Source: Acidobacteriota bacterium
GTDB lineage: Bacteria; Acidobacteriota; Terriglobia; Terriglobales; SCQP01
Assembly: GCA_021789895.1 (NCBI GenBank)
Contig: JAJYIU010000031.1
Location: forward strand, 1-39,825
Direction: 5' to 3'
Length of the DNA stretch: 39,825 nucleotides
In this document: piece by piece, positions 1 to 39,825 of the stretch
Position numbering within the stretch: the first letter of the stretch is position 1
How the letters are laid out: the number at the start of each line of letters is the position of its first letter
The notes under the pieces: generated by a model
What the model saw: the letters and a program-made list of their open reading frames with translations, nothing else
The model's database searches: none
Told to the model about the DNA's origin: nothing
Translations under genes and position numbers: made by a program

Positions 1-531
1 GCCAGCGGCAGCACGCTGATCAATGGCCGCACCGCGATCATCGGCTCGGCGGTGACGGCGGGGGATGCAGTCGCGGTGCAGGACGGGCAAGCGCAGTTGA
101 TTCTGCCGCAGGCGACCATCCAGGCGGTGGCCCATACCCGTTTCCGCCTGGAACACGGGCGCCGCGCGATCCGGCTGAGCGCCGGCATGATCAAAATTAC
201 CGGCCGCATGCCGGTTCAGGTGATGACGCGCTCGCTTGCGCCCGGTTCGAGCCAGGCGGTTTATATCGTCAAACGCGCCAACGGCATTGTTTACGTAGCC
301 GCCCTGCGCGGCTCAGTGACGCTGAGCGGGGCAGGCCAGCCCTATACCCTGCGCGCCAGCCATGGCGTGCGCTTCGCCGATTTGCAGACTCAAAATCCAG
401 CCGGCACGAGCGGGCTCTCTCCCTGGCTCACCTTCTGGCTCGCGGTTGCGGCTTTTATTGCCAGTTGGTTTGCCGTTTACGAGGCGACCAAGCCGGGAGC
501 ATCCTCCAGCATCGCCAGCCCGTCTTTCTAA
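1..531 (+). CDS. FecR-like domain protein with C-terminal membrane anchor (5' partial)
   Basis: The reading frame is open from the first base, so the gene begins upstream of the window; the first in-window ATG (52) is internal. The visible part is a run of short beta-strand-like segments with alternating hydrophobic residues (AVAVQDGQAQLIL, FRLEHGRRAIRLSAGMIKI, GIVYVAALRGSVTLSG). This resembles the beta-helical FecR domain that in other bacteria transduces signals or binds carbohydrate in the periplasm. A single hydrophobic segment (PWLTFWLAVAAFIASWF) follows near the C-terminus, then a short polar tail. In FecR proteins the membrane segment usually precedes the domain; here it follows, which suggests a different topology. 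The gene stops at TAA 529-531, just before a strong hairpin. Family assignment rests on pattern only and is moderate; the missing 5' part could hold other domains. Confidence 0.5.
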   Translation, partial: ASGSTLINGRTAIIGSAVTAGDAVAVQDGQAQLILPQATIQAVAHTRFRLEHGRRAIRLSAGMIKITGRMPVQVMTRSLAPGSSQAVYIVKRANGIVYVAALRGSVTLSGAGQPYTLRASHGVRFADLQTQNPAGTSGLSPWLTFWLAVAAFIASWFAVYEATKPGASSSIASPSF

Positions 532-550
532 AGCGTTTTCACCCCTGAAT

Positions 551-585
551 AAGCGAAAGCCGCCGGCAACCGGCGGCTTTCGCTT
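551..585. terminator. Bidirectional intrinsic terminator between convergent genes
   Basis: Bases 551-566 and 570-585 form a perfect 16-bp inverted repeat around a 3-base loop. The stem is GC-rich at its top. The outer arms are A-rich on the left and T-rich on the right, giving a short U-tract in either direction. It lies exactly between the stop of the FecR-like gene (531) and the stop of the NYN gene (613), which converge, so it can serve both. Confidence 0.85.
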
Positions 586-612
586 TCGCTTAATTGAAGG
601 GCCAGCAGCGGC

Positions 613-2118
613 TCAGGAGCGGGGCTTGCGCTTGCGAGGAGTCTTGGGCGCCGGGCTGCCGCCGTTGAGTTGCTTGGGCTTGCGCCCGCGGCGCTGGCCA
701 TGGTTGCCCGCTTCAGCCACTACGGCCGCCGCCAGGCTCAGGCTTTCCTCCTCGCTGGAGCCGGGCGCACCGCGGTAAAAGCCCAACACCGCGATCTGCG
801 AATCCTCTTCTTCTGCTTCGCGGGTGCGCGGCGGGTGCAGTGTCGGCACCGCTGCGGGTGTTCTATTGGCGGAAGTCACGGGATCGGATTCATTGCCGGG
901 TTCGTGGCCTTCGCCCTCAGGCGCCGGGTTCTCGATATCGCTGTTGGGAACGGTTTCGACCGGCTCCGCCGCAGCCGCGGCTTCGGCAGCGGGCGCGGCG
1001 GCCGGCGGCGGTCCGGGGATGAAGACGCGCAGCGCGCCTTTGCGATCGCGCTGCAGGCGCAGCAGATTCTGATTTTGGCCGGAACGCAGCAAGTCCACCA
1101 GCGATGCGAAACCGTAAACCTGCTCATCAAAGCCGGGCTGCTCTGCGCGCAGCATTTGTTTGATGTTGCGCAGGTAGAGCGGGCGGGGATTGGTGCCGCG
1201 CAGCGGCTGCAATATTTTCTGCAGCAGCGCGACCGCTTCTTCGGGCGGGCGCTGGGGTTCCAGCGGCACCGGCGGGGGGACGGGCGAAGGCGCGATGGCC
1301 ACCTCGGGAGCGGCTTCGGCGGCGGGCTGAACCGGTTCCACCAGTTCGACTTCCGGCTCTTTCTCCAACGGCTCGACCACATAGCTGTTGCCCTGCTGCC
1401 GCAGGTTGAGAAAATGATTGTCGGCCAGCTTCTGGACGAAATCGCGGAAAGAACCAGAGCCGAAATCGCGCTCGTTGAAAGTGGAATCAAGCTGGATGAG
1501 CGTGCTCTTCAGCAGTCCCAGTTGGGGTTGGACTTCGCGTTCGCCCAACACCTTGAGGGCGCGGTAGACCAGCGGCACGGCGCGCTCGAGCGGATACACC
1601 TCTCTCCGGCGGCCGCTATCGGCCTCGCGCCGGCGGCCGGGCGCGAGCGTCTCGACCAGGTTTTCATAGGCCAGGAACTCGCGGCAGTTACGCTGCAGGA
1701 TGGAGCTGGTGAAGGAGCGTCCGCCGACCACGAACACTGCCTTGTTGTACTGCTTCAGCTTCTCGACCAGGGCAATGAAGTCGCTATCGCCGCCGACGAT
1801 GACGAAGGCGTTGATATGGGGGTGGTTGATGGCGGTTTCGAGCGCGTCCAGGGCGAGATTGATATCGGCGCCGTTTTTGTCGCCCCGCGGGGTGAGGTCG
1901 CGCTGCACCATGATGACCGCGTTTTGGGTGAGGGTGCGGCTCAAATCGCCGGCCCGCTTCCAATTGCCATAGGCCACCTTGGTGACGACTTCGCCACGCT
2001 CTTTCAGCGCTTCGAGCACCAGCGAGAGATCGAAGTCGCGGCCTAAGGTGCCGCGGACACCGATCTGTATGTTGTCAAAATCGATAAAGACCGCAATTTT
2101 CAGTTTTTCGTCGTTCAC
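613..2118 (-). CDS. NYN (PIN-like) domain protein with two LOTUS/OST-HTH-like domains
   Basis: A predicted RNA-processing protein. From the chosen GTG start (501 aa), residues 7-155 form an NYN/LabA-type PIN-like nuclease domain. Its conserved acidic positions are the D13/D15 pair (VFIDFDN), D85 (NGADINL) and D111/D113 (GGDSDF). Residues about 176-250 match a LOTUS/OST-HTH winged-helix domain (PLVYRAL..., GSFRDFVQKL). A second, more diverged LOTUS-like unit lies at about 293-367 (FASLVDLLR). Pro/Ala-rich linkers separate the parts, and the C-terminus is a basic Lys/Arg tail. The longer frame to 2292 was rejected because its first 58 residues look non-coding and similarity begins right after the GTG; no good Shine-Dalgarno is seen at either start. 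NYN domains are known metal-dependent RNases or RNase-like folds and LOTUS domains bind RNA, so RNA turnover is a fair inference. The substrate is unknown. Confidence 0.8.
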   Translation of the reverse strand: MNDEKLKIAVFIDFDNIQIGVRGTLGRDFDLSLVLEALKERGEVVTKVAYGNWKRAGDLSRTLTQNAVIMVQRDLTPRGDKNGADINLALDALETAINHPHINAFVIVGGDSDFIALVEKLKQYNKAVFVVGGRSFTSSILQRNCREFLAYENLVETLAPGRRREADSGRRREVYPLERAVPLVYRALKVLGEREVQPQLGLLKSTLIQLDSTFNERDFGSGSFRDFVQKLADNHFLNLRQQGNSYVVEPLEKEPEVELVEPVQPAAEAAPEVAIAPSPVPPPVPLEPQRPPEEAVALLQKILQPLRGTNPRPLYLRNIKQMLRAEQPGFDEQVYGFASLVDLLRSGQNQNLLRLQRDRKGALRVFIPGPPPAAAPAAEAAAAAEPVETVPNSDIENPAPEGEGHEPGNESDPVTSANRTPAAVPTLHPPRTREAEEEDSQIAVLGFYRGAPGSSEEESLSLAAAVVAEAGNHGQRRGRKPKQLNGGSPAPKTPRKRKPRS

Positions 2119-2440
2119 GAATGCCACCGCCGCTCTAAGAAACTTTCCGCAGCGGAAAATAGAGCGGCATGCCTGGAATCGTAGCCCGGGCGACCCGATG
2201 ACCAAGCTCTTCCCGAAGGAAGGCAGGCCGCCTGCTGCTACCAGCCTCAGCATAGCACGAAAGTGCGGCGGACATAGCTCGCCGCCAGCCACGGCGCGGC
2301 GAAAAGCCCGGCCAGGGGGCGCAGGCGCGGGGAGCGCCGATCCTGCATATCCAAAGTTTCAATCCACATTCCCGCGGAACCGCGCGCGGCAGCGGCTACA
2401 CTAACTGCTTCCGGCGGCCGTGCCTGCCGCCCGCAGCGCC
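2119..2440. other. Divergent intergenic region between NYN gene and amtB
   Basis: About 320 bases hold the starts of two divergent genes. Open frames here on both strands have no recognisable protein content. No convincing sigma-54 -24/-12 element or sigma-70 promoter was found, although amtB genes are often nitrogen-controlled. A short GC-rich inverted sequence (CGCGG...CCGCG near 2373-2385) is the only structure seen. Confidence 0.4.
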
Positions 2441-3745
2441 ATGATTGCGCCCCCCCATTGCCTGCCTTTCGGGTTTGCTTTGTCCGCCGTTCCGGCAATC
2501 AATACCGGCGACAACGCCTGGATGCTGGTTTCCACGGCGCTGGTGCTGTTGATGACCGGACCGGGGCTGGCCTTGTTCTACGGCGGGCTGGTGCGGCGAA
2601 AAAACGTGCTTTCCGTGCTGATGCAAAGCTTCAGCCTGATGGCGCTGATCACCGTGGTCTGGGTGCTGGCGGGTTACAGCCTGGGCTTTGCGCCCGGCAA
2701 TGCCTTCATTGGCGGACTGCGCTACCTGGGGCTGCAGGGGGTGGGGGCCGCGCCCAACCCGGCCTACGCCCCGACCATTCCCCAAACCACTTTCATGGCG
2801 TTCGAGATGATGTTCGCCATCATCACCCCGGCACTGATCACCGGCGCCTTCGCCGAACGCATGAAATACAGCGCCATGCTGCTGCTGCTGGGCCTGTGGT
2901 CGCTGGTGGTTTACGCCCCGATGGCGCACATGGTCTGGGGCGCCGGCGGCTGGTTGAGCCTGGGGGGGAAGGTGCCAACCCTGGATTTTGCCGGCGGCAC
3001 CGTGGTACACATCACCAGCGGTGTTTCCGCGCTGGTATGCGCGCTGTATTTAGGGCGGCGGTATGGCTATCCCCGCGAGCCCATGCCGCCGCACAACCTG
3101 ACGCTTTCGCTGACCGGAGCCTGCCTGCTCTGGGTGGGCTGGTTCGGATTCAACGCCGGCAGCGCGCTCAACGCCGGGGGGCTGGCGTCCGCGGCCTTCG
3201 TGGCCACCCAGGCGGGCGCGGCGGCGGCGGCCCTGGCCTGGACGGCGATGGAATGGTGGCGGAACGGCACGCCCAGCGCGCTGGGCGCCATTTCCGGCGC
3301 GGTCGCCGGCCTGGTGGCCATTACGCCCGCCTCCGGATACGTCACCCCGCTGGCGGCGCTGGTGATTGGCGGCGTGGCCGGCGTCGTCTGCTATGCGATG
3401 GTGGCGATGGTCAAAACCCGGCTGGGCTACGATGACGCCCTCGACGCCTTCGGCGTGCACGGCATCGGCGGCACCACCGGGGCGCTGTTGACCGGGGTTT
3501 TCGCTACCCGCCTGATCAACCCCGCCTTCGGCGCTGGCGTGCCGCTCGGCGGCGTGGACGGGCATTGGCGGCAGATACTGAATCAATTGACCGGCGCAGC
3601 GGTGGCCTGGGTCTGGGCGGCCGCCGCCACCTGGGGACTGCTCTGGCTCATTGATCATCTGATCGGCTTGCGGGTCGCGCGCGAGCAGGAAATCGAAGGC
3701 CTGGACGTGAATCTGCACGGCGAAGAGGGCTATCATTTCGAGTGA
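2441..3745 (+). CDS. amtB: Ammonium transporter
   Basis: A trimeric inner-membrane channel that admits ammonium as NH3 or NH4+. Family marks are the N-terminal NTGDNAWMLVSTALVLLMT segment, GPGLALFYGGLVRRKNVLS, FMAFEMMFAIITPALI, and the two pore histidines: H163 in AHMVWGAGG and H340 in DAFGVHGIGGTTGALLTG. About eleven hydrophobic segments span its 434 residues, the usual length. The N-terminus is uncertain: GTG at 2420 (7 residues longer) or ATG at 2441; neither has a clear ribosome site, and ATG was preferred. A P-II gene follows after 59 bases, the classical amtB-glnK pairing. In that pairing the P-II T-loop plugs the pore when nitrogen is plentiful. The family call is certain; regulation is inferred from the pairing. 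Confidence 0.95.
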   Translation: MIAPPHCLPFGFALSAVPAINTGDNAWMLVSTALVLLMTGPGLALFYGGLVRRKNVLSVLMQSFSLMALITVVWVLAGYSLGFAPGNAFIGGLRYLGLQGVGAAPNPAYAPTIPQTTFMAFEMMFAIITPALITGAFAERMKYSAMLLLLGLWSLVVYAPMAHMVWGAGGWLSLGGKVPTLDFAGGTVVHITSGVSALVCALYLGRRYGYPREPMPPHNLTLSLTGACLLWVGWFGFNAGSALNAGGLASAAFVATQAGAAAAALAWTAMEWWRNGTPSALGAISGAVAGLVAITPASGYVTPLAALVIGGVAGVVCYAMVAMVKTRLGYDDALDAFGVHGIGGTTGALLTGVFATRLINPAFGAGVPLGGVDGHWRQILNQLTGAAVAWVWAAAATWGLLWLIDHLIGLRVAREQEIEGLDVNLHGEEGYHFE

Positions 3746-3804
3746 ACCCGTGCCGCCGGCAAACGCGTCCGGCGCGGCCTTATACACATCGGGAGTCCTG
3801 GCAG

Positions 3805-4143
3805 ATGAAAAAAATCGAAGCCGTGATTCAACCGTCGCGCCTGGAAGAGGTCAAAGCCTCGCTCAAGGACGCCGGCATTGAAGGCATGACCGTGCTGGAA
3901 GTCCGCGGCCATGGCCGGCAGAAGGGCCATACCGAGGTGTACCGCGGGCGCGAATACGCGGTGGACCTGCTGCCCAAATTGAAACTCGAATTGGTCGTTC
4001 CTGACGAGTTGGTGGAAGCCGCGATCGAGGCGCTGATCCAGGGCGCGCGCACCGGCAAGATCGGCGACGGCAAAATCTTTGTGCTCCCGGTCGAAGACGC
4101 GATCCGCATCCGCAACAGCCAGCGCGGCGCCGCCGCTTTATAG
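3805..4143 (+). CDS. glnK: Nitrogen regulatory protein P-II
   Basis: A 112-residue P-II signal protein, the standard length. It starts with MKKIEAVIQP and contains the signature run RGHGRQKGHTEVYRGREY, whose last residue is Y51, the conserved T-loop tyrosine that GlnD uridylylates in many bacteria. The B/C-loop region (ARTGKIGDGKIFVLPVEDA) that binds ATP/ADP and 2-oxoglutarate is intact. The start is ATG 3805 with GGGAG at 3791-3795 rather than the earlier in-frame ATG at 3742, which would add 21 unrelated residues. It follows amtB by 59 bases, so a common transcript and AmtB gating are likely. GlnK is preferred over GlnB because of the amtB linkage; sequence alone does not separate them. Confidence 0.95.
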   Translation: MKKIEAVIQPSRLEEVKASLKDAGIEGMTVLEVRGHGRQKGHTEVYRGREYAVDLLPKLKLELVVPDELVEAAIEALIQGARTGKIGDGKIFVLPVEDAIRIRNSQRGAAAL

Positions 4144-4251
4144 CCGCGATCCGGCTCGTTTTTAATTCGATTTGGCGCAAATGGCGTTGCCCGGAGCGCG
4201 CCCGGCGGCGGCTTCATGCGAGAATAAAGCATCGGAGGCAGAATCGAGCCT

Positions 4252-4791
4252 ATGGTGAATGCCGGTATAACCTCGCGCATGACGCTGGCCATGGATTTGG
4301 ACCGCGTGGAAGGGCTCTCGGCCGACCTGGAACGTATTGCCGAAGATCGCGAGGCCGCCGGGCTGATGCGCAGCCTGGTGGGGCTGTTCAAGCATCGCGT
4401 GCCGCATTACCACTGGGTCGGCATTTACCTGCTGCACGAGGGCGAGTTGCGCCTCGGCCCGTATGCCGGCAAGCCCACGCCGCATGTCCGCATCCCGCTC
4501 GGACAGGGCTTGTGCGGCGCCGCCGCCGCCAGCCGGCAGGCGATCATCGCCGGCGACGTGCAGGGCGACCCGCGTTACCTGGCGTGCAGCCTCGAGACTC
4601 GTTCCGAGATCGTCGTGCCGGTGCTGGAAGGCGAGTTGGTTTTAGGCGAAATTGACATTGACAGCGATCTGCCCCAAGCCTTCAATGAGCACGACCAGGC
4701 GCTGCTGGAACGCGCCGCCTCGCTGATTGCCGGCAAGCTGCGGCTGACCAACCCCGCTGCGCTCTTCCCCGAACCCGAGCCGATCCCCTGA
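4252..4791 (+). CDS. GAF-domain protein, free methionine-(R)-sulfoxide reductase type
   Basis: A 179-residue single GAF domain. The core HYHWVGIYLL, LGPYAGKP, VRIPLGQGLCG and SEIVVPV matches the YebR/fRMsr family, which reduces free methionine-R-sulfoxide with thioredoxin. Both functional cysteines of that family have counterparts: C88 in GLCG (resolving) and C112 in YLACS (catalytic). This argues for an enzyme rather than a ligand-sensing GAF domain. About 45 extra residues precede the domain. The ATG at 4252 is preceded by GGAGG at 4234-4238 at a rather long spacing; a GTG one codon later is also possible. It sits 108 bases after glnK and 30 before a permease gene. A cytoplasmic redox-repair role is inferred. 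Confidence 0.75.
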   Translation: MVNAGITSRMTLAMDLDRVEGLSADLERIAEDREAAGLMRSLVGLFKHRVPHYHWVGIYLLHEGELRLGPYAGKPTPHVRIPLGQGLCGAAAASRQAIIAGDVQGDPRYLACSLETRSEIVVPVLEGELVLGEIDIDSDLPQAFNEHDQALLERAASLIAGKLRLTNPAALFPEPEPIP

Positions 4792-4821
4792 TTTTTTCCG
4801 GAGCTTTTCCGGTTTGCCACC

Positions 4822-6288
4822 ATGCCTGCGGATTTTTCGTTGGAAAAATCCAATCCCGGTTCTGCGCCGCCGTCGTTGCGGCGCCGGCTGGGGCTGGGCG
4901 GCGCCATCCGGCTGAACATGCTGGACATGATTGGCGTGGGGCCGTTCATCACCCTGCCGCTGATGCTGGCGCTGGTCTCGCCGGCGATGGCGCTGCTGGC
5001 CTGGGGATTGGGCGCGGTGCTGGCGCTCTCGGATGGCATGATCTGGTCCGAACTGGGGGCCAGTCTGCCCGAGGCGGGCGGCTCATACCAGTACCTGAAA
5101 ACCATCTATGGCGAGCAGCGCTGGGGTCGGCTGTTCAGCTTTTTATTCGCCTGGCAGGTTTTGTTCAGCGCCCCGCTCTCGATTGCCTCCGGCGCCATCG
5201 GGCTGGCGCACTATGGCGGCTATCTCTGGCCCGTCCTGAATAAGACCTGGTGGCAGTGGGGTAGGGGAGCGGCGGCGGGTATACGCTTCGGGCCCTCCAC
5301 GCTGGCGGCAATGGGCGTCTGCCTGCTGGCTATGGCGCTGCTGGCGCGCGATATCGGCCGCATCGAACGCCTGTCCAAATGGCTGTGGGCGGGAGTGATG
5401 CTCGCCTTGGGCTGGATCATCGCCGCCGGTCTCGGACACCTGAACCTGCACCAGATCTTTTCCGCCCCGGCCGCCCCCGCCGCCACCGGCGTGTGGCACG
5501 GATTGGCGGGCGCCATGCTGATCGCCACCTACGATTATTGGGGCTATTACAACATCTGCTTTCTCGCCGGCGAACTGAAAGATGCGCCGCGCACCCTGCC
5601 GCGCGCCGTGCTGGGCTCGATTCTGCTGGTCGCGGCGTTGTATATGCTGATGAATCTGGGCATCCTGGGCGTGGTCCCCGCCGCCTGGTTTCAGGGACCC
5701 GGGCATGTGCAGGCGCACCATGCCGTCGCCGCGGTTTTTATGCAGCGGCTCTATGGCGTGTGGGGCGGACGCGCCGCGGCGCTGCTGATTATCTGGACCG
5801 CCTTCGGATCATTGTTTTCCCTGCTGCTGGGCTATTCGCGCATTCCCTGGGCGGCGGCCCGCGACCGGAACTTTTTTGCCGGCTTCGGCCGGCTCGACCC
5901 GAGCGGACGCTTTCCCCGATGCGCGCTGCTCACCTTAGGGCTTGCCGGCGCCGCCGCCTGCATGTTTTCGCTCTTCGAAGTGATTGCCGCCCTGGTTGTG
6001 GTGCGCCTGGCGCTGCAGTTCCTCTTCCAGGCCGTCGGGTTGCTCTGGCTGCGCCGGCGGCAGCGCCAGCTTGCACGCCCTTTCCGGATGTGGCTCTATC
6101 CCGCCCCCGCCCTGATGGCGATTGCCGGCTTTCTATATATGCTGCTGGTGCGGTCGCAATCCGGCCGCGAGTTGGCGGTCGCCGCCCTGCTACTCGGTTT
6201 CGGAGTAGCGCTATTTCTGTTGCGAGCGCGCCGGTCGGAGAGTTGGCCGTTTGCAGGCTCGCCGCAGCCGGCCGGGGAAGGGCGGTAA
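4822..6288 (+). CDS. APC-family amino acid/polyamine permease
   Basis: A 488-residue inner-membrane transporter with about twelve hydrophobic segments. The first helix, after a polar 25-residue N-terminus, carries the glycine-rich unwound motif of the APC superfamily (DMIGVGPFITLPL). It is followed by WSELGASLPEAGGSYQYL, the conserved helix-2 region of amino acid permeases. The remaining segments (YDYWGYYNICFLAGELKDA, RTLPRAVLGSILLV) fit this family. The substrate cannot be read from the sequence. Position after the P-II and methionine-sulfoxide-reductase genes (30 bases) hints at nitrogen or amino-acid supply, but co-transcription is unproven. No terminator was found in the 146 bases downstream. 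Confidence 0.88.
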   Translation: MPADFSLEKSNPGSAPPSLRRRLGLGGAIRLNMLDMIGVGPFITLPLMLALVSPAMALLAWGLGAVLALSDGMIWSELGASLPEAGGSYQYLKTIYGEQRWGRLFSFLFAWQVLFSAPLSIASGAIGLAHYGGYLWPVLNKTWWQWGRGAAAGIRFGPSTLAAMGVCLLAMALLARDIGRIERLSKWLWAGVMLALGWIIAAGLGHLNLHQIFSAPAAPAATGVWHGLAGAMLIATYDYWGYYNICFLAGELKDAPRTLPRAVLGSILLVAALYMLMNLGILGVVPAAWFQGPGHVQAHHAVAAVFMQRLYGVWGGRAAALLIIWTAFGSLFSLLLGYSRIPWAAARDRNFFAGFGRLDPSGRFPRCALLTLGLAGAAACMFSLFEVIAALVVVRLALQFLFQAVGLLWLRRRQRQLARPFRMWLYPAPALMAIAGFLYMLLVRSQSGRELAVAALLLGFGVALFLLRARRSESWPFAGSPQPAGEGR

Positions 6289-6434
6289 AGTTGCTGTCAT
6301 CCCCAAGCAGGGGCGGTGGTTGGTATTTGCACTGATTTCCCGGGGGCGGGTTGTTCTTTTTTCAGCCGGACTGGCCGCCGTAAAGTCTGCCCTGTCCAAC
6401 CGCGGCCGGCAATCCGGTATGCTCAACCTTTACG

Positions 6435-9317
6435 ATGCCTATGCGAATCCGGCGATCCTTGACTCTGGCCAGCGTGGCTACGGCGGCGCTGGGCCTGTGC
6501 TGCGGGCTGGCATTGTTGGCGGCGCACGCGCCGGGCAAACCCCAACCCACCGCCGGCGCCGGCGCGGCGGCGAGTTGGCGGCCGCGCACCCAGCTCCATC
6601 GCTTTCGCAAACCCTGGGAGCGCGGCAGCCTGGGTTTGCGGGAAACGCTCAAGCAGTTGAATACGCGCGCCAGCCTGTTGTTCATCGTGGCTCATCCGGA
6701 TGACGAAGACGGCGGCCTGCTCGCCTGGTTAACCTACGGACTGGGCGCGCGGGTGGATCTGCTAACGCTGAATCGCGGCGAAGGCGGGCAGAACCTGATG
6801 TCGAGCGATTTTTGGGACCGGCTGGGGCTGGTGCGCACCCAGGAACTGCTGGCCGCCGACCGCTACTATGGCGTGGACCGCCAATATTGGACGCGGGCGA
6901 TTGATTTTGGGTTTTCCAAGACCCGGCGGGGCTCCTTGCGGCAATGGGGGCGGCAGCGGGTGCTGAGCGACGTGGTGCGGGTGGTGCGGCTGACGCATCC
7001 GCTGGTGATCGCCTCCAGCTTCAATGGCGGGCCCAGCGACGGCCATGGGCAGCACCAGGTGTCGGGCGAAATGGCGCAGCTCGGCTACGCCCTGGCCGGG
7101 AACGCGAGCCAATTCCCGCGTCAACTGCAAAACGGCCTCACTGCCTGGCAGCCGCTCAAGGACTATGCCCGGCGTCCATTCTTTCGCGCCACCCGCCGCG
7201 GCATCTACGACTATGCCACCGGGCACACGGTTCCCGCCCGTCTCTTCAATTACATCACCCGCAAGTGGATGCCGCTGCCGCTTGCAACCAACGTGCAAGT
7301 GCCGGAAGGAGACTACGATCCGGCATTGGGCGAAACATATTTGCAACTGGCGCGGCAGGGCTGGAGCCTGCAAAAAACGCAAAACGGCGGCGGAGGCGTT
7401 CCCGGCCCCGGCGGTATGGACGTAGGCTATCACCGCGACGCCAGCCGGATGAGCGTGCCGGAACACGAACGCAATTTTTTCGATGGCATTGACATATCCC
7501 TGACCGGGATTGCCGATCTGGCCCCCGCGCCCGCGCGCCCGGCACTGCGGCAGCGGCTGCAGGCCATACAGTCGGCAGTGGATGAGGCGCGCCGGGCATA
7601 CGAACTGTCCCGCCCCTGGCAATCGGCGCCGGCGCTGGCGCGCGGGCTCCGCCTGACCGAGGCAATGCTCAAAGATTTGCCGGCCTGGGCGATGCCGGCC
7701 GCGGCGCGCGCGGATGTCGGCTTCGAGTTGCGGGTGAAGGCGCGGCAGTTCAACCGCGGGTTGATTCAGGCGCTGGGAATCTATCTGGGGGCCACCACGG
7801 CGGCGCCGCATGCGGCGCGGGGTCCATTCGCGCGCTTTATGGGCCCGCAAGCCGGCATCCGCCTCGCCATTCCGGGCGAACATTTCGGCGTAGCGGTGCG
7901 GTTGAGTGCGGAAGCGCCGCTGGCGCTGGGAAGGGCGCGGATCTGGTTGCGCGCCACGCAACCGCAGGGCTGGGAACTGGCGCCCGCGAGCCATGCCGCA
8001 ATGCTGGCGCCGGGGCGGCCGGCGTCCGCTTTCTTTGGGGTGACGACGCCGCCGCACGACAATTTCACCCGCCCCTATTTCGTGCGCCCCGGGTTGCGGC
8101 AGTCCTATTACCACCTCCGCGATGGGCGTTACCGCAATCTCCCCTTCGCGCCGTATCCGCTGATCGCACGGGCGGCGGTGAACTATCGCGGCATCGCAAT
8201 CGAAGTCGCGAAAGTGGTGGAAAGCGTAAGGCGCGTGACCGGCCGCGGGCAGGTGTTTACTCCGCTGGCCCTGGCGCCGGCGCTGTCATTGTGGATTGCG
8301 CCCCATGCCGGGATCGCGCCGCTCAACCATCGCTCCTTCCGCGTGAGCGTATTCCTGCACAGCAATGCGCCCCAGCTCGAGCACGGCGAGTTGCGGCTGC
8401 GCATGCCGCCTAGCTGGCACAGCGTGCCGGCCGCGGCCGCCTTTCGCCTGAACGAAGGCGGCAACGCGCTGCTGAGCTTTCAAGTATTTCCGCGCCGGCT
8501 CGAGCGGCGCACCTACACGCTGCACGCGCTTGCCACCGCCGGCGGCGAAAGCTATCGCCAGGGCTACGTCACTGTCGGCTACCCCGGACTGCAGCCGTAT
8601 TACTACTATCGCAACGCGGAATACCGCGTCACCGGAGTGCAGGCGCGGGTGGCGCCGGGGCTGCGCACCGGCTATATCAGCGGCACCGGCGACCAGGTGC
8701 CGCAAGCGATTCAGCAATTGGGCGTGCCGGTCGCGGGCATTTCCAACGCCGAGCTGGCGCACGGCAATCTCGGCCAGTACAGCGCCATCGTGCTCGGCAT
8801 TCGCGCCTACGCCGCCCGCCCGGCGCTGGCCGCCTATAACGACCGCCTGCTGGATTACGTGCATCGGGGCGGAGTGCTGATCGTGCAATACGGCACAGGC
8901 GAATTCAATCACAACTACGGGCCGTATCCTTATCAACTGATCAGCAGCCCCCCTTACACGGTGGTGGACGAGACCGCGCCGGTGCGTATATTGATGCCGC
9001 AAAATCCGCTGCTGCGCTGGCCTAACCGCATTACCGAGGCCGATTTTGCCGGCTGGCTGGAAGAGCGCGGGCACGATTTTCTCGCTCATTGGGACCCGCG
9101 CTACCAGGCGCTGCTGGAAACGCACGATCCGGAACAGGCGCCGCAGCGCGGCGGGCTGCTCTATGCGCGCTACGGACAAGGCGTCTATATCTATTGCGCT
9201 TATGCGCTCTACCGGCAACTGCCCGAGGGGGTGCCGGGCGCGTACCGGCTGCTGGCCAATCTCATCAGCCTGGCGCGCAATCCCAAGCGTCATGCCGGGC
9301 GCCGGGCGGCGCCTTAA
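6435..9317 (+). CDS. Secreted PIG-L/LmbE deacetylase with C-terminal GATase-like domain
   Basis: A 960-residue exported protein. A signal peptide (LTLASVATAALGLCCGLALLAAHA) leads to a PIG-L/LmbE domain from about residue 75. It has the zinc and catalytic motif AHPDDED (86-92; H87 and D90) and the later GHGQHQ, whose H204 and H207 supply the third metal ligand. Such enzymes hydrolyse N-acetyl groups from GlcNAc-type sugars. The middle (about 460-740) is beta-rich and unassigned. The last 200 residues (from VPQAIQQLGVPV through YVHRGGVLIVQYGTG) look like a class-I glutamine-amidotransferase-like sandwich without an obvious catalytic Cys-His pair, possibly a binding or trimerisation module. Very long PIG-L proteins of this kind are common in Acidobacteria. 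The natural substrate is unknown; a periplasmic or extracellular glycan is likely. Confidence 0.88.
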   Translation: MPMRIRRSLTLASVATAALGLCCGLALLAAHAPGKPQPTAGAGAAASWRPRTQLHRFRKPWERGSLGLRETLKQLNTRASLLFIVAHPDDEDGGLLAWLTYGLGARVDLLTLNRGEGGQNLMSSDFWDRLGLVRTQELLAADRYYGVDRQYWTRAIDFGFSKTRRGSLRQWGRQRVLSDVVRVVRLTHPLVIASSFNGGPSDGHGQHQVSGEMAQLGYALAGNASQFPRQLQNGLTAWQPLKDYARRPFFRATRRGIYDYATGHTVPARLFNYITRKWMPLPLATNVQVPEGDYDPALGETYLQLARQGWSLQKTQNGGGGVPGPGGMDVGYHRDASRMSVPEHERNFFDGIDISLTGIADLAPAPARPALRQRLQAIQSAVDEARRAYELSRPWQSAPALARGLRLTEAMLKDLPAWAMPAAARADVGFELRVKARQFNRGLIQALGIYLGATTAAPHAARGPFARFMGPQAGIRLAIPGEHFGVAVRLSAEAPLALGRARIWLRATQPQGWELAPASHAAMLAPGRPASAFFGVTTPPHDNFTRPYFVRPGLRQSYYHLRDGRYRNLPFAPYPLIARAAVNYRGIAIEVAKVVESVRRVTGRGQVFTPLALAPALSLWIAPHAGIAPLNHRSFRVSVFLHSNAPQLEHGELRLRMPPSWHSVPAAAAFRLNEGGNALLSFQVFPRRLERRTYTLHALATAGGESYRQGYVTVGYPGLQPYYYYRNAEYRVTGVQARVAPGLRTGYISGTGDQVPQAIQQLGVPVAGISNAELAHGNLGQYSAIVLGIRAYAARPALAAYNDRLLDYVHRGGVLIVQYGTGEFNHNYGPYPYQLISSPPYTVVDETAPVRILMPQNPLLRWPNRITEADFAGWLEERGHDFLAHWDPRYQALLETHDPEQAPQRGGLLYARYGQGVYIYCAYALYRQLPEGVPGAYRLLANLISLARNPKRHAGRRAAP

Positions 9318-9376
9318 CATCCGGCGCGCCTTTATTGATTGAAACGCACGAACGCCGCCGGTAATCTAAAAGAACA

Positions 9377-9781
9377 GTGTTGAGGTTTCGTTCTTCAGCT
9401 CTGCAGGCGGGGCTGGCATTGGGCCTGATTTTCAGCCTCAGTTGGCCGGTGCTGCCGCAATTTGCCTGCGCGGGCGCGAGTCTGCTGCCGCCTTGCTGCG
9501 CCCATGGAAAAATGTGTCCCATGATGCGCCGCATGCGCCTGGCGGGCCGTCGCCTGGGAATTTGTCCCGGCATGAGTCACGGCTGCGCCTGCATGCTGTC
9601 TTCCGTGCCCGATCATTTGCGCCTGGCGCCGGCGACGGCCGCCACTTTGCCGGCCGGAGCCGCGCTCCTCCGCAGCTTGCTGCCCGCCGGCAGGAACGAA
9701 CGACTGCCGGCCGGCCCACAAATCGCCAAACGCGCCCTTCCGCCGCCCGATCCGCCTCCACGATCTTCCCACCGGCTCTAA
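9377..9781 (+). CDS. Small secreted Cys/Met-rich protein, possible metal handling
   Basis: A 134-residue protein with a signal peptide (LALGLIFSLSWPVLPQFACA). A mature N-terminal region then has closely spaced Cys, Met and His: PPCCAHGKMCPMMRRMR and GICPGMSHGCACM. The C-terminus is Pro-rich (PPPDPPPRSSHRL). The first codons are GTG then TTG, so the exact start is uncertain. I recognise no named family; the layout resembles small secreted acidobacterial proteins with a CC...CPMM pattern. Soft ligands of this kind suggest copper or another thiophilic metal, but that is inference only. It precedes an exported beta-rich protein by about 190 bases in the same direction. Confidence 0.5.
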   Translation: MLRFRSSALQAGLALGLIFSLSWPVLPQFACAGASLLPPCCAHGKMCPMMRRMRLAGRRLGICPGMSHGCACMLSSVPDHLRLAPATAATLPAGAALLRSLLPAGRNERLPAGPQIAKRALPPPDPPPRSSHRL

Positions 9782-9934
9782 CCCACTGATTTTTCGCCGC
9801 TGCAGCGCGCTCCGCCAGGACTTTGTCCCAAGACGGGCGCCGCCGCTGCCGCCGGCGCCGCGGCCGTTTTTGGCCGCGATCAGGCCGAGGCGAACCTGCA
9901 TGCGGGCGCCCCGGAGCATCTTTTTCGATATTCA

Positions 9935-9954
9935 CCGGCGCGGAAAGGCGCCGG
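9935..9954 (+). promoter_or_regulatory. Hairpin overlapping the Shine-Dalgarno of the next gene
   Basis: Bases 9935-9941 (CCGGCGC) pair perfectly with 9948-9954 around a GGAAAG loop. The right arm ends inside the GGAGG ribosome site at 9953-9957 of the following gene, so folding could hide part of it. It may be chance in GC-rich DNA. Confidence 0.25.
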
Positions 9955-9970
9955 AGGGAAATTGTGGAGA

Positions 9971-10918
9971 ATGGTTTGCAAAATGAAAACCCGGTTTAAT
10001 TTCTCGAAAACCTGTCTGCTGGCGATTGTGGTGCTGTGCGGCAGCCAGTCCGTTTGGGCGCATGGCAAAGTGGGCAAGCGCCTCTTCCTGGAGCCGCTCA
10101 CCGCCGCCGACGCCAACGTGAAAAACGAGCTGGACCTGCCCCGATTCGAGTTTTTATCCCAGCCCGGCGGCTGGGCGCAAACCCTGAGCTACAGTTTTGA
10201 GAAGGAGCTATACCCCGGACGCATTTCCTTCGTGCTGGGCCAGGATCATGTGCGGCAGCCAGGCGCGGGAGGCATGAACCTTTCCGGCTGGGACAATCTC
10301 GATGCCGGCATGAAATGGGAAGCCTACAAGAATGCGGCGCATGAGTTCGCATTCAGCCCGGCCTTATTTGTCACACTGCCGACTGGAAATTCCCGCATCA
10401 CAACGCGGCAGACAGTCTGGCAGCCGATGCTGCTGTTCGCCAAGGGCATGGGCGACCTGCATCGCGGCTGGCTGCGGCCCCTGGCATTGCAAGGCGACGT
10501 GGGCTACGCGCGCTCCAGCAGCGGGCCTCGCACCCGGCAAGCCATCTACGACCTGGTGCTGGAATACAGCCTGCCCTATCTGAATCAATGGGTGCGGCAC
10601 GCCAATGCCGGCTACCGAACCGACGATACCCTGCGGACGGGCTGGCGCCCGGGCGCCATTCTCGGCGACCTGCTGCCGTTCGTCGAGATCAACAGCACCC
10701 AGGCGATCGAGCACACTCCGGGCGGGAAAACGACGTTCGTCCGTCCCGGCGTCGCATATATGGGTTCTTATTTTCAGATCAGCGCGGCTTGGGAGCGCGT
10801 AGTGAGCGGACCGCCGGGCATAATCGGACGCTCCGGCGGCGTCATTTTGGGAGATTTATTTCTGGACGATATTGTTCCGGCGCTGCGCTGGACGCCCTGG
10901 GGACAATCGCCGGAATGA
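9971..10918 (+). CDS. Exported beta-rich, outer-membrane-like protein of unknown function
   Basis: A protein of about 315 residues with a clear signal peptide (TCLLAIVVLCGSQSVWAHG). A long series of alternating amphipathic strands ending in aromatic residues follows (WAQTLSYSFEKELYPG, HEFAFSPALFVTLP, QAIYDLVLEYSLPYL), as expected of an outer-membrane beta-barrel or a transporter-like protein of the phenol-degradation/MetA type. The last residues end RWTPWGQSPE, not the usual terminal phenylalanine. Three starts are possible (TTG 9962, ATG 9971, ATG 9983); GGAGG at 9953-9957 fits 9962 or 9971. It lies behind the Cys/Met-rich gene and may work with it in metal handling; that link is only positional. 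The gene ends 64 bases before a convergent gene. Confidence 0.6.
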   Translation: MVCKMKTRFNFSKTCLLAIVVLCGSQSVWAHGKVGKRLFLEPLTAADANVKNELDLPRFEFLSQPGGWAQTLSYSFEKELYPGRISFVLGQDHVRQPGAGGMNLSGWDNLDAGMKWEAYKNAAHEFAFSPALFVTLPTGNSRITTRQTVWQPMLLFAKGMGDLHRGWLRPLALQGDVGYARSSSGPRTRQAIYDLVLEYSLPYLNQWVRHANAGYRTDDTLRTGWRPGAILGDLLPFVEINSTQAIEHTPGGKTTFVRPGVAYMGSYFQISAAWERVVSGPPGIIGRSGGVILGDLFLDDIVPALRWTPWGQSPE

Positions 10919-10982
10919 AGCTGCCGCCGCGAATGAGGGTGGAGTTGCTGCCGGCAAGCCCTCGCGCCGTACAGGACGAGCC

Positions 10983-13466
10983 TCATGGCCGCCGCGGAAG
11001 ACCGATGGAACGCTTGCCGAGCGATTCCGGCGCCGTTGCCGGCCGGCCCGAGACCGGCTGACCGGGCAAGCGACTGGGAGCCAGCGCGCGCGGCTGGAGA
11101 AGGTAGGCGCGCCCGGGCCGAGCGGAAATCTGCAGCACGCTTTCGGAGGTTGGACGCAGCACGAGCGAGCGCGTGCGCGCATCGAAGATTTCCGCCGGCC
11201 GTCCCGGCCATGGATTGCGGATGCAGAGCTTTCGCGCCGTTCCGTTTTCGATGATGGCCGCCCGCAACCGGCCCTGGCGTATCCACACATGCACCCGGCC
11301 ACCGTGCAGAACGTACACGGTGGCATCGGCATCCCAATTCTTGGGCCACGCGGGGGCGATACGGATGAGCCCATCGGAATCCTGGACCAGGGCCTGTTGC
11401 AGGGCGTCCGCCACTACGCCGATCTGCTCGACGTAGAATTCGGGGCCGGCGAAGCGGGCAAAGCCGGAGGGGTAGGCTTGATATTTGGCAGTCAAAGCCC
11501 GCAGGCTCGACTCGAACTGACCGGCGAGCCCGAGCCGCGCCGCCTGGATCGGATCGAAGCTCCAATCGTCGAGGTTCTGGTAAGGGCGATGGAGAAACGT
11601 GCGCACGCCGAGCGCGTGCCGAGCTCCGCCGCCGTCAATCAGCTCATACGGCCACACCGGCTCAAGACCGACGTTTTCCGAATTGTGAATCCTGGCGCCC
11701 GGATCATGGCTGGCGATGATGATGGTGTCGTTTCGCCGGGAATGCGGGTCCACCAGCGCCTGGGGCGACGCCAGGGCAACCATGGGAAAGCCGGGAATGC
11801 GCGGCAGGTCCTGTTTCAGCTCTTTCACTAGGGCGCCATCGGTTCCGAGCAAGGCCGCCGCCTGCATGACTGCCGGAAAGAGGGCGCGCATGGCGCCGAT
11901 GTCGGTGGTGGGATCGTGAACATCCCATTCCGTTTCATGGGCGTTCGAGGGAAACGTATGCAGCCGGCCATCCCGGCCGCGGGTGGCGTAAGCCCGCAGA
12001 AAACGGGCCGATTCGCGCATCACCGGATAATTTTTACGGAGGAAAACGAGATGGCCGGTGTATTCGAATTGGCGCCAGATCCAAAGGCTGACTTCCGCTC
12101 CGGTGGTCAGAGTGCGGGCATTGTAAAAGGGACGAAAATCTTCGCCGCAGTCGATGGCCGGCGCGGCGGCCCAGGTTTCATTCTCATATCCCCGGCCATT
12201 GAAGCGCATGGTTTCCGGGATGCAGGCACCGGGGCGGCCGCCCATATGCGCGCGGGTCCAGGCGAGGATGTGGCCGAGATTTTCCCGATACAAGCGAAAG
12301 TAAGGCTGATTGAGGGCGAAGGCGCCGGCGCCCAGATTCGCGTCCACCTGCATGCGCAGATTCCAATGCCAAAAAGCCGCCGGGTCCCACTGGTGATGGT
12401 CGCGAAAAGCGGAGAACAAATCGCCAATGCCGGCCTGCGAGCCGGGGAAGCGGCCGCGGCTTTCAGCCGCGGCGGTGAACAAATCGATGGCGCGCAGATG
12501 CTCAAAGTAGCCGGCCGCACCGTCGCGGGAATGGAGTTTCATCAGCCCGACGCGGCTCCAGAACCGATGCCACCAGGCGCGATGCTCGCCGGCCGGCAGC
12601 AACCGCGCCGCGGCCAGCAACTTCGCCGCCGCCGCCGCGGCATCGCCGCCACGCCAGGCAGGAGCGCCGATGAGCACGCGGAAGGAACCGTCAGCGTGCG
12701 GCAGGAAGCGAAGCCTGACGGAGCGTGAACCCTCTGGTTCCACGCGAACCTGGCGCGCATCGGCGGTGATCGCCGCCAGCGAGCCGAACCGTTGCCCACT
12801 CGCGCCGGCCTGACGGTGATCGCGCCAAGTCTCGGCGAGAATTCCCATTTTCTCCGTATGCAGCACCTGCGGCCGGCGCGGCGCCCAGAGATGCAATTCG
12901 GCAATCTGCTCCTGTTTGGGATTTGCGCCGGTGACGTCAATGAACATGACATCGAGCCCCGCGGCCACATAGGCGGTGGCGGTCATGCCGCCGCCACGCT
13001 GGCGAAATTCGCCGTCATAAAGATCGAGCCGGCCGGCATAGCCGGCTGGGGAGGCCAGTTTTTTCAATCCGGGCAACACCACCTGCCCGGGCGACCGGCG
13101 CAAAGGAAAGGTATCGCCGCGATTCAACTGCGCCGTGAAGCCGTCCTGCGCCCAGACGGCGACTCCGAGGCGGCCGTTCCCCAGCGGCATGGCCGAGGCA
13201 GGCAAAACATTGGGCCGTTGCAGGATGATATCGGAGCGCTCCACCACTTCCCGGCGATGGATGAGATAACGCCAGCGGCCGCGGCTGGCTGGCAAGGCCG
13301 CATGCTGGCCCAGCGCCGTTTGCACTCGGGGCGCGCCGATGCAGAGCAGGCTGGCAAGCGCCCCTGCCCGGCTAAGACGGCGGATCAGCAGGCGCCGCCG
13401 GCCGGGGTGGCGGCGGGGCGCCCGGATAGCCAAGCGCTTATTCCAATAATTTATAGAGCCTCGCAT
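10983..13466 (-). CDS. DUF5703 / GH95-like secreted glycoside-hydrolase-like protein
   Basis: An 827-residue exported protein. A long Arg-rich N-region (RRRLLIRRLSRAG) precedes a hydrophobic core (ALASLLCIGA), so export by Sec or perhaps Tat is likely. The N-terminal beta-sandwich has the pattern seen in DUF5703 and GH95-related proteins (DIILQRPN, ASAMPLGNGRLGVAVW, QLNRGDTF). The middle is helical with many Trp, Asn and acidic residues (HHQWDPAAFWHWNLRMQVDA, SNAHETEWDVHDPTTD, NSENVGLEPVWPYELID), fitting an (alpha/alpha)6 barrel. A small beta domain closes the chain. It would cleave or bind a plant- or microbe-derived polysaccharide; no substrate or catalytic acid can be named. ATG 13466 was chosen; upstream in-frame codons look non-coding. 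It converges with the outer-membrane-like gene. Confidence 0.75.
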   Translation of the reverse strand: MRGSINYWNKRLAIRAPRRHPGRRRLLIRRLSRAGALASLLCIGAPRVQTALGQHAALPASRGRWRYLIHRREVVERSDIILQRPNVLPASAMPLGNGRLGVAVWAQDGFTAQLNRGDTFPLRRSPGQVVLPGLKKLASPAGYAGRLDLYDGEFRQRGGGMTATAYVAAGLDVMFIDVTGANPKQEQIAELHLWAPRRPQVLHTEKMGILAETWRDHRQAGASGQRFGSLAAITADARQVRVEPEGSRSVRLRFLPHADGSFRVLIGAPAWRGGDAAAAAAKLLAAARLLPAGEHRAWWHRFWSRVGLMKLHSRDGAAGYFEHLRAIDLFTAAAESRGRFPGSQAGIGDLFSAFRDHHQWDPAAFWHWNLRMQVDANLGAGAFALNQPYFRLYRENLGHILAWTRAHMGGRPGACIPETMRFNGRGYENETWAAAPAIDCGEDFRPFYNARTLTTGAEVSLWIWRQFEYTGHLVFLRKNYPVMRESARFLRAYATRGRDGRLHTFPSNAHETEWDVHDPTTDIGAMRALFPAVMQAAALLGTDGALVKELKQDLPRIPGFPMVALASPQALVDPHSRRNDTIIIASHDPGARIHNSENVGLEPVWPYELIDGGGARHALGVRTFLHRPYQNLDDWSFDPIQAARLGLAGQFESSLRALTAKYQAYPSGFARFAGPEFYVEQIGVVADALQQALVQDSDGLIRIAPAWPKNWDADATVYVLHGGRVHVWIRQGRLRAAIIENGTARKLCIRNPWPGRPAEIFDARTRSLVLRPTSESVLQISARPGRAYLLQPRALAPSRLPGQPVSGRPATAPESLGKRSIGLPRRP

Positions 13467-13650
13467 GGCCTGCAACCTACCCATCGAGTGCACATCCATT
13501 GCTGCGGCGAATGATTTGCCAACTGCCACGCTGGCAGATTGGCATAGTAGCACTTGGGCCCGGCAGTTTGCGCGAACTAAGCCGAATCCGGGAATGGCCT
13601 AAATCGAAAATGGCGGGAGCGCTCCAGTAGCTTGCGTCTACAATTCCCCC

Positions 13651-14439
13651 ATGCGCCTGAGCGCCGTCTTCGCCGCCGTTGCGCTGCTCGCTTTCGCCGG
13701 ATGCCGCCGGCATGAGCGCGCAGCCGGCCGTATTGCGGCTCGCCCGCCGGAGGCTTCGAGCGGCTGGATCGACAGCCGCGGCGACGGCTTCCCCGATGCC
13801 GCCCATTTGACCAGCGCAAGCGATCGCCAGGCGCTGCGCCGCTGGATTGCCTTCATCGCCGAGAGCGAGTTTCAACATCCGCGGCAACTGGCCGCGCGGG
13901 TCGATTGCGCCGGCTTTGCTCGCTGGGTGCTGCAAGAGGCGCTGCGGCGCCATGACGCGCGCTGGTGGCGCCGCATGCGCTTCGCCTTCCTGCCTCCCGC
14001 CGCTGACGTCGCCGCCTGGAACTACCCCCAAGGGCCGCTGGGCGACCGTCTTTTCCGGATCCGGCCTGGCGCCTTCCATCCCTCCGACCTGGCCGATGGC
14101 ACATTCCGCAGTTTCGCCGACGCCCGCCATCTGATTCTATTCAACACCGTGCGGATCAGCCGGAATCTCGCCCCAGCCCGCCCCGGCGATCTACTCTTTT
14201 TCTATCAGCCGGGTCACAATGAGCCTTATCACACCATGCTCTATGTGGGTGGCTCGACTTATTTTCCAACTCATCATCACCGGTTTGTGGTATACGATAC
14301 GGGAGTAATGCCCGACGGACGCTCGGAGATCCGGATGATGGCGCTCAAGGCGCTGCGGCACTATCCCATTCCGCGCTGGCGGCCGGCGCTTTCCAACCCG
14401 CGCTTTCTCGGCGTCTATCGTTGGAAGATTTTGGAATAG
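13651..14439 (+). CDS. DUF1175 (YfaT-like) lipoprotein with NlpC/P60-like Cys/His pair
   Basis: A 262-residue protein. The N-terminus MRLSAVFAAVALLAFAGC ends in a plausible lipobox with C18 as lipid attachment site. The body matches the DUF1175 family typified by E. coli YfaT (WIDSRGDGFPDAAHL, SASDRQALRRWI, GDLLFFYQPG). A DCAGF motif with C86 and a YHTMLYVGG motif with H194 are arranged as the catalytic Cys and His of NlpC/P60 papain-like hydrolases. A peptidoglycan- or peptide-cleaving activity is therefore plausible; this is inference and not shown for the family. It stands 97 bases before the alpha-2-macroglobulin gene, the same association as yfaT-yfaS in E. coli. Its start has no good ribosome site. 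Confidence 0.8.
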   Translation: MRLSAVFAAVALLAFAGCRRHERAAGRIAARPPEASSGWIDSRGDGFPDAAHLTSASDRQALRRWIAFIAESEFQHPRQLAARVDCAGFARWVLQEALRRHDARWWRRMRFAFLPPAADVAAWNYPQGPLGDRLFRIRPGAFHPSDLADGTFRSFADARHLILFNTVRISRNLAPARPGDLLFFYQPGHNEPYHTMLYVGGSTYFPTHHHRFVVYDTGVMPDGRSEIRMMALKALRHYPIPRWRPALSNPRFLGVYRWKILE

Positions 14440-14536
14440 TCGCGGAACTTGGCCGGCAACGCGTCCTCGCCGAGCCAGGAATCATCCCCGATTCCCTAAC
14501 TGCGCCCGAGCTGTTGTAGCAGTCCGGAAGGAAGCG

Positions 14537-17500
14537 ATGGCTTCGAGTCGCTTAAAACAAGGCGTTCCTTGCATCAACCTGGAAATCTTTGCGTCCGCTC
14601 CGCTCCGGGCCGCGGCGCCGGTCATGACGGCACTGTTCCTGCTGCTGCCGCGTCCGATCCTGGCCGCGGCAAAACCGCATAAGCCGGCCTTCGTGCTGGC
14701 GACCGCGCGCACTTATGCCCCCGGCGAAAACGCCAAGTTCGTGCTGCGGTTTCGGGATGTCAGCGCAATCAAGTTTCGCGTTTACCGCGTCGCGCACCCG
14801 GTCCGTTTCTTCGAACAACTGAAAAACCCGCACCAGATCGGAGGGCCCAAAGTCCAAATCCCCGAAGTTCCGACATTATTGGAGCTATGGAGCCGGTGGA
14901 AGCGCGAACTGCGCTACAGCATGAAGAACTTCTTGCGTCATCAGTTCAGCTACGCCTTCCGCGCCGCCTATGTCAGGCGGCATAGCCGCCATTACACCAG
15001 CCTTAAGGTCGCAGTCACCCACTTCGCGGAGGTGCCGGTACTGAATCACTCGCAGTTGGTCGTGCGATGGACCGAATTGTTGCCGCGCGAACGCGATTGG
15101 GATAGCCGCGTCATTCCGCTGCGGATCAGCGGCTCCGGGCTATATCTGGTCGAGGCCAGCGCCCATGGCCGCTTCGCCGATACGATCCTGATCATCACGC
15201 ATCTCGGGTTGGTCATGAAGTCCGCGCCCGGCCAGATCGTCATTTTCGCCGCCGGCCGCAAGCGCGGCCAGCCGCGTCCGGGGACGCGGATCGTGCTGCG
15301 TCCGGCACAGCGGTATCTGGCAAAAATGACGATGCAGGGGGTGACCGGAGCCGACGGCTCCGTCAGCTTCAATCTTCCCGGCGGCGCGCCCCAGGATTGG
15401 GTCGCCCTGGGCCAGAAGGGCGATGATTTCGCCGCCACCGATCTCCCCTCCTGGTTCTTTAACAGCGCTTCCACCAAGACCATTCTCGGATATCTATACA
15501 CCGACCGGCCGGTGTACCGGCCGGGGGAAACGGTGCAGTATCGCGGCATCCTTAGGGAGCAGCAACACAACCTGTACCACATTCCGGCCGTACGCCAGAT
15601 TCAGGTCAAGATCACGGACGGCTCAGGCAAGACGGTGGCGGTTCAAACTCTCCCGCTCACGGCCATGGGCGCTTTTGCCGGGAGCTTGAAACTGGCAGCC
15701 TCCAGCGAACTGGGCTACTACTCGATGACGGCCAATCCGGTGGGGATCACCGGCGACGAAAGCGTGAATGCGTCCGCCTATTTTTCCGTGCAGGATTACA
15801 AGCTGCCCGCCTACCATGTCGATGTCAAGCCGGAGCAGCCGCGGATACTGGAAGGTGGCACCGAAAGCATCAACATTTCGGCCCGATATTATTATGGCGA
15901 TCCGGTACCGGCGGCGAAACTGACCTGGAAACTGCTGCGCTCGAGCTACTGGTCCCCGTGGGAGTACGAGTGGTCGGATGACATAGACGAGGGCGATTAC
16001 GGCGGCTATGATTACGGCGGCACGCCGATCCAACAGGGACAGGGGCGGCTGGATGCCCAGGGCCGTTTCCGCCTGCAAATTCCAGTCCCCGTCGCCAGCC
16101 GGCAAGGCAATTACAGCTACCGCCTGGTGGTGGGAGTTACCGACCTGGCCAACCGCGAGATTGATGGAGCAGGCACCTTTATCGCCACCTATTCCGACGA
16201 TCAGGTGGCCATCGCAGCAGTAAATTATTTCGCCGCCGCCGGCGCTGCCGTCCCATTCAATGTTCGCGCCGCCACTTACGAAAACAAGCCCATCGCAGTG
16301 GCGTTAACCGCATCCGATGCGCTGTATTCCTGGCTGGCGCCGAAAGGCTCGCGGGCGAAGCCGCTGGCGAGCGTCAACTTCGCCACCTCCGCCGATGGGA
16401 CGGCGCAATTTGCGCTGACCTGCAACGTGCCCGGCGATCACCGGGTTACCGTGGCCGGTTTCGACGCCCATGGCCGCCGGTTCAGCGACGAGACGTACTT
16501 CTATTGCCAGGGCCCCAGTGCGCTCCCGTACGCGACCGAATCGGGACAGGTCACGCTCAAGACGGACAAAAAGAGCTACCAACCCGGCGACATCGCCCGC
16601 GTTTTGGTTCAGCTTCCGGCATGGAAACATCCCTCTCCAGTCTGGCTCTGGTTGACGACGGAGCTGGATCGAGTCCGGACGCATGCCATTCTCAAGGCGG
16701 ACGGCAATACGGCGACCTTCGCCGTCCCGATCACCGCGGACGACATGCCCGACATCATGGCCGATGTCACCTTCCTCCGAAACGGCCAGATGTATACCGG
16801 CGAAGTGCGCATCAACGTCCCCGCCAACCGTCAAGCGCTTCGAATCCAGATTGAGCCAGGCAAGCCGCAATACACGCCCGGCGACGAGGCGAGCGTAACC
16901 GTCTCGGTCCGGGATGCCGCCGGGCATCCCGTGGCCAATGCGGATCTCGGCATCGCCGTCATTGACGACGCAATTTATGCCATCGCTCCCGATTCCTCGC
17001 CCGACATCTTCCAGTACTTCTACGGCTACCGCGTCAACCAGGTCTCGGTGCAGTACTCCGCCGACTACTACTTCGAGGGCTGGTCGGGACATCACCGGCT
17101 GAAACTGGCCCGCCGGCCGGTGACCAGTTATGCGGAACTCGCCGGCGCCTTGGGCGATGTGAAACCCACGCCCGCGCCGCCGACCCAACCGCACGTCCGC
17201 AAAAAATTTACCCCCACCGCGTTTTGGCGGGCCGGAGTACGAACTGGCGCGGACGGCCGCGCCACGGTGCATTTTAAACTGCCCGACAGCCTCACCTCCT
17301 GGCGCATCGGAATCCGCGCCGTAACCGCCTCGACGCAGGTTGGCTCCGCCCTGGCGCATTTCGTGACCCGCAAGAATCTGATGCTGGATCTGGCGCTGCC
17401 TCGTTTCGCGGTTGAAGGCGACCAGTGGACCACTTATGCCATCGTCCACAATGACCTGCCCACCACCCAGCAGGTTCATTTAACTTTGGCGGCCAAGACC

Positions 17501-19405
17501 GGCGCCCAGGCCGGCGGCGTTCAGGTAGCCAATAGCGGAACCCCGAAGCTGGCGGTCGCCTCCCACCAGCAGCAACGCTATCCCTGGCAGTTGACGGCGA
17601 CGCGCGCCGGAAATGTGAACCTTCTGGGCGCCGCGATTGGACAAACCGATTCCGATGCATTGGAATTGCCGCTGCCGATCAAGCCCAACGGCATCGAGCT
17701 GGCGCAAAGCTACAGCGGCGAGCTTTCGACCACGGACCAGGCTTCGTTTAGCTGGCAACCTCCGGCCGGCGCGCGACCGGCCGGTTCCTATCTGCTGCTG
17801 CATCTGGCCCCCTCGCTGACCGCGACGGCGCTGGGCGCCTTGCAAAATATGATTCAGTATCCGTACGGCTGCACCGAGCAGACCTCGTCGGTCATGCTCT
17901 CGATTCTGGCGGTTCGGGCGGCCGCCCGCAGCTTGCATCATCCCGAATTGGCGCCGGATGCGCAGCTTCTGCCGCGCCTGCGGACCGGCATCGCGCGCCT
18001 GGCCCACAGCCAGAACAACGATGGCGGCTGGGGCTGGTGGCCAGCGACGCCGAGCGATCCGTATATGAGCGCCTTGGCGGTGGAGGCGCTGGCCGGCGCC
18101 CAGGCCGCCGGAGCCGCGGTGAATGCGAGCCTGCTCCAACGCGGGCACGACTATCTGGTGGGGTTGTTGCGCGATCATCCCCGCATGATTCCCGATCTGC
18201 AAGCGCCGTTGCTGCTGGCGGCCAGACGTTCCGGCACGATTGCTCCGGCCTTGACCGACAATCTGTGGAGCTGGCGCTCGAAACTGTCGCTCCAGGGCCG
18301 GGCCGAAATGGTGCTACTGCTGGCTGAGACCAAGGATGCGCGCGCGCCGCAGGCGCTGCAACGCCTGTTGGGAATGGCCAAAAGCAACGCCCTGGAGATG
18401 TGGCTGCCGCAAGCCGGCGATGCCTGGCTCGGGTTCGGCGACCTGGACGACAGCGATTGGAGCGATTGGTATATTGACTTCGATATTGACGACAGCAGTC
18501 TCACCACGGCCACGGCGCTCGAGGCGATGCTGCGCCTGGAGCCGTCCGATCCCAGGGTCGTGAAAGCCATACGCTACCTGGTCGGACGCTCCGCTAACGA
18601 TTGGTGGGTTTCAACCGAACAGACCGCCGAAGTCATCACCGCGCTGGCCGACAGCCTGCAACGTTCCGGCGCGGGCGCCGAGATGAATCCGAATTTCACC
18701 GCCCGCGTGAAGGTCAACGGCGCCACGGTTGACCGCCATCGCTTCACCGCGGCCGACCTGCAGGCGCAGGCGCGCGAACTCCGTATCCCGCTGGGCCCGG
18801 GGCCGGTGACGGTCTCGCTGAACCGCCAAGGACCGGGCGTGCTCTATTGGGACGCCACCGTCGTCAGTTACTCGCGCGACGACCGCTATGTTCATCGCGG
18901 CGGCTTCAAACTCAATATCCTGCGCCAGTACTTCCGGCTGCAAGCGGTCAAAACCGTTGATTCGTCGGGGCAGCCAGCCATCGGTTACCGGCCCGTACCG
19001 CTGGCCGGAGCGCTGCATGTCGGCGACGTGCTCCTGGTCAAGCTCACCGTGAGCGGCGGCCGGCAAGCGCACCTGCTGATAGACGATCCGATTCCGGCCG
19101 GGGTGGAACCGGTGCCGCTCGACTCGCTCTACCCACTCCTGAACAAGGACGGCAAAGTGGGCTATGAGTTCGACTCAAACGATTTCTACGATTGGTTCGG
19201 CTACTCCCGCGTCTTCCGGGACGATCGCGTCAGTTTCTTCCAGGACCGTTTCCAACCCGGACAGCACACCTATTCTTATCTGGTCCGAGTGATTATCCCG
19301 GGAAAGTTCACGGCACTTCCGCCGCGGGTTGAACCGATGTACGATGCTTCGCGCCTGGCCACGGGCGACCGCAACTCAATGCAATTCCTGCCCAGCCAGC
19401 CCTGA
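14537..19405 (+). CDS. Bacterial alpha-2-macroglobulin with intact thioester
   Basis: A 1622-residue secreted protease-trap protein. The N-terminus (hydrophobic about 30-44, MTALFLLLPRPILAAA) is a signal peptide without a clear lipobox. The MG-domain hallmark TDRPVYRPGETVQYRG is at about 322-337. An acidic Tyr/Gly-rich insert (DEGDYGGYDYGG) lies near 485. The A2M core includes WRAGVRTGADGRATVHFKLP and LTSWRIGIRAVT. The thioester motif is YGCTEQ with C1112, E1114 and Q1115, within YPYGCTEQTSS. A helical thioester domain (NNDGGWGWW) and a C-terminal beta domain follow (MYDASRLATGDRNSM). Known bacterial A2Ms bait proteases and bind them covalently by the thioester in the periplasm. ATG 14537 has AAGGA just upstream. 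The next gene follows after 25 bases, so co-expression is likely. Neighbours are of the yfaS type, whereas thioester-bearing A2Ms in Proteobacteria usually accompany pbpC. Confidence 0.95.
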   Translation: MASSRLKQGVPCINLEIFASAPLRAAAPVMTALFLLLPRPILAAAKPHKPAFVLATARTYAPGENAKFVLRFRDVSAIKFRVYRVAHPVRFFEQLKNPHQIGGPKVQIPEVPTLLELWSRWKRELRYSMKNFLRHQFSYAFRAAYVRRHSRHYTSLKVAVTHFAEVPVLNHSQLVVRWTELLPRERDWDSRVIPLRISGSGLYLVEASAHGRFADTILIITHLGLVMKSAPGQIVIFAAGRKRGQPRPGTRIVLRPAQRYLAKMTMQGVTGADGSVSFNLPGGAPQDWVALGQKGDDFAATDLPSWFFNSASTKTILGYLYTDRPVYRPGETVQYRGILREQQHNLYHIPAVRQIQVKITDGSGKTVAVQTLPLTAMGAFAGSLKLAASSELGYYSMTANPVGITGDESVNASAYFSVQDYKLPAYHVDVKPEQPRILEGGTESINISARYYYGDPVPAAKLTWKLLRSSYWSPWEYEWSDDIDEGDYGGYDYGGTPIQQGQGRLDAQGRFRLQIPVPVASRQGNYSYRLVVGVTDLANREIDGAGTFIATYSDDQVAIAAVNYFAAAGAAVPFNVRAATYENKPIAVALTASDALYSWLAPKGSRAKPLASVNFATSADGTAQFALTCNVPGDHRVTVAGFDAHGRRFSDETYFYCQGPSALPYATESGQVTLKTDKKSYQPGDIARVLVQLPAWKHPSPVWLWLTTELDRVRTHAILKADGNTATFAVPITADDMPDIMADVTFLRNGQMYTGEVRINVPANRQALRIQIEPGKPQYTPGDEASVTVSVRDAAGHPVANADLGIAVIDDAIYAIAPDSSPDIFQYFYGYRVNQVSVQYSADYYFEGWSGHHRLKLARRPVTSYAELAGALGDVKPTPAPPTQPHVRKKFTPTAFWRAGVRTGADGRATVHFKLPDSLTSWRIGIRAVTASTQVGSALAHFVTRKNLMLDLALPRFAVEGDQWTTYAIVHNDLPTTQQVHLTLAAKTGAQAGGVQVANSGTPKLAVASHQQQRYPWQLTATRAGNVNLLGAAIGQTDSDALELPLPIKPNGIELAQSYSGELSTTDQASFSWQPPAGARPAGSYLLLHLAPSLTATALGALQNMIQYPYGCTEQTSSVMLSILAVRAAARSLHHPELAPDAQLLPRLRTGIARLAHSQNNDGGWGWWPATPSDPYMSALAVEALAGAQAAGAAVNASLLQRGHDYLVGLLRDHPRMIPDLQAPLLLAARRSGTIAPALTDNLWSWRSKLSLQGRAEMVLLLAETKDARAPQALQRLLGMAKSNALEMWLPQAGDAWLGFGDLDDSDWSDWYIDFDIDDSSLTTATALEAMLRLEPSDPRVVKAIRYLVGRSANDWWVSTEQTAEVITALADSLQRSGAGAEMNPNFTARVKVNGATVDRHRFTAADLQAQARELRIPLGPGPVTVSLNRQGPGVLYWDATVVSYSRDDRYVHRGGFKLNILRQYFRLQAVKTVDSSGQPAIGYRPVPLAGALHVGDVLLVKLTVSGGRQAHLLIDDPIPAGVEPVPLDSLYPLLNKDGKVGYEFDSNDFYDWFGYSRVFRDDRVSFFQDRFQPGQHTYSYLVRVIIPGKFTALPPRVEPMYDASRLATGDRNSMQFLPSQP

Positions 19406-19430
19406 GAATGACGCGAGGAAAGGACACCGT

Positions 19431-20291
19431 ATGCGATTGAGCTTGTGGCATCGAGGCGCGGGCGGCGCGAAAACGCAGGAGACGGGCCAGCTCACGTCTT
19501 CGCAGCACGGATTCCGCCGGCGGCTATCCGAACTGGCAGATACATTCGCGCGCTTACGCTCCGGCGGACGGCCTTCCTGGCTTCTGGTTTTATTCTGCGG
19601 CGCGTGGATGCTGATCCTGGTGATCGCGTTTTTTGCCTGGCTGGGGCTTTCCGATTCGTCCGGCTGGTGGCTGGCCGCCCAGGCTGCCGGCTTCGTTCTG
19701 CTGTTATGGCTGCTGGTGTGGGGCTTAGGCTCGATCATACGCATCAGCCGCGGCGAATCCGGCGCACTCGGCGGGTGGGCAATCGCCTGGAAGGTATGGC
19801 TGTTGTTGGCCGGTTGGGCACTGCTGGCCTGGAGCATCTCTTCCTGGCTCGGTTGGCTCATTTCGTTCGCTTGGATCGCGCAATCCGAGCTGACCTTCCG
19901 GTTGCGGCATCCCGTGGCATTGGCGCTCATCACCACTCCATTGCAAACGGTTCAATGGTTGCTGAACTATGTGGTGTTTCCTGCGATCGCCATCGGGCTG
20001 CTCGCCAAATACATGCTGCACCGCCGGGAGCGTCTCATGGCGCGCTGGCGCCGCTGGAGCTTCTGGCTGGTTGCGATCTTGCTGGCCCTGGTCGGCGATG
20101 AATTCAGCGCCTGGCTCACTAACTGGCGGCCGGCGGTGACACCGGATTGGCGCGAGGTGGCGAGCGTTGCCTTGCGGCTGGCGGCGGCCGCGTTGATCTT
20201 CGTTTACTTTTTCCTGCTGCAAGTGGCCTGGTACGCATCCAGCCCGGAGGCGGCGCCCGCCAGCGCCCCGCTGCCTGGCCCCGTTAGCTAG
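19431..20291 (+). CDS. Six-helix inner-membrane protein of the A2M cluster, unknown function
   Basis: A 286-residue integral membrane protein. After a polar, basic N-terminus of about 45 residues, hydrophobic segments lie at about 50-71, 80-103, 120-148, 168-193, 208-226 and 243-268. They are rich in Trp (LVWGLG, WSISSWLGWLISFAW). The C-terminus is Pro/Ala-rich. I do not recognise a family and see no catalytic motif. ATG 19431, with GAGGAAAGGA upstream, was preferred to the in-frame ATG at 19329, which would overlap the A2M gene and add 34 non-hydrophobic residues. It is 25 bases downstream of the A2M gene and almost surely in its operon, so it may anchor, export or sense the A2M. Its stop TAG lies within CTAG, shared with the convergent next gene. 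Confidence 0.75.
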   Translation: MRLSLWHRGAGGAKTQETGQLTSSQHGFRRRLSELADTFARLRSGGRPSWLLVLFCGAWMLILVIAFFAWLGLSDSSGWWLAAQAAGFVLLLWLLVWGLGSIIRISRGESGALGGWAIAWKVWLLLAGWALLAWSISSWLGWLISFAWIAQSELTFRLRHPVALALITTPLQTVQWLLNYVVFPAIAIGLLAKYMLHRRERLMARWRRWSFWLVAILLALVGDEFSAWLTNWRPAVTPDWREVASVALRLAAAALIFVYFFLLQVAWYASSPEAAPASAPLPGPVS

Positions 20292-22786
20292 CGCACGGCG
20301 CGTTTTTCGCGGGCGTGGGAATGCAAAAATACCGCCAGGCCCTCGCGGCTAACTTGGGCGGCCACCCATTCGCCGCAAGCGGCATAGGCGGCCCGCAGCG
20401 CCGCCGGCGTGCGCGCATTCTCCAGGGCAGTTTCCCGTTGAGCCGCGGTCCGATGCTTCACGAGCCCGCGCGCCCGCATCGGTTCGCCGGCCAGCAGCAT
20501 GGCAAGCCCTTCCTGCGTGCAATGGCTGATGCCGGGCCGGAGATAGGCTTGCAGCACCACATGGAGCAGTTCGTGCTCCAGCACATGACGCAGAATGCCG
20601 CGTTTGACCAGCAACGCCTCCGGCTGCAGCGCCACCTTGCGGCCGCGAGTCAAGCCGCTGTACCAGCCGGATTGGCCGGTGGCCGCAATAAAGGCGGCGG
20701 TGGATGGAAACACCGTCAACGTGAGCTTGCCGGGAAGGCTATAGCCCAATTCGCGTTCGGCGGCGGCAAGCAACGGCTCGCACAGCCGCAGAACGCGCCG
20801 GGGCGCAGGGGCTTGATAGCGGATCTGGCAGCGCCCGGTATCCGCCGATTGCCAGTGGAAGCCGCCGCCGCCCGGCGGCGCGGTAGCCGCCGGCAGCGGC
20901 GGCCGTGCTTGGATTGCGGGCGCCCACCTTTCGATGCGGGTGTGCGGATAGTAAAAAGCTAGGATCGCCGCCCAGGTGGCGCCGCGGCGGGCCATGCCGG
21001 CGGCGCCGGCTTCGCAGAGCCCGGCGCCGTGGCCCAGTCCATGGCCGATAAATACCCAATTCCGGCCTTTCCGCCGAATGGAAAACCAGGTGCTCTTCAG
21101 CCGGTTCCAGCCCAGCCGGCGATCGACATCGAAGCGGAAATCGTCCGCGCGAATGACGATGCGCCGGCGTGAATCGAGGCGGGTCAGGAGCAGCGCCTGC
21201 GCCCGCCCGGCGCGATCGCGGGAGAGGATGGCCAGATCGAAGCGCGCGGGCGGCCGATGGAAAACGCCGGCGCCGGCCAATGCACGCGCCAGATCCCGGC
21301 TGCGAATCTCGGCCGTCCAGGTATGGTTGGGCGAGTTGCGACAGAACGGATCGGGATGGGCGCGCAAGTACGGCACCTGGTGCGGGACGAGCGGCGGCTT
21401 GGCGGATTCGGTGTATCCGCCGCAGTTGGCGCTGTAGAGCACCTGCACCGGGCGGCCGTGGTAAACCAGAATTTCTCCCGCGGTCGCGCGCGCCGCCGCT
21501 TGCGCTTCGCTCCCCGGCGGCAGCCAGGCCTGGCAGTGCGTCAAGGTGCAGAAGTCATAGCCCGCGGCCGCATGGCGGCCGCGGTGAGTCAGCGCCCAGG
21601 TGCGCGCCAGGACCGCCATGGCTTTCTGCGCCGCAAGCGGGAGCTGGCCGGCTTCGCCCTGCACCACCCCGGCAACGTAATCCTCCAACCGCATACGAAC
21701 GATCCTGAAACGGCCGGCTGCCGGCCCCCGCGGTAGCCGCACCCGCACCGTGGCCGCGCCGGCCGGCGGGCGCGCGCGCCACGCCCAGGCCCCGGGGTGC
21801 GCGTGCAGCCAGCGCAGAATCCGTCCGCCCAACCCGGCCGCATCGCGGCTTCCGCTGCCTTTGGGAACCAGCACCAGAACCAGCACTCGCGGCCGGGGCA
21901 GGGGGGCAAAGCCGGCAAACCAGGCATGGCTGCTTTCGCCGGCCTGCTCGGAGATCGTCCCCGTCTTGCCCGCGACCGGCCAGCCCCGAACCGCCGCCGC
22001 CTGGCAGCTTCCGTATTGGACGCAGCCGCGCAATCCCGAAGCAACGAACTGCAAGGCGCGGTCTCGCGGATGACGTTCAATCTGCCGCAGCAGCCGGAGA
22101 TAAGCCCGCGCCAACTGCCAGGGCGTGACGTGGATGCCCGCCGCGCCGATCGCCGCCGGCCCCAAGCCGCCGGCGCCGGAAAGCACGCGATCCGGACGCA
22201 GCCCATAAGGCGCCAGCGCCGCCTGCCAGGCGGAAAACGGCAGGCGTTGGGCCACCGTCAGGAAGAAATAATTGCAGGAAATTCCCAGGGCTTCGGCCAA
22301 ATTGATCGGCCGGGCGATGGCGGGATGGACGCATGCAAAGCGTTGGCCGTAGCGCGGCGTAACCCGCAGGCAGCGCAGATGATCGCCGCGCCGGACCACT
22401 CCGGAGCGCAGCAGCGCCAGGGCGGTCCAGGGCTTGATCGCGGAGCCCGGCAGCAGCCGCAAGCGCCGGGCCGCTGCCAGCCGGACCGCCGCTAATACTT
22501 TTCCGCTGGCGACATCCTCAATCAAAACGATGGCTTGCGCGGGCCGGGCGAGCTGTGCCGTTTCGCGGGCCAGCGCGGGCTGCCAGGCGATTTGCGCGCC
22601 GGCGCGGGCGGAAATGGCCATGACCGCGATCAACAAAAATTTGCAGGGCCGGACCGGCTGGCAGCGCCTGGAGCCCAAGGCACGCTTTCGCTCGCCTCCA
22701 TACGCTCGAATCGAAGCCGCGAATATCAAAGCAATTCCCATTGAAACGGCATAGGCTGGCGACCTACGCTGCAGAGGCCGCACCAA
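20288..22786 (-). CDS. Three-module protein: PBP-like domain, SpoIID domain, HExxH domain
   Basis: An 832-residue exported protein. Hydrophobic N-terminal stretches (15-25 and 50-60) act as signal or anchor; the true start is uncertain. Residues about 80-310 carry the three motifs of penicillin-binding-like serine enzymes in order: S115-A-I-K118, S170-C-N172 and K274-T-G276. Residues about 345-620 are a SpoIID/LytB domain: LEDYVAGVVQGEAG with E378, the position of the SpoIID catalytic Glu; VLYSANCGGYTE; GHGLGHGAGLCEAGAAGMA. Residues about 660-830 contain HELLH (738-742) and QEGLAML with E759, a gluzincin-type zinc site. SpoIID enzymes are lytic transglycosylases acting on glycan strands. Position beside YfaT- and YfaS-like genes suggests correspondence to YfaQ (DUF2300), but I could not confirm it by alignment. 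It converges on the A2M operon and its stop shares CTAG with the neighbour's. Confidence 0.8.
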   Translation of the reverse strand: MVRPLQRRSPAYAVSMGIALIFAASIRAYGGERKRALGSRRCQPVRPCKFLLIAVMAISARAGAQIAWQPALARETAQLARPAQAIVLIEDVASGKVLAAVRLAAARRLRLLPGSAIKPWTALALLRSGVVRRGDHLRCLRVTPRYGQRFACVHPAIARPINLAEALGISCNYFFLTVAQRLPFSAWQAALAPYGLRPDRVLSGAGGLGPAAIGAAGIHVTPWQLARAYLRLLRQIERHPRDRALQFVASGLRGCVQYGSCQAAAVRGWPVAGKTGTISEQAGESSHAWFAGFAPLPRPRVLVLVLVPKGSGSRDAAGLGGRILRWLHAHPGAWAWRARPPAGAATVRVRLPRGPAAGRFRIVRMRLEDYVAGVVQGEAGQLPLAAQKAMAVLARTWALTHRGRHAAAGYDFCTLTHCQAWLPPGSEAQAAARATAGEILVYHGRPVQVLYSANCGGYTESAKPPLVPHQVPYLRAHPDPFCRNSPNHTWTAEIRSRDLARALAGAGVFHRPPARFDLAILSRDRAGRAQALLLTRLDSRRRIVIRADDFRFDVDRRLGWNRLKSTWFSIRRKGRNWVFIGHGLGHGAGLCEAGAAGMARRGATWAAILAFYYPHTRIERWAPAIQARPPLPAATAPPGGGGFHWQSADTGRCQIRYQAPAPRRVLRLCEPLLAAAERELGYSLPGKLTLTVFPSTAAFIAATGQSGWYSGLTRGRKVALQPEALLVKRGILRHVLEHELLHVVLQAYLRPGISHCTQEGLAMLLAGEPMRARGLVKHRTAAQRETALENARTPAALRAAYAACGEWVAAQVSREGLAVFLHSHAREKRAVR

Positions 22787-22874
22787 TGAATTATTGCTAA
22801 AAAGAAACGGGCTGCACGGCGGAAGCTCTCCACCGCGGCCCCCGCCTCCAGAGCCGGCGCGCTATGATCGAATC

Positions 22875-24530
22875 GTGCAGGCACTTCAGCCAACCGCTAT
22901 CCCCTCGCATCCCAAAGGCACTCGAGCCCGCGTACTGCTGAGCTCCGTGTTTGGCCCCTATGCCCGCGACGATGAGTTTGGCAGCCGCGCCATCAATCCG
23001 ATGGAGCTCTACCACAACCAGGTGACGCGCGAGCAGGGGGCGTACTCGCTGCGAATGTTCCACCGCTCCTGGGGCATCATGATGATCCGGGAGAACATTT
23101 CCGCCCCGTGCACCCTGCTCGATTTTCCCAGCCGCGAAGTGTTCGAGCGCGAACTGGCAACCGGCGCGTATGACATTGTCGGCCTCTCTTCCATCATCGT
23201 CAACGTGGGCAAGGTGAGGGAGATGTGCCGTATCGTGCGCCGCCTCTCGCCCGGGTCCACGATTGTGGTGGGGGGCCATGTGGCCGCCATTCCCGGCCTG
23301 AGCCGCATGATCGACGCCGATCACATCGTAACCGGCGATGGCGTGGCCTGGATGCGCCGCTATCTCGGCGAGGACACCACCGCGCCCATCCGCCACCCCG
23401 CCATCATCTCTGGTTTTGGGCTGCGCGTCATGGGCCTCGGCGCCCGCGAGCGCCCCGGCCGCACCGCCGCAACTATCATTCCTTCCGTCGGCTGCCCGCT
23501 CGGCTGCAACTTCTGCACCACCTCCGCCTTCTTCGGTGGCAAGGGACGTTTTCTCAATTTCTATGACAGCGGACACGACCTGTTCGAAGTCATGGTCCAC
23601 ATCGAAAAGAAGCTGCAAGTGGATTCTTTCTTCATGATGGACGAGAACTTCCTGCTCCATCGCCGCCGCGCGCTCGAACTGCTGGAACTCATCGAGCGCC
23701 ACCGGAAGAGCTGGAGCCTGTATGTGTTCTCTTCGGCCAACGCGATTGCCAAATACACCATGGAAGAACTGGTGGCGCTGGGCATTTCCTGGATTTGGAT
23801 GGGGCTGGAATCCAAGAGCGCCGGCTATGCCAAGCTCAAGGGCTCCGACACGCAGCAGTTGGTGCGCGAACTGCACCGCCATGGCATCCGGGTGCTCGGC
23901 TCGACCATCATCGGGCTCGAGCACCACACGCGCGAAAACATCGGCGCCGAAATCGAATACGCCGCCGAACACGATGCCGACTTCCATCAGTTCATGCTCT
24001 ACACGCCGGTTCCCGGCACGGCCCTGTACGCCGAGATGGCCGCCCAGGGACGCTTGCTTCCTGAAACCGATCTGGCCGACATTCACGGCCAATTCAAGTT
24101 TAATTTCCGCCATGCCGCGCTCTCGCGCGACGATTCCAGACAGTGGCTCGATTTCGCATTCCGGCGCGACTTCCAGGCCAATGGACCCAGCCTCTATCGC
24201 ATCTGCCGCACCACCTTCGAGGGATGGAAGCGCTATCGCCAGGACGCCGACCAGCGAATCCGCGCCCGCTTTGAGCGCGATCTCGACCAGCTTCGCTGGC
24301 TCTACCCCGGCATTCTCTGGGCCATGGAGCGGCGTTTGCGCGAGACCAATGCCACCATTCAAAAGCGGGTGGCACAATTGCGCCGCGAGATGACGGCCGA
24401 ATTAGGCCTAGGCGCGCGCCTTTCGCAGCTTTCCGGCCCGCTGTTCCAATGGGCCGCGGCACGCGAAGACCGCCGCCTCGCACGCGGCTGGACCTATGAG
24501 CCGCCCATGATCGTCGAGCACTCCGCCTGA
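22875..24530 (+). CDS. B12-binding-domain radical SAM protein
   Basis: A protein of about 551 residues. The N-terminal part has a cobalamin-binding-like Rossmann fold (VLLSSVFGPYA, YDIVGLSSIIVNVGKV, STIVVGGHVAAIPG), though the DxHxxG histidine loop is not evident. The radical SAM core begins at TIIPSVGCPLGCNFCTT, with a CxxxCxxC cluster motif (C207, C211, C214 from the GTG start). It continues with MMDENFL and WIWMGLESK, conserved in this class. The C-terminal 130 residues are helical and charged. GTG 22875 was chosen since the 27 residues upstream are Pro-rich and unlike the family; a TTG at 22794 and an ATG at 23001 are other options. Members methylate or rearrange unactivated carbons in lipids, hopanoids or cofactors. 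With no biosynthetic neighbours, the substrate is unknown. Confidence 0.85.
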   Translation: MQALQPTAIPSHPKGTRARVLLSSVFGPYARDDEFGSRAINPMELYHNQVTREQGAYSLRMFHRSWGIMMIRENISAPCTLLDFPSREVFERELATGAYDIVGLSSIIVNVGKVREMCRIVRRLSPGSTIVVGGHVAAIPGLSRMIDADHIVTGDGVAWMRRYLGEDTTAPIRHPAIISGFGLRVMGLGARERPGRTAATIIPSVGCPLGCNFCTTSAFFGGKGRFLNFYDSGHDLFEVMVHIEKKLQVDSFFMMDENFLLHRRRALELLELIERHRKSWSLYVFSSANAIAKYTMEELVALGISWIWMGLESKSAGYAKLKGSDTQQLVRELHRHGIRVLGSTIIGLEHHTRENIGAEIEYAAEHDADFHQFMLYTPVPGTALYAEMAAQGRLLPETDLADIHGQFKFNFRHAALSRDDSRQWLDFAFRRDFQANGPSLYRICRTTFEGWKRYRQDADQRIRARFERDLDQLRWLYPGILWAMERRLRETNATIQKRVAQLRREMTAELGLGARLSQLSGPLFQWAAAREDRRLARGWTYEPPMIVEHSA

Positions 24531-24547
24531 CGCCACCGGCGGATGAT

Positions 24548-24563
24548 CCGGCCCCCTGGCCGG
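24548..24563 (+). terminator. Weak hairpin after the radical SAM gene
   Basis: CCGGCC (24548-24553) pairs with GGCCGG (24558-24563) around a CCCT loop, 17 bases after the stop codon. No U-tract follows, so factor-independent termination would be poor. Confidence 0.25.
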
Positions 24564-24644
24564 CTTCGAAAAATCTCAATCCCAGGGCTCCTTCGGGTTA
24601 AGCTCGCGCCGATGCGGCAGCGGGCATGAGAAAATCTGAGCAGT

Positions 24645-24672
24645 GCCGTCGGGCCATGGCCGTCGGGCCATG
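24645..24672. repeat. Exact 14-bp tandem repeat in the tRNA-Leu leader
   Basis: GCCGTCGGGCCATG occurs twice without gap (24645-24658 and 24659-24672). The second copy ends on the first base of the mature tRNA, so the duplication lies in the 5' leader cut by RNase P. Confidence 0.85.
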
Positions 24673-24758
24673 CGAGAGTGGCGGAACTGGCAGACGCCCT
24701 GGACTTAGGATCCAGTGCCCGCAAGGGCGTGGGGGTTCGAATCCCCCCTCTCGCACCA
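24672..24758 (+). tRNA. tRNA-Leu (anticodon UAG)
   Basis: An 87-base class II tRNA. The 7-bp acceptor GCGAGAG pairs with CTCTCGC. The anticodon stem CTGGA/TCCAG holds loop CTTAGGA with anticodon TAG (24706-24708). A long variable arm (TGCCCGCAAGGGCGT) marks Leu/Ser-type tRNAs, and the T-loop is GGTTCGAATCC. The 3' CCA is encoded (24756-24758). Confidence 0.97.
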
Positions 24759-25111
24759 GCGTTTACGCCCGCGCGCGGCGATAGGGCTGTTGCTTTTTCT
24801 CCCGCGGCAACGCCTTAATCAGCTTTTCACGCTCAAACCGTGCAATCGCGCCAGCATGGGTTCCTGGATCGAGACGCGTTCCGCGCATGCGAAAAAATAT
24901 TTTTAATTATGATGTGGCCGTGCGCTTGAGTCCGCCGGCGAGGCTCGCCGATAACGCGTAGCGGCCAATCGGAGCATCGCCTGGTTTCGCGCGAATCATC
25001 TGCGCCCTGCGTATGAACGGCAATCCATAAGCGCCGTTTGCCGGCATGGGTCCGATTTAGGGCGAAAAAGTGCCGGAACTCGGGGGCGCGCCAACGAAAG
25101 TTTACCCCCGC
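24759..25111. other. Intergenic region downstream of tRNA-Leu
   Basis: About 350 bases without a convincing gene. It holds an AT-rich patch (24890-24912, GAAAAAATATTTTTAATTAT), unusual for this GC-rich DNA and possibly a promoter or an insertion scar. There is also a small inverted repeat (AACGGC near 25016, GCCGTT near 25032). No strong terminator was seen for the minus-strand E2 gene that ends at 25112. Confidence 0.4.
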
Positions 25112-26503
25112 TCAGGCGAGCGGCTGGTTCCATTTTTCCAGCGTCTCGACCACGGCGGCCAGGAACTGATCGGCCACCGCGCCGTCGATCACGCGGTGAT
25201 CGAAGCTGAGCGTGAGATGGACGATGGGGCGGATGGCGATCGCGTCGTCAATCACCACCGCGGTTTTATGGATGCCGCCGACGCCGAGGATCGCCACCTG
25301 GGGTTGATTGATCACCGGCAGGCCAAACAAGCCGCCAAAGATGCCGGGATTGGTGATCGAGAAGGTGCCGTCCTGGACCTCGTCGGGGCTGAGTTTTTTG
25401 GCGCGGGCGCGAGTGGCGAGGTCGTTGATGGCGCGCTGCAGCCCAAGGAAATTCTTTTCCTCGGCGTGCTTGATGACCGGCACGAGCAGGCCCCAATCGA
25501 GCGCCACGGCAATGCCCAGATTGATGTCCTTCTTGTAAACGATGGACTCTTCCTGGACGGAAGAGTTGACAATCGGAAAGCGCTTCAGCGCCTCGATCGC
25601 AGCCACGGCAAAAAACGGCATGAAAGTCAGCCGGGCGCCGTGACGGGTTTCAAAGTCGTTTTTCGCCTCGTCGCGCAGCCGGGCGATGCGGCTCATATCG
25701 GCTTGAAAAACCGAATAGACGTGCGGCGAGGTGCGCTTGCTCATCACCATATGCTCGGCGATGCGCTTGCGCATCAGCGACATGGGCACGATTTCCACCC
25801 CGCCGGGACGGGCGGGAGCCGCAGGCGCAGCCGGCGCCGCGGGGGCGGGCGCGGCCGGGCGTGAGGCCGGAGCGGGCGCGGCGGGCGCGGCCGGGCGTGC
25901 AGCCGGAGCCGAGGGCGCGGCTGGCGCCTGACGGCTTTCCAGGTACTGCATCAGGTCGTGTTTCGAGACGCGGCCGCCGATGCCGGTGCCGCGCACCTGG
26001 CGCAAATCCACTTTGTTTTCGCGCGCCAGCCGGCGGACCAGCGGCGAGGAGCGGATTTCACCCGCTTCGAGTTCGGCTTCTTCCTCTTCCGTTTTTTCTT
26101 CCACCGCTTCCGGCGGCGCAGCTTTAGCGGCGGCGGGCGAAGGCGGCGCCATGTGCCCGGCCGGCGGGGCAGAGAGTGGAGCGGGCGCGGCGGCGGGTTG
26201 TGCCGCCGGCGGTTCGGCGGCGGGCGCGCTTGGCGCAGCGGCGGGAGCGGCCGCGGCGGCCTCGCCCTCGCCCTCGAGTAGCGCCACCACGGTATTCACC
26301 GGCACGGTTTGGCCCTCGTGCACCTTGATTTCGCGCAGCACGCCGCTGGCCGGCGATGGAACTTCCGCATCCACTTTATCGGTGGAGATTTCAAACAGCG
26401 GCTCGTCGCGGGCCACGCTTTCGCCCGGCTGCTTCAGCCACTTGGTGACGGTGCCTTCGAAAATGGATTCGCCCATCTGGGGCATGACGACGTTCACGGG
26501 CAT
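25112..26503 (-). CDS. 2-Oxoacid dehydrogenase E2 (lipoyl acyltransferase)
   Basis: A 463-residue dihydrolipoamide acyltransferase. The N-terminal lipoyl domain (1-77) has the lipoylation lysine K43 in STDKVDAEV. Ala/Pro linkers flank a peripheral subunit-binding domain at about 145-185 (SSPLVRRLARENKVDL, GTGIGGRVSKHDL). The catalytic domain follows, with HMVMSKRTSPHVY and, near the end, FDHRVIDG (H436 and D440), the acyl-transfer signature. One lipoyl domain and the E1/E3 neighbours fit a branched-chain or broad 2-oxoacid complex rather than the larger three-lipoyl pyruvate type, but substrate cannot be settled from sequence. It is the last gene of the lpd-lipB-E1a-E1b-E2 run and starts 83 bases after E1 beta. 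Confidence 0.93.
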   Translation of the reverse strand: MPVNVVMPQMGESIFEGTVTKWLKQPGESVARDEPLFEISTDKVDAEVPSPASGVLREIKVHEGQTVPVNTVVALLEGEGEAAAAAPAAAPSAPAAEPPAAQPAAAPAPLSAPPAGHMAPPSPAAAKAAPPEAVEEKTEEEEAELEAGEIRSSPLVRRLARENKVDLRQVRGTGIGGRVSKHDLMQYLESRQAPAAPSAPAARPAAPAAPAPASRPAAPAPAAPAAPAAPARPGGVEIVPMSLMRKRIAEHMVMSKRTSPHVYSVFQADMSRIARLRDEAKNDFETRHGARLTFMPFFAVAAIEALKRFPIVNSSVQEESIVYKKDINLGIAVALDWGLLVPVIKHAEEKNFLGLQRAINDLATRARAKKLSPDEVQDGTFSITNPGIFGGLFGLPVINQPQVAILGVGGIHKTAVVIDDAIAIRPIVHLTLSFDHRVIDGAVADQFLAAVVETLEKWNQPLA

Positions 26504-26586
26504 AGGGCTAGCCTCATTTCAGAAAATGCTGGGGAAAGAATTATCGTCCCATGAAAGTGCGATGGCGGGCAATCTGCCCGGGGGGT

Positions 26587-27558
26587 TCAATAGCGCGCCA
26601 ATTGCTTGACCGATTCCGCCAGCCGCGCCGCCGAGGGCAAAAAGGCCTCTTCCAAGGGAGGCGAAAACGGCACCGGAGTATCGGCCGCGGTCAGGCGCAG
26701 GATGGGCCCGTCGAGATCGTCATAGGCATGCTCCTGCAACAGGGCGGTTATTTCGCCTGCCAGCCCGCCGGTGCGGGTATCTTCGTGCAGCACCAACACC
26801 TTGCTGGTGCGGCGCGCGCTGGCGAGAATGCCTTCCAGATCGAGCGGCAACAGCGTGCGCAGATCGAGCACTTCCAGTTCCAGGCCTTCGCCCGCCAGCC
26901 GATCGGCGGCTTCCAGCGCCAACGGCACCATCGCGCCGTAGGTGATCACACTGAGATCGCGTCCCGGGCGCGCCACCCGGGCTTTGCCCAGTGGTTCCAG
27001 GTGCTCGCCTTCGGGAACGTCTTCCTTCACCCGGCGGTAGAGAAACTTGTGCTCGAGGAAGATGACTGGATTGTTATCGCGAATAGCGCTTTTGAGCAAG
27101 CCCTTGGCGTCCACCGCGGTCGCCGGCTCGACCACTTTCAGCCCGGGGGTGTGGACGAAGTGCATTTCGGGATTCTGCGAATGAAACGGGCCGCCATGCA
27201 CCCCGCCGCCGGCCGGTCCGCGCAGCACGATCGGCACCGGCGCGCCCCAGCGGTAATGGCTCTTGGCGGCGAAATTGACGACCTGATTGAAGGCGCAGGC
27301 GATGAAATCCATGAACTGGAATTCGACCACGGGACGCATGCCGGTATAAGCGGCGCCAATGGCGGCGCCGACCAGCGCCGACTCGGCCAGCGGCGCATCC
27401 ATCACCCGGACCGGGCCAAAGGCGTCCACCAGGCCGGCGGTGGCCTTGAAAGCGCCGCCATAAACGCCGATATCTTCGCCCAGAAGAAAAACAGCGGGAT
27501 CGCGCCGCATTTCTTCTTCGAGCGCGAGGCGTATGGCTTCGACGTAGGTCAACTGCAT
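26587..27558 (-). CDS. 2-Oxoacid dehydrogenase E1 component, beta subunit
   Basis: A 323-residue protein, the family's normal size. Conserved runs include LTYVEAIRLALEEEM, VFLLGEDIGVYGGAFKAT and VMDAPLAESALVGAAIG, whose E59 matches the glutamate that activates thiamine diphosphate. Others are VEFQFMDFI, RGPAGGGVHGGPFHSQ and the C-terminal transketolase domain (DLSVITYGAMV, VLDLRTLLPLD). It starts at ATG 27558, five bases after the E1 alpha stop, with GGAG in front; an upstream in-frame start would overlap E1 alpha and was rejected. With E1 alpha it decarboxylates the 2-oxoacid and passes the acyl group to lipoyl-E2. Branched-chain substrate is likely but unproven. Confidence 0.95.
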   Translation of the reverse strand: MQLTYVEAIRLALEEEMRRDPAVFLLGEDIGVYGGAFKATAGLVDAFGPVRVMDAPLAESALVGAAIGAAYTGMRPVVEFQFMDFIACAFNQVVNFAAKSHYRWGAPVPIVLRGPAGGGVHGGPFHSQNPEMHFVHTPGLKVVEPATAVDAKGLLKSAIRDNNPVIFLEHKFLYRRVKEDVPEGEHLEPLGKARVARPGRDLSVITYGAMVPLALEAADRLAGEGLELEVLDLRTLLPLDLEGILASARRTSKVLVLHEDTRTGGLAGEITALLQEHAYDDLDGPILRLTAADTPVPFSPPLEEAFLPSAARLAESVKQLARY

Positions 27559-27563
27559 AACGA

Positions 27564-29018
27564 TCAGCTCTCCGCCTGGGGCCGCCGGCGTCCGCCACGG
27601 CCGAGAAAACGCGGCCGGGGCTGATGGCAGCCGTCGCAATAGACTCCCTCGAAGGCGCGCTCGGGGGGCGGCATCGGGCTGGCTTCGGCGGCGTCGCGCT
27701 CCGCCAGCGTTTCGCTATCCACTTCGCGCCGCAGCGCCTCCGCCGCGCCCTCCTCCAGCCAGCCTTTCTGCTTAAGCCACCCTTCCAGACGTGTGATCGG
27801 GTCGCGCAGTCGCCAGAACTCCAGCATGGGCGGCGGCACGTAGGCGGCGGGGTCGTGTATGGCGTGGCCTTTCATCCGCATCAGCTTGGCTTCGATCAGC
27901 GTCGGGCCGCCGCCGGCGCGGGCGCGCTCCACCGCCTGATGCGCCGCCTGATAGACCTGAAATGGATCGGTGCCGTCCACGATCATTGCCGGAATGCCGT
28001 AGGCGCGGGCGCGGATGGCGAGATCGCGGATGCGGGTTTGCTTTTGCAAGGGCGTGGAATAGGCCCAGAGGTTGTTTTCCACGATCAGCACCAGCCCCAG
28101 ATTCTGCACCGCGGCGAAGTTGAGACCTTCGTGAAAGACCCCGGTGCTCTGGCCGCCATCGCCGATCCAGGTCATGGCGGCGATTTCGCGGCCCTGCAGG
28201 CGCTCGCCCAGGCAGACGCCCGACATTACCGGAATCAGGTCGCCCAGCATGGAAATCGGCGCGATCACGCGCCGCGGGCCAAGATCGCCGAAGTGCGAGG
28301 TGCCGTCTTTGCCGCCGGTGGGCGAATCGGCGCGGGCCATGTACTGCATCATGATGTCGCGCGGACGGAAGCCGCGCACCAGCAAACTGCCCTGGTTGCG
28401 GATCATCGGCGCCATCCAGTCGCCGGCGCCGAGCGCATAAGCGGAGGCGACCGAGCAGCCTTCCTGCCCCAGCCCGAAATAGACGCCACCGACCACCTGG
28501 CTTTGCTTATAAAGATTTTCCAACTGCAGCTCGAGCGAGCGGTTCAGCAGCATCCAGCGAAAGATTTCCAGGCATTGCTCGCGGCTCAACCCGCGCGGTT
28601 CGACCAGCGGCGGCGGCGGGGTGATCGCCCCCGACCAGCGATACGCCAGCTTGCCTTCATTCCAAATCTCTTCCAGTTCGAAGCGCAGGCGCTCCTGGCG
28701 CAGATCCTGAAACCATTCGGTCGAGGCAGGGCGCGCGCCGCGAGGGGCGGGCCGGGGCGGCTGCGATTCACCCGAACGCGGGCTGGGGCCGCGCCGGCGA
28801 CGCCAGCGCAAGCCGGGGCGCTCGCGCCGCTCCCCGCCGCGCGGCTGGGCCGCCTCCGTCGGCGGCGCCGCTTTCGGCCGGTTCGGCTGGGCGGCTTCGG
28901 CCGGAGCCGGCGCTTCCGGCCGTGCCGGGCCGGGTTCGGACGCAGGCCCGCCTTTCGCCGGCGCGGTCTCCGCCGCGGCGGGCGGGTTCGCGGTTATAGG
29001 ATTTTCGTTCTCGGCCAT
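27564..29018 (-). CDS. 2-Oxoacid dehydrogenase E1 alpha with long basic N-terminal extension
   Basis: A 484-residue protein. The catalytic part (about 105-440) has the thiamine-diphosphate motif GDGG...NN (G286 to N316, IGDGGQSTG and IVENNLWAY), the lead-in FGLGQEGCSV and the phosphorylation-loop-like KGHAIHDPA. Before it lies about 100 residues of Pro/Ala/Glu followed by an Arg-rich stretch (GGERRERPGLRWRRRRG). The C-terminus adds a CDGC motif (C461/C464) and a basic tail. Neither is usual for E1 alpha, and both look disordered or nucleic-acid-binding-like. ATG 29018, with GAGG upstream, was chosen; ATG 29066 would overlap lipB by 23 bases and has no ribosome site. It works as an alpha2beta2 heterotetramer with the next gene's product. 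Confidence 0.93.
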   Translation of the reverse strand: MAENENPITANPPAAAETAPAKGGPASEPGPARPEAPAPAEAAQPNRPKAAPPTEAAQPRGGERRERPGLRWRRRRGPSPRSGESQPPRPAPRGARPASTEWFQDLRQERLRFELEEIWNEGKLAYRWSGAITPPPPLVEPRGLSREQCLEIFRWMLLNRSLELQLENLYKQSQVVGGVYFGLGQEGCSVASAYALGAGDWMAPMIRNQGSLLVRGFRPRDIMMQYMARADSPTGGKDGTSHFGDLGPRRVIAPISMLGDLIPVMSGVCLGERLQGREIAAMTWIGDGGQSTGVFHEGLNFAAVQNLGLVLIVENNLWAYSTPLQKQTRIRDLAIRARAYGIPAMIVDGTDPFQVYQAAHQAVERARAGGGPTLIEAKLMRMKGHAIHDPAAYVPPPMLEFWRLRDPITRLEGWLKQKGWLEEGAAEALRREVDSETLAERDAAEASPMPPPERAFEGVYCDGCHQPRPRFLGRGGRRRPQAES

Positions 29019-29043
29019 GCCTGCCTCGCTATCATTATGCGCA

Positions 29044-29850
29044 TTATCCGCATTCTGCGCCGGCATGGAAATCCAGTTCGCGGCCGGGGACAGCGGGCGC
29101 AGAGGACGCGGCAGCAGTGGCGGCCACGGCCGCGCGCCATTCCGGCTGCGGTTTCCAGACCAGGGCGCGGCCGAAGACCTGGCTGAAATGAAGCGCCAGC
29201 GGCGCTAACACTTCACTCACTGCCAGCGGGCGTCCAAGCTCGCGAGCGAGCGAGCTGACGCCGCGGCCGCGTATGCCGCAGGGCAGAATGGCGCCGAATC
29301 CGGCCAGGTCGGGAGCGACATTCAAGGCAAAGCCATGCGTGGTTACGCCGCGCGCGATATGCACGCCGATGGCGGCGAACTTGCGTTCAGGCGGCTGCGC
29401 CGTCCAGACGCCGGTCAGCCCGGCCAGGCGCCGGGCGGCAATGCCGAACCCGGCAGCCACGCGCATCAGCACTTCTTCCAGGGCGCGCACGTATTCAACC
29501 GCGCCCAGCCCCGGGCGCTTGCGCTCGCCGGCGCCGGGCGGCGGCGGCAGCTCGCGCAGGTCGAGAATGGGATAGCCGACCAGTTGTCCAGGGCCGTGCC
29601 AGGTGACATCGCCGCCACGATTGCACTCGGCTACTTCAATGCCGCGCGCCGCCAGGCGCTCGGGGGTTTCCAGCAGGTGCTCGCGGCGGGCGTTGCGGCC
29701 CAGCGTCACGACCGCATCATGCTCGAGCAGCAGTAACTGATCGCCGCAGCGCCGCCGCTGCCGCTGGGCTTCGACCTCGGCCTGGAGGCGGAGCGCGGCG
29801 GCATAGCCGAGACGCCCGAGATAAACAGCTTCGATCACCGGCTCAGGCAT
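29044..29850 (-). CDS. lipB: Lipoyl (octanoyl) transferase
   Basis: A 268-residue LipB. It moves octanoate from acyl carrier protein to lipoyl domains, the first step of lipoate synthesis. The signature RGGDVTWHGPGQLVGYPILDL is at 78-98. The catalytic lysine is K157 (RKFAAIGVHI) and the acyl-forming cysteine is C191 (LPCGIRG). A C-terminal extension of about 45 Ala-rich residues is unusual but mild. The gene lies between lpd (42 bases upstream) and E1 alpha (25 bases downstream), so the E2 substrate and its modifying enzyme are probably co-transcribed. Confidence 0.96.
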   Translation of the reverse strand: MPEPVIEAVYLGRLGYAAALRLQAEVEAQRQRRRCGDQLLLLEHDAVVTLGRNARREHLLETPERLAARGIEVAECNRGGDVTWHGPGQLVGYPILDLRELPPPPGAGERKRPGLGAVEYVRALEEVLMRVAAGFGIAARRLAGLTGVWTAQPPERKFAAIGVHIARGVTTHGFALNVAPDLAGFGAILPCGIRGRGVSSLARELGRPLAVSEVLAPLALHFSQVFGRALVWKPQPEWRAAVAATAAASSAPAVPGRELDFHAGAECG

Positions 29851-29892
29851 GACGTTCCTGCCGCATCGCGCGTAGCGCGCGGCCCCCTGCGG

Positions 29893-31299
29893 TCACATAT
29901 TGATGGTCAGGCCATAGACCGAGTTGGCGGCATCGAGCATGGCCTCATAGACGGTCGGATGGGCATGGATGGTCTGCATCAGCTCATCCGCCGAAACCTG
30001 CAACTGCATGCCCAGTGTGGCTTCCGAAACCAGTTCGGTCACCAGCGGGCCGATCATGTGCACTCCCAAAATGGTGCCGTCTTTCTCGTCCGCCAGCATT
30101 TTGATAAAGCCTTCATGCTGGCCGAGGATGGTGGCCTTGGAGTTGCCGGCAAAGCTGAACTTGCCGGCCTTGTAGCGCAGGCCGCGGTCGCGCGCCGCCT
30201 GCTCGGTCAGGCCGACGCTGGCCACCTGGGGCTCGCAGTAGGTGCAATTGGGGCAGAGGCGATAATCCAGCGGCTGGATGGGGCGGCCGGCGATGTGCGC
30301 CACCGCGACCATGCCTTCCATCGAAGCCGCATGCGCGAGCTGCGGCGCGCCGGCAACGATATCGCCGATGGCGTAAACGCCGGGCTCGCCGGTGCGCATA
30401 AAGCCGTCGGTGCGTAGAAAGCCGCGCTCGAGTTGCACCCGGCTGGCTTCGAGGTTCAAGCCTTCCGTCACCGGCTTGCGCCCGACCGCGACCAGCACCT
30501 GCTCGGCCTCGAGCGCCTGCGCCTTGCCATCCGCGGCGGTGAAGCTCACTTTGACCTTATCCGGCCCGGGCTCGACTTTTTCCACGCGCGCGCCGGTATG
30601 GATGGCGATCTTCTGCTTTTTCAGCGCCTTTTCGATCTCGCGCGATATTTCTTCATCTTCAACCGGCAGGACGCGCGGCAGCATCTCCAGCAGCGTGACC
30701 TGCGTGCCGAAGCGGACGTACATCGAGGCGAACTCGACTCCGACCGCGCCGGCGCCGATGATCACCAGCGACTTGGGCACGTCTTTCAGCGACAGGATTT
30801 CGACGTTGGTCAGCACCCGGCCGCCAGCCTTCAGCCCGGGCAGCAGGCGGGCTTCCGAGCCGGTAGCGAGAATGATATTTTTGGCTTCGAGCTCGAAGGC
30901 CGCGCCCTCGGGCGGCGCCACCGCGAGCCGGCCCGGGCCGGCCCAACTGGCGCGTCCCTTGATCCATTCGATTTTGTGCTTGCGAAACAGGAACTCGATT
31001 CCCTTCGAGTGCTTGTTGACGATCTTGTCTTTGCGCGACTGCGCCAGCGGCCAATCGAGGCTGAATTCGCCGGCGCGGATGCCGAATTCCTGAGCGCGAC
31101 GGAAAGTATCGAGCACTTCGGCGTTGTGCAGCAGCGCCTTGGTGGGAATGCAGCCGACCAGCAGGCAGGTGCCGCCCAGGCGCGCATCTTTTTCCACCAC
31201 CGCCACCGAGAGCCCGTACTCGGCGCCGCGAATCGCCGCCCAGTACCCGCCCGGGCCGCTGCCCACCACCACCAGATCGAATTTGCGCTTATCTGCCAT
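29893..31299 (-). CDS. lpdA: Dihydrolipoamide dehydrogenase (E3)
   Basis: A 468-residue flavoprotein that reoxidises dihydrolipoyl-E2 with NAD+. It has the FAD Rossmann motif VVGSGPGGYWAA, the redox disulfide GGTCLLVGCIPTKALL (C45 and C50) and a second nucleotide motif VIIGAGAVGVEFASMY. The second FAD motif is VYAIGDIV, and the interface catalytic pair H447/E452 lies in HAHPTVYEAM. Leu instead of the usual Asn within the redox motif (CLLVGC) is a small departure. ATG 31299 gives the normal N-terminus; the 28 upstream residues in frame do not fit. It is the first gene of the run lpd-lipB-E1a-E1b-E2. Confidence 0.97.
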   Translation of the reverse strand: MADKRKFDLVVVGSGPGGYWAAIRGAEYGLSVAVVEKDARLGGTCLLVGCIPTKALLHNAEVLDTFRRAQEFGIRAGEFSLDWPLAQSRKDKIVNKHSKGIEFLFRKHKIEWIKGRASWAGPGRLAVAPPEGAAFELEAKNIILATGSEARLLPGLKAGGRVLTNVEILSLKDVPKSLVIIGAGAVGVEFASMYVRFGTQVTLLEMLPRVLPVEDEEISREIEKALKKQKIAIHTGARVEKVEPGPDKVKVSFTAADGKAQALEAEQVLVAVGRKPVTEGLNLEASRVQLERGFLRTDGFMRTGEPGVYAIGDIVAGAPQLAHAASMEGMVAVAHIAGRPIQPLDYRLCPNCTYCEPQVASVGLTEQAARDRGLRYKAGKFSFAGNSKATILGQHEGFIKMLADEKDGTILGVHMIGPLVTELVSEATLGMQLQVSADELMQTIHAHPTVYEAMLDAANSVYGLTINM

Positions 31300-31494
31300 A
31301 AAATGAAGACCGCCTTGCGCGCCGGAAGCGGCACCGGATGGCCCGGAATATTGCCTGATGCTCCGGCGCGGGGGAAACAACAATCTTAGCGCACTGCCGG
31401 CCCCGGCCGGGGGCAGCGAAAAGACACAGGGCCGGGACCGGACGGCTGCCGCACAGGCGGCGGCCGCCCGGCGATGCTGAATTTTCGCTCCCGA

Positions 31495-32904
31495 TCAGTC
31501 GAGCGGCACTTCTTCCAGCCATTGCGCCGGATGCGCGCTCCAGCCCAACTCGGATTTTATGCGCTGCGCCAGCGCTTCGGCCGCGGCGGCTTCGCCGTGC
31601 ACCAGGAAGATGCGCCGCGGCGGCTTCGGCATCTGGTGCAGCCAGGCCACCATCTCTTCCGCATCGGCATGATCGGAAAATTCCTCGAAAGCCGCCACCT
31701 GGGCGCGCACTTCGACCGCCTGCTTGTGTATAAAAACCGGCGATTTGCCCGTGCGTATGAGAAAGCCCAGGGTGCCGGGCGACTGGTAGCCGACAAACAG
31801 CACCAAGTTGCGGGGATCGGGCAGGCGCAGCGCCAGATGGTGCACCACGCGGCCGCCGGTGGCCATGCCGCTGGAAGAAATAATGATCATTGGCCCGCCC
31901 TGGGCATTGACGGCGCGGCTCGCCTGCGGGCTGCGGTCGAAGAAGACGTGATCCCAGTTTTGCGGCGGGCCGTAGCGGCGGATCAGGTCGCGGGTTTCGG
32001 AGTTGAATTCATCCGCATGACGCAAGAAAATCTCGATCGCCGCCAGCGCCATGGGGCTATCCAGGTGTATGGGCGCGCGCGGCACCTGGCCCGCCTCTAT
32101 CAGGTGCTTGATCAGGAAAAGCAGCTTCTGCGTGCGCTCGACCGCGAAAGCGGGAATCACTACCACGCCCCCGCGTTCAAGCGCGGCGCGCAGCGCGGCG
32201 GCCAGCTTGGGCGCCACGTCTTCGTGCGGGTGCAGGCGGTCGCCATAAGTGGATTCCATCACCAGGTAATCCACGTCTGCGGGCGGCTCGGGGCCGCGGC
32301 CGAGAGTTTGCGACTCGCCCTGGCGCAAGCGTCCGAGATCGCCGGTAAACAGAATGCGGCGCGCTTCGGCCCCCGCGCCCAGATGGAACTCCGCAAAACA
32401 GGAGCCCAGAATATGGGCGGCGCGATGCAGGCGGACCTCGCAGCCCGGGCTCAAGACCAGCGGCTCTTCCAGCGGGCGGGGCTGCACCAGCGACAGCGCC
32501 CGCCGCGCATCCACTTCGGTGTAGAGCGGCAACGCGGGCTGGTGGCGGGTAAGCCCGCGGCGGTTGCGAAATTCGGCATCTTCTTCCTGCAGCCTGCCGG
32601 AATCGGGCAGCAACACGCCCATCAATTCAGCCGTGCCTTGCGAGGCATAAACCGGCCCGCGATAGCCATCCCGCACCAGCCGCGGGAGATAGCCGGTGTG
32701 GTCGAGATGGGCGTGGGTCAGCACCAGCGACCGCAACTGCCCGATTTCCACCGGCAGCGGCTGCCAGTTGCGCTCGCGCAGGCTTTTCTCGCCCTGGAAC
32801 ATGCCGCAATCAATTAAATAACGCTCGCCATCGCTGGTGAGCAGGTGCCGCGAGCCGGTCACCGAGCCGGCGGCGCCGAGGAAGCGCAAGCTGAGTTGGG
32901 CCAT
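31495..32904 (-). CDS. Metallo-beta-lactamase/beta-CASP nuclease (CPSF-like)
   Basis: A 469-residue predicted RNA nuclease. It has the metal motif THAHLDH (63-69), then the beta-CASP region with GDLGR and MESTYGDR. SSSGMATGGRVVHH, FSDHADAEEM and LVHGE are typical of YSH1/CPSF-73-like bacterial proteins. The length agrees with single-chain bacterial members. ATG 32904 has AGGAG seven bases upstream, a good site; the in-frame codons further upstream are Arg-rich and unlike the family. These enzymes process or degrade RNA with zinc. It lies 195 bases upstream of lpdA on the same strand and is divergent from lipA; no functional link with lipoate is evident. Confidence 0.92.
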   Translation of the reverse strand: MAQLSLRFLGAAGSVTGSRHLLTSDGERYLIDCGMFQGEKSLRERNWQPLPVEIGQLRSLVLTHAHLDHTGYLPRLVRDGYRGPVYASQGTAELMGVLLPDSGRLQEEDAEFRNRRGLTRHQPALPLYTEVDARRALSLVQPRPLEEPLVLSPGCEVRLHRAAHILGSCFAEFHLGAGAEARRILFTGDLGRLRQGESQTLGRGPEPPADVDYLVMESTYGDRLHPHEDVAPKLAAALRAALERGGVVVIPAFAVERTQKLLFLIKHLIEAGQVPRAPIHLDSPMALAAIEIFLRHADEFNSETRDLIRRYGPPQNWDHVFFDRSPQASRAVNAQGGPMIIISSSGMATGGRVVHHLALRLPDPRNLVLFVGYQSPGTLGFLIRTGKSPVFIHKQAVEVRAQVAAFEEFSDHADAEEMVAWLHQMPKPPRRIFLVHGEAAAAEALAQRIKSELGWSAHPAQWLEEVPLD

Positions 32905-33048
32905 TCGCTGCTCCTCTGCCGTAGAGAGCGGAGATTCAACCGCAGACGGGGCCAGAGTAGCAGAAGCCCGAGGGGCAAGGGTGCGGCGGCGGCGCGAGTA
33001 TCGCCGCTGCCATTCCAACCGGCATGTGGTTAAACTGGAAATTAGTAC

Positions 33049-33960
33049 ATGAGCGCCCCGGCATTAATCCAGATCGCCGCCCGAGCGCAGCCGCCGGCGC
33101 GGCCGGAGTGGCTGCGGTCGCGCGCGCCGTTTGGCGAAAATTACCACCGGCTGAAAAAGCTGGCGCGCGGGCTGGAGCTGCATACGGTATGCGAATCGGC
33201 CCGCTGTCCCAACCTGGGAGAATGCTGGCACCACGGCACGGCTACGTTCATGCTGCTGGGCGATATATGCACCCGGCGCTGCGGCTTTTGCGCCGTCCCC
33301 AAGGGACGCCCGCTGCCGATTGATTGGGACGAGCCACGGCGCGTGGCCGAGGCCGTCGCCACGCTGGGCCTGCGCCATGCCGTGCTGACCTCGGTCAACC
33401 GCGATGACGATAACCTGGGCGGAGCCCGCATCTTCGCGCAGAGCATTGCCGCCATACGCAAGCTCGCCTCCGGCTGCAACATCGAAGTGCTGATTCCCGA
33501 CTTCAAGGGCAGCCGCGAAGCGCTCGAAATCGTCATCGCCGCCCGGCCGGAAATCCTCAATCACAACACCGAGACCGTTCCCGAGCTCTACCGCTTCGTG
33601 CGCCCTGGCGCCCGCTTCGAACGCTCGCTGGAACTTTTGGCCAGGGTGAAAGAGATCGCGCCGGCCATGCTGTCGAAAACCGGCCTGATGCTCGGGTTGG
33701 GCGAGACCCGGGATCAACTCGAAGCGGCCTTGCGCCGCCTGGCCGCGACCGGCTGCGATATCCTTACCCTCGGCCAATACCTGCAGCCGACGCGCAATCA
33801 TCTGCCGGTCAAGCGCTTTTATCCGCCGGAGGAATTTACCGAATGGCGGCGTTTCGGGCTCGCATGCGGATTCCGCCACGTCGAATCGGGCCCGCTGGTC
33901 CGCAGCTCTTACCATGCCCACGCCCAGGCCGAAGGGCTGGCGCCATCTGTGCAAAACTAG
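33049..33960 (+). CDS. lipA: Lipoyl synthase
   Basis: A 303-residue radical SAM enzyme that inserts two sulfurs into octanoyl-lipoyl domains. It has the auxiliary cluster motif C48-x4-C53-x5-C59 ([12 protein letters not shown]), the radical SAM cluster C74-x3-C78-x2-C81 (CTRRCGFC) and the C-terminal RSSYHA (285-290) whose serine ligates the auxiliary cluster. All ligands are present and the length is standard. It starts at ATG 33049 with only a weak ribosome site. The gene is divergent from the beta-CASP gene by 144 bases. Together with lipB at 29 kb and the E2 substrate at 25 kb, the window carries the full endogenous lipoylation route. Confidence 0.97.
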
Positions 33961-33978
33961 GGGCGGTCCATATTTATA

Positions 33979-33994
33979 GTGGAATAAATTCCAC
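33979..33994 (+). terminator. Small hairpin after lipA
   Basis: GTGGAA (33979-33984) pairs with TTCCAC (33989-33994) around TAAA, 18 bases after the lipA stop, in the AT-rich gap before the kinase gene. No T-run follows. An AAGGAG at 34027-34032 in the same gap serves no open frame that I can find. Confidence 0.25.
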
Positions 33995-34074
33995 CGAGCA
34001 ACCCAAGACGTAATTTTCCTCTACTTAAGGAGAATCCCAGTACAATTGGTATCAATCTAATCCGATAGGCGCTC

Positions 34075-35673
34075 GTGTTTTCTAATCAACTTTTTTTCGG
34101 CACAGGAGATAGCGCCGACGTACTCTATTCCGGATCGGCAGGGTGGACGACTTCATCCCTGCTCGACCCACCCCCTAAAAGACCCATCCCGGGCACGAAC
34201 TCGCAGAAGAAAACGCGCCAGCAGGGCTGGCTTGCGAGAGGCTGGGTTCGCCTGGGCGCCGGTATTGCCGCCGCCGTCGCCTTGCATGCGGTGTTGTGGA
34301 ATCTTTTGTCCTTGAGCCATGCCGCGGTTGGCTACTGGTATCTGGTGTATTTGCCGGCGCTGGCTTTTCTGGTTCTGTTGTTCAATTGGGTATGCGGCGC
34401 AGCTTTGCTGGGCTGCTTAAGCTTCAGCCGGCTTTTCAATTGGCCCTGGGGCCACCTGGGCCATTCGTTTGCGCTATTGCCCTTGTTGACGTTGGGCGCG
34501 CTGCTGGTTTCTTTCCTGCAATGGAATCAGGTGAAGCACCGGCATCATTCCATGCTGGAAGCCAAGTGGCGCCAACTGCTGGGGGGCATGGACGAGGCGG
34601 TGTACTTCTTCAATGCCAGCGAACTTCTGGTTTGCGCCAGCCCGGCGGCGGTGCGGCTCAGCCACCAGCCGTACGCGCTGATGCGCGGCATGACGATCGA
34701 TCAGTTGCTCGCCGGCGATGGGCATCCCTGGGTAACAGTCGGCGCGGCCGCGGCGGGCGCAGCCGCCGGGCACGAACACAACAGCATACGCAAGGCGCTG
34801 CATACGAACCTGCCGGTGAAAGTGGAGTACCTGATTCCCGGTGCCGCGCCGCAACTGCCGTCGCGCAATCTAACCGGCGCCGCCCTGCCCTGGAAAATCT
34901 CCGGCCACAAAGCCGCCGGGGTGGTGCTGGTGCTGCGCGACCAGACCGTCGAACGGCAGTTGGAAACGCGCATGGCCGAAGCCGAACGCCACCTGGCCAT
35001 CGGTCAAATGGCGGCCGGCATTACCCACGATTTCAACAACATTCTCGAAGTCATCGAAAAAGCCACCGCCATTCTCGCGCTCAACCTGGGTGAGTCGAAC
35101 CAGGAGCAGCAAAATTATCTGCGCGCCATCCATCTGGGCGTGGTGCGCGGCGGCGAGACGCTGCGCCGGCTGCGCGAATACCTTTCCGGCGGCGTCAGCG
35201 GCCAGGACGCGCTGGATATCTCCGACCTGGCCCGCGACGCGGTCGAGCTGACGCGTCCGCTCTGGCGGCATCAGGAAACTCACATTCGCCTGGTTTCCGA
35301 CCTGCAGCCGGTGCTGCCGGTGCGCGGTAACGCGGTGGATCTGCGGCGGCTGCTGACCAACCTGCTGCTGAACGCGCTCGAAGCGGTCAAGGAAAACGGC
35401 GGCCAGGTGAGCATACATACCCAGAACGATGGGCTGTGCGTGCGCTGCCGCGTCGCCGACAACGGTCCGGGGATTCCGCTGGAACATCAGGCTTACATCT
35501 TCCGGCCGTACTTCACCACCAAATCCGCGGGCTCGGGCCTGGGGCTGGCGGAATCGCAAAAGATCGCCTTATCGCACCACGGCCGGCTCAGCTTCACCAG
35601 CCAGCCCGGTCAGGGGACCGAGTTCGTGCTCGAGCTGCCGGCGATTCCGGCAACGATGGCGCAATCGGCGTAA
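34075..35673 (+). CDS. Orphan membrane sensor histidine kinase
   Basis: A 532-residue protein. After a polar N-terminus, hydrophobic segments at about 60-80, 85-117 and 130-145 anchor it in the membrane without a large periplasmic loop. A PAS-like region follows (about 160-290; GGMDEAVYFFNASELLVCASPAA). The phosphoacceptor is H318 (MAAGITHDFNNIL). The ATPase domain has an N box (LLTNLLLNALEAV), G1 (VADNGPGIP), and F/G2 boxes (FRPYFTTKSAGSGLGLA). The THDFNNIL type resembles NtrB-like kinases. It opens with GTG 34075, immediately bounded by an upstream stop. No response regulator is adjacent, so the partner lies elsewhere. Signal unknown. Confidence 0.9.
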   Translation: MFSNQLFFGTGDSADVLYSGSAGWTTSSLLDPPPKRPIPGTNSQKKTRQQGWLARGWVRLGAGIAAAVALHAVLWNLLSLSHAAVGYWYLVYLPALAFLVLLFNWVCGAALLGCLSFSRLFNWPWGHLGHSFALLPLLTLGALLVSFLQWNQVKHRHHSMLEAKWRQLLGGMDEAVYFFNASELLVCASPAAVRLSHQPYALMRGMTIDQLLAGDGHPWVTVGAAAAGAAAGHEHNSIRKALHTNLPVKVEYLIPGAAPQLPSRNLTGAALPWKISGHKAAGVVLVLRDQTVERQLETRMAEAERHLAIGQMAAGITHDFNNILEVIEKATAILALNLGESNQEQQNYLRAIHLGVVRGGETLRRLREYLSGGVSGQDALDISDLARDAVELTRPLWRHQETHIRLVSDLQPVLPVRGNAVDLRRLLTNLLLNALEAVKENGGQVSIHTQNDGLCVRCRVADNGPGIPLEHQAYIFRPYFTTKSAGSGLGLAESQKIALSHHGRLSFTSQPGQGTEFVLELPAIPATMAQSA

Positions 35674-35701
35674 GCGCCGGCAGCCGCCGGGCGTGGAGCG
35701 T

Positions 35702-36568
35702 CTAGCCCCGGCGCACGATGGCAATGCCCCATAGCGCGAGCAGCAGCAATCCGATATAGCCGTTGACGGTAAAGAAAGCGGCATTGACGCGGGAAAGATC
35801 GCCGGGGCGCACCAGCGAATGCTCCCAGGCCAGCAGCAGCGCGACGGCGGCGAGCCCAATCCAGCCCAGCGCGCCCAGCGGGTCGAGCCGCAGCAAGACG
35901 ATCAGCAACGTCAACATGCAGAGATGGCAGGCCTGCGCGACGCGGAGCGAGCGGGCGATGCCGAAGCGCTTGGGCAGGGAAAAAAGATCCGGGCGGCTGG
36001 CGTCGAAGTCGTAATCCTGGCAGGCATAGAGAATATCGAAGCCGGCGCCCCAGAGCAGGACCGCGCCGCTGAGCGGCAGGATGAGGGGGGAAAAGCTGCC
36101 GCGCACGGCGATCCAGGCGGCGGCGGGGGCGATGCCCATGGCCAGTCCCAGAAACCAATGCGAGAGCCAGGTAAAGCGCTTGGTGTAGGAATAGAGCGTG
36201 ACGATGGCCAGCGCCGGCAGCGAAAGCTCGAACGCCAGCCGGTTTAATTGCCAGGCGGCCAGCTCGAAGACGGCCGCGCTGGCGAGGAAAAAGCCGATGG
36301 CGAAGCGCAGGCTGAGCTGTCCGCTGGGCAGGGCGCGCTGCCGTGTGCGGGGGTTGTAGGCGTCAATGCGGCGGTCGGCGATGCGGTTGAAGGTCATCGC
36401 CGCCGAGCGCGCGCCGACCATGGCCACCACGATCCAGGCCAGCACCCGCCAGGGCGGCCAGCCGCCGGCGGCCAGCAGCGCGCCGAGCAGGGCGAACGGC
36501 AGGGCGAAGACGGAGTGCTCGAACTTGATCATCTCCAGCGTTCGCCGGGTTGAGGTCAGCAGGCGCAT
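35702..36568 (-). CDS. UbiA-family prenyltransferase (4-hydroxybenzoate/MqnP-like)
   Basis: A 288-residue membrane enzyme with about eight hydrophobic segments. The first Asp-rich motif NRIADRRID (N61, D65, D69) and the second CQDYDFDASRPDLFS (D185 to D189) bind magnesium and the prenyl diphosphate. KFEHSVFALPFALLG and NPRTRQRALPSG are typical of the UbiA-other subgroup, which includes MqnP of the futalosine menaquinone route. A quinone-precursor prenylation role is therefore likely; which precursor is not decidable here. ATG 36568 is the start. The longer frame to 36886 reads through the antisense of tRNA-Pro and was rejected. It converges with the kinase gene, 28 bases apart. Confidence 0.9.
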   Translation of the reverse strand: MRLLTSTRRTLEMIKFEHSVFALPFALLGALLAAGGWPPWRVLAWIVVAMVGARSAAMTFNRIADRRIDAYNPRTRQRALPSGQLSLRFAIGFFLASAAVFELAAWQLNRLAFELSLPALAIVTLYSYTKRFTWLSHWFLGLAMGIAPAAAWIAVRGSFSPLILPLSGAVLLWGAGFDILYACQDYDFDASRPDLFSLPKRFGIARSLRVAQACHLCMLTLLIVLLRLDPLGALGWIGLAAVALLLAWEHSLVRPGDLSRVNAAFFTVNGYIGLLLLALWGIAIVRRG

Positions 36569-36751
36569 GGGCTTGTATGCATGAGGCTTAAACAGGATAG
36601 CAAGGCGGCACGGTGGAGAAGATGACGTCGCGCGCGACTGCGGGCGGGGAAGACGGGCGAAGAGTAGGCAGCGGCGGCAAATGTGGCGGGCGACGCGTCG
36701 GCGGGCAGTACGCGTCGGTGGCGGGGAGGCGGATTCGAGCGGCAGGTAGTT

Positions 36752-36757
36752 TATACT
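36752..36757 (+). promoter_or_regulatory. Possible -10 element for tRNA-Pro
   Basis: TATACT lies 51 bases before the tRNA in otherwise very GC-rich sequence. No good -35 stands at 16-18 bases upstream, so the call is weak. Confidence 0.25.
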
Positions 36758-36808
36758 GGAGACTGCCGGGAGCGCATTCTGCGGCGAGGCGGGATGGCAA
36801 GCGGCAGT

Positions 36809-36885
36809 CGGGGCGTGGCTCAGCCTGGTAGAGCACCTGGTTCGGGACCAGGGGGTCGGTGGTTCAAATCCACTCGCCCCGACCA
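36809..36885 (+). tRNA. tRNA-Pro (anticodon CGG)
   Basis: A 77-base tRNA. Acceptor CGGGGCG pairs with CGCCCCG. The anticodon stem CCTGG/CCAGG holds loop TTCGGGA with anticodon CGG (36843-36845), and the T-loop is TTCAAAT. CCA is encoded (36883-36885). The 3' half (36862-36878) is duplicated exactly at 37535-37551, so this gene has probably served as an integration site. Confidence 0.97.
36862..36878 (+). repeat. Attachment-site-like repeat, left copy (inside tRNA-Pro)
   Basis: GTTCAAATCCACTCGCC covers the T-loop and 3' acceptor strand of tRNA-Pro. This is where tyrosine integrases of islands and phages usually cross over. The identical 17-mer recurs at 37535-37551. Confidence 0.75.
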
Positions 36886-36934
36886 AAGAAAATCAATTAT
36901 TTAGAACCATTCTAAAGTTATCAACCAATCTAAT

Positions 36935-37599
36935 GTGGATGATTTTGTAGATAAGACCCTCACTATCGCCGCATCCGACAAGCTGCTCGCCACCATACCG
37001 CCAATACCCGTATACTGGCGCTTCGCATCTCCGGCCACTCCTTCGGCGATGACGAAATCCTTTCCGGCTGGACGCCCGGCGCGTGCGGCGTCTTTACTGA
37101 CGCCCTGAACCGCGCCCGCCGGCAGCTCGTTTCCGCATTTCAAGCCAAAGCCGCGCATCTCGTGCCCACCGCTCGGCAGACCGACATCTTCGGCGCACTG
37201 GCCAGGCTGGAGGTGGAATTTGGAGCGGATGCAGGCGGGAACAGCGTTCCTAAAACCGTCTGGATTTTTTCGGACATGGTGAACGATACACGGGAATTCC
37301 CGATGCCTCAGCTCCTGAAGCTAGGACCGGAGGTGATGCTCCAGCGCGCGCAAACCGAGCACCTGATGCTTCATTTGGCGCATATCAGAATCCGGATTCG
37401 GGGCGCCTCTACCGCCGGCCTCACGCCGTGGAAATGGCTCGCGATTCGTCAGTTTTGGACGCGGTATTTTATTGCTGCTGGGGCTCATATAGCGGTGTAC
37501 TCGCCTGCAAGCGTCAATCTGGGTGGTGGTGGCAGTTCAAATCCACTCGCCACGGACTTGATTTTAAAGGGCTTACGTGTGGATAATTCTGAAGATTGA
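36935..37599 (+). pseudogene. Frameshifted, 5'-truncated VWA-like protein gene
   Basis: Reading from 36935, one frame gives VDDFVDKTLTIAASDKLL then ATIPP. The similarity then continues in another frame as NTRILALRISGHSFGDDEIL. The two parts join cleanly if one A is restored near 36999-37003, so this is a one-base frameshift. The rest shows VWA-like features: TARQTDIFGAL (third MIDAS-like threonine), VWIFSDMVNDT (acidic strand) and a C-terminal pattern (TPWKWLAIRQFWTRYF) known from uncharacterised acidobacterial proteins. The region before the frameshift is too short for a full domain, so the 5' end is also lost. The last 20 codons run through the right attachment-like repeat and are probably not original. 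Non-functional, moderately sure. Confidence 0.6.
37535..37551 (+). repeat. Attachment-site-like repeat, right copy
   Basis: An exact copy of the 17 bases at 36862-36878, without the rest of a tRNA around it. It bounds a segment of about 670 bases that contains the VWA pseudogene and no integrase, as expected of a decayed element. Confidence 0.75.
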
Positions 37600-37654
37600 T
37601 GACGTGAGGCAACCTGCCTGACGCAGAGCTAAGGATTGCGCTACGATTTAATAG

Positions 37655-38155
37655 ATGGTTAGGCCACCGCGTCGGCATGAAAAACCGTTGCGCCTCATCG
37701 ATCCGGTACCCAGCAATGAGGAACTGGCTGGATTACGAAGACGCATCCGCTATCAAGGGAGTCCGAAGCATAAACTACATCCCGAACGTTTCGGCATGCC
37801 CACCTTTACCGGGAATAGGGGCGATGCTCTTTTATGTGATCACGATGCTGACGTTACCTTTAAGGACATAGGACGGATACCCTTTTGGATGAGCCGTGGC
37901 ATAAAAGCTGGCTTAATTGGGGAGGTACAGGAACAAGGCTTACCACGAGTCATCTGGGCCGTTGCCGACAACGGGTGGATATTTGAAGGGCGGATTACCA
38001 ATGTGACACAAGGCGAATTTCACGGTTATCCTCTACAACCAGGATCGCCAAATGCGCGATTGGTTTATGATCGCTTTTGCACCTGGGTAGAACGTCACAA
38101 GAAGCAAGTCAACAAATTGGCTTTACAGAAGTGCCGTCAGCAATATGGGTTTTGA
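37655..38155 (+). CDS. Hypothetical protein, first gene of a two-gene module
   Basis: A 166-residue soluble protein without signal or membrane segment. A basic N-terminus (RPPRRHEKPLR) leads to conserved-looking runs: HPERFGMPTFTGNRGDALLCDHDA, IPFWMSRGIKAGLIGE, RVIWAVADNGWIFEGRITN and GEFHGYPL. I do not recognise a named domain; proteins of this pattern occur as unnamed hypotheticals in mobile regions of other bacteria. It overlaps or abuts the next gene (ATG 38145 or 38157 against stop 38153-38155), so the two are translationally coupled. GC is clearly lower than in the chromosome to the left. No ribosome site is visible before ATG 37655. A toxin-antitoxin or defence role is conceivable but only from context. 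Confidence 0.7.
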   Translation: MVRPPRRHEKPLRLIDPVPSNEELAGLRRRIRYQGSPKHKLHPERFGMPTFTGNRGDALLCDHDADVTFKDIGRIPFWMSRGIKAGLIGEVQEQGLPRVIWAVADNGWIFEGRITNVTQGEFHGYPLQPGSPNARLVYDRFCTWVERHKKQVNKLALQKCRQQYGF

Positions 38156-39482
38156 TATGGCTACCGAGGCAATTTTTAGCATTGGCTACCGGCGCACGGA
38201 ATCGATTGAAGTGGCGCAAATCGCCATCTACGCATGTGGCAAGTGCGTGAGCCGATTGCTCCGTCGCGAAGAAAGAGAACCATCAGAATACCTGCTAGCA
38301 CCGCCAGAAGAGCTCGCGCGATGGTTAGCCTCGAACTGGTGGCGTATCCGTTGGGAAGCCGTTCCATTAACTGATGAGCTCACCGAAAGCTGGCGTATCG
38401 CCCACGATTTGCGCTCTGTAGGAGGAGGTTATGCATGGCCTAATCTATTAATCTGGGGCGAGGATGCACGAGTGGCTATAAGGGTACAGCCCGACCCAGT
38501 CGGCGTTGTAGGGCCAGTTCAGTTCCTAGCCCAAGCATTTGAGATGCTTCCAGCGGCTAATTTCGAGTCGGGAGTTGATCATTTTTTTCAACAAATCAGG
38601 GCTAATATTTCTACTGAGCTGCGGGAGCTAATCGATGCGCTATACCACGAACGGGTGGACCCTGAGCTATCGATTTGGCGCCGGCTTGAAGCTCGTTTGG
38701 GTTTCGATCCAGATCGTGCACCTGATTCGGTCATGAATGAGTTGGATGATCTCATGAACCGATACAAGGCTATTGATATTGAAGAGGCGGCATCGGCCGC
38801 ACCCGGACCCGATTCGGCGCGCTTGCTCCGCGAGGAAATTGAGCACGCGCAGGGGGAGCAGGCGTGGGAATGCAATCTTGCCCGCATCGGAGAACTAAAA
38901 AGTGCGGGATGGTTGCAACAACAACTAACCGGTAGACTATCTCAAACCGCGCCCTGGAAACAGGGTGAGATGGCAGCAATTCGCTTTCGCAGGGAAAAGG
39001 GGATTGCCGGACCCATTAGCAATAATTTGTTAAGTGAACTCTTAGAGGTGAAGCCGGAGGCATTTGACGCGTTGCCCCCGCAAACAAAGAGTCAGAAACT
39101 TCCATACGCGCTATATATAAGCGGCAATGGCAGTGATCGGATACTCCCTAGATCAAATTGGCCGGCAGGGCGCAGGTTTGAATTCGCACGCGCGCTGGGA
39201 GACTTCATAGGAATAGAGCCATCGAATAATCGAGAACTATCGCTCGCTCCTATTGCTCCATCCAAGACTCGGCGCCAAAAATTCCAGCGTTCGTTCGCCG
39301 CTACATTCCTCTGCCCTCTCGAGGAGCTGACCTCTTATATGAATACCGATCAGCCCGAAGAAGAAGACATCAGCGCAGCGGCCCAACATTTTTCTGTTTC
39401 CAACTGGCTCGTAGAGTCGACGCTGATGAACAATGGCCTACTACCACGTCGAGAATTCGGCCAAATAGTTGAAGGTGTGTAG
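38145..39482 (+). CDS. Hypothetical protein with degenerate ImmA/IrrE-like C-terminal domain
   Basis: A 445-residue soluble protein. The N-terminal half (WWRIRWEAVPL, SWRIAHDLRSVGGGYAWPNL) is unassigned. An acidic helical linker follows at about 195-240. The C-terminal 130 residues follow the ImmA/IrrE metallopeptidase layout: RRFEFARALGDFIG (343-356) where active members have RRFTxAHELGHxx, then QKFQRSFAATFLCPLEEL and FSVSNWLVESTLMNNGLL. Both zinc histidines and the Glu are replaced (R, A, D), so no protease activity is expected. Active ImmA proteins cut repressors of mobile elements or pair with XRE antitoxins; this one may only bind. The start may be ATG 38157, one base after the upstream stop. 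Confidence 0.65.
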   Translation: MGFDMATEAIFSIGYRRTESIEVAQIAIYACGKCVSRLLRREEREPSEYLLAPPEELARWLASNWWRIRWEAVPLTDELTESWRIAHDLRSVGGGYAWPNLLIWGEDARVAIRVQPDPVGVVGPVQFLAQAFEMLPAANFESGVDHFFQQIRANISTELRELIDALYHERVDPELSIWRRLEARLGFDPDRAPDSVMNELDDLMNRYKAIDIEEAASAAPGPDSARLLREEIEHAQGEQAWECNLARIGELKSAGWLQQQLTGRLSQTAPWKQGEMAAIRFRREKGIAGPISNNLLSELLEVKPEAFDALPPQTKSQKLPYALYISGNGSDRILPRSNWPAGRRFEFARALGDFIGIEPSNNRELSLAPIAPSKTRRQKFQRSFAATFLCPLEELTSYMNTDQPEEEDISAAAQHFSVSNWLVESTLMNNGLLPRREFGQIVEGV

Positions 39483-39825
39483 CCCGAAATCTGGAGTATA
39501 GCAATCTTGGCAATAATAGCAGAAGAGAAATCTAACAAGAAGAGGTCACTATACTCACGAAAATAGGGGTGTATCAGAATATATTTTCTGGCATGCCACA
39601 CGACTGTAGATGATTTTGTGGCGGCTCAAGCTCCCGCATTCAAATGGCCTCAAAATATCCTTTGCGAGTCGGCCGCAACAGGTGTAAGCGCCATCCAGAG
39701 GCCGTCTAGACTCAAGCGATAAACCCACTCAAGCTTGGGAAGTGGGCACTTCGGTTACGTGTCCATCTATTTTTAAATGGACACTTCGCAGCCCACTCAA
39801 CGCAAGCGCCAGACCTGGCCGATGG
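39483..39825. other. Terminal AT-richer region with repeats, possible mobile-element end
   Basis: No complete gene. A short open stretch (39602-39721, TVDDFVAAQAPAFKWPQN...) ends at TAA and may be a gene remnant. After 39680 short repeats cluster: CCCACTCAA at 39724 and 39792, and AAGCGCCA at 39686 and 39804. CACTTCG follows GG or GGA at about 39747 and 39782. The perfect 8-bp inverted repeat described separately also lies here. Such packing of repeats is seen at transposon ends, but the element would lie outside the window. Confidence 0.4.
39759..39784. repeat. Perfect 8-bp inverted repeat
   Basis: GTGTCCAT (39759-39766) and ATGGACAC (39777-39784) flank a 10-base AT-rich spacer. The T-run is inside the loop, so it is not a typical terminator; it could be a recombinase- or transposase-binding site. 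Confidence 0.6.

Follow-up and report, generated by a model that had tools for sequence, protein, structure and literature searches.

Bacterial alpha-2-macroglobulins (A2Ms) are sorted into a covalent type encoded with PBP1c and a thioester-free type encoded in the mag/yfa operon. An Acidobacteriota locus that pairs a thioester A2M with a DUF1175 gene of the MagC/YfaT family raises the question of which system it represents and what that system may do. The locus occupies positions 13,651–22,786 of a 39,825-nt stretch (the window) from an Acidobacteriota bacterium (SCQP01; GCA_021789895.1, contig JAJYIU010000031.1). Four open reading frames had been described in the initial annotation; their positions agree with ours, and the content assigned to them was recovered with Pfam and TIGR profiles and by motif. 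The features are as follows.

13651..14439, forward strand: DUF1175 protein (MagC/YfaT family), NlpC/P60-like, 262 aa; PF06672
14537..19405, forward strand: A2M, 1622 aa, probably secreted; Pfam domains
16553..16981, forward strand: A2M bait-region domain, residues 673–815; PF07703, E 8e-19
17870..17881, forward strand: A2M thioester motif C1112-T-E-Q1115 within YPYGCTEQ; sequence motif
19431..20291, forward strand: membrane protein with six helices, 286 aa, without a family assignment; hydrophobic helices and model
20288..22786, reverse strand (convergent): protein with transpeptidase, SpoIID/LytB and putative gluzincin (HExxH...E) domains, up to 832 aa
21845..22516, reverse strand: PBP transpeptidase domain, residues 91–314; PF00905, E 5e-22; S115xxK118, S170xN172, K274TG
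20930..21703, reverse strand: SpoIID/LytB lytic transglycosylase-like domain, residues 362–619; TIGR02669; Glu378, H405, C413, H417, C418
20291..20869, reverse strand: predicted gluzincin metallopeptidase-fold domain, C-terminal, residues 640–832; HELLH 738–742, Glu759; model

The four genes form a conserved Acidobacteriota module that extends beyond this window. An A2M gene adjoins DUF1175 in all 60 distinct Acidobacteriota loci, with the membrane gene present in 46 and the wall enzyme gene in 50; exceptions belong mostly to one divergent family or lie on cut contigs. Across the phylum the genes are neighbors where DUF1175 occurs; the refuting outcome named in the initial annotation, that they are not neighbors in related genomes, did not arise. 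Recurrence of the same genes and arrangement in 60 loci, with catalytic residues invariant in a 16-sequence alignment, shows that the cluster is not a chance assembly. The wall enzyme gene is convergent in the window and many relatives, and is therefore not co-transcribed with the rest in those loci. A GH95-like neighbor (10983–13553) and a B12/radical-SAM neighbor (22794–24530) were rejected as members, as neither has a homologue in other cluster loci. A role in anti-phage defence was also rejected: PADLOC matched 0 of the 4 proteins, and the DUF1175 gene is found in no phage record.

The DUF1175 protein matches PF06672 at E 3e-58 (197 bits, cut-off 27) and NLPC_P60 barely above cut-off. The family profile matches MagC in the PDB (7BK8) at E 4e-56. 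D85, C86 and H194 are invariant in an alignment of 21 sequences that includes E. coli YfaT, and in the window protein Asp replaces the His of its relatives' YHTG motif. Work cited in PMC10318531 (10.1002/1873-3468.14148) describes MagC as NlpC/P60-like and as a protein that interacts with peptidoglycan. The family has been described as inactive, yet MagC retains the Cys-His motif (PMC10318531); that description makes wall cutting by DUF1175 doubtful. The protein had been called a lipoprotein. A LAFAGC lipobox is plausible in the window, but a crude scan found that the signal is not conserved among relatives, and on that scan a lipoprotein signal was rejected as a shared DUF1175 trait.

The A2M contains MG2, A2M_BRD, A2M, TED_complement and bMG10 domains, all above Pfam cut-offs, and CTEQ lies exactly at residues 1112–1115, where the motif had been placed. 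It is predicted to be a covalent protease trap. CxEQ is retained in 59 of 59 distinct DUF1175-linked Acidobacteriota A2Ms long enough to include it. A DUF1175 survey of 396 genomes, blind to the thioester, supplied 38 of the 60 loci. A genome-contig scan with an A2M alignment, which favors thioester forms, supplied further loci; thioester conservation was therefore not judged from these alone.

A thioester had been taken as the mark of pbpC-paired A2Ms, and its absence as that of the yfa operon. E. coli YfaS does lack a thioester. Even in earlier literature the split was not absolute: the second A2M class is said to lack CxEQ "in many species" (PMC3328433). The window A2M shares CxEQ, the bait-region domain and a transpeptidase-domain neighbor with YfhM/ECAM and the Salmonella A2M encoded with PbpC (Type I). 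It might thus be a Type I A2M that lies beside DUF1175 by chance, or through recent mixture of two systems. The proposed phylogeny against YfaS and YfhM types did not group it with pbpC-linked forms. It is nested in a clade of 18 DUF1175-linked Acidobacteriota A2Ms (support 100), the pbpC-linked A2Ms form a separate clade (support 100), and a clade uniting pbpC-linked with core DUF1175-linked A2Ms was rejected by the AU test (p-AU 0.0004). No pbpC was found in the DUF1175 cluster loci, and DUF1175 linkage holds phylum-wide. Profile searches found no PBP1C-type transglycosylase domain in the window wall enzyme, which differs from the Type I partner also in its added SpoIID and putative gluzincin domains. 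A chance or recent pairing is very improbable, and the tree, the AU test and the phylum-wide linkage refute a pbpC-type origin of the window A2M. The placement of YfaS, which sits on a long branch, is looser: neither a single clade of all DUF1175-linked A2Ms (p-AU 0.098) nor the joining of YfaS to pbpC forms (p 0.121) was rejected.

The best start of the membrane protein is the ATG at 19431. The six helices proposed earlier are seen as six hydrophobic segments and in an all-helical model (pLDDT 83.5). A profile built from the neighbors' membrane proteins, with the window left out, finds the window protein at E 2e-28. Structure comparison gave no convincing fold; CysZ-like and choline-transporter-like matches (Z 9–10) were within noise for helical proteins and were discarded.

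The convergent gene had been read as a PBP-like/SpoIID/HExxH protein, and both profiles and the HELLH motif bear this out. Its start is uncertain, with a TTG at 22786 and a signal-like stretch further inside. The transpeptidase domain carries SAIK at 115, SCN at 170 and KTG at 274. TIGR02669 matches at E 1e-48 (166 bits, cut-off 83), and the SpoIID domain matches SpoIID in the PDB (5I1T) at E 4e-17. The catalytic residues are invariant in the 16-sequence alignment, in which identity to the window protein is about 30%. The invariant positions include a catalytic-type Glu378 and the zinc-site-type H405, C413, H417 and C418 in the SpoIID domain, and H738, E739, H742 and E759 around HELLH. The SpoIID/LytB domain with its catalytic-type Glu is thus a predicted SpoIID-type lytic transglycosylase. 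SpoIID of spore formers cuts glycan strands free of peptides (PMC6221140) and shares with the window domain homology, this Glu and the His-Cys-His-Cys site; the window domain differs in being fused to a transpeptidase and a metallopeptidase-like domain, with no sporulation context. The C-terminal domain was modeled from Acidobacteriota alignment rows only (pLDDT 93.5), and the peptidase folds of collagenase, M1 and LTA4H match it best, with Z 13.2 and an rmsd of 4.2 across 182 residues. The HExxH motif, the third Glu ligand and the modeled fold together identify it as a putative gluzincin.

The fourth gene had also been likened to yfaQ. The DUF2300 model (PF10062) does not match the window wall enzyme and gave no hit above cut-off in 297 genomes; since this detector fails across the phylum, profile comparison was needed. 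E. coli YfaQ proved collinear with the Acidobacteriota wall enzyme (prob 96.5, E 7e-10), and YfaQ itself is above the Pfam SpoIID cut-off. Together with the match of DUF1175 to MagC, this supports the cluster as YfaT/YfaQ-like. The collinear relationship between E. coli YfaQ (DUF2300) and the wall enzyme, seen by profile comparison, is new. In YfaQ the transpeptidase and SpoIID motifs are eroded and HExxH is intact; HExxH and the downstream Glu are invariant in 22 sequences that include YfaQ.

Deinococcota carry the order DUF1175, thioester A2M, HExxH protein on three plasmids; on a fourth, the thioester A2M lies apart from DUF1175. Their HExxH domain is a stand-alone third gene, and hhalign aligns its product with the C-terminal domain of the Acidobacteriota wall enzyme at prob 99.2 and E 2e-19. 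YfaQ against the Deinococcota protein is insignificant alone, but HExxH and Glu align in the family alignment. As judged from these alignments, the predicted gluzincin HExxH...E motif is common to Acidobacteriota, Enterobacteria and Deinococcota, also a new observation.

The Mag system of Pseudomonas aeruginosa (magABCDEF) and E. coli yfaA-yfaT-yfaS-yfaQ-yfaP (Type II) have the same DUF1175-A2M order as the window, and share with it a YfaQ/DUF2300 homologue as partner and an envelope setting. The window has the Type II arrangement: its DUF1175 gene immediately precedes the A2M gene, and the partner is of YfaQ type. It differs in that its A2M keeps the thioester, which is absent from YfaS of E. 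coli and Citrobacter and from MagD (PMC5764988), and in that its wall enzyme retains complete transpeptidase and SpoIID motifs. No DUF2138 or DUF2135 partner was found near the Acidobacteriota DUF1175 clusters, which have the six-helix membrane protein instead. Because the thioester is present, we class the A2M as a variant rather than an ordinary Type II form. DUF1175-linked thioester A2Ms across Acidobacteriota and in Deinococcota suggest an ancestral thioester in this lineage, with later loss from the forms of Enterobacteria and Pseudomonas.

We consider it probable that the locus encodes a thioester-bearing relative of the Mag/Yfa A2M system. Its products would form a complex in the envelope and guard the periplasm of a two-membrane bacterium. 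The A2M would be exported, and a protease entering the periplasm would cleave its bait region; the thioester thus exposed would form a covalent bond with the intruding protease. Through its NlpC/P60 fold, the DUF1175 protein may tether the complex to peptidoglycan, and the six-helix protein is probably the inner-membrane anchor, in the place of MagB in Pseudomonas. The DD-transpeptidase and the SpoIID-type glycan-strand cutter could trim the peptidoglycan that surrounds the complex and close it again. Protease trapping is described for MagD, which also binds MagA, MagB and MagF (PMC5764988), and for E. coli A2M (PMC4498604).

Three genes of the cluster relate to the wall or the membrane, and the motifs of the NlpC/P60, SpoIID and transpeptidase domains are intact; in other phyla, Vampirovibrio and relatives also have SpoIID and PBP genes adjoining a thioester A2M. 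The locus might therefore be mainly a cell-wall remodeling unit, with the A2M as scaffold or guard of its own wall enzymes and the thioester binding peptidoglycan or envelope proteins. We regard this as unlikely, given the bait-region domain and the trapping of proteases by two related proteins, MagD and E. coli A2M. At the position discussed for hydroxyl-directed thioesters, an alignment by eye places Asp, not His, which argues weakly in the same direction.

In the protease-trapping complex, the gluzincin would either process the A2M or remove adducts of cleaved A2M and protease. It could instead serve purely in immunity or clean-up, degrading such adducts and taking no part in activation or maturation; its predicted fold is nearest to collagenases and M1 peptidases, and most DUF1175 clusters have its gene next to that of the A2M. 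However, loss of magE alters MagD processing, with MagD reported left unprocessed (PMC5764988). This points to native MagD as a substrate, provided that MagE is the DUF2300 protein, as gene order and masses suggest. A clean-up role alone is accordingly doubtful, and the resident metallopeptidase probably processes the A2M. A complement-like switch, in which a gluzincin kept at the wall through its SpoIID and transpeptidase domains senses wall damage and cuts the A2M as a convertase cuts C3, fixing it covalently to anything present at the breach, is a speculative extension that we hold to be a long shot. What processes MagD from 165 to 100 kDa becomes directly testable, and the collinear homology of DUF2300 to the wall enzyme predicts a fold for YfaQ, an uncharacterised E. 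coli family, and reveals in it an intact metallopeptidase motif.

The HExxH domain is the constant element among shuffled domain arrangements, which comprise PBP-SpoIID-HExxH, split genes, PBP-HExxH-SpoIID (family f25) and HExxH alone. SpoIID+HExxH proteins are also encoded in genomes without DUF1175, mostly without A2M, which points to uses of the wall enzyme outside this system.

The window is a complete 39,825-base contig of a 3.7-Mb genome. Among named loci, those closest to it come almost entirely from Acidobacteriota MAGs. All four reading frames of the cluster were recovered at the positions given in the initial annotation, and the CxEQ thioester motif it placed at C1112-Q1115 of the alpha-2-macroglobulin (A2M) is present as CTEQ.

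13651-14439, forward strand: DUF1175 gene
14537-19405, forward strand: A2M with a standard domain set and CTEQ at residues 1112-1115
19431-20291, forward strand: six-helix membrane protein, its start set at the ATG chosen after the A2M stop
20288-22786, reverse strand: convergent wall enzyme with a transpeptidase domain (SAIK, SCN, KTG) and HELLH at 738

A distant GH95-like glycoside hydrolase is encoded upstream (10983-13553, reverse strand) and a B12-binding radical SAM protein, a weak relative of HpnJ, adjoins the cluster (22794-24530, forward strand). Neither has a counterpart at the other cluster loci compared.

The cluster is genuine and represents a variant of the Mag/Yfa system that is spread across the phylum. 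DUF1175 is present in 55/396 genomes of the phylum, and 39 of the 40 DUF1175 genomes searched for A2M encode one. Loci were those from the DUF1175 survey and named Acidobacteriota loci reached through A2M (61 DUF1175 loci, 60 distinct after removal of one duplicate); 38 were picked without reference to the thioester. The scattering of the four genes in related genomes that the initial annotation named as refuting its reading was absent: A2M adjoins DUF1175 at 60/60 loci. CxEQ is intact in all 59 DUF1175-linked A2Ms whose sequence reaches the motif. A six-helix homologue lies downstream on the same strand at 46/60 loci, and a transpeptidase-SpoIID-HExxH homologue lies nearby at 50/60. Loci lacking either gene are mostly on cut contigs or in the divergent family f25. 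Some A2M is encoded in 142/247 genomes, many being longer (1,800-2,200 aa), in contrast to the DUF1175-linked set. Neither DUF1175 nor pbpC was found beside second A2M copies in Acidobacteriota (L185-L194), and some of these copies have diverged thioester surroundings (MPGGCFEQ, YPYECAEQ).

The DUF1175 gene belongs to the MagC/YfaT family, based on a family profile match to solved structure 7BK8, Pseudomonas aeruginosa MagC, and on D85, C86, and H194, invariant across 21 DUF1175 sequences including Escherichia coli YfaT. In Deinococcota homologs the Cys is retained, within DCGG, DCSG, or DCAG. By its title, one report (10.1002/1873-3468.14148, via PMC10318531) describes MagC as an NlpC/P60-like Mag-complex member that interacts with peptidoglycan; PMC10318531 terms the family inactive.

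In a tree of 70 A2Ms, pbpC-linked forms are a single clade (support 100), and the window A2M groups with DUF1175-linked Acidobacteriota forms in an 18-member clade (support 100). A second tree gave the same result. Forcing pbpC-linked and core DUF1175-linked A2Ms together was rejected (p-AU 0.0004), and with the separate clades this rules out a pbpC-type grouping, the other outcome named at the outset. A single clade of all DUF1175-linked A2Ms, including YfaS and Deinococcota, was not rejected (p 0.098), and neither was joining YfaS to pbpC-linked forms. The split between pbpC-linked thioester forms and thioester-free yfa forms holds for YfaS of E. coli and Citrobacter, which lack CxEQ. It is not absolute: the second A2M class is described as lacking the motif "in many species" (PMC3328433), so exceptions were already known in principle. 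The Acidobacteriota system shares DUF1175 and YfaQ-type partners with Type II Mag/Yfa systems but retains the thioester that YfaS lacks. It thus joins a Type I thioester with Type II gene company, as the initial annotation had noticed.

The YfaQ-like reading of the cluster was borne out. Across 16 aligned Acidobacteriota wall enzymes, transpeptidase residues S115, K118, S170, N172, and KTG are kept, as are H738, E739, and H742, and E759 nearly always. Glu378, H405, C413, H417, and C418 of the SpoIID domain are also kept and, judged by spacing and motif, correspond to catalytic E101 and zinc residues H134, C140, H145, and C146 of Clostridioides difficile SpoIID (PMC6221140). A profile of these enzymes finds E. 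coli YfaQ in collinear pieces (35.9 bits), and profile-profile alignment spans the SxxK box through SpoIID (96.5%, E 7e-10). YfaQ scores above the Pfam SpoIID cut-off. Read directly, YfaQ has SLWK, with SxN changed to SCG and KTG to KTW; its SpoIID part retains the Glu and has lost most zinc ligands, and its metallopeptidase part retains THEYLH and the later Glu. HExxH and Glu are invariant in a 22-sequence alignment including YfaQ and Deinococcota. DUF2300 is explained by this homology as a predicted, partly degenerate transpeptidase-SpoIID-gluzincin protein. When the C-terminal domain was modeled (pLDDT 93.5), its closest structural counterparts were the peptidase domains of clostridial collagenases, M1 aminopeptidases, and LTA4 hydrolase (Z 13.2, with an rmsd of 4.2 over 182 residues), which identifies it as a predicted gluzincin.

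Gene order (A2M, DUF2300, DUF2135) and masses (MagF about 26 kDa) indicate that magE should be the DUF2300 gene. Loss of P. aeruginosa magE reportedly leaves MagD unprocessed (PMC5764988). Within E. coli, MG1655 carries yfaS as a pseudogene, an O157:H7 strain has disrupted copies of yfaS and yfaQ, and AR_452 keeps both genes intact; part of the species seems to be losing the system.

The conserved motifs, together with established chemistry of A2Ms (PMC5764988, PMC4498604), suggest that a protease would cleave the A2M bait and be trapped by thioester transfer. The DUF1175 protein may anchor the system to the wall, and the six-helix protein may anchor it to the membrane in MagB's place. SpoIID and transpeptidase domains, from their motifs, would cut and cross-link the wall locally. 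Gene linkage and the magE result suggest that the metallopeptidase processes or clears A2M. The literature searched reports no activity for any Acidobacteriota member, and we know of none with demonstrated activity.

The usual domain order is transpeptidase-SpoIID-HExxH. Members of the window's own order encode the transpeptidase as a separate gene, and f25 loci (L089-L098) have a rearranged PBP-HExxH-SpoIID neighbor and no six-helix gene found. Deinococcota plasmids encode DUF1175, a thioester A2M, and then a lone HExxH protein homologous to the wall-enzyme C-terminal domain (E 2e-19). Of the enzyme parts, the HExxH domain alone accompanies DUF1175 and A2M throughout these lineages, the best clue that it acts on or with A2M. 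An exception to adjacency is Deinococcus sp. D7000 plasmid p_2, where DUF1175 is far from A2M and its following gene. Seven genomes encode SpoIID+HExxH proteins without a transpeptidase domain; these genomes lack DUF1175 and mostly lack A2M, which means that the two domains also serve a different purpose. At five loci from Vampirovibrio, Obscuribacterales, and relatives, SpoIID and PBP genes lie upstream of a thioester A2M gene, on the opposite strand, and DUF1175 is absent, possibly a further A2M-SpoIID partnership.

Follow-up and report, generated by a model that had tools for sequence, protein, structure and literature searches.

A putative peptidoglycan-acting partner of alpha-2-macroglobulin loci in Acidobacteriota, built from transpeptidase, SpoIID and gluzincin-type modules

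Bacterial alpha-2-macroglobulins (A2Ms), the counterparts of the human immune protein alpha-2-macroglobulin, are thought to guard the periplasm, and the partner proteins encoded in their operons are mostly DUFs. What, then, is the role of a protein that is encoded close to an A2M gene and that combines a penicillin-binding-protein (PBP)-like transpeptidase (TP), a SpoIID domain and a zinc-peptidase-like domain in one chain? We addressed this question in a 39,825-nt stretch of DNA from an uncultured Acidobacteriota bacterium (contig JAJYIU010000031.1), the whole of which is referred to here as the window.

The three-module protein is encoded on the minus strand at 20288..22786, in the largest open frame, which starts from TTG and comprises 832 codons without an internal stop. 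An initial annotation, which named no strand, had given these coordinates correctly. With the TTG at 22786 as start codon, 7 bases separate the frame from a divergent ORF at 22794. The earliest in-frame ATG is located at 22741, and the choice between TTG and ATG is provisional; the codon at 22654 is GTC and therefore not a start codon. Chance motifs or a wrong frame are ruled out by the profile E-values and by conservation across 34 loci, both of which are described below.

The TP module occupies residues 91–314 (21845..22516, minus strand), as identified by a match to Pfam PF00905 (E 4.6e-22; 79 bits against a cut-off of 22.1) and by fold comparison with PBP2, PBP3 and similar TP domains (Z 29–31, rmsd 2.8–4.0 over 261–289 residues). 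Specifically, the SxxK motif (GSAIK, Ser115–Lys118, 22433..22444), the SxN motif (SCN, residues 170–172, 22271..22279) and the KTG motif (residues 274–276, 21959..21967), all on the minus strand, are conserved across loci that carry the three modules, the Ser and Lys of SxxK in 34 of 34, SxN in 34 of 34 and KTG in 33 of 34. Class B PBPs are defined by an N-terminal pedestal or dimerisation region ahead of the transpeptidase domain. The window protein has no such region, and because just about 25–45 residues lie between its hydrophobic N-terminus and the TP domain, it is not a class B PBP, although the TP module is class B-like as judged by its sequence. With the PbpC model, the window protein reaches just 10.7 bits.

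The SpoIID/LytB module occupies residues 362–619 (20930..21703, minus strand) and matches both TIGR02669 (SpoIID_LytB; E 1.4e-48, 166.1 bits against a cut-off of 83.3) and Pfam SpoIID PF08486 (E 4.3e-16, 59.8 bits against a cut-off of 23). The top Foldseek match of this domain is the crystal structure of SpoIID (5i1t, E 3.8e-14). Glu378 (21653..21655, minus strand), which we take to correspond in position to the catalytic Glu of SpoIID, is a Glu in all 34 three-module loci. The region also contains CTLTHC (residues 413–418) and GHGAG (residues 585–589); its Cys and His, presumably metal-site residues, are kept in 34 and 26 of the 34 loci, respectively.

The C-terminal module (about residues 635–832, 20291..20884, minus strand) is predicted to be a gluzincin-type zinc-peptidase domain. 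A model of this domain alone (pLDDT 88.4) retrieves gluzincins with both Foldseek and VIA, with collagenase ColH first among the matches listed, and its fold aligns with collagenase H (4ar1; Z 13.0, rmsd 4.1 over 182 residues) and with M1 aminopeptidases (Z 11–12); PDB fold rows without a given family were not counted as evidence of absence. The HExxH motif (HELLH, residues 738–742, 20561..20575, minus strand) is kept in 33 of the 34 loci, and Glu759 (20510..20512, minus strand), the third zinc ligand by position, in all of them. No Pfam model matches the zinc region of the window protein above its cut-off. Peptidase_MA_2 (PF13485) has no match in the window protein at E 1; at E≤0.01 it matches 6 of the 32 relatives scanned, and those matches that were inspected individually fall under the cut-off; an eCIS_core match on the zinc region is likewise under the cut-off (E 0.1; 0.018) and was read as a generic HExxH match. 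The 32-row zinc-domain scan omits the window protein (WIN) and L196, a fused locus whose zinc part is broken across two frames and which is also omitted from the 21-row full-length profile. The nearest relative (G003) has HDLLH in place of HExxH, and the window lineage has lost the PxWxxEG context that the other three-module loci show; for these reasons, the zinc site may be decaying in this lineage.

In the predicted secondary structure, SxxK sits at the start of a helix and KTG on a strand, as the TP fold demands, while a long helix carries HExxH and the helix after it the third-ligand Glu, as the gluzincin fold demands. At the level of secondary structure, the motifs are thus placed as the folds require, and the misplaced motifs that would have refuted the initial annotation are not seen. 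Profiles, fold comparison and conservation, with profile, fold or both for each module, agree with the initial annotation that PBP-like, SpoIID and zinc-peptidase-like modules are joined in one chain, and every signature residue that it listed (SxxK, SxN and KTG in order, followed by the SpoIID signature, HELLH and a downstream Glu) is present in frame.

On the plus strand, the window contains a DUF1175 gene of the YfaT family (13651..14439; PF06672 E 3.1e-58; NlpC/P60-like DCAG and His), followed by a gene for a bacterial A2M of 1622 aa (14537..19405; bait-region, TED and MG10 domains; CTEQ thioester motif), which is the sole A2M copy in the genome. The A2M gene and the three-module gene are separated by a hydrophobic ORF (19431..20291, plus strand) that probably encodes a membrane protein and whose stop overlaps the three-module gene at its end. 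This ORF has no Pfam match, and the nearest relative keeps it in part (L139, 53% over 122 aa). No neighbours within the window favour a bacteriophage or a T6SS-type toxin. The chief significance of the three-module protein is its constant partnership with an A2M locus, which in the window lies beyond the coordinates of the initial annotation.

The distribution of the three modules was analysed in 88 SpoIID loci, comprising the window, all search matches listed down to E 4.8e-29, two loci (G003 and G058) from 60 relatives, seven weak SpoIID controls chosen on purpose (L220–L226), and seven loci (L031–L037) taken from 80 loci of another search, the remaining 73 of which are mostly TP-domain matches. 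All three modules are present in 34 of the 88, in a single frame in 22 and as adjacent genes in 12; the architecture, initially described as unusual, is therefore not unique but widespread in Acidobacteriota. A recent assembly fusion is ruled out by the fused form in 22 of the 34 loci and by a tree that needs several changes between the fused and split forms (3 changes of label required, at least 2 of them forced by well-supported branches).

An A2M gene is located within 9 kb in 29 of the 34 three-module loci and in none of the remaining 54 SpoIID loci. In four of the five three-module loci without an A2M inside 9 kb, a DUF1175–A2M pair is encoded elsewhere in the genome; in the fifth (L170), DUF1175 is nearby and no A2M was found. 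The three modules and DUF1175 occur in the identical 11 of 60 relatives (Fisher p 2.9e-12, a value that overstates independence because related genomes share ancestry), and in a 396-genome sample DUF1175 is present in 28 of 28 three-module genomes. The thioester motif is present in 28 of 28 A2Ms with that part in view. Furthermore, in one family (f25), a permuted TP–zincin–SpoIID set occurs in 20 of 24 DUF1175 genomes, all 20 of which have an A2M; the permuted modules sit after DUF1175–A2M, with motifs intact in 20 of 20 sets. On Deinococcus and Meiothermus plasmids, DUF1175–A2M stands without a neighbouring gene annotated as SpoIID or PBP, indicating that the three-module set is dispensable for some such A2Ms. 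A plasmid search with the window protein returned five records, none covering 80%.

The gene for the E. coli protein YfaQ lies in the cluster yfaA-yfaT-yfaS-yfaQ-yfaP, beside the A2M gene yfaS and near the DUF1175 gene yfaT, whose product has a weak NLPC_P60 match. YfaQ has a Pfam SpoIID match (E 7.2e-6) and aligns with the three-module profile (hhalign E 1.3e-6) colinearly over residues 12–548, and each of its modules outscores all 100 shuffles in the profile comparison. YfaQ thus resembles the window protein in its A2M and DUF1175 neighbours and in its colinear TP-like, SpoIID-like and HExxH parts, but it is annotated as tandem DUF2300, is 549 aa long rather than 832, keeps SxxK while having SCG for SxN and KTW for KTG, and has a shortened SpoIID part. 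By sequence, YfaQ looks like a partly degenerate version of the three-module protein. The DUF2300 model (PF10062) has no match in the window protein, scores above its cut-off in 0 of 199 genomes of the phylum, and among the zinc domains of 32 relatives is exceeded by one (L033), with 31.1 bits against a cut-off of 25. The model therefore fails as a detector in Acidobacteriota, and the homology with YfaQ rests on profile–profile comparison together with this one direct match.

The three modules, their conserved motifs, the adjacency to and co-occurrence with DUF1175–A2M, and the colinear similarity to YfaQ, all established at the sequence level, tip the balance slightly towards the three-module protein acting on peptidoglycan in the periplasm as the partner of an A2M locus for envelope defence, and being a homologue of YfaQ (DUF2300) with intact active-site signatures. 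Published work also favours this reading: the P. aeruginosa mag (A2M) operon is reported to protect against T6SS effectors that target peptidoglycan, and an E. coli yfaQ deletion to widen the cells and to cluster with wall-remodelling deletions (PMC12282094). Weighing against it are the possible decay of the zinc site, the five three-module loci without an A2M inside 9 kb and the plasmid-borne DUF1175–A2M pairs. From the favourable features we infer a repair mechanism that would operate upon a breach of the outer membrane and an attack on the wall. The A2M would trap incoming proteases with its bait region and thioester, and glycan strands lacking stem peptides would be located and cut by the SpoIID module. 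The transpeptidase module would re-join neighbouring stem peptides, and the gluzincin module would trim proteins or peptides on site, perhaps including the A2M or the prey it has trapped. The three-module protein would fill the position that PBP1C holds beside type I A2Ms.

It is possible, if rather doubtful, that the main task of the protein is to anchor the A2M, to fold it or to process it by proteolysis; the gluzincin would then cut the A2M, while TP and SpoIID would keep the complex bound to peptidoglycan. The P. aeruginosa A2M MagD is reported to stay unprocessed when magE is deleted (PMC5764988), and MagE could be the counterpart of YfaQ, going by gene order alone (MagE after MagD, as YfaQ after YfaS); moreover, the zinc module is the part that Pfam calls DUF2300 in L033. 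However, the catalytic signatures of TP and SpoIID are kept in nearly all 34 loci, which argues against a mere wall anchor, since an anchor would not need them. The HDLLH of G003 also speaks against an A2M-cutting peptidase, and the authors of PMC5764988 suggest that MagE acts as a chaperone or in a signal-peptide role.

We consider it improbable that the protein is a house-keeping enzyme of envelope growth, acting for example in cell-width control and clustered with the A2M gene without any defence role. The widening of E. coli cells by the yfaQ deletion is reported for several media, and the K-12 MG1655 annotation lists yfaS as a pseudogene, so that the effect of yfaQ there may be independent of the A2M. 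A house-keeping enzyme would nevertheless be expected to be near-universal within the order, whereas the three modules are patchy (11 of 60 relatives) and tied exactly to DUF1175. That the modules are pseudoenzymes, forming a non-catalytic scaffold that binds peptidoglycan and the A2M, seems least probable of all: YfaQ, with its altered SxN and KTG and its shortened SpoIID part, may be in such a state, although it keeps SxxK, but the acidobacterial motifs are intact in 33–34 of the 34 canonical loci (SpoIID His in 26 of 34) and in all 20 permuted ones.

Extending the reading of a peptidoglycan-acting A2M partner, we suggest, more hesitantly, that a third type of bacterial A2M system may exist in Acidobacteriota. 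In it, a TP, SpoIID and gluzincin set (fused, split or permuted) would be the obligate companion of a thioester A2M and an NlpC/P60-like DUF1175 protein. Such a set might represent YfaQ and MagE in a catalytic form of ancestral type and provide wall repair within an innate-immune-like system. If true, this would explain the protection that the P. aeruginosa mag operon is reported to give against peptidoglycan-targeting T6SS effectors, for which the evidence relates to MagD and not to MagE (PMC12663445). The acidobacterial forms keep signature residues that are blurred in E. coli YfaQ and turn 'DUF2300' into a concrete proposal, namely a transpeptidase, a SpoIID-type transglycosylase and a zinc peptidase, tied to the A2M by gene order, phylogenetic profile and persistence through domain permutation. 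This renders the old trap-and-repair idea for A2M loci testable by ordinary enzymology. Literature searches found no related paper on SpoIID and macroglobulin, as judged by title and abstract start, and none on macroglobulin, Acidobacteria and transpeptidase; no paper linking YfaQ or DUF1175 with macroglobulin was among the matches listed.

Among known systems, SpoIID of the DMP engulfment complex, whose partners are reported to be SpoIIM and SpoIIP (PMC9600426), has the SpoIID/LytB domain in common with the window protein, whereas the other modules and the A2M context differ. The Mag operon, which encodes the type II A2M MagD and MagE, resembles the acidobacterial locus as a multi-gene A2M operon; MagD, however, is described as lacking the CxEQ thioester (PMC5764988), which acidobacterial A2Ms have. 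By the six-gene definition of type II (an A2M without thioester, with DUF1175, DUF2138, DUF2300 and DUF2135 partners, a list drawn from E. coli), the window locus falls outside this type: it has the thioester and DUF1175, and none of 12 acidobacterial genomes contains DUF2138 or DUF2135, both of them neighbours in the E. coli cluster. With type I A2M and PBP1C, for which a trap-and-repair role has been proposed (PMC5764988, PMC3328433), the window locus shares the pairing of a thioester A2M with a PBP, yet it also falls outside the type I definition (a CxEQ thioester A2M beside pbpC), its partner not being PbpC. PBP1C is a glycosyltransferase-transpeptidase, whereas the window partner has a class-B-like TP on its own, linked to SpoIID and a zincin.

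The three-module protein is encoded by an 832-codon open frame on the minus strand (20288–22786), as defined by reading-frame analysis of the window. In the encoded protein, Pfam places a Transpeptidase domain at residues 91–314 (E 4.6e-22) and SpoIID at residues 362–442 (E 4.3e-16), and NCBIfam places SpoIID_LytB at residues 362–619 (166 bits, cut-off 83), verifying the penicillin-binding-protein-like and SpoIID modules proposed in the initial annotation; the third part of the protein has no Pfam match above cut-off. Specifically, SxxK (S115–K118) of the transpeptidase (TP) module is followed by SCN (170–172) and KTG (274–276), then by Glu378, CTLTHC (413–418) and GHGAG (585–589) of the SpoIID region, and finally by HELLH (738–742) of the zinc-peptidase-like (zincin) module and Glu759, so that every motif originally read from this chain, from SxxK, SxN and KTG through the SpoIID signature to HELLH and the later Glu, is present. 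The protein is single-copy in its own genome. Among named sequences it is best matched by MAGs of Acidobacteriota (Bryobacterales, Terriglobia and Acidobacteriaceae), which suggests that the window comes from this phylum.

An AlphaFold2 model of the whole chain was computed with the window protein and 12 rows from related loci as input. It has a mean pLDDT of 81.5 and a low pTM of 0.42, and thus does not fix the domain arrangement. The C-terminal 198 residues modelled alone reach pLDDT 88.4 and pTM 0.85. The predicted N-terminal part resembles the transpeptidase domains of PBP2 and PBP3 (Z 29–31), and the top Foldseek match to the prediction is C. difficile SpoIID. The best fold matches of the predicted C-terminal domain are gluzincins, including collagenase H (Z 13.0, rmsd 4.1 over 182 residues) and M1 aminopeptidases (Z 11–12), and its top Foldseek rows are collagenases, LTA4 hydrolase and aminopeptidases, supporting the assignment of a zinc-peptidase-like third. 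The predicted secondary structure also places the motifs as expected for these folds: a helix begins at SxxK, KTG lies on a strand, HExxH lies within a helix, and Glu759 is in the following helix.

The same domain order recurs in relatives. TP, SpoIID and zincin modules are found together in 34 of the 88 SpoIID loci whose surroundings were examined, fused in one frame in 22 and split between adjacent genes in 12, with the order unchanged. In particular, genome G003, of the same family, likewise carries them in one frame, while in nine sister-family genomes TP and SpoIID-zincin are two adjoining genes. Sampling outside Acidobacteriota comprises plasmids, E. coli, and loci from a homologue search with the window protein, and some records are MAGs. 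Across the 34 loci, SxxK and SxN are invariant, KTG is present in 33 (one KTA), the SpoIID Glu and Cys in 34 and the metal-site His in 26, and HExxH and the third Glu in 33 and 34, respectively. The sole HExxH departure, HDLLH, occurs in the G003 locus, the nearest relative; in the lineage of the window, this zinc module may be in decay. In the joined-domain tree, the fused state lies on either side of the midpoint and three changes are required, indicating that the fusion is old or happened more than once.

A DUF1175 gene (13651–14439, E 3.1e-58) and a gene for a 1622-residue bacterial alpha-2-macroglobulin (A2M; 14537–19405; MG2, bait-region, A2M, TED and MG10 domains) point towards the three-module gene and are separated from it by a single hydrophobic ORF (19431–20291) that lacks a Pfam match and is partly conserved in the G003 locus. 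This A2M is the only one detected in the genome. The loci compared were chosen for their resemblance to the window's SpoIID-zincin half. Among them, 29 of 34 three-module loci have an A2M within 9 kb, versus none of 54 other SpoIID loci (14 SpoIID-zincin, 7 TP-SpoIID and 33 SpoIID alone; Fisher p 1.8e-18, without correction for common descent), and this A2M is on the opposite strand in 21 of the 29. One of the five three-module loci lacking a nearby A2M has DUF1175 close by (L170), and the other four have a DUF1175–A2M pair elsewhere in the genome. All 28 A2Ms in which the thioester region is in view carry the CxEQ motif; the 29th (locus L032) is incomplete there. The window A2M carries a CTEQ thioester, yet E. 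coli DUF1175 partners a type II A2M. The window DUF1175 protein has an NlpC/P60-like DCAG with a downstream His, and its E. coli counterpart YfaT weakly matches NLPC_P60; the DUF1175 gene may give the locus a second wall-acting enzyme. On Deinococcus and Meiothermus plasmids (L162 and L163), DUF1175–A2M is followed by a short hypothetical gene, with no annotated wall enzyme adjoining. Beside the window locus, the segment 25112–33960 holds a 2-oxoacid dehydrogenase complex set, LipB, a lipoyl synthase-like radical SAM gene and a beta-CASP RNase-like gene.

DUF1175 is present in 11 of 60 relatives, exactly the 11 that possess TP, SpoIID and zincin (Fisher p 2.9e-12). In the phylum sample of 396 genomes, DUF1175 scores above cut-off in 54, including all 28 with canonical-order modules among the fetched SpoIID loci; the SpoIID and DUF1175 samples were taken as the same draw because their size and handles agree. 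The remaining 26 comprise 24 of family f25, plus G298, with a canonical fusion adjoining A2M, and G253, with DUF1175–A2M on one contig and TP and SpoIID at a contig end. In f25, 20 of 24 loci (L227, L228, L237–L252, L255 and L256) hold all three modules behind DUF1175–A2M in the permuted order TP-zincin-SpoIID, all 20 with A2M adjoining and with GSxxK, SCN, KTG and HExxH; in L228 the modules share a single 787-residue frame. The module set is thus complete in 49 of 54 DUF1175 genomes and incomplete, within the stretches seen, in G253, G342, G363, G369 and G375. In G342 and G363, both of genus g183, A2M is followed by TP, with no SpoIID or zincin detected in the stretch (L229 and L253). The retention of the set through splitting, fusion and permutation beside one partner is strong evidence that the three modules and A2M function jointly.

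Published studies place type I A2Ms next to pbpC, with a proposed trap-and-repair role (PMC5764988, PMC3328433), and describe the P. aeruginosa mag (A2M) operon as shielding cells from the peptidoglycan-attacking VgrG3 and Tae1 (PMC12663445), and the operon protein MagD as staying unprocessed when magE is deleted (PMC5764988). From these precedents we infer that the three-module protein is a wall-directed partner of A2M. The main rival, compatible with this reading, is that it serves A2M maturation. As a wall-directed partner, its SpoIID module would clear stripped strands, its TP module would re-link, and its zincin module would trim protein or peptide.

In E. coli K-12, yfaQ, encoding a DUF2300 protein, adjoins yfaS (an A2M gene annotated as a pseudogene), with yfaT (DUF1175) nearby. 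A 2025 study assigns YfaQ a transpeptidase-like and a SpoIID-like part and reports wider cells upon yfaQ deletion (PMC12282094). The words macroglobulin, yfaS, zinc and metallo are absent from its main text, so the third module and the A2M link seem new relative to that study, as does the intact form, within a limited search of the wider literature. YfaQ matches SpoIID above cut-off (27 bits versus 23). Furthermore, profile comparison, with YfaQ and one Citrobacter homologue on the YfaQ side, gives a colinear full-length alignment (E 1.3e-6) and matches in each module (TP, E 0.0012; SpoIID, E 1.8e-9; zincin, E 0.0069); none of 100 column shuffles equals the module scores. The acidobacterial zinc domain of locus L033, alone among 32 zinc domains scanned, matches DUF2300 above cut-off over the whole model. 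YfaQ retains GSxxK and HEYLH but reads SCG and KTW at the SxN and KTG positions.

Follow-up and report, generated by a model that had tools for sequence, protein, structure and literature searches.

A putative two-gene toxin-antitoxin-like module whose large protein carries an ImmA/IrrE fold with a replaced metal site

INTRODUCTION

CapP, a CBASS-associated peptidase, and IrrE/PprI are catalytically active metalloenzymes whose substrate is an HTH repressor. The same ImmA/IrrE (Peptidase_M78) fold is also found in the antitoxins of two-gene modules. According to the account in PMC10440598, RosmerTA combines a toxin, RmrT, with an ImmA-domain antitoxin, RmrA; different toxins are involved, and the modules act in phage defence. 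Fusions of COG2856 with Xre were noted beside PIN and RelE toxins in 2009 (PMC2701414). TumE-TumA pairs are presented in PMC10584680 as experimentally shown toxin-antitoxin systems that inhibit translation.

Here we describe a pair of overlapping genes, encoding a small protein (P0001) and a large protein (P0002), from an Acidobacteriota bacterium. The window is the whole stretch of DNA that was analysed, the complete 39,825-nucleotide contig JAJYIU010000031.1 (assembly GCA_021789895.1). The pair resembles RosmerTA, as described in PMC10440598, in being a two-gene module with a (predicted) ImmA/IrrE-fold antitoxin that can be combined with unrelated toxins. However, RmrA is described as an antitoxin that has a protease domain and frequently also an HTH (PMC10440598), whereas the P0002 family lacks the HExxH motif in 14 of 14 members and P0002 has no HTH; P0002 also has an extra N-terminal half of ~260 residues, and P0001 would represent an unnamed toxin family. 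The link to TumE-TumA is a P0002 relative fused to a TumA-like HTH beside TumE, but P0001 is not a TumE by profile or hhalign and P0002 has no such HTH. As it has neither a protease motif nor a TumE domain, we regard the pair as similar to RosmerTA and TumE-TumA but distinct from both. HTH-ImmA/IrrE (COG2856/Xre) proteins with PIN partners form two-gene modules in the same phylum, and their C-terminal domain aligns with that of P0002; they differ in having HTH_3-type domains, HExxH in six of seven cases and the antitoxin gene first in the five loci with a PIN neighbour. CapP and IrrE/PprI share the modelled fold of P0002 residues 264-445 (Z 10.1-10.6), but P0002 has no metal site and no repressor gene adjoins the pair in the window. 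A search of a literature collection with a minority of the subscription journals and no bioRxiv preprints found no account of this pair or of a dead ImmA-type antitoxin; DUF6516 was mentioned in one of its papers.

RESULTS

The pair lies in low-GC DNA behind a tRNA gene, near the end of the window.

36809..36885, + strand: tRNA-Pro(CGG), probable integration site of a foreign segment (ARAGORN; sister-genome divergence)
37535..37554, + strand: repeat of the tRNA-Pro 3' end (36862-36881), probable attachment-site scar (sequence repeat)

The repeat is identical to the tRNA at 19 of 20 bp (one mismatch) and forms a second copy 673 bp downstream, just before the pair; its exact 17-bp core (37535-37551) had 0 expected occurrences in 100 shuffles. 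GC content is 0.519 in the pair, 0.550 in positions 36886-37654 and 0.652 in positions 1-36885. The sequence of a sister genome (G001) differs from the first bases behind this tRNA, and there too the contig ends after a short distance. The low GC content, the tRNA repeat and the divergence of the sister genome together indicate that the pair is part of a segment inserted at the tRNA gene. Two statements of an initial annotation of this DNA, that the pair lies in low-GC sequence and that integration scars are next to it, are thus upheld. The window contig terminates at 39825, 343 bp beyond the pair, and the far end of the insert is outside the contig. Used as a DNA query against plasmids, the insert gave no match.

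Two further elements were observed in this region. An ORF at 37162-37599 (145 aa) overlaps the tRNA repeat region; it matched no family in the four libraries searched (Pfam, PADLOC, NCBIfam and PHROGs) and is present only once in the genome. Its product presumably resembles VWA-like proteins of integrative elements, and the ORF is probably a gene remnant. A 20-nt inverted repeat (37650-37669 and 39752-39771, 75% complementary) flanks the pair and may be due to chance.

The two coupled ORFs reported by the initial annotation were both recovered, with 11 bp common to their reading frames.

37655..38155, + strand: small gene P0001, ORF with ATG start, 166 aa; predicted toxin
37769-37774: codons of the invariant His39-Lys40 of P0001
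38145..39482, + strand: large gene P0002, ORF with ATG start, 445 aa; predicted antitoxin/sensor
38157: second ATG of P0002

Comparison of the window with a related locus (L006) gave pN 0.32 and pS 0.83 for the large gene and pN 0.28 and pS 0.91 for the small gene, values in which synonymous sites are saturated. Both genes look constrained (pN < pS) and are therefore not chance ORFs.

Twelve intact pairs were detected, on six plasmids, one viral contig and five genome contigs. They comprise the window, G003 (on the same contig as L006), G121, G251, G327 and an IMG/VR contig, together with pairs from Allorhizobium, Rhizobium Pop5, Sphingomonas, Massilia, Tistrella and Agrobacterium. In every one of them the small gene precedes the large gene, with an overlap of 1-38 bp. 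In single-protein searches of 100 genomes of relatives, each gene matched two, and these were the same two for both genes. A profile search of 396 Acidobacteriota genomes found the small family in 5 and the large family in 11. The small gene was always beside a full-length large gene (5/5, one small gene being 5'-truncated), and these are the same five genomes in which the large gene is full length (G000, G121, G145, G251 and G327). Among the other large-family genomes, G188 has a broken pair and the remaining five match the C-terminal region only. The proteins are therefore found together and not, as would have contradicted the initial annotation, separately in most genomes.

Searches of PLSDB plasmids by tblastn returned four records for P0002 and five for P0001, and two other members used as queries added Tistrella, Agrobacterium, R. 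etli IE4771 and two Acidithiobacillus plasmids. The pair on the IMG/VR contig has neighbours that, by eye, include phage-like genes, a transposase and a serine recombinase; scans of viral contigs were otherwise empty or returned the same contig, and three tblastn queries against GenBank phages gave no match. Distances among the small proteins correlate with those among the large proteins (r 0.885; 0 of 10,000 permutations as high), a value to which shared descent contributes. In at least two records the small gene is shortened in the public annotation.

Three broken cases were seen. G145 has an intact large gene but has lost the first third of its small gene, and with it the His-Lys motif; R. 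etli NXC12 has a small gene divided between two frames and no large gene, with a transposase-like ORF next; and G188 has neither gene intact. Every intact small gene seen in the genomes, plasmids and viral contigs searched was accompanied by a large gene. These cases agree with the asymmetry that a toxin and its antitoxin would show, but three are too few to prove it.

Searches of Pfam, PADLOC, NCBIfam and PHROGs gave no credible match for P0001. Six members of its family had no Pfam match up to E 10, and 11 members had none in NCBIfam. Nine residues (R13, Y33, H39, K40, G47, C61, P97, W101 and P126) are invariant in all 12 small proteins, whose mean pairwise identity is 31%. This pattern, which includes adjacent His and Lys residues, suggests that P0001 is enzyme-like. 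AlphaFold2 models of P0001 and P0002 were built with three sequences. The P0001 model (pLDDT 50.4) has, with modest confidence, a four-stranded sheet at residues 86-126; it showed no recognisable toxin fold (Foldseek best E 0.7; VIA-align best Z 4.6), which counts against the toxin reading. We make no claim about its fold, and any likeness to ribonuclease toxins would be a guess. That P0001 might target RNA or translation is likewise a guess, drawn from the TumE and PIN toxins that accompany related domains and from nothing more. Identity of P0001 with TumE was considered and rejected: neither P0001 nor six family members had a Pfam match, and hhalign gave a probability of 0.1 against two TumE sequences.

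P0002 consists of an N-terminal half without a recognised fold and a C-terminal pseudo-ImmA/IrrE domain.

38934..39479, + strand: ImmA/IrrE (Peptidase_M78) fold region, P0002 residues ~264-445 (VIA-align and column alignment with HExxH-bearing relatives)
39189-39203: HExxH positions of P0002, Arg349 to Asp353
39276-39278: third ligand position of P0002, Gln378

Searched alone, P0002 gave sub-threshold matches to Peptidase_M78 (PF06114; E 0.2, 11.9 bits against a curated cut-off of 22) and RmrA (E 0.038). A Tistrella relative exceeds the Peptidase_M78 cut-off (29 bits, E 1e-6), and the RmrA profile matches 5 of 11 large-family members (best E 6.1e-5). The AlphaFold2 model of P0002 is of low confidence (pLDDT 41.7); its best ten Foldseek matches were all ImmA/IrrE-fold chains (E 0.008-0.08), none of which reached E 0.001. 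VIA-align of modelled residues 264-445 gave Z scores of 8.8-10.6 with PprI/IrrE, CapP and an M. tuberculosis regulator, and it is on account of the gap to the next unrelated chain (at least 8.8 versus 4.8) that we assign the model to the ImmA/IrrE fold. In a single hhalign comparison, 14 family tails aligned over 174 columns with seven HTH-ImmA/IrrE proteins of the same phylum (probability 99.2, E 2.8e-18), although these seven, having been retrieved with the family profile, are not an independent choice. A profile search of solved-structure sequences gave chance matches only. The tail of P0002 is an ImmA/IrrE (Peptidase_M78) fold, by its relatives and by its fold, and the description of both genes as unlike named families except for such a tail stands.

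The survey that yielded the HTH-ImmA/IrrE proteins matched 16 genomes; eight weak loci were examined, and seven of these contained an HTH-ImmA/IrrE ORF (L062-L067 and L069, in other Acidobacteriota). Five of the seven adjoin PIN-like genes, of which one passes Pfam DUF4411 and four, having no Pfam match, are PIN-like by eye.

The HExxH motif is absent from all 14 large-protein relatives. Its columns in the joint alignment read R-x-x-x-D in 11 and R-x-x-x-E in 3, and the column of the downstream Glu ligand is Q in every family tail. The changes at the zinc ligands (H to R, H to D/E and E to Q) are thus uniform across the family. As the 12 paired large proteins have a mean identity of only 27%, the same replacements in all of them point to a kept function and not to decay. 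The P0002 domain has lost its zinc site and so, presumably, proteolysis.

The N-terminal half of P0002 (~260 residues) belongs to no known family, and a Pfam search found no HTH; there is no separate DNA-binding domain. P0002 is large for an antitoxin, and its size and lack of a DNA-binding domain count against the antitoxin reading. Two Acidithiobacillus caldus plasmids carry the N-terminal half of the large protein without the tail, directly before an N-6 DNA methylase gene, and this half-domain seems to exist as a unit in its own right.

L042 4878-5585 and L043 5070-5558: N-terminal half alone, Acidithiobacillus caldus plasmids

A fusion in R. etli bears on the side of the module to which P0002 belongs.

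L041 4925-6888: R. etli IE4771 TumE and fusion locus

The TumE toxin of strain IE4771 (PF20126, E 9.1e-7, over the cut-off) is followed by a 529-aa protein with an HTH and a large-gene domain. Residues 37-95 of this protein match HTH profiles (HVO_A0114, E 7.3e-10), and the rest matches positions 55-428 of 441 of the large-gene profile (E 8.8e-40), with an HMM built without the IE4771 sequence. In Lichenicola, a gene annotated as DUF6516 (TumE) had no Pfam match at 0.01; the gene after it encodes a stand-alone HTH that is 42% identical to the N terminus of the IE4771 fusion. Fusion to a TumA-like HTH beside TumE places the large-gene domain on the antitoxin side, in the single case found. These sequences indicate that the antitoxin of TumE, an unrelated toxin, has acquired the P0002 domain. 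It could be that within the fusion this domain is only a sensor and the HTH alone is the antitoxin. The IE4771 locus, with its TumE and its fusion of an HTH to a dead ImmA/IrrE domain, may merit study by itself. The initial annotation suggested that such pairs are often toxin-antitoxin, anti-phage or element-maintenance systems, and the first of these possibilities gains independent support from the TumE/TumA fusion; the roles of the small and large genes within it are those that we infer.

It is also conceivable that these roles are reversed, with the large protein as the toxin and the small protein as its antidote. Makarova 2009 (PMC2701414) predicted COG2856 to be a Zn-dependent protease toxin beside Xre proteins. 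However, none of the 14 large proteins retains the peptidase site, the invariant polar residues belong to the small protein, the large gene of G145 persists beside a truncated small gene, and a related domain adjoins TumE, a proven toxin family. We regard reversed roles as highly improbable.

Known defence genes lie near 5 of the 12 intact pairs, as a raw count. In Massilia, DptF, DptG and DptH are directly upstream of the pair. G251 has the Druantia III genes DruE (E 0) and DruH, the nearer ~1 kb away. The Agrobacterium pair has restriction endonuclease annotations on both sides, one of which matches PDC-S73, and Rhizobium Pop5 has a type II methyltransferase ~2 kb downstream. A class I prokaryotic Argonaute ~7 kb from the pair and a helicase matching a PADLOC model are both upstream in G003.

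L032 298-1731 and 2449-4590: G003 Argonaute and helicase loci

The PADLOC search covered 62 of 102 neighbour ORFs, with the pair genes and ORFs judged spurious excluded, and considered the best 25 of 56 families. For six other intact pairs no defence gene was recognised, among the matches listed, within the stretch examined; the window, where the contig ends, is the twelfth.

These neighbours raise the possibility that we are dealing with an anti-phage pair and not a classical toxin-antitoxin system, in which the large protein would sense infection and the small protein would be an effector, harmless unless activated. The Dpt, Druantia III, Argonaute, restriction/PDC-S73 and methyltransferase genes are as this explanation would have it, and the structures that best match P0002 include CapP, itself a peptidase with this fold. 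However, the TumE/TumA fusion puts the large-gene domain with an antitoxin, the counts of defence genes are raw counts, and the seven pairs without recognised defence neighbours run against it. We consider this explanation unlikely.

Metabolic- or housekeeping-looking genes adjoin the pairs of G121, G145 and G251 (by eye) and of Tistrella (by annotation), which would be consistent with a regulatory or metabolic pair that merely co-travels on mobile DNA and has no toxic component. The scattered distribution (5 of 396 genomes), foreign composition and plasmid carriage are, however, unlike those of a metabolic pair, and such an origin seems to us quite improbable. Indeed, half of the intact cases (6/12) are on plasmids and, with the defence genes described above, they speak against a conserved housekeeping locus.

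DISCUSSION

Our results suggest that P0001 and P0002 probably form a two-gene, type II toxin-antitoxin-like module on mobile DNA, with the small gene encoding a predicted toxin and the large gene a predicted antitoxin/sensor. The role of this module is probably phage defence or element maintenance. The toxic gene, its neutralisation, the trigger and the biological role that we infer would fit together as follows. Toxin and partner would be made by translationally coupled synthesis from the small and large genes. P0002 would then bind P0001 directly and keep the toxin inactive, its dead peptidase domain serving as a surface for binding and sensing and not as a cutter. Disturbance of P0002, by phage infection, element loss or stress, would release the toxin.

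A broader proposal, which we put forward tentatively as a possibility somewhat short of an even chance, is that inactivated ImmA/IrrE domains with fixed Arg/Asp/Gln residues are modular antitoxin-sensors in a new class of toxin-antitoxin or abortive-infection systems. Such domains would operate with two or more toxins that are unrelated to each other, among them TumE and a new His-Lys family.

In summary, if our reading is correct, P0001 would belong to a toxin family for which searches of Pfam, NCBIfam, PHROGs and PADLOC returned no entry, and the ImmA/IrrE antitoxin fold would be able to work without proteolysis. Relatives that share one dead site make the question of whether an antitoxin of this kind needs to cut directly testable.
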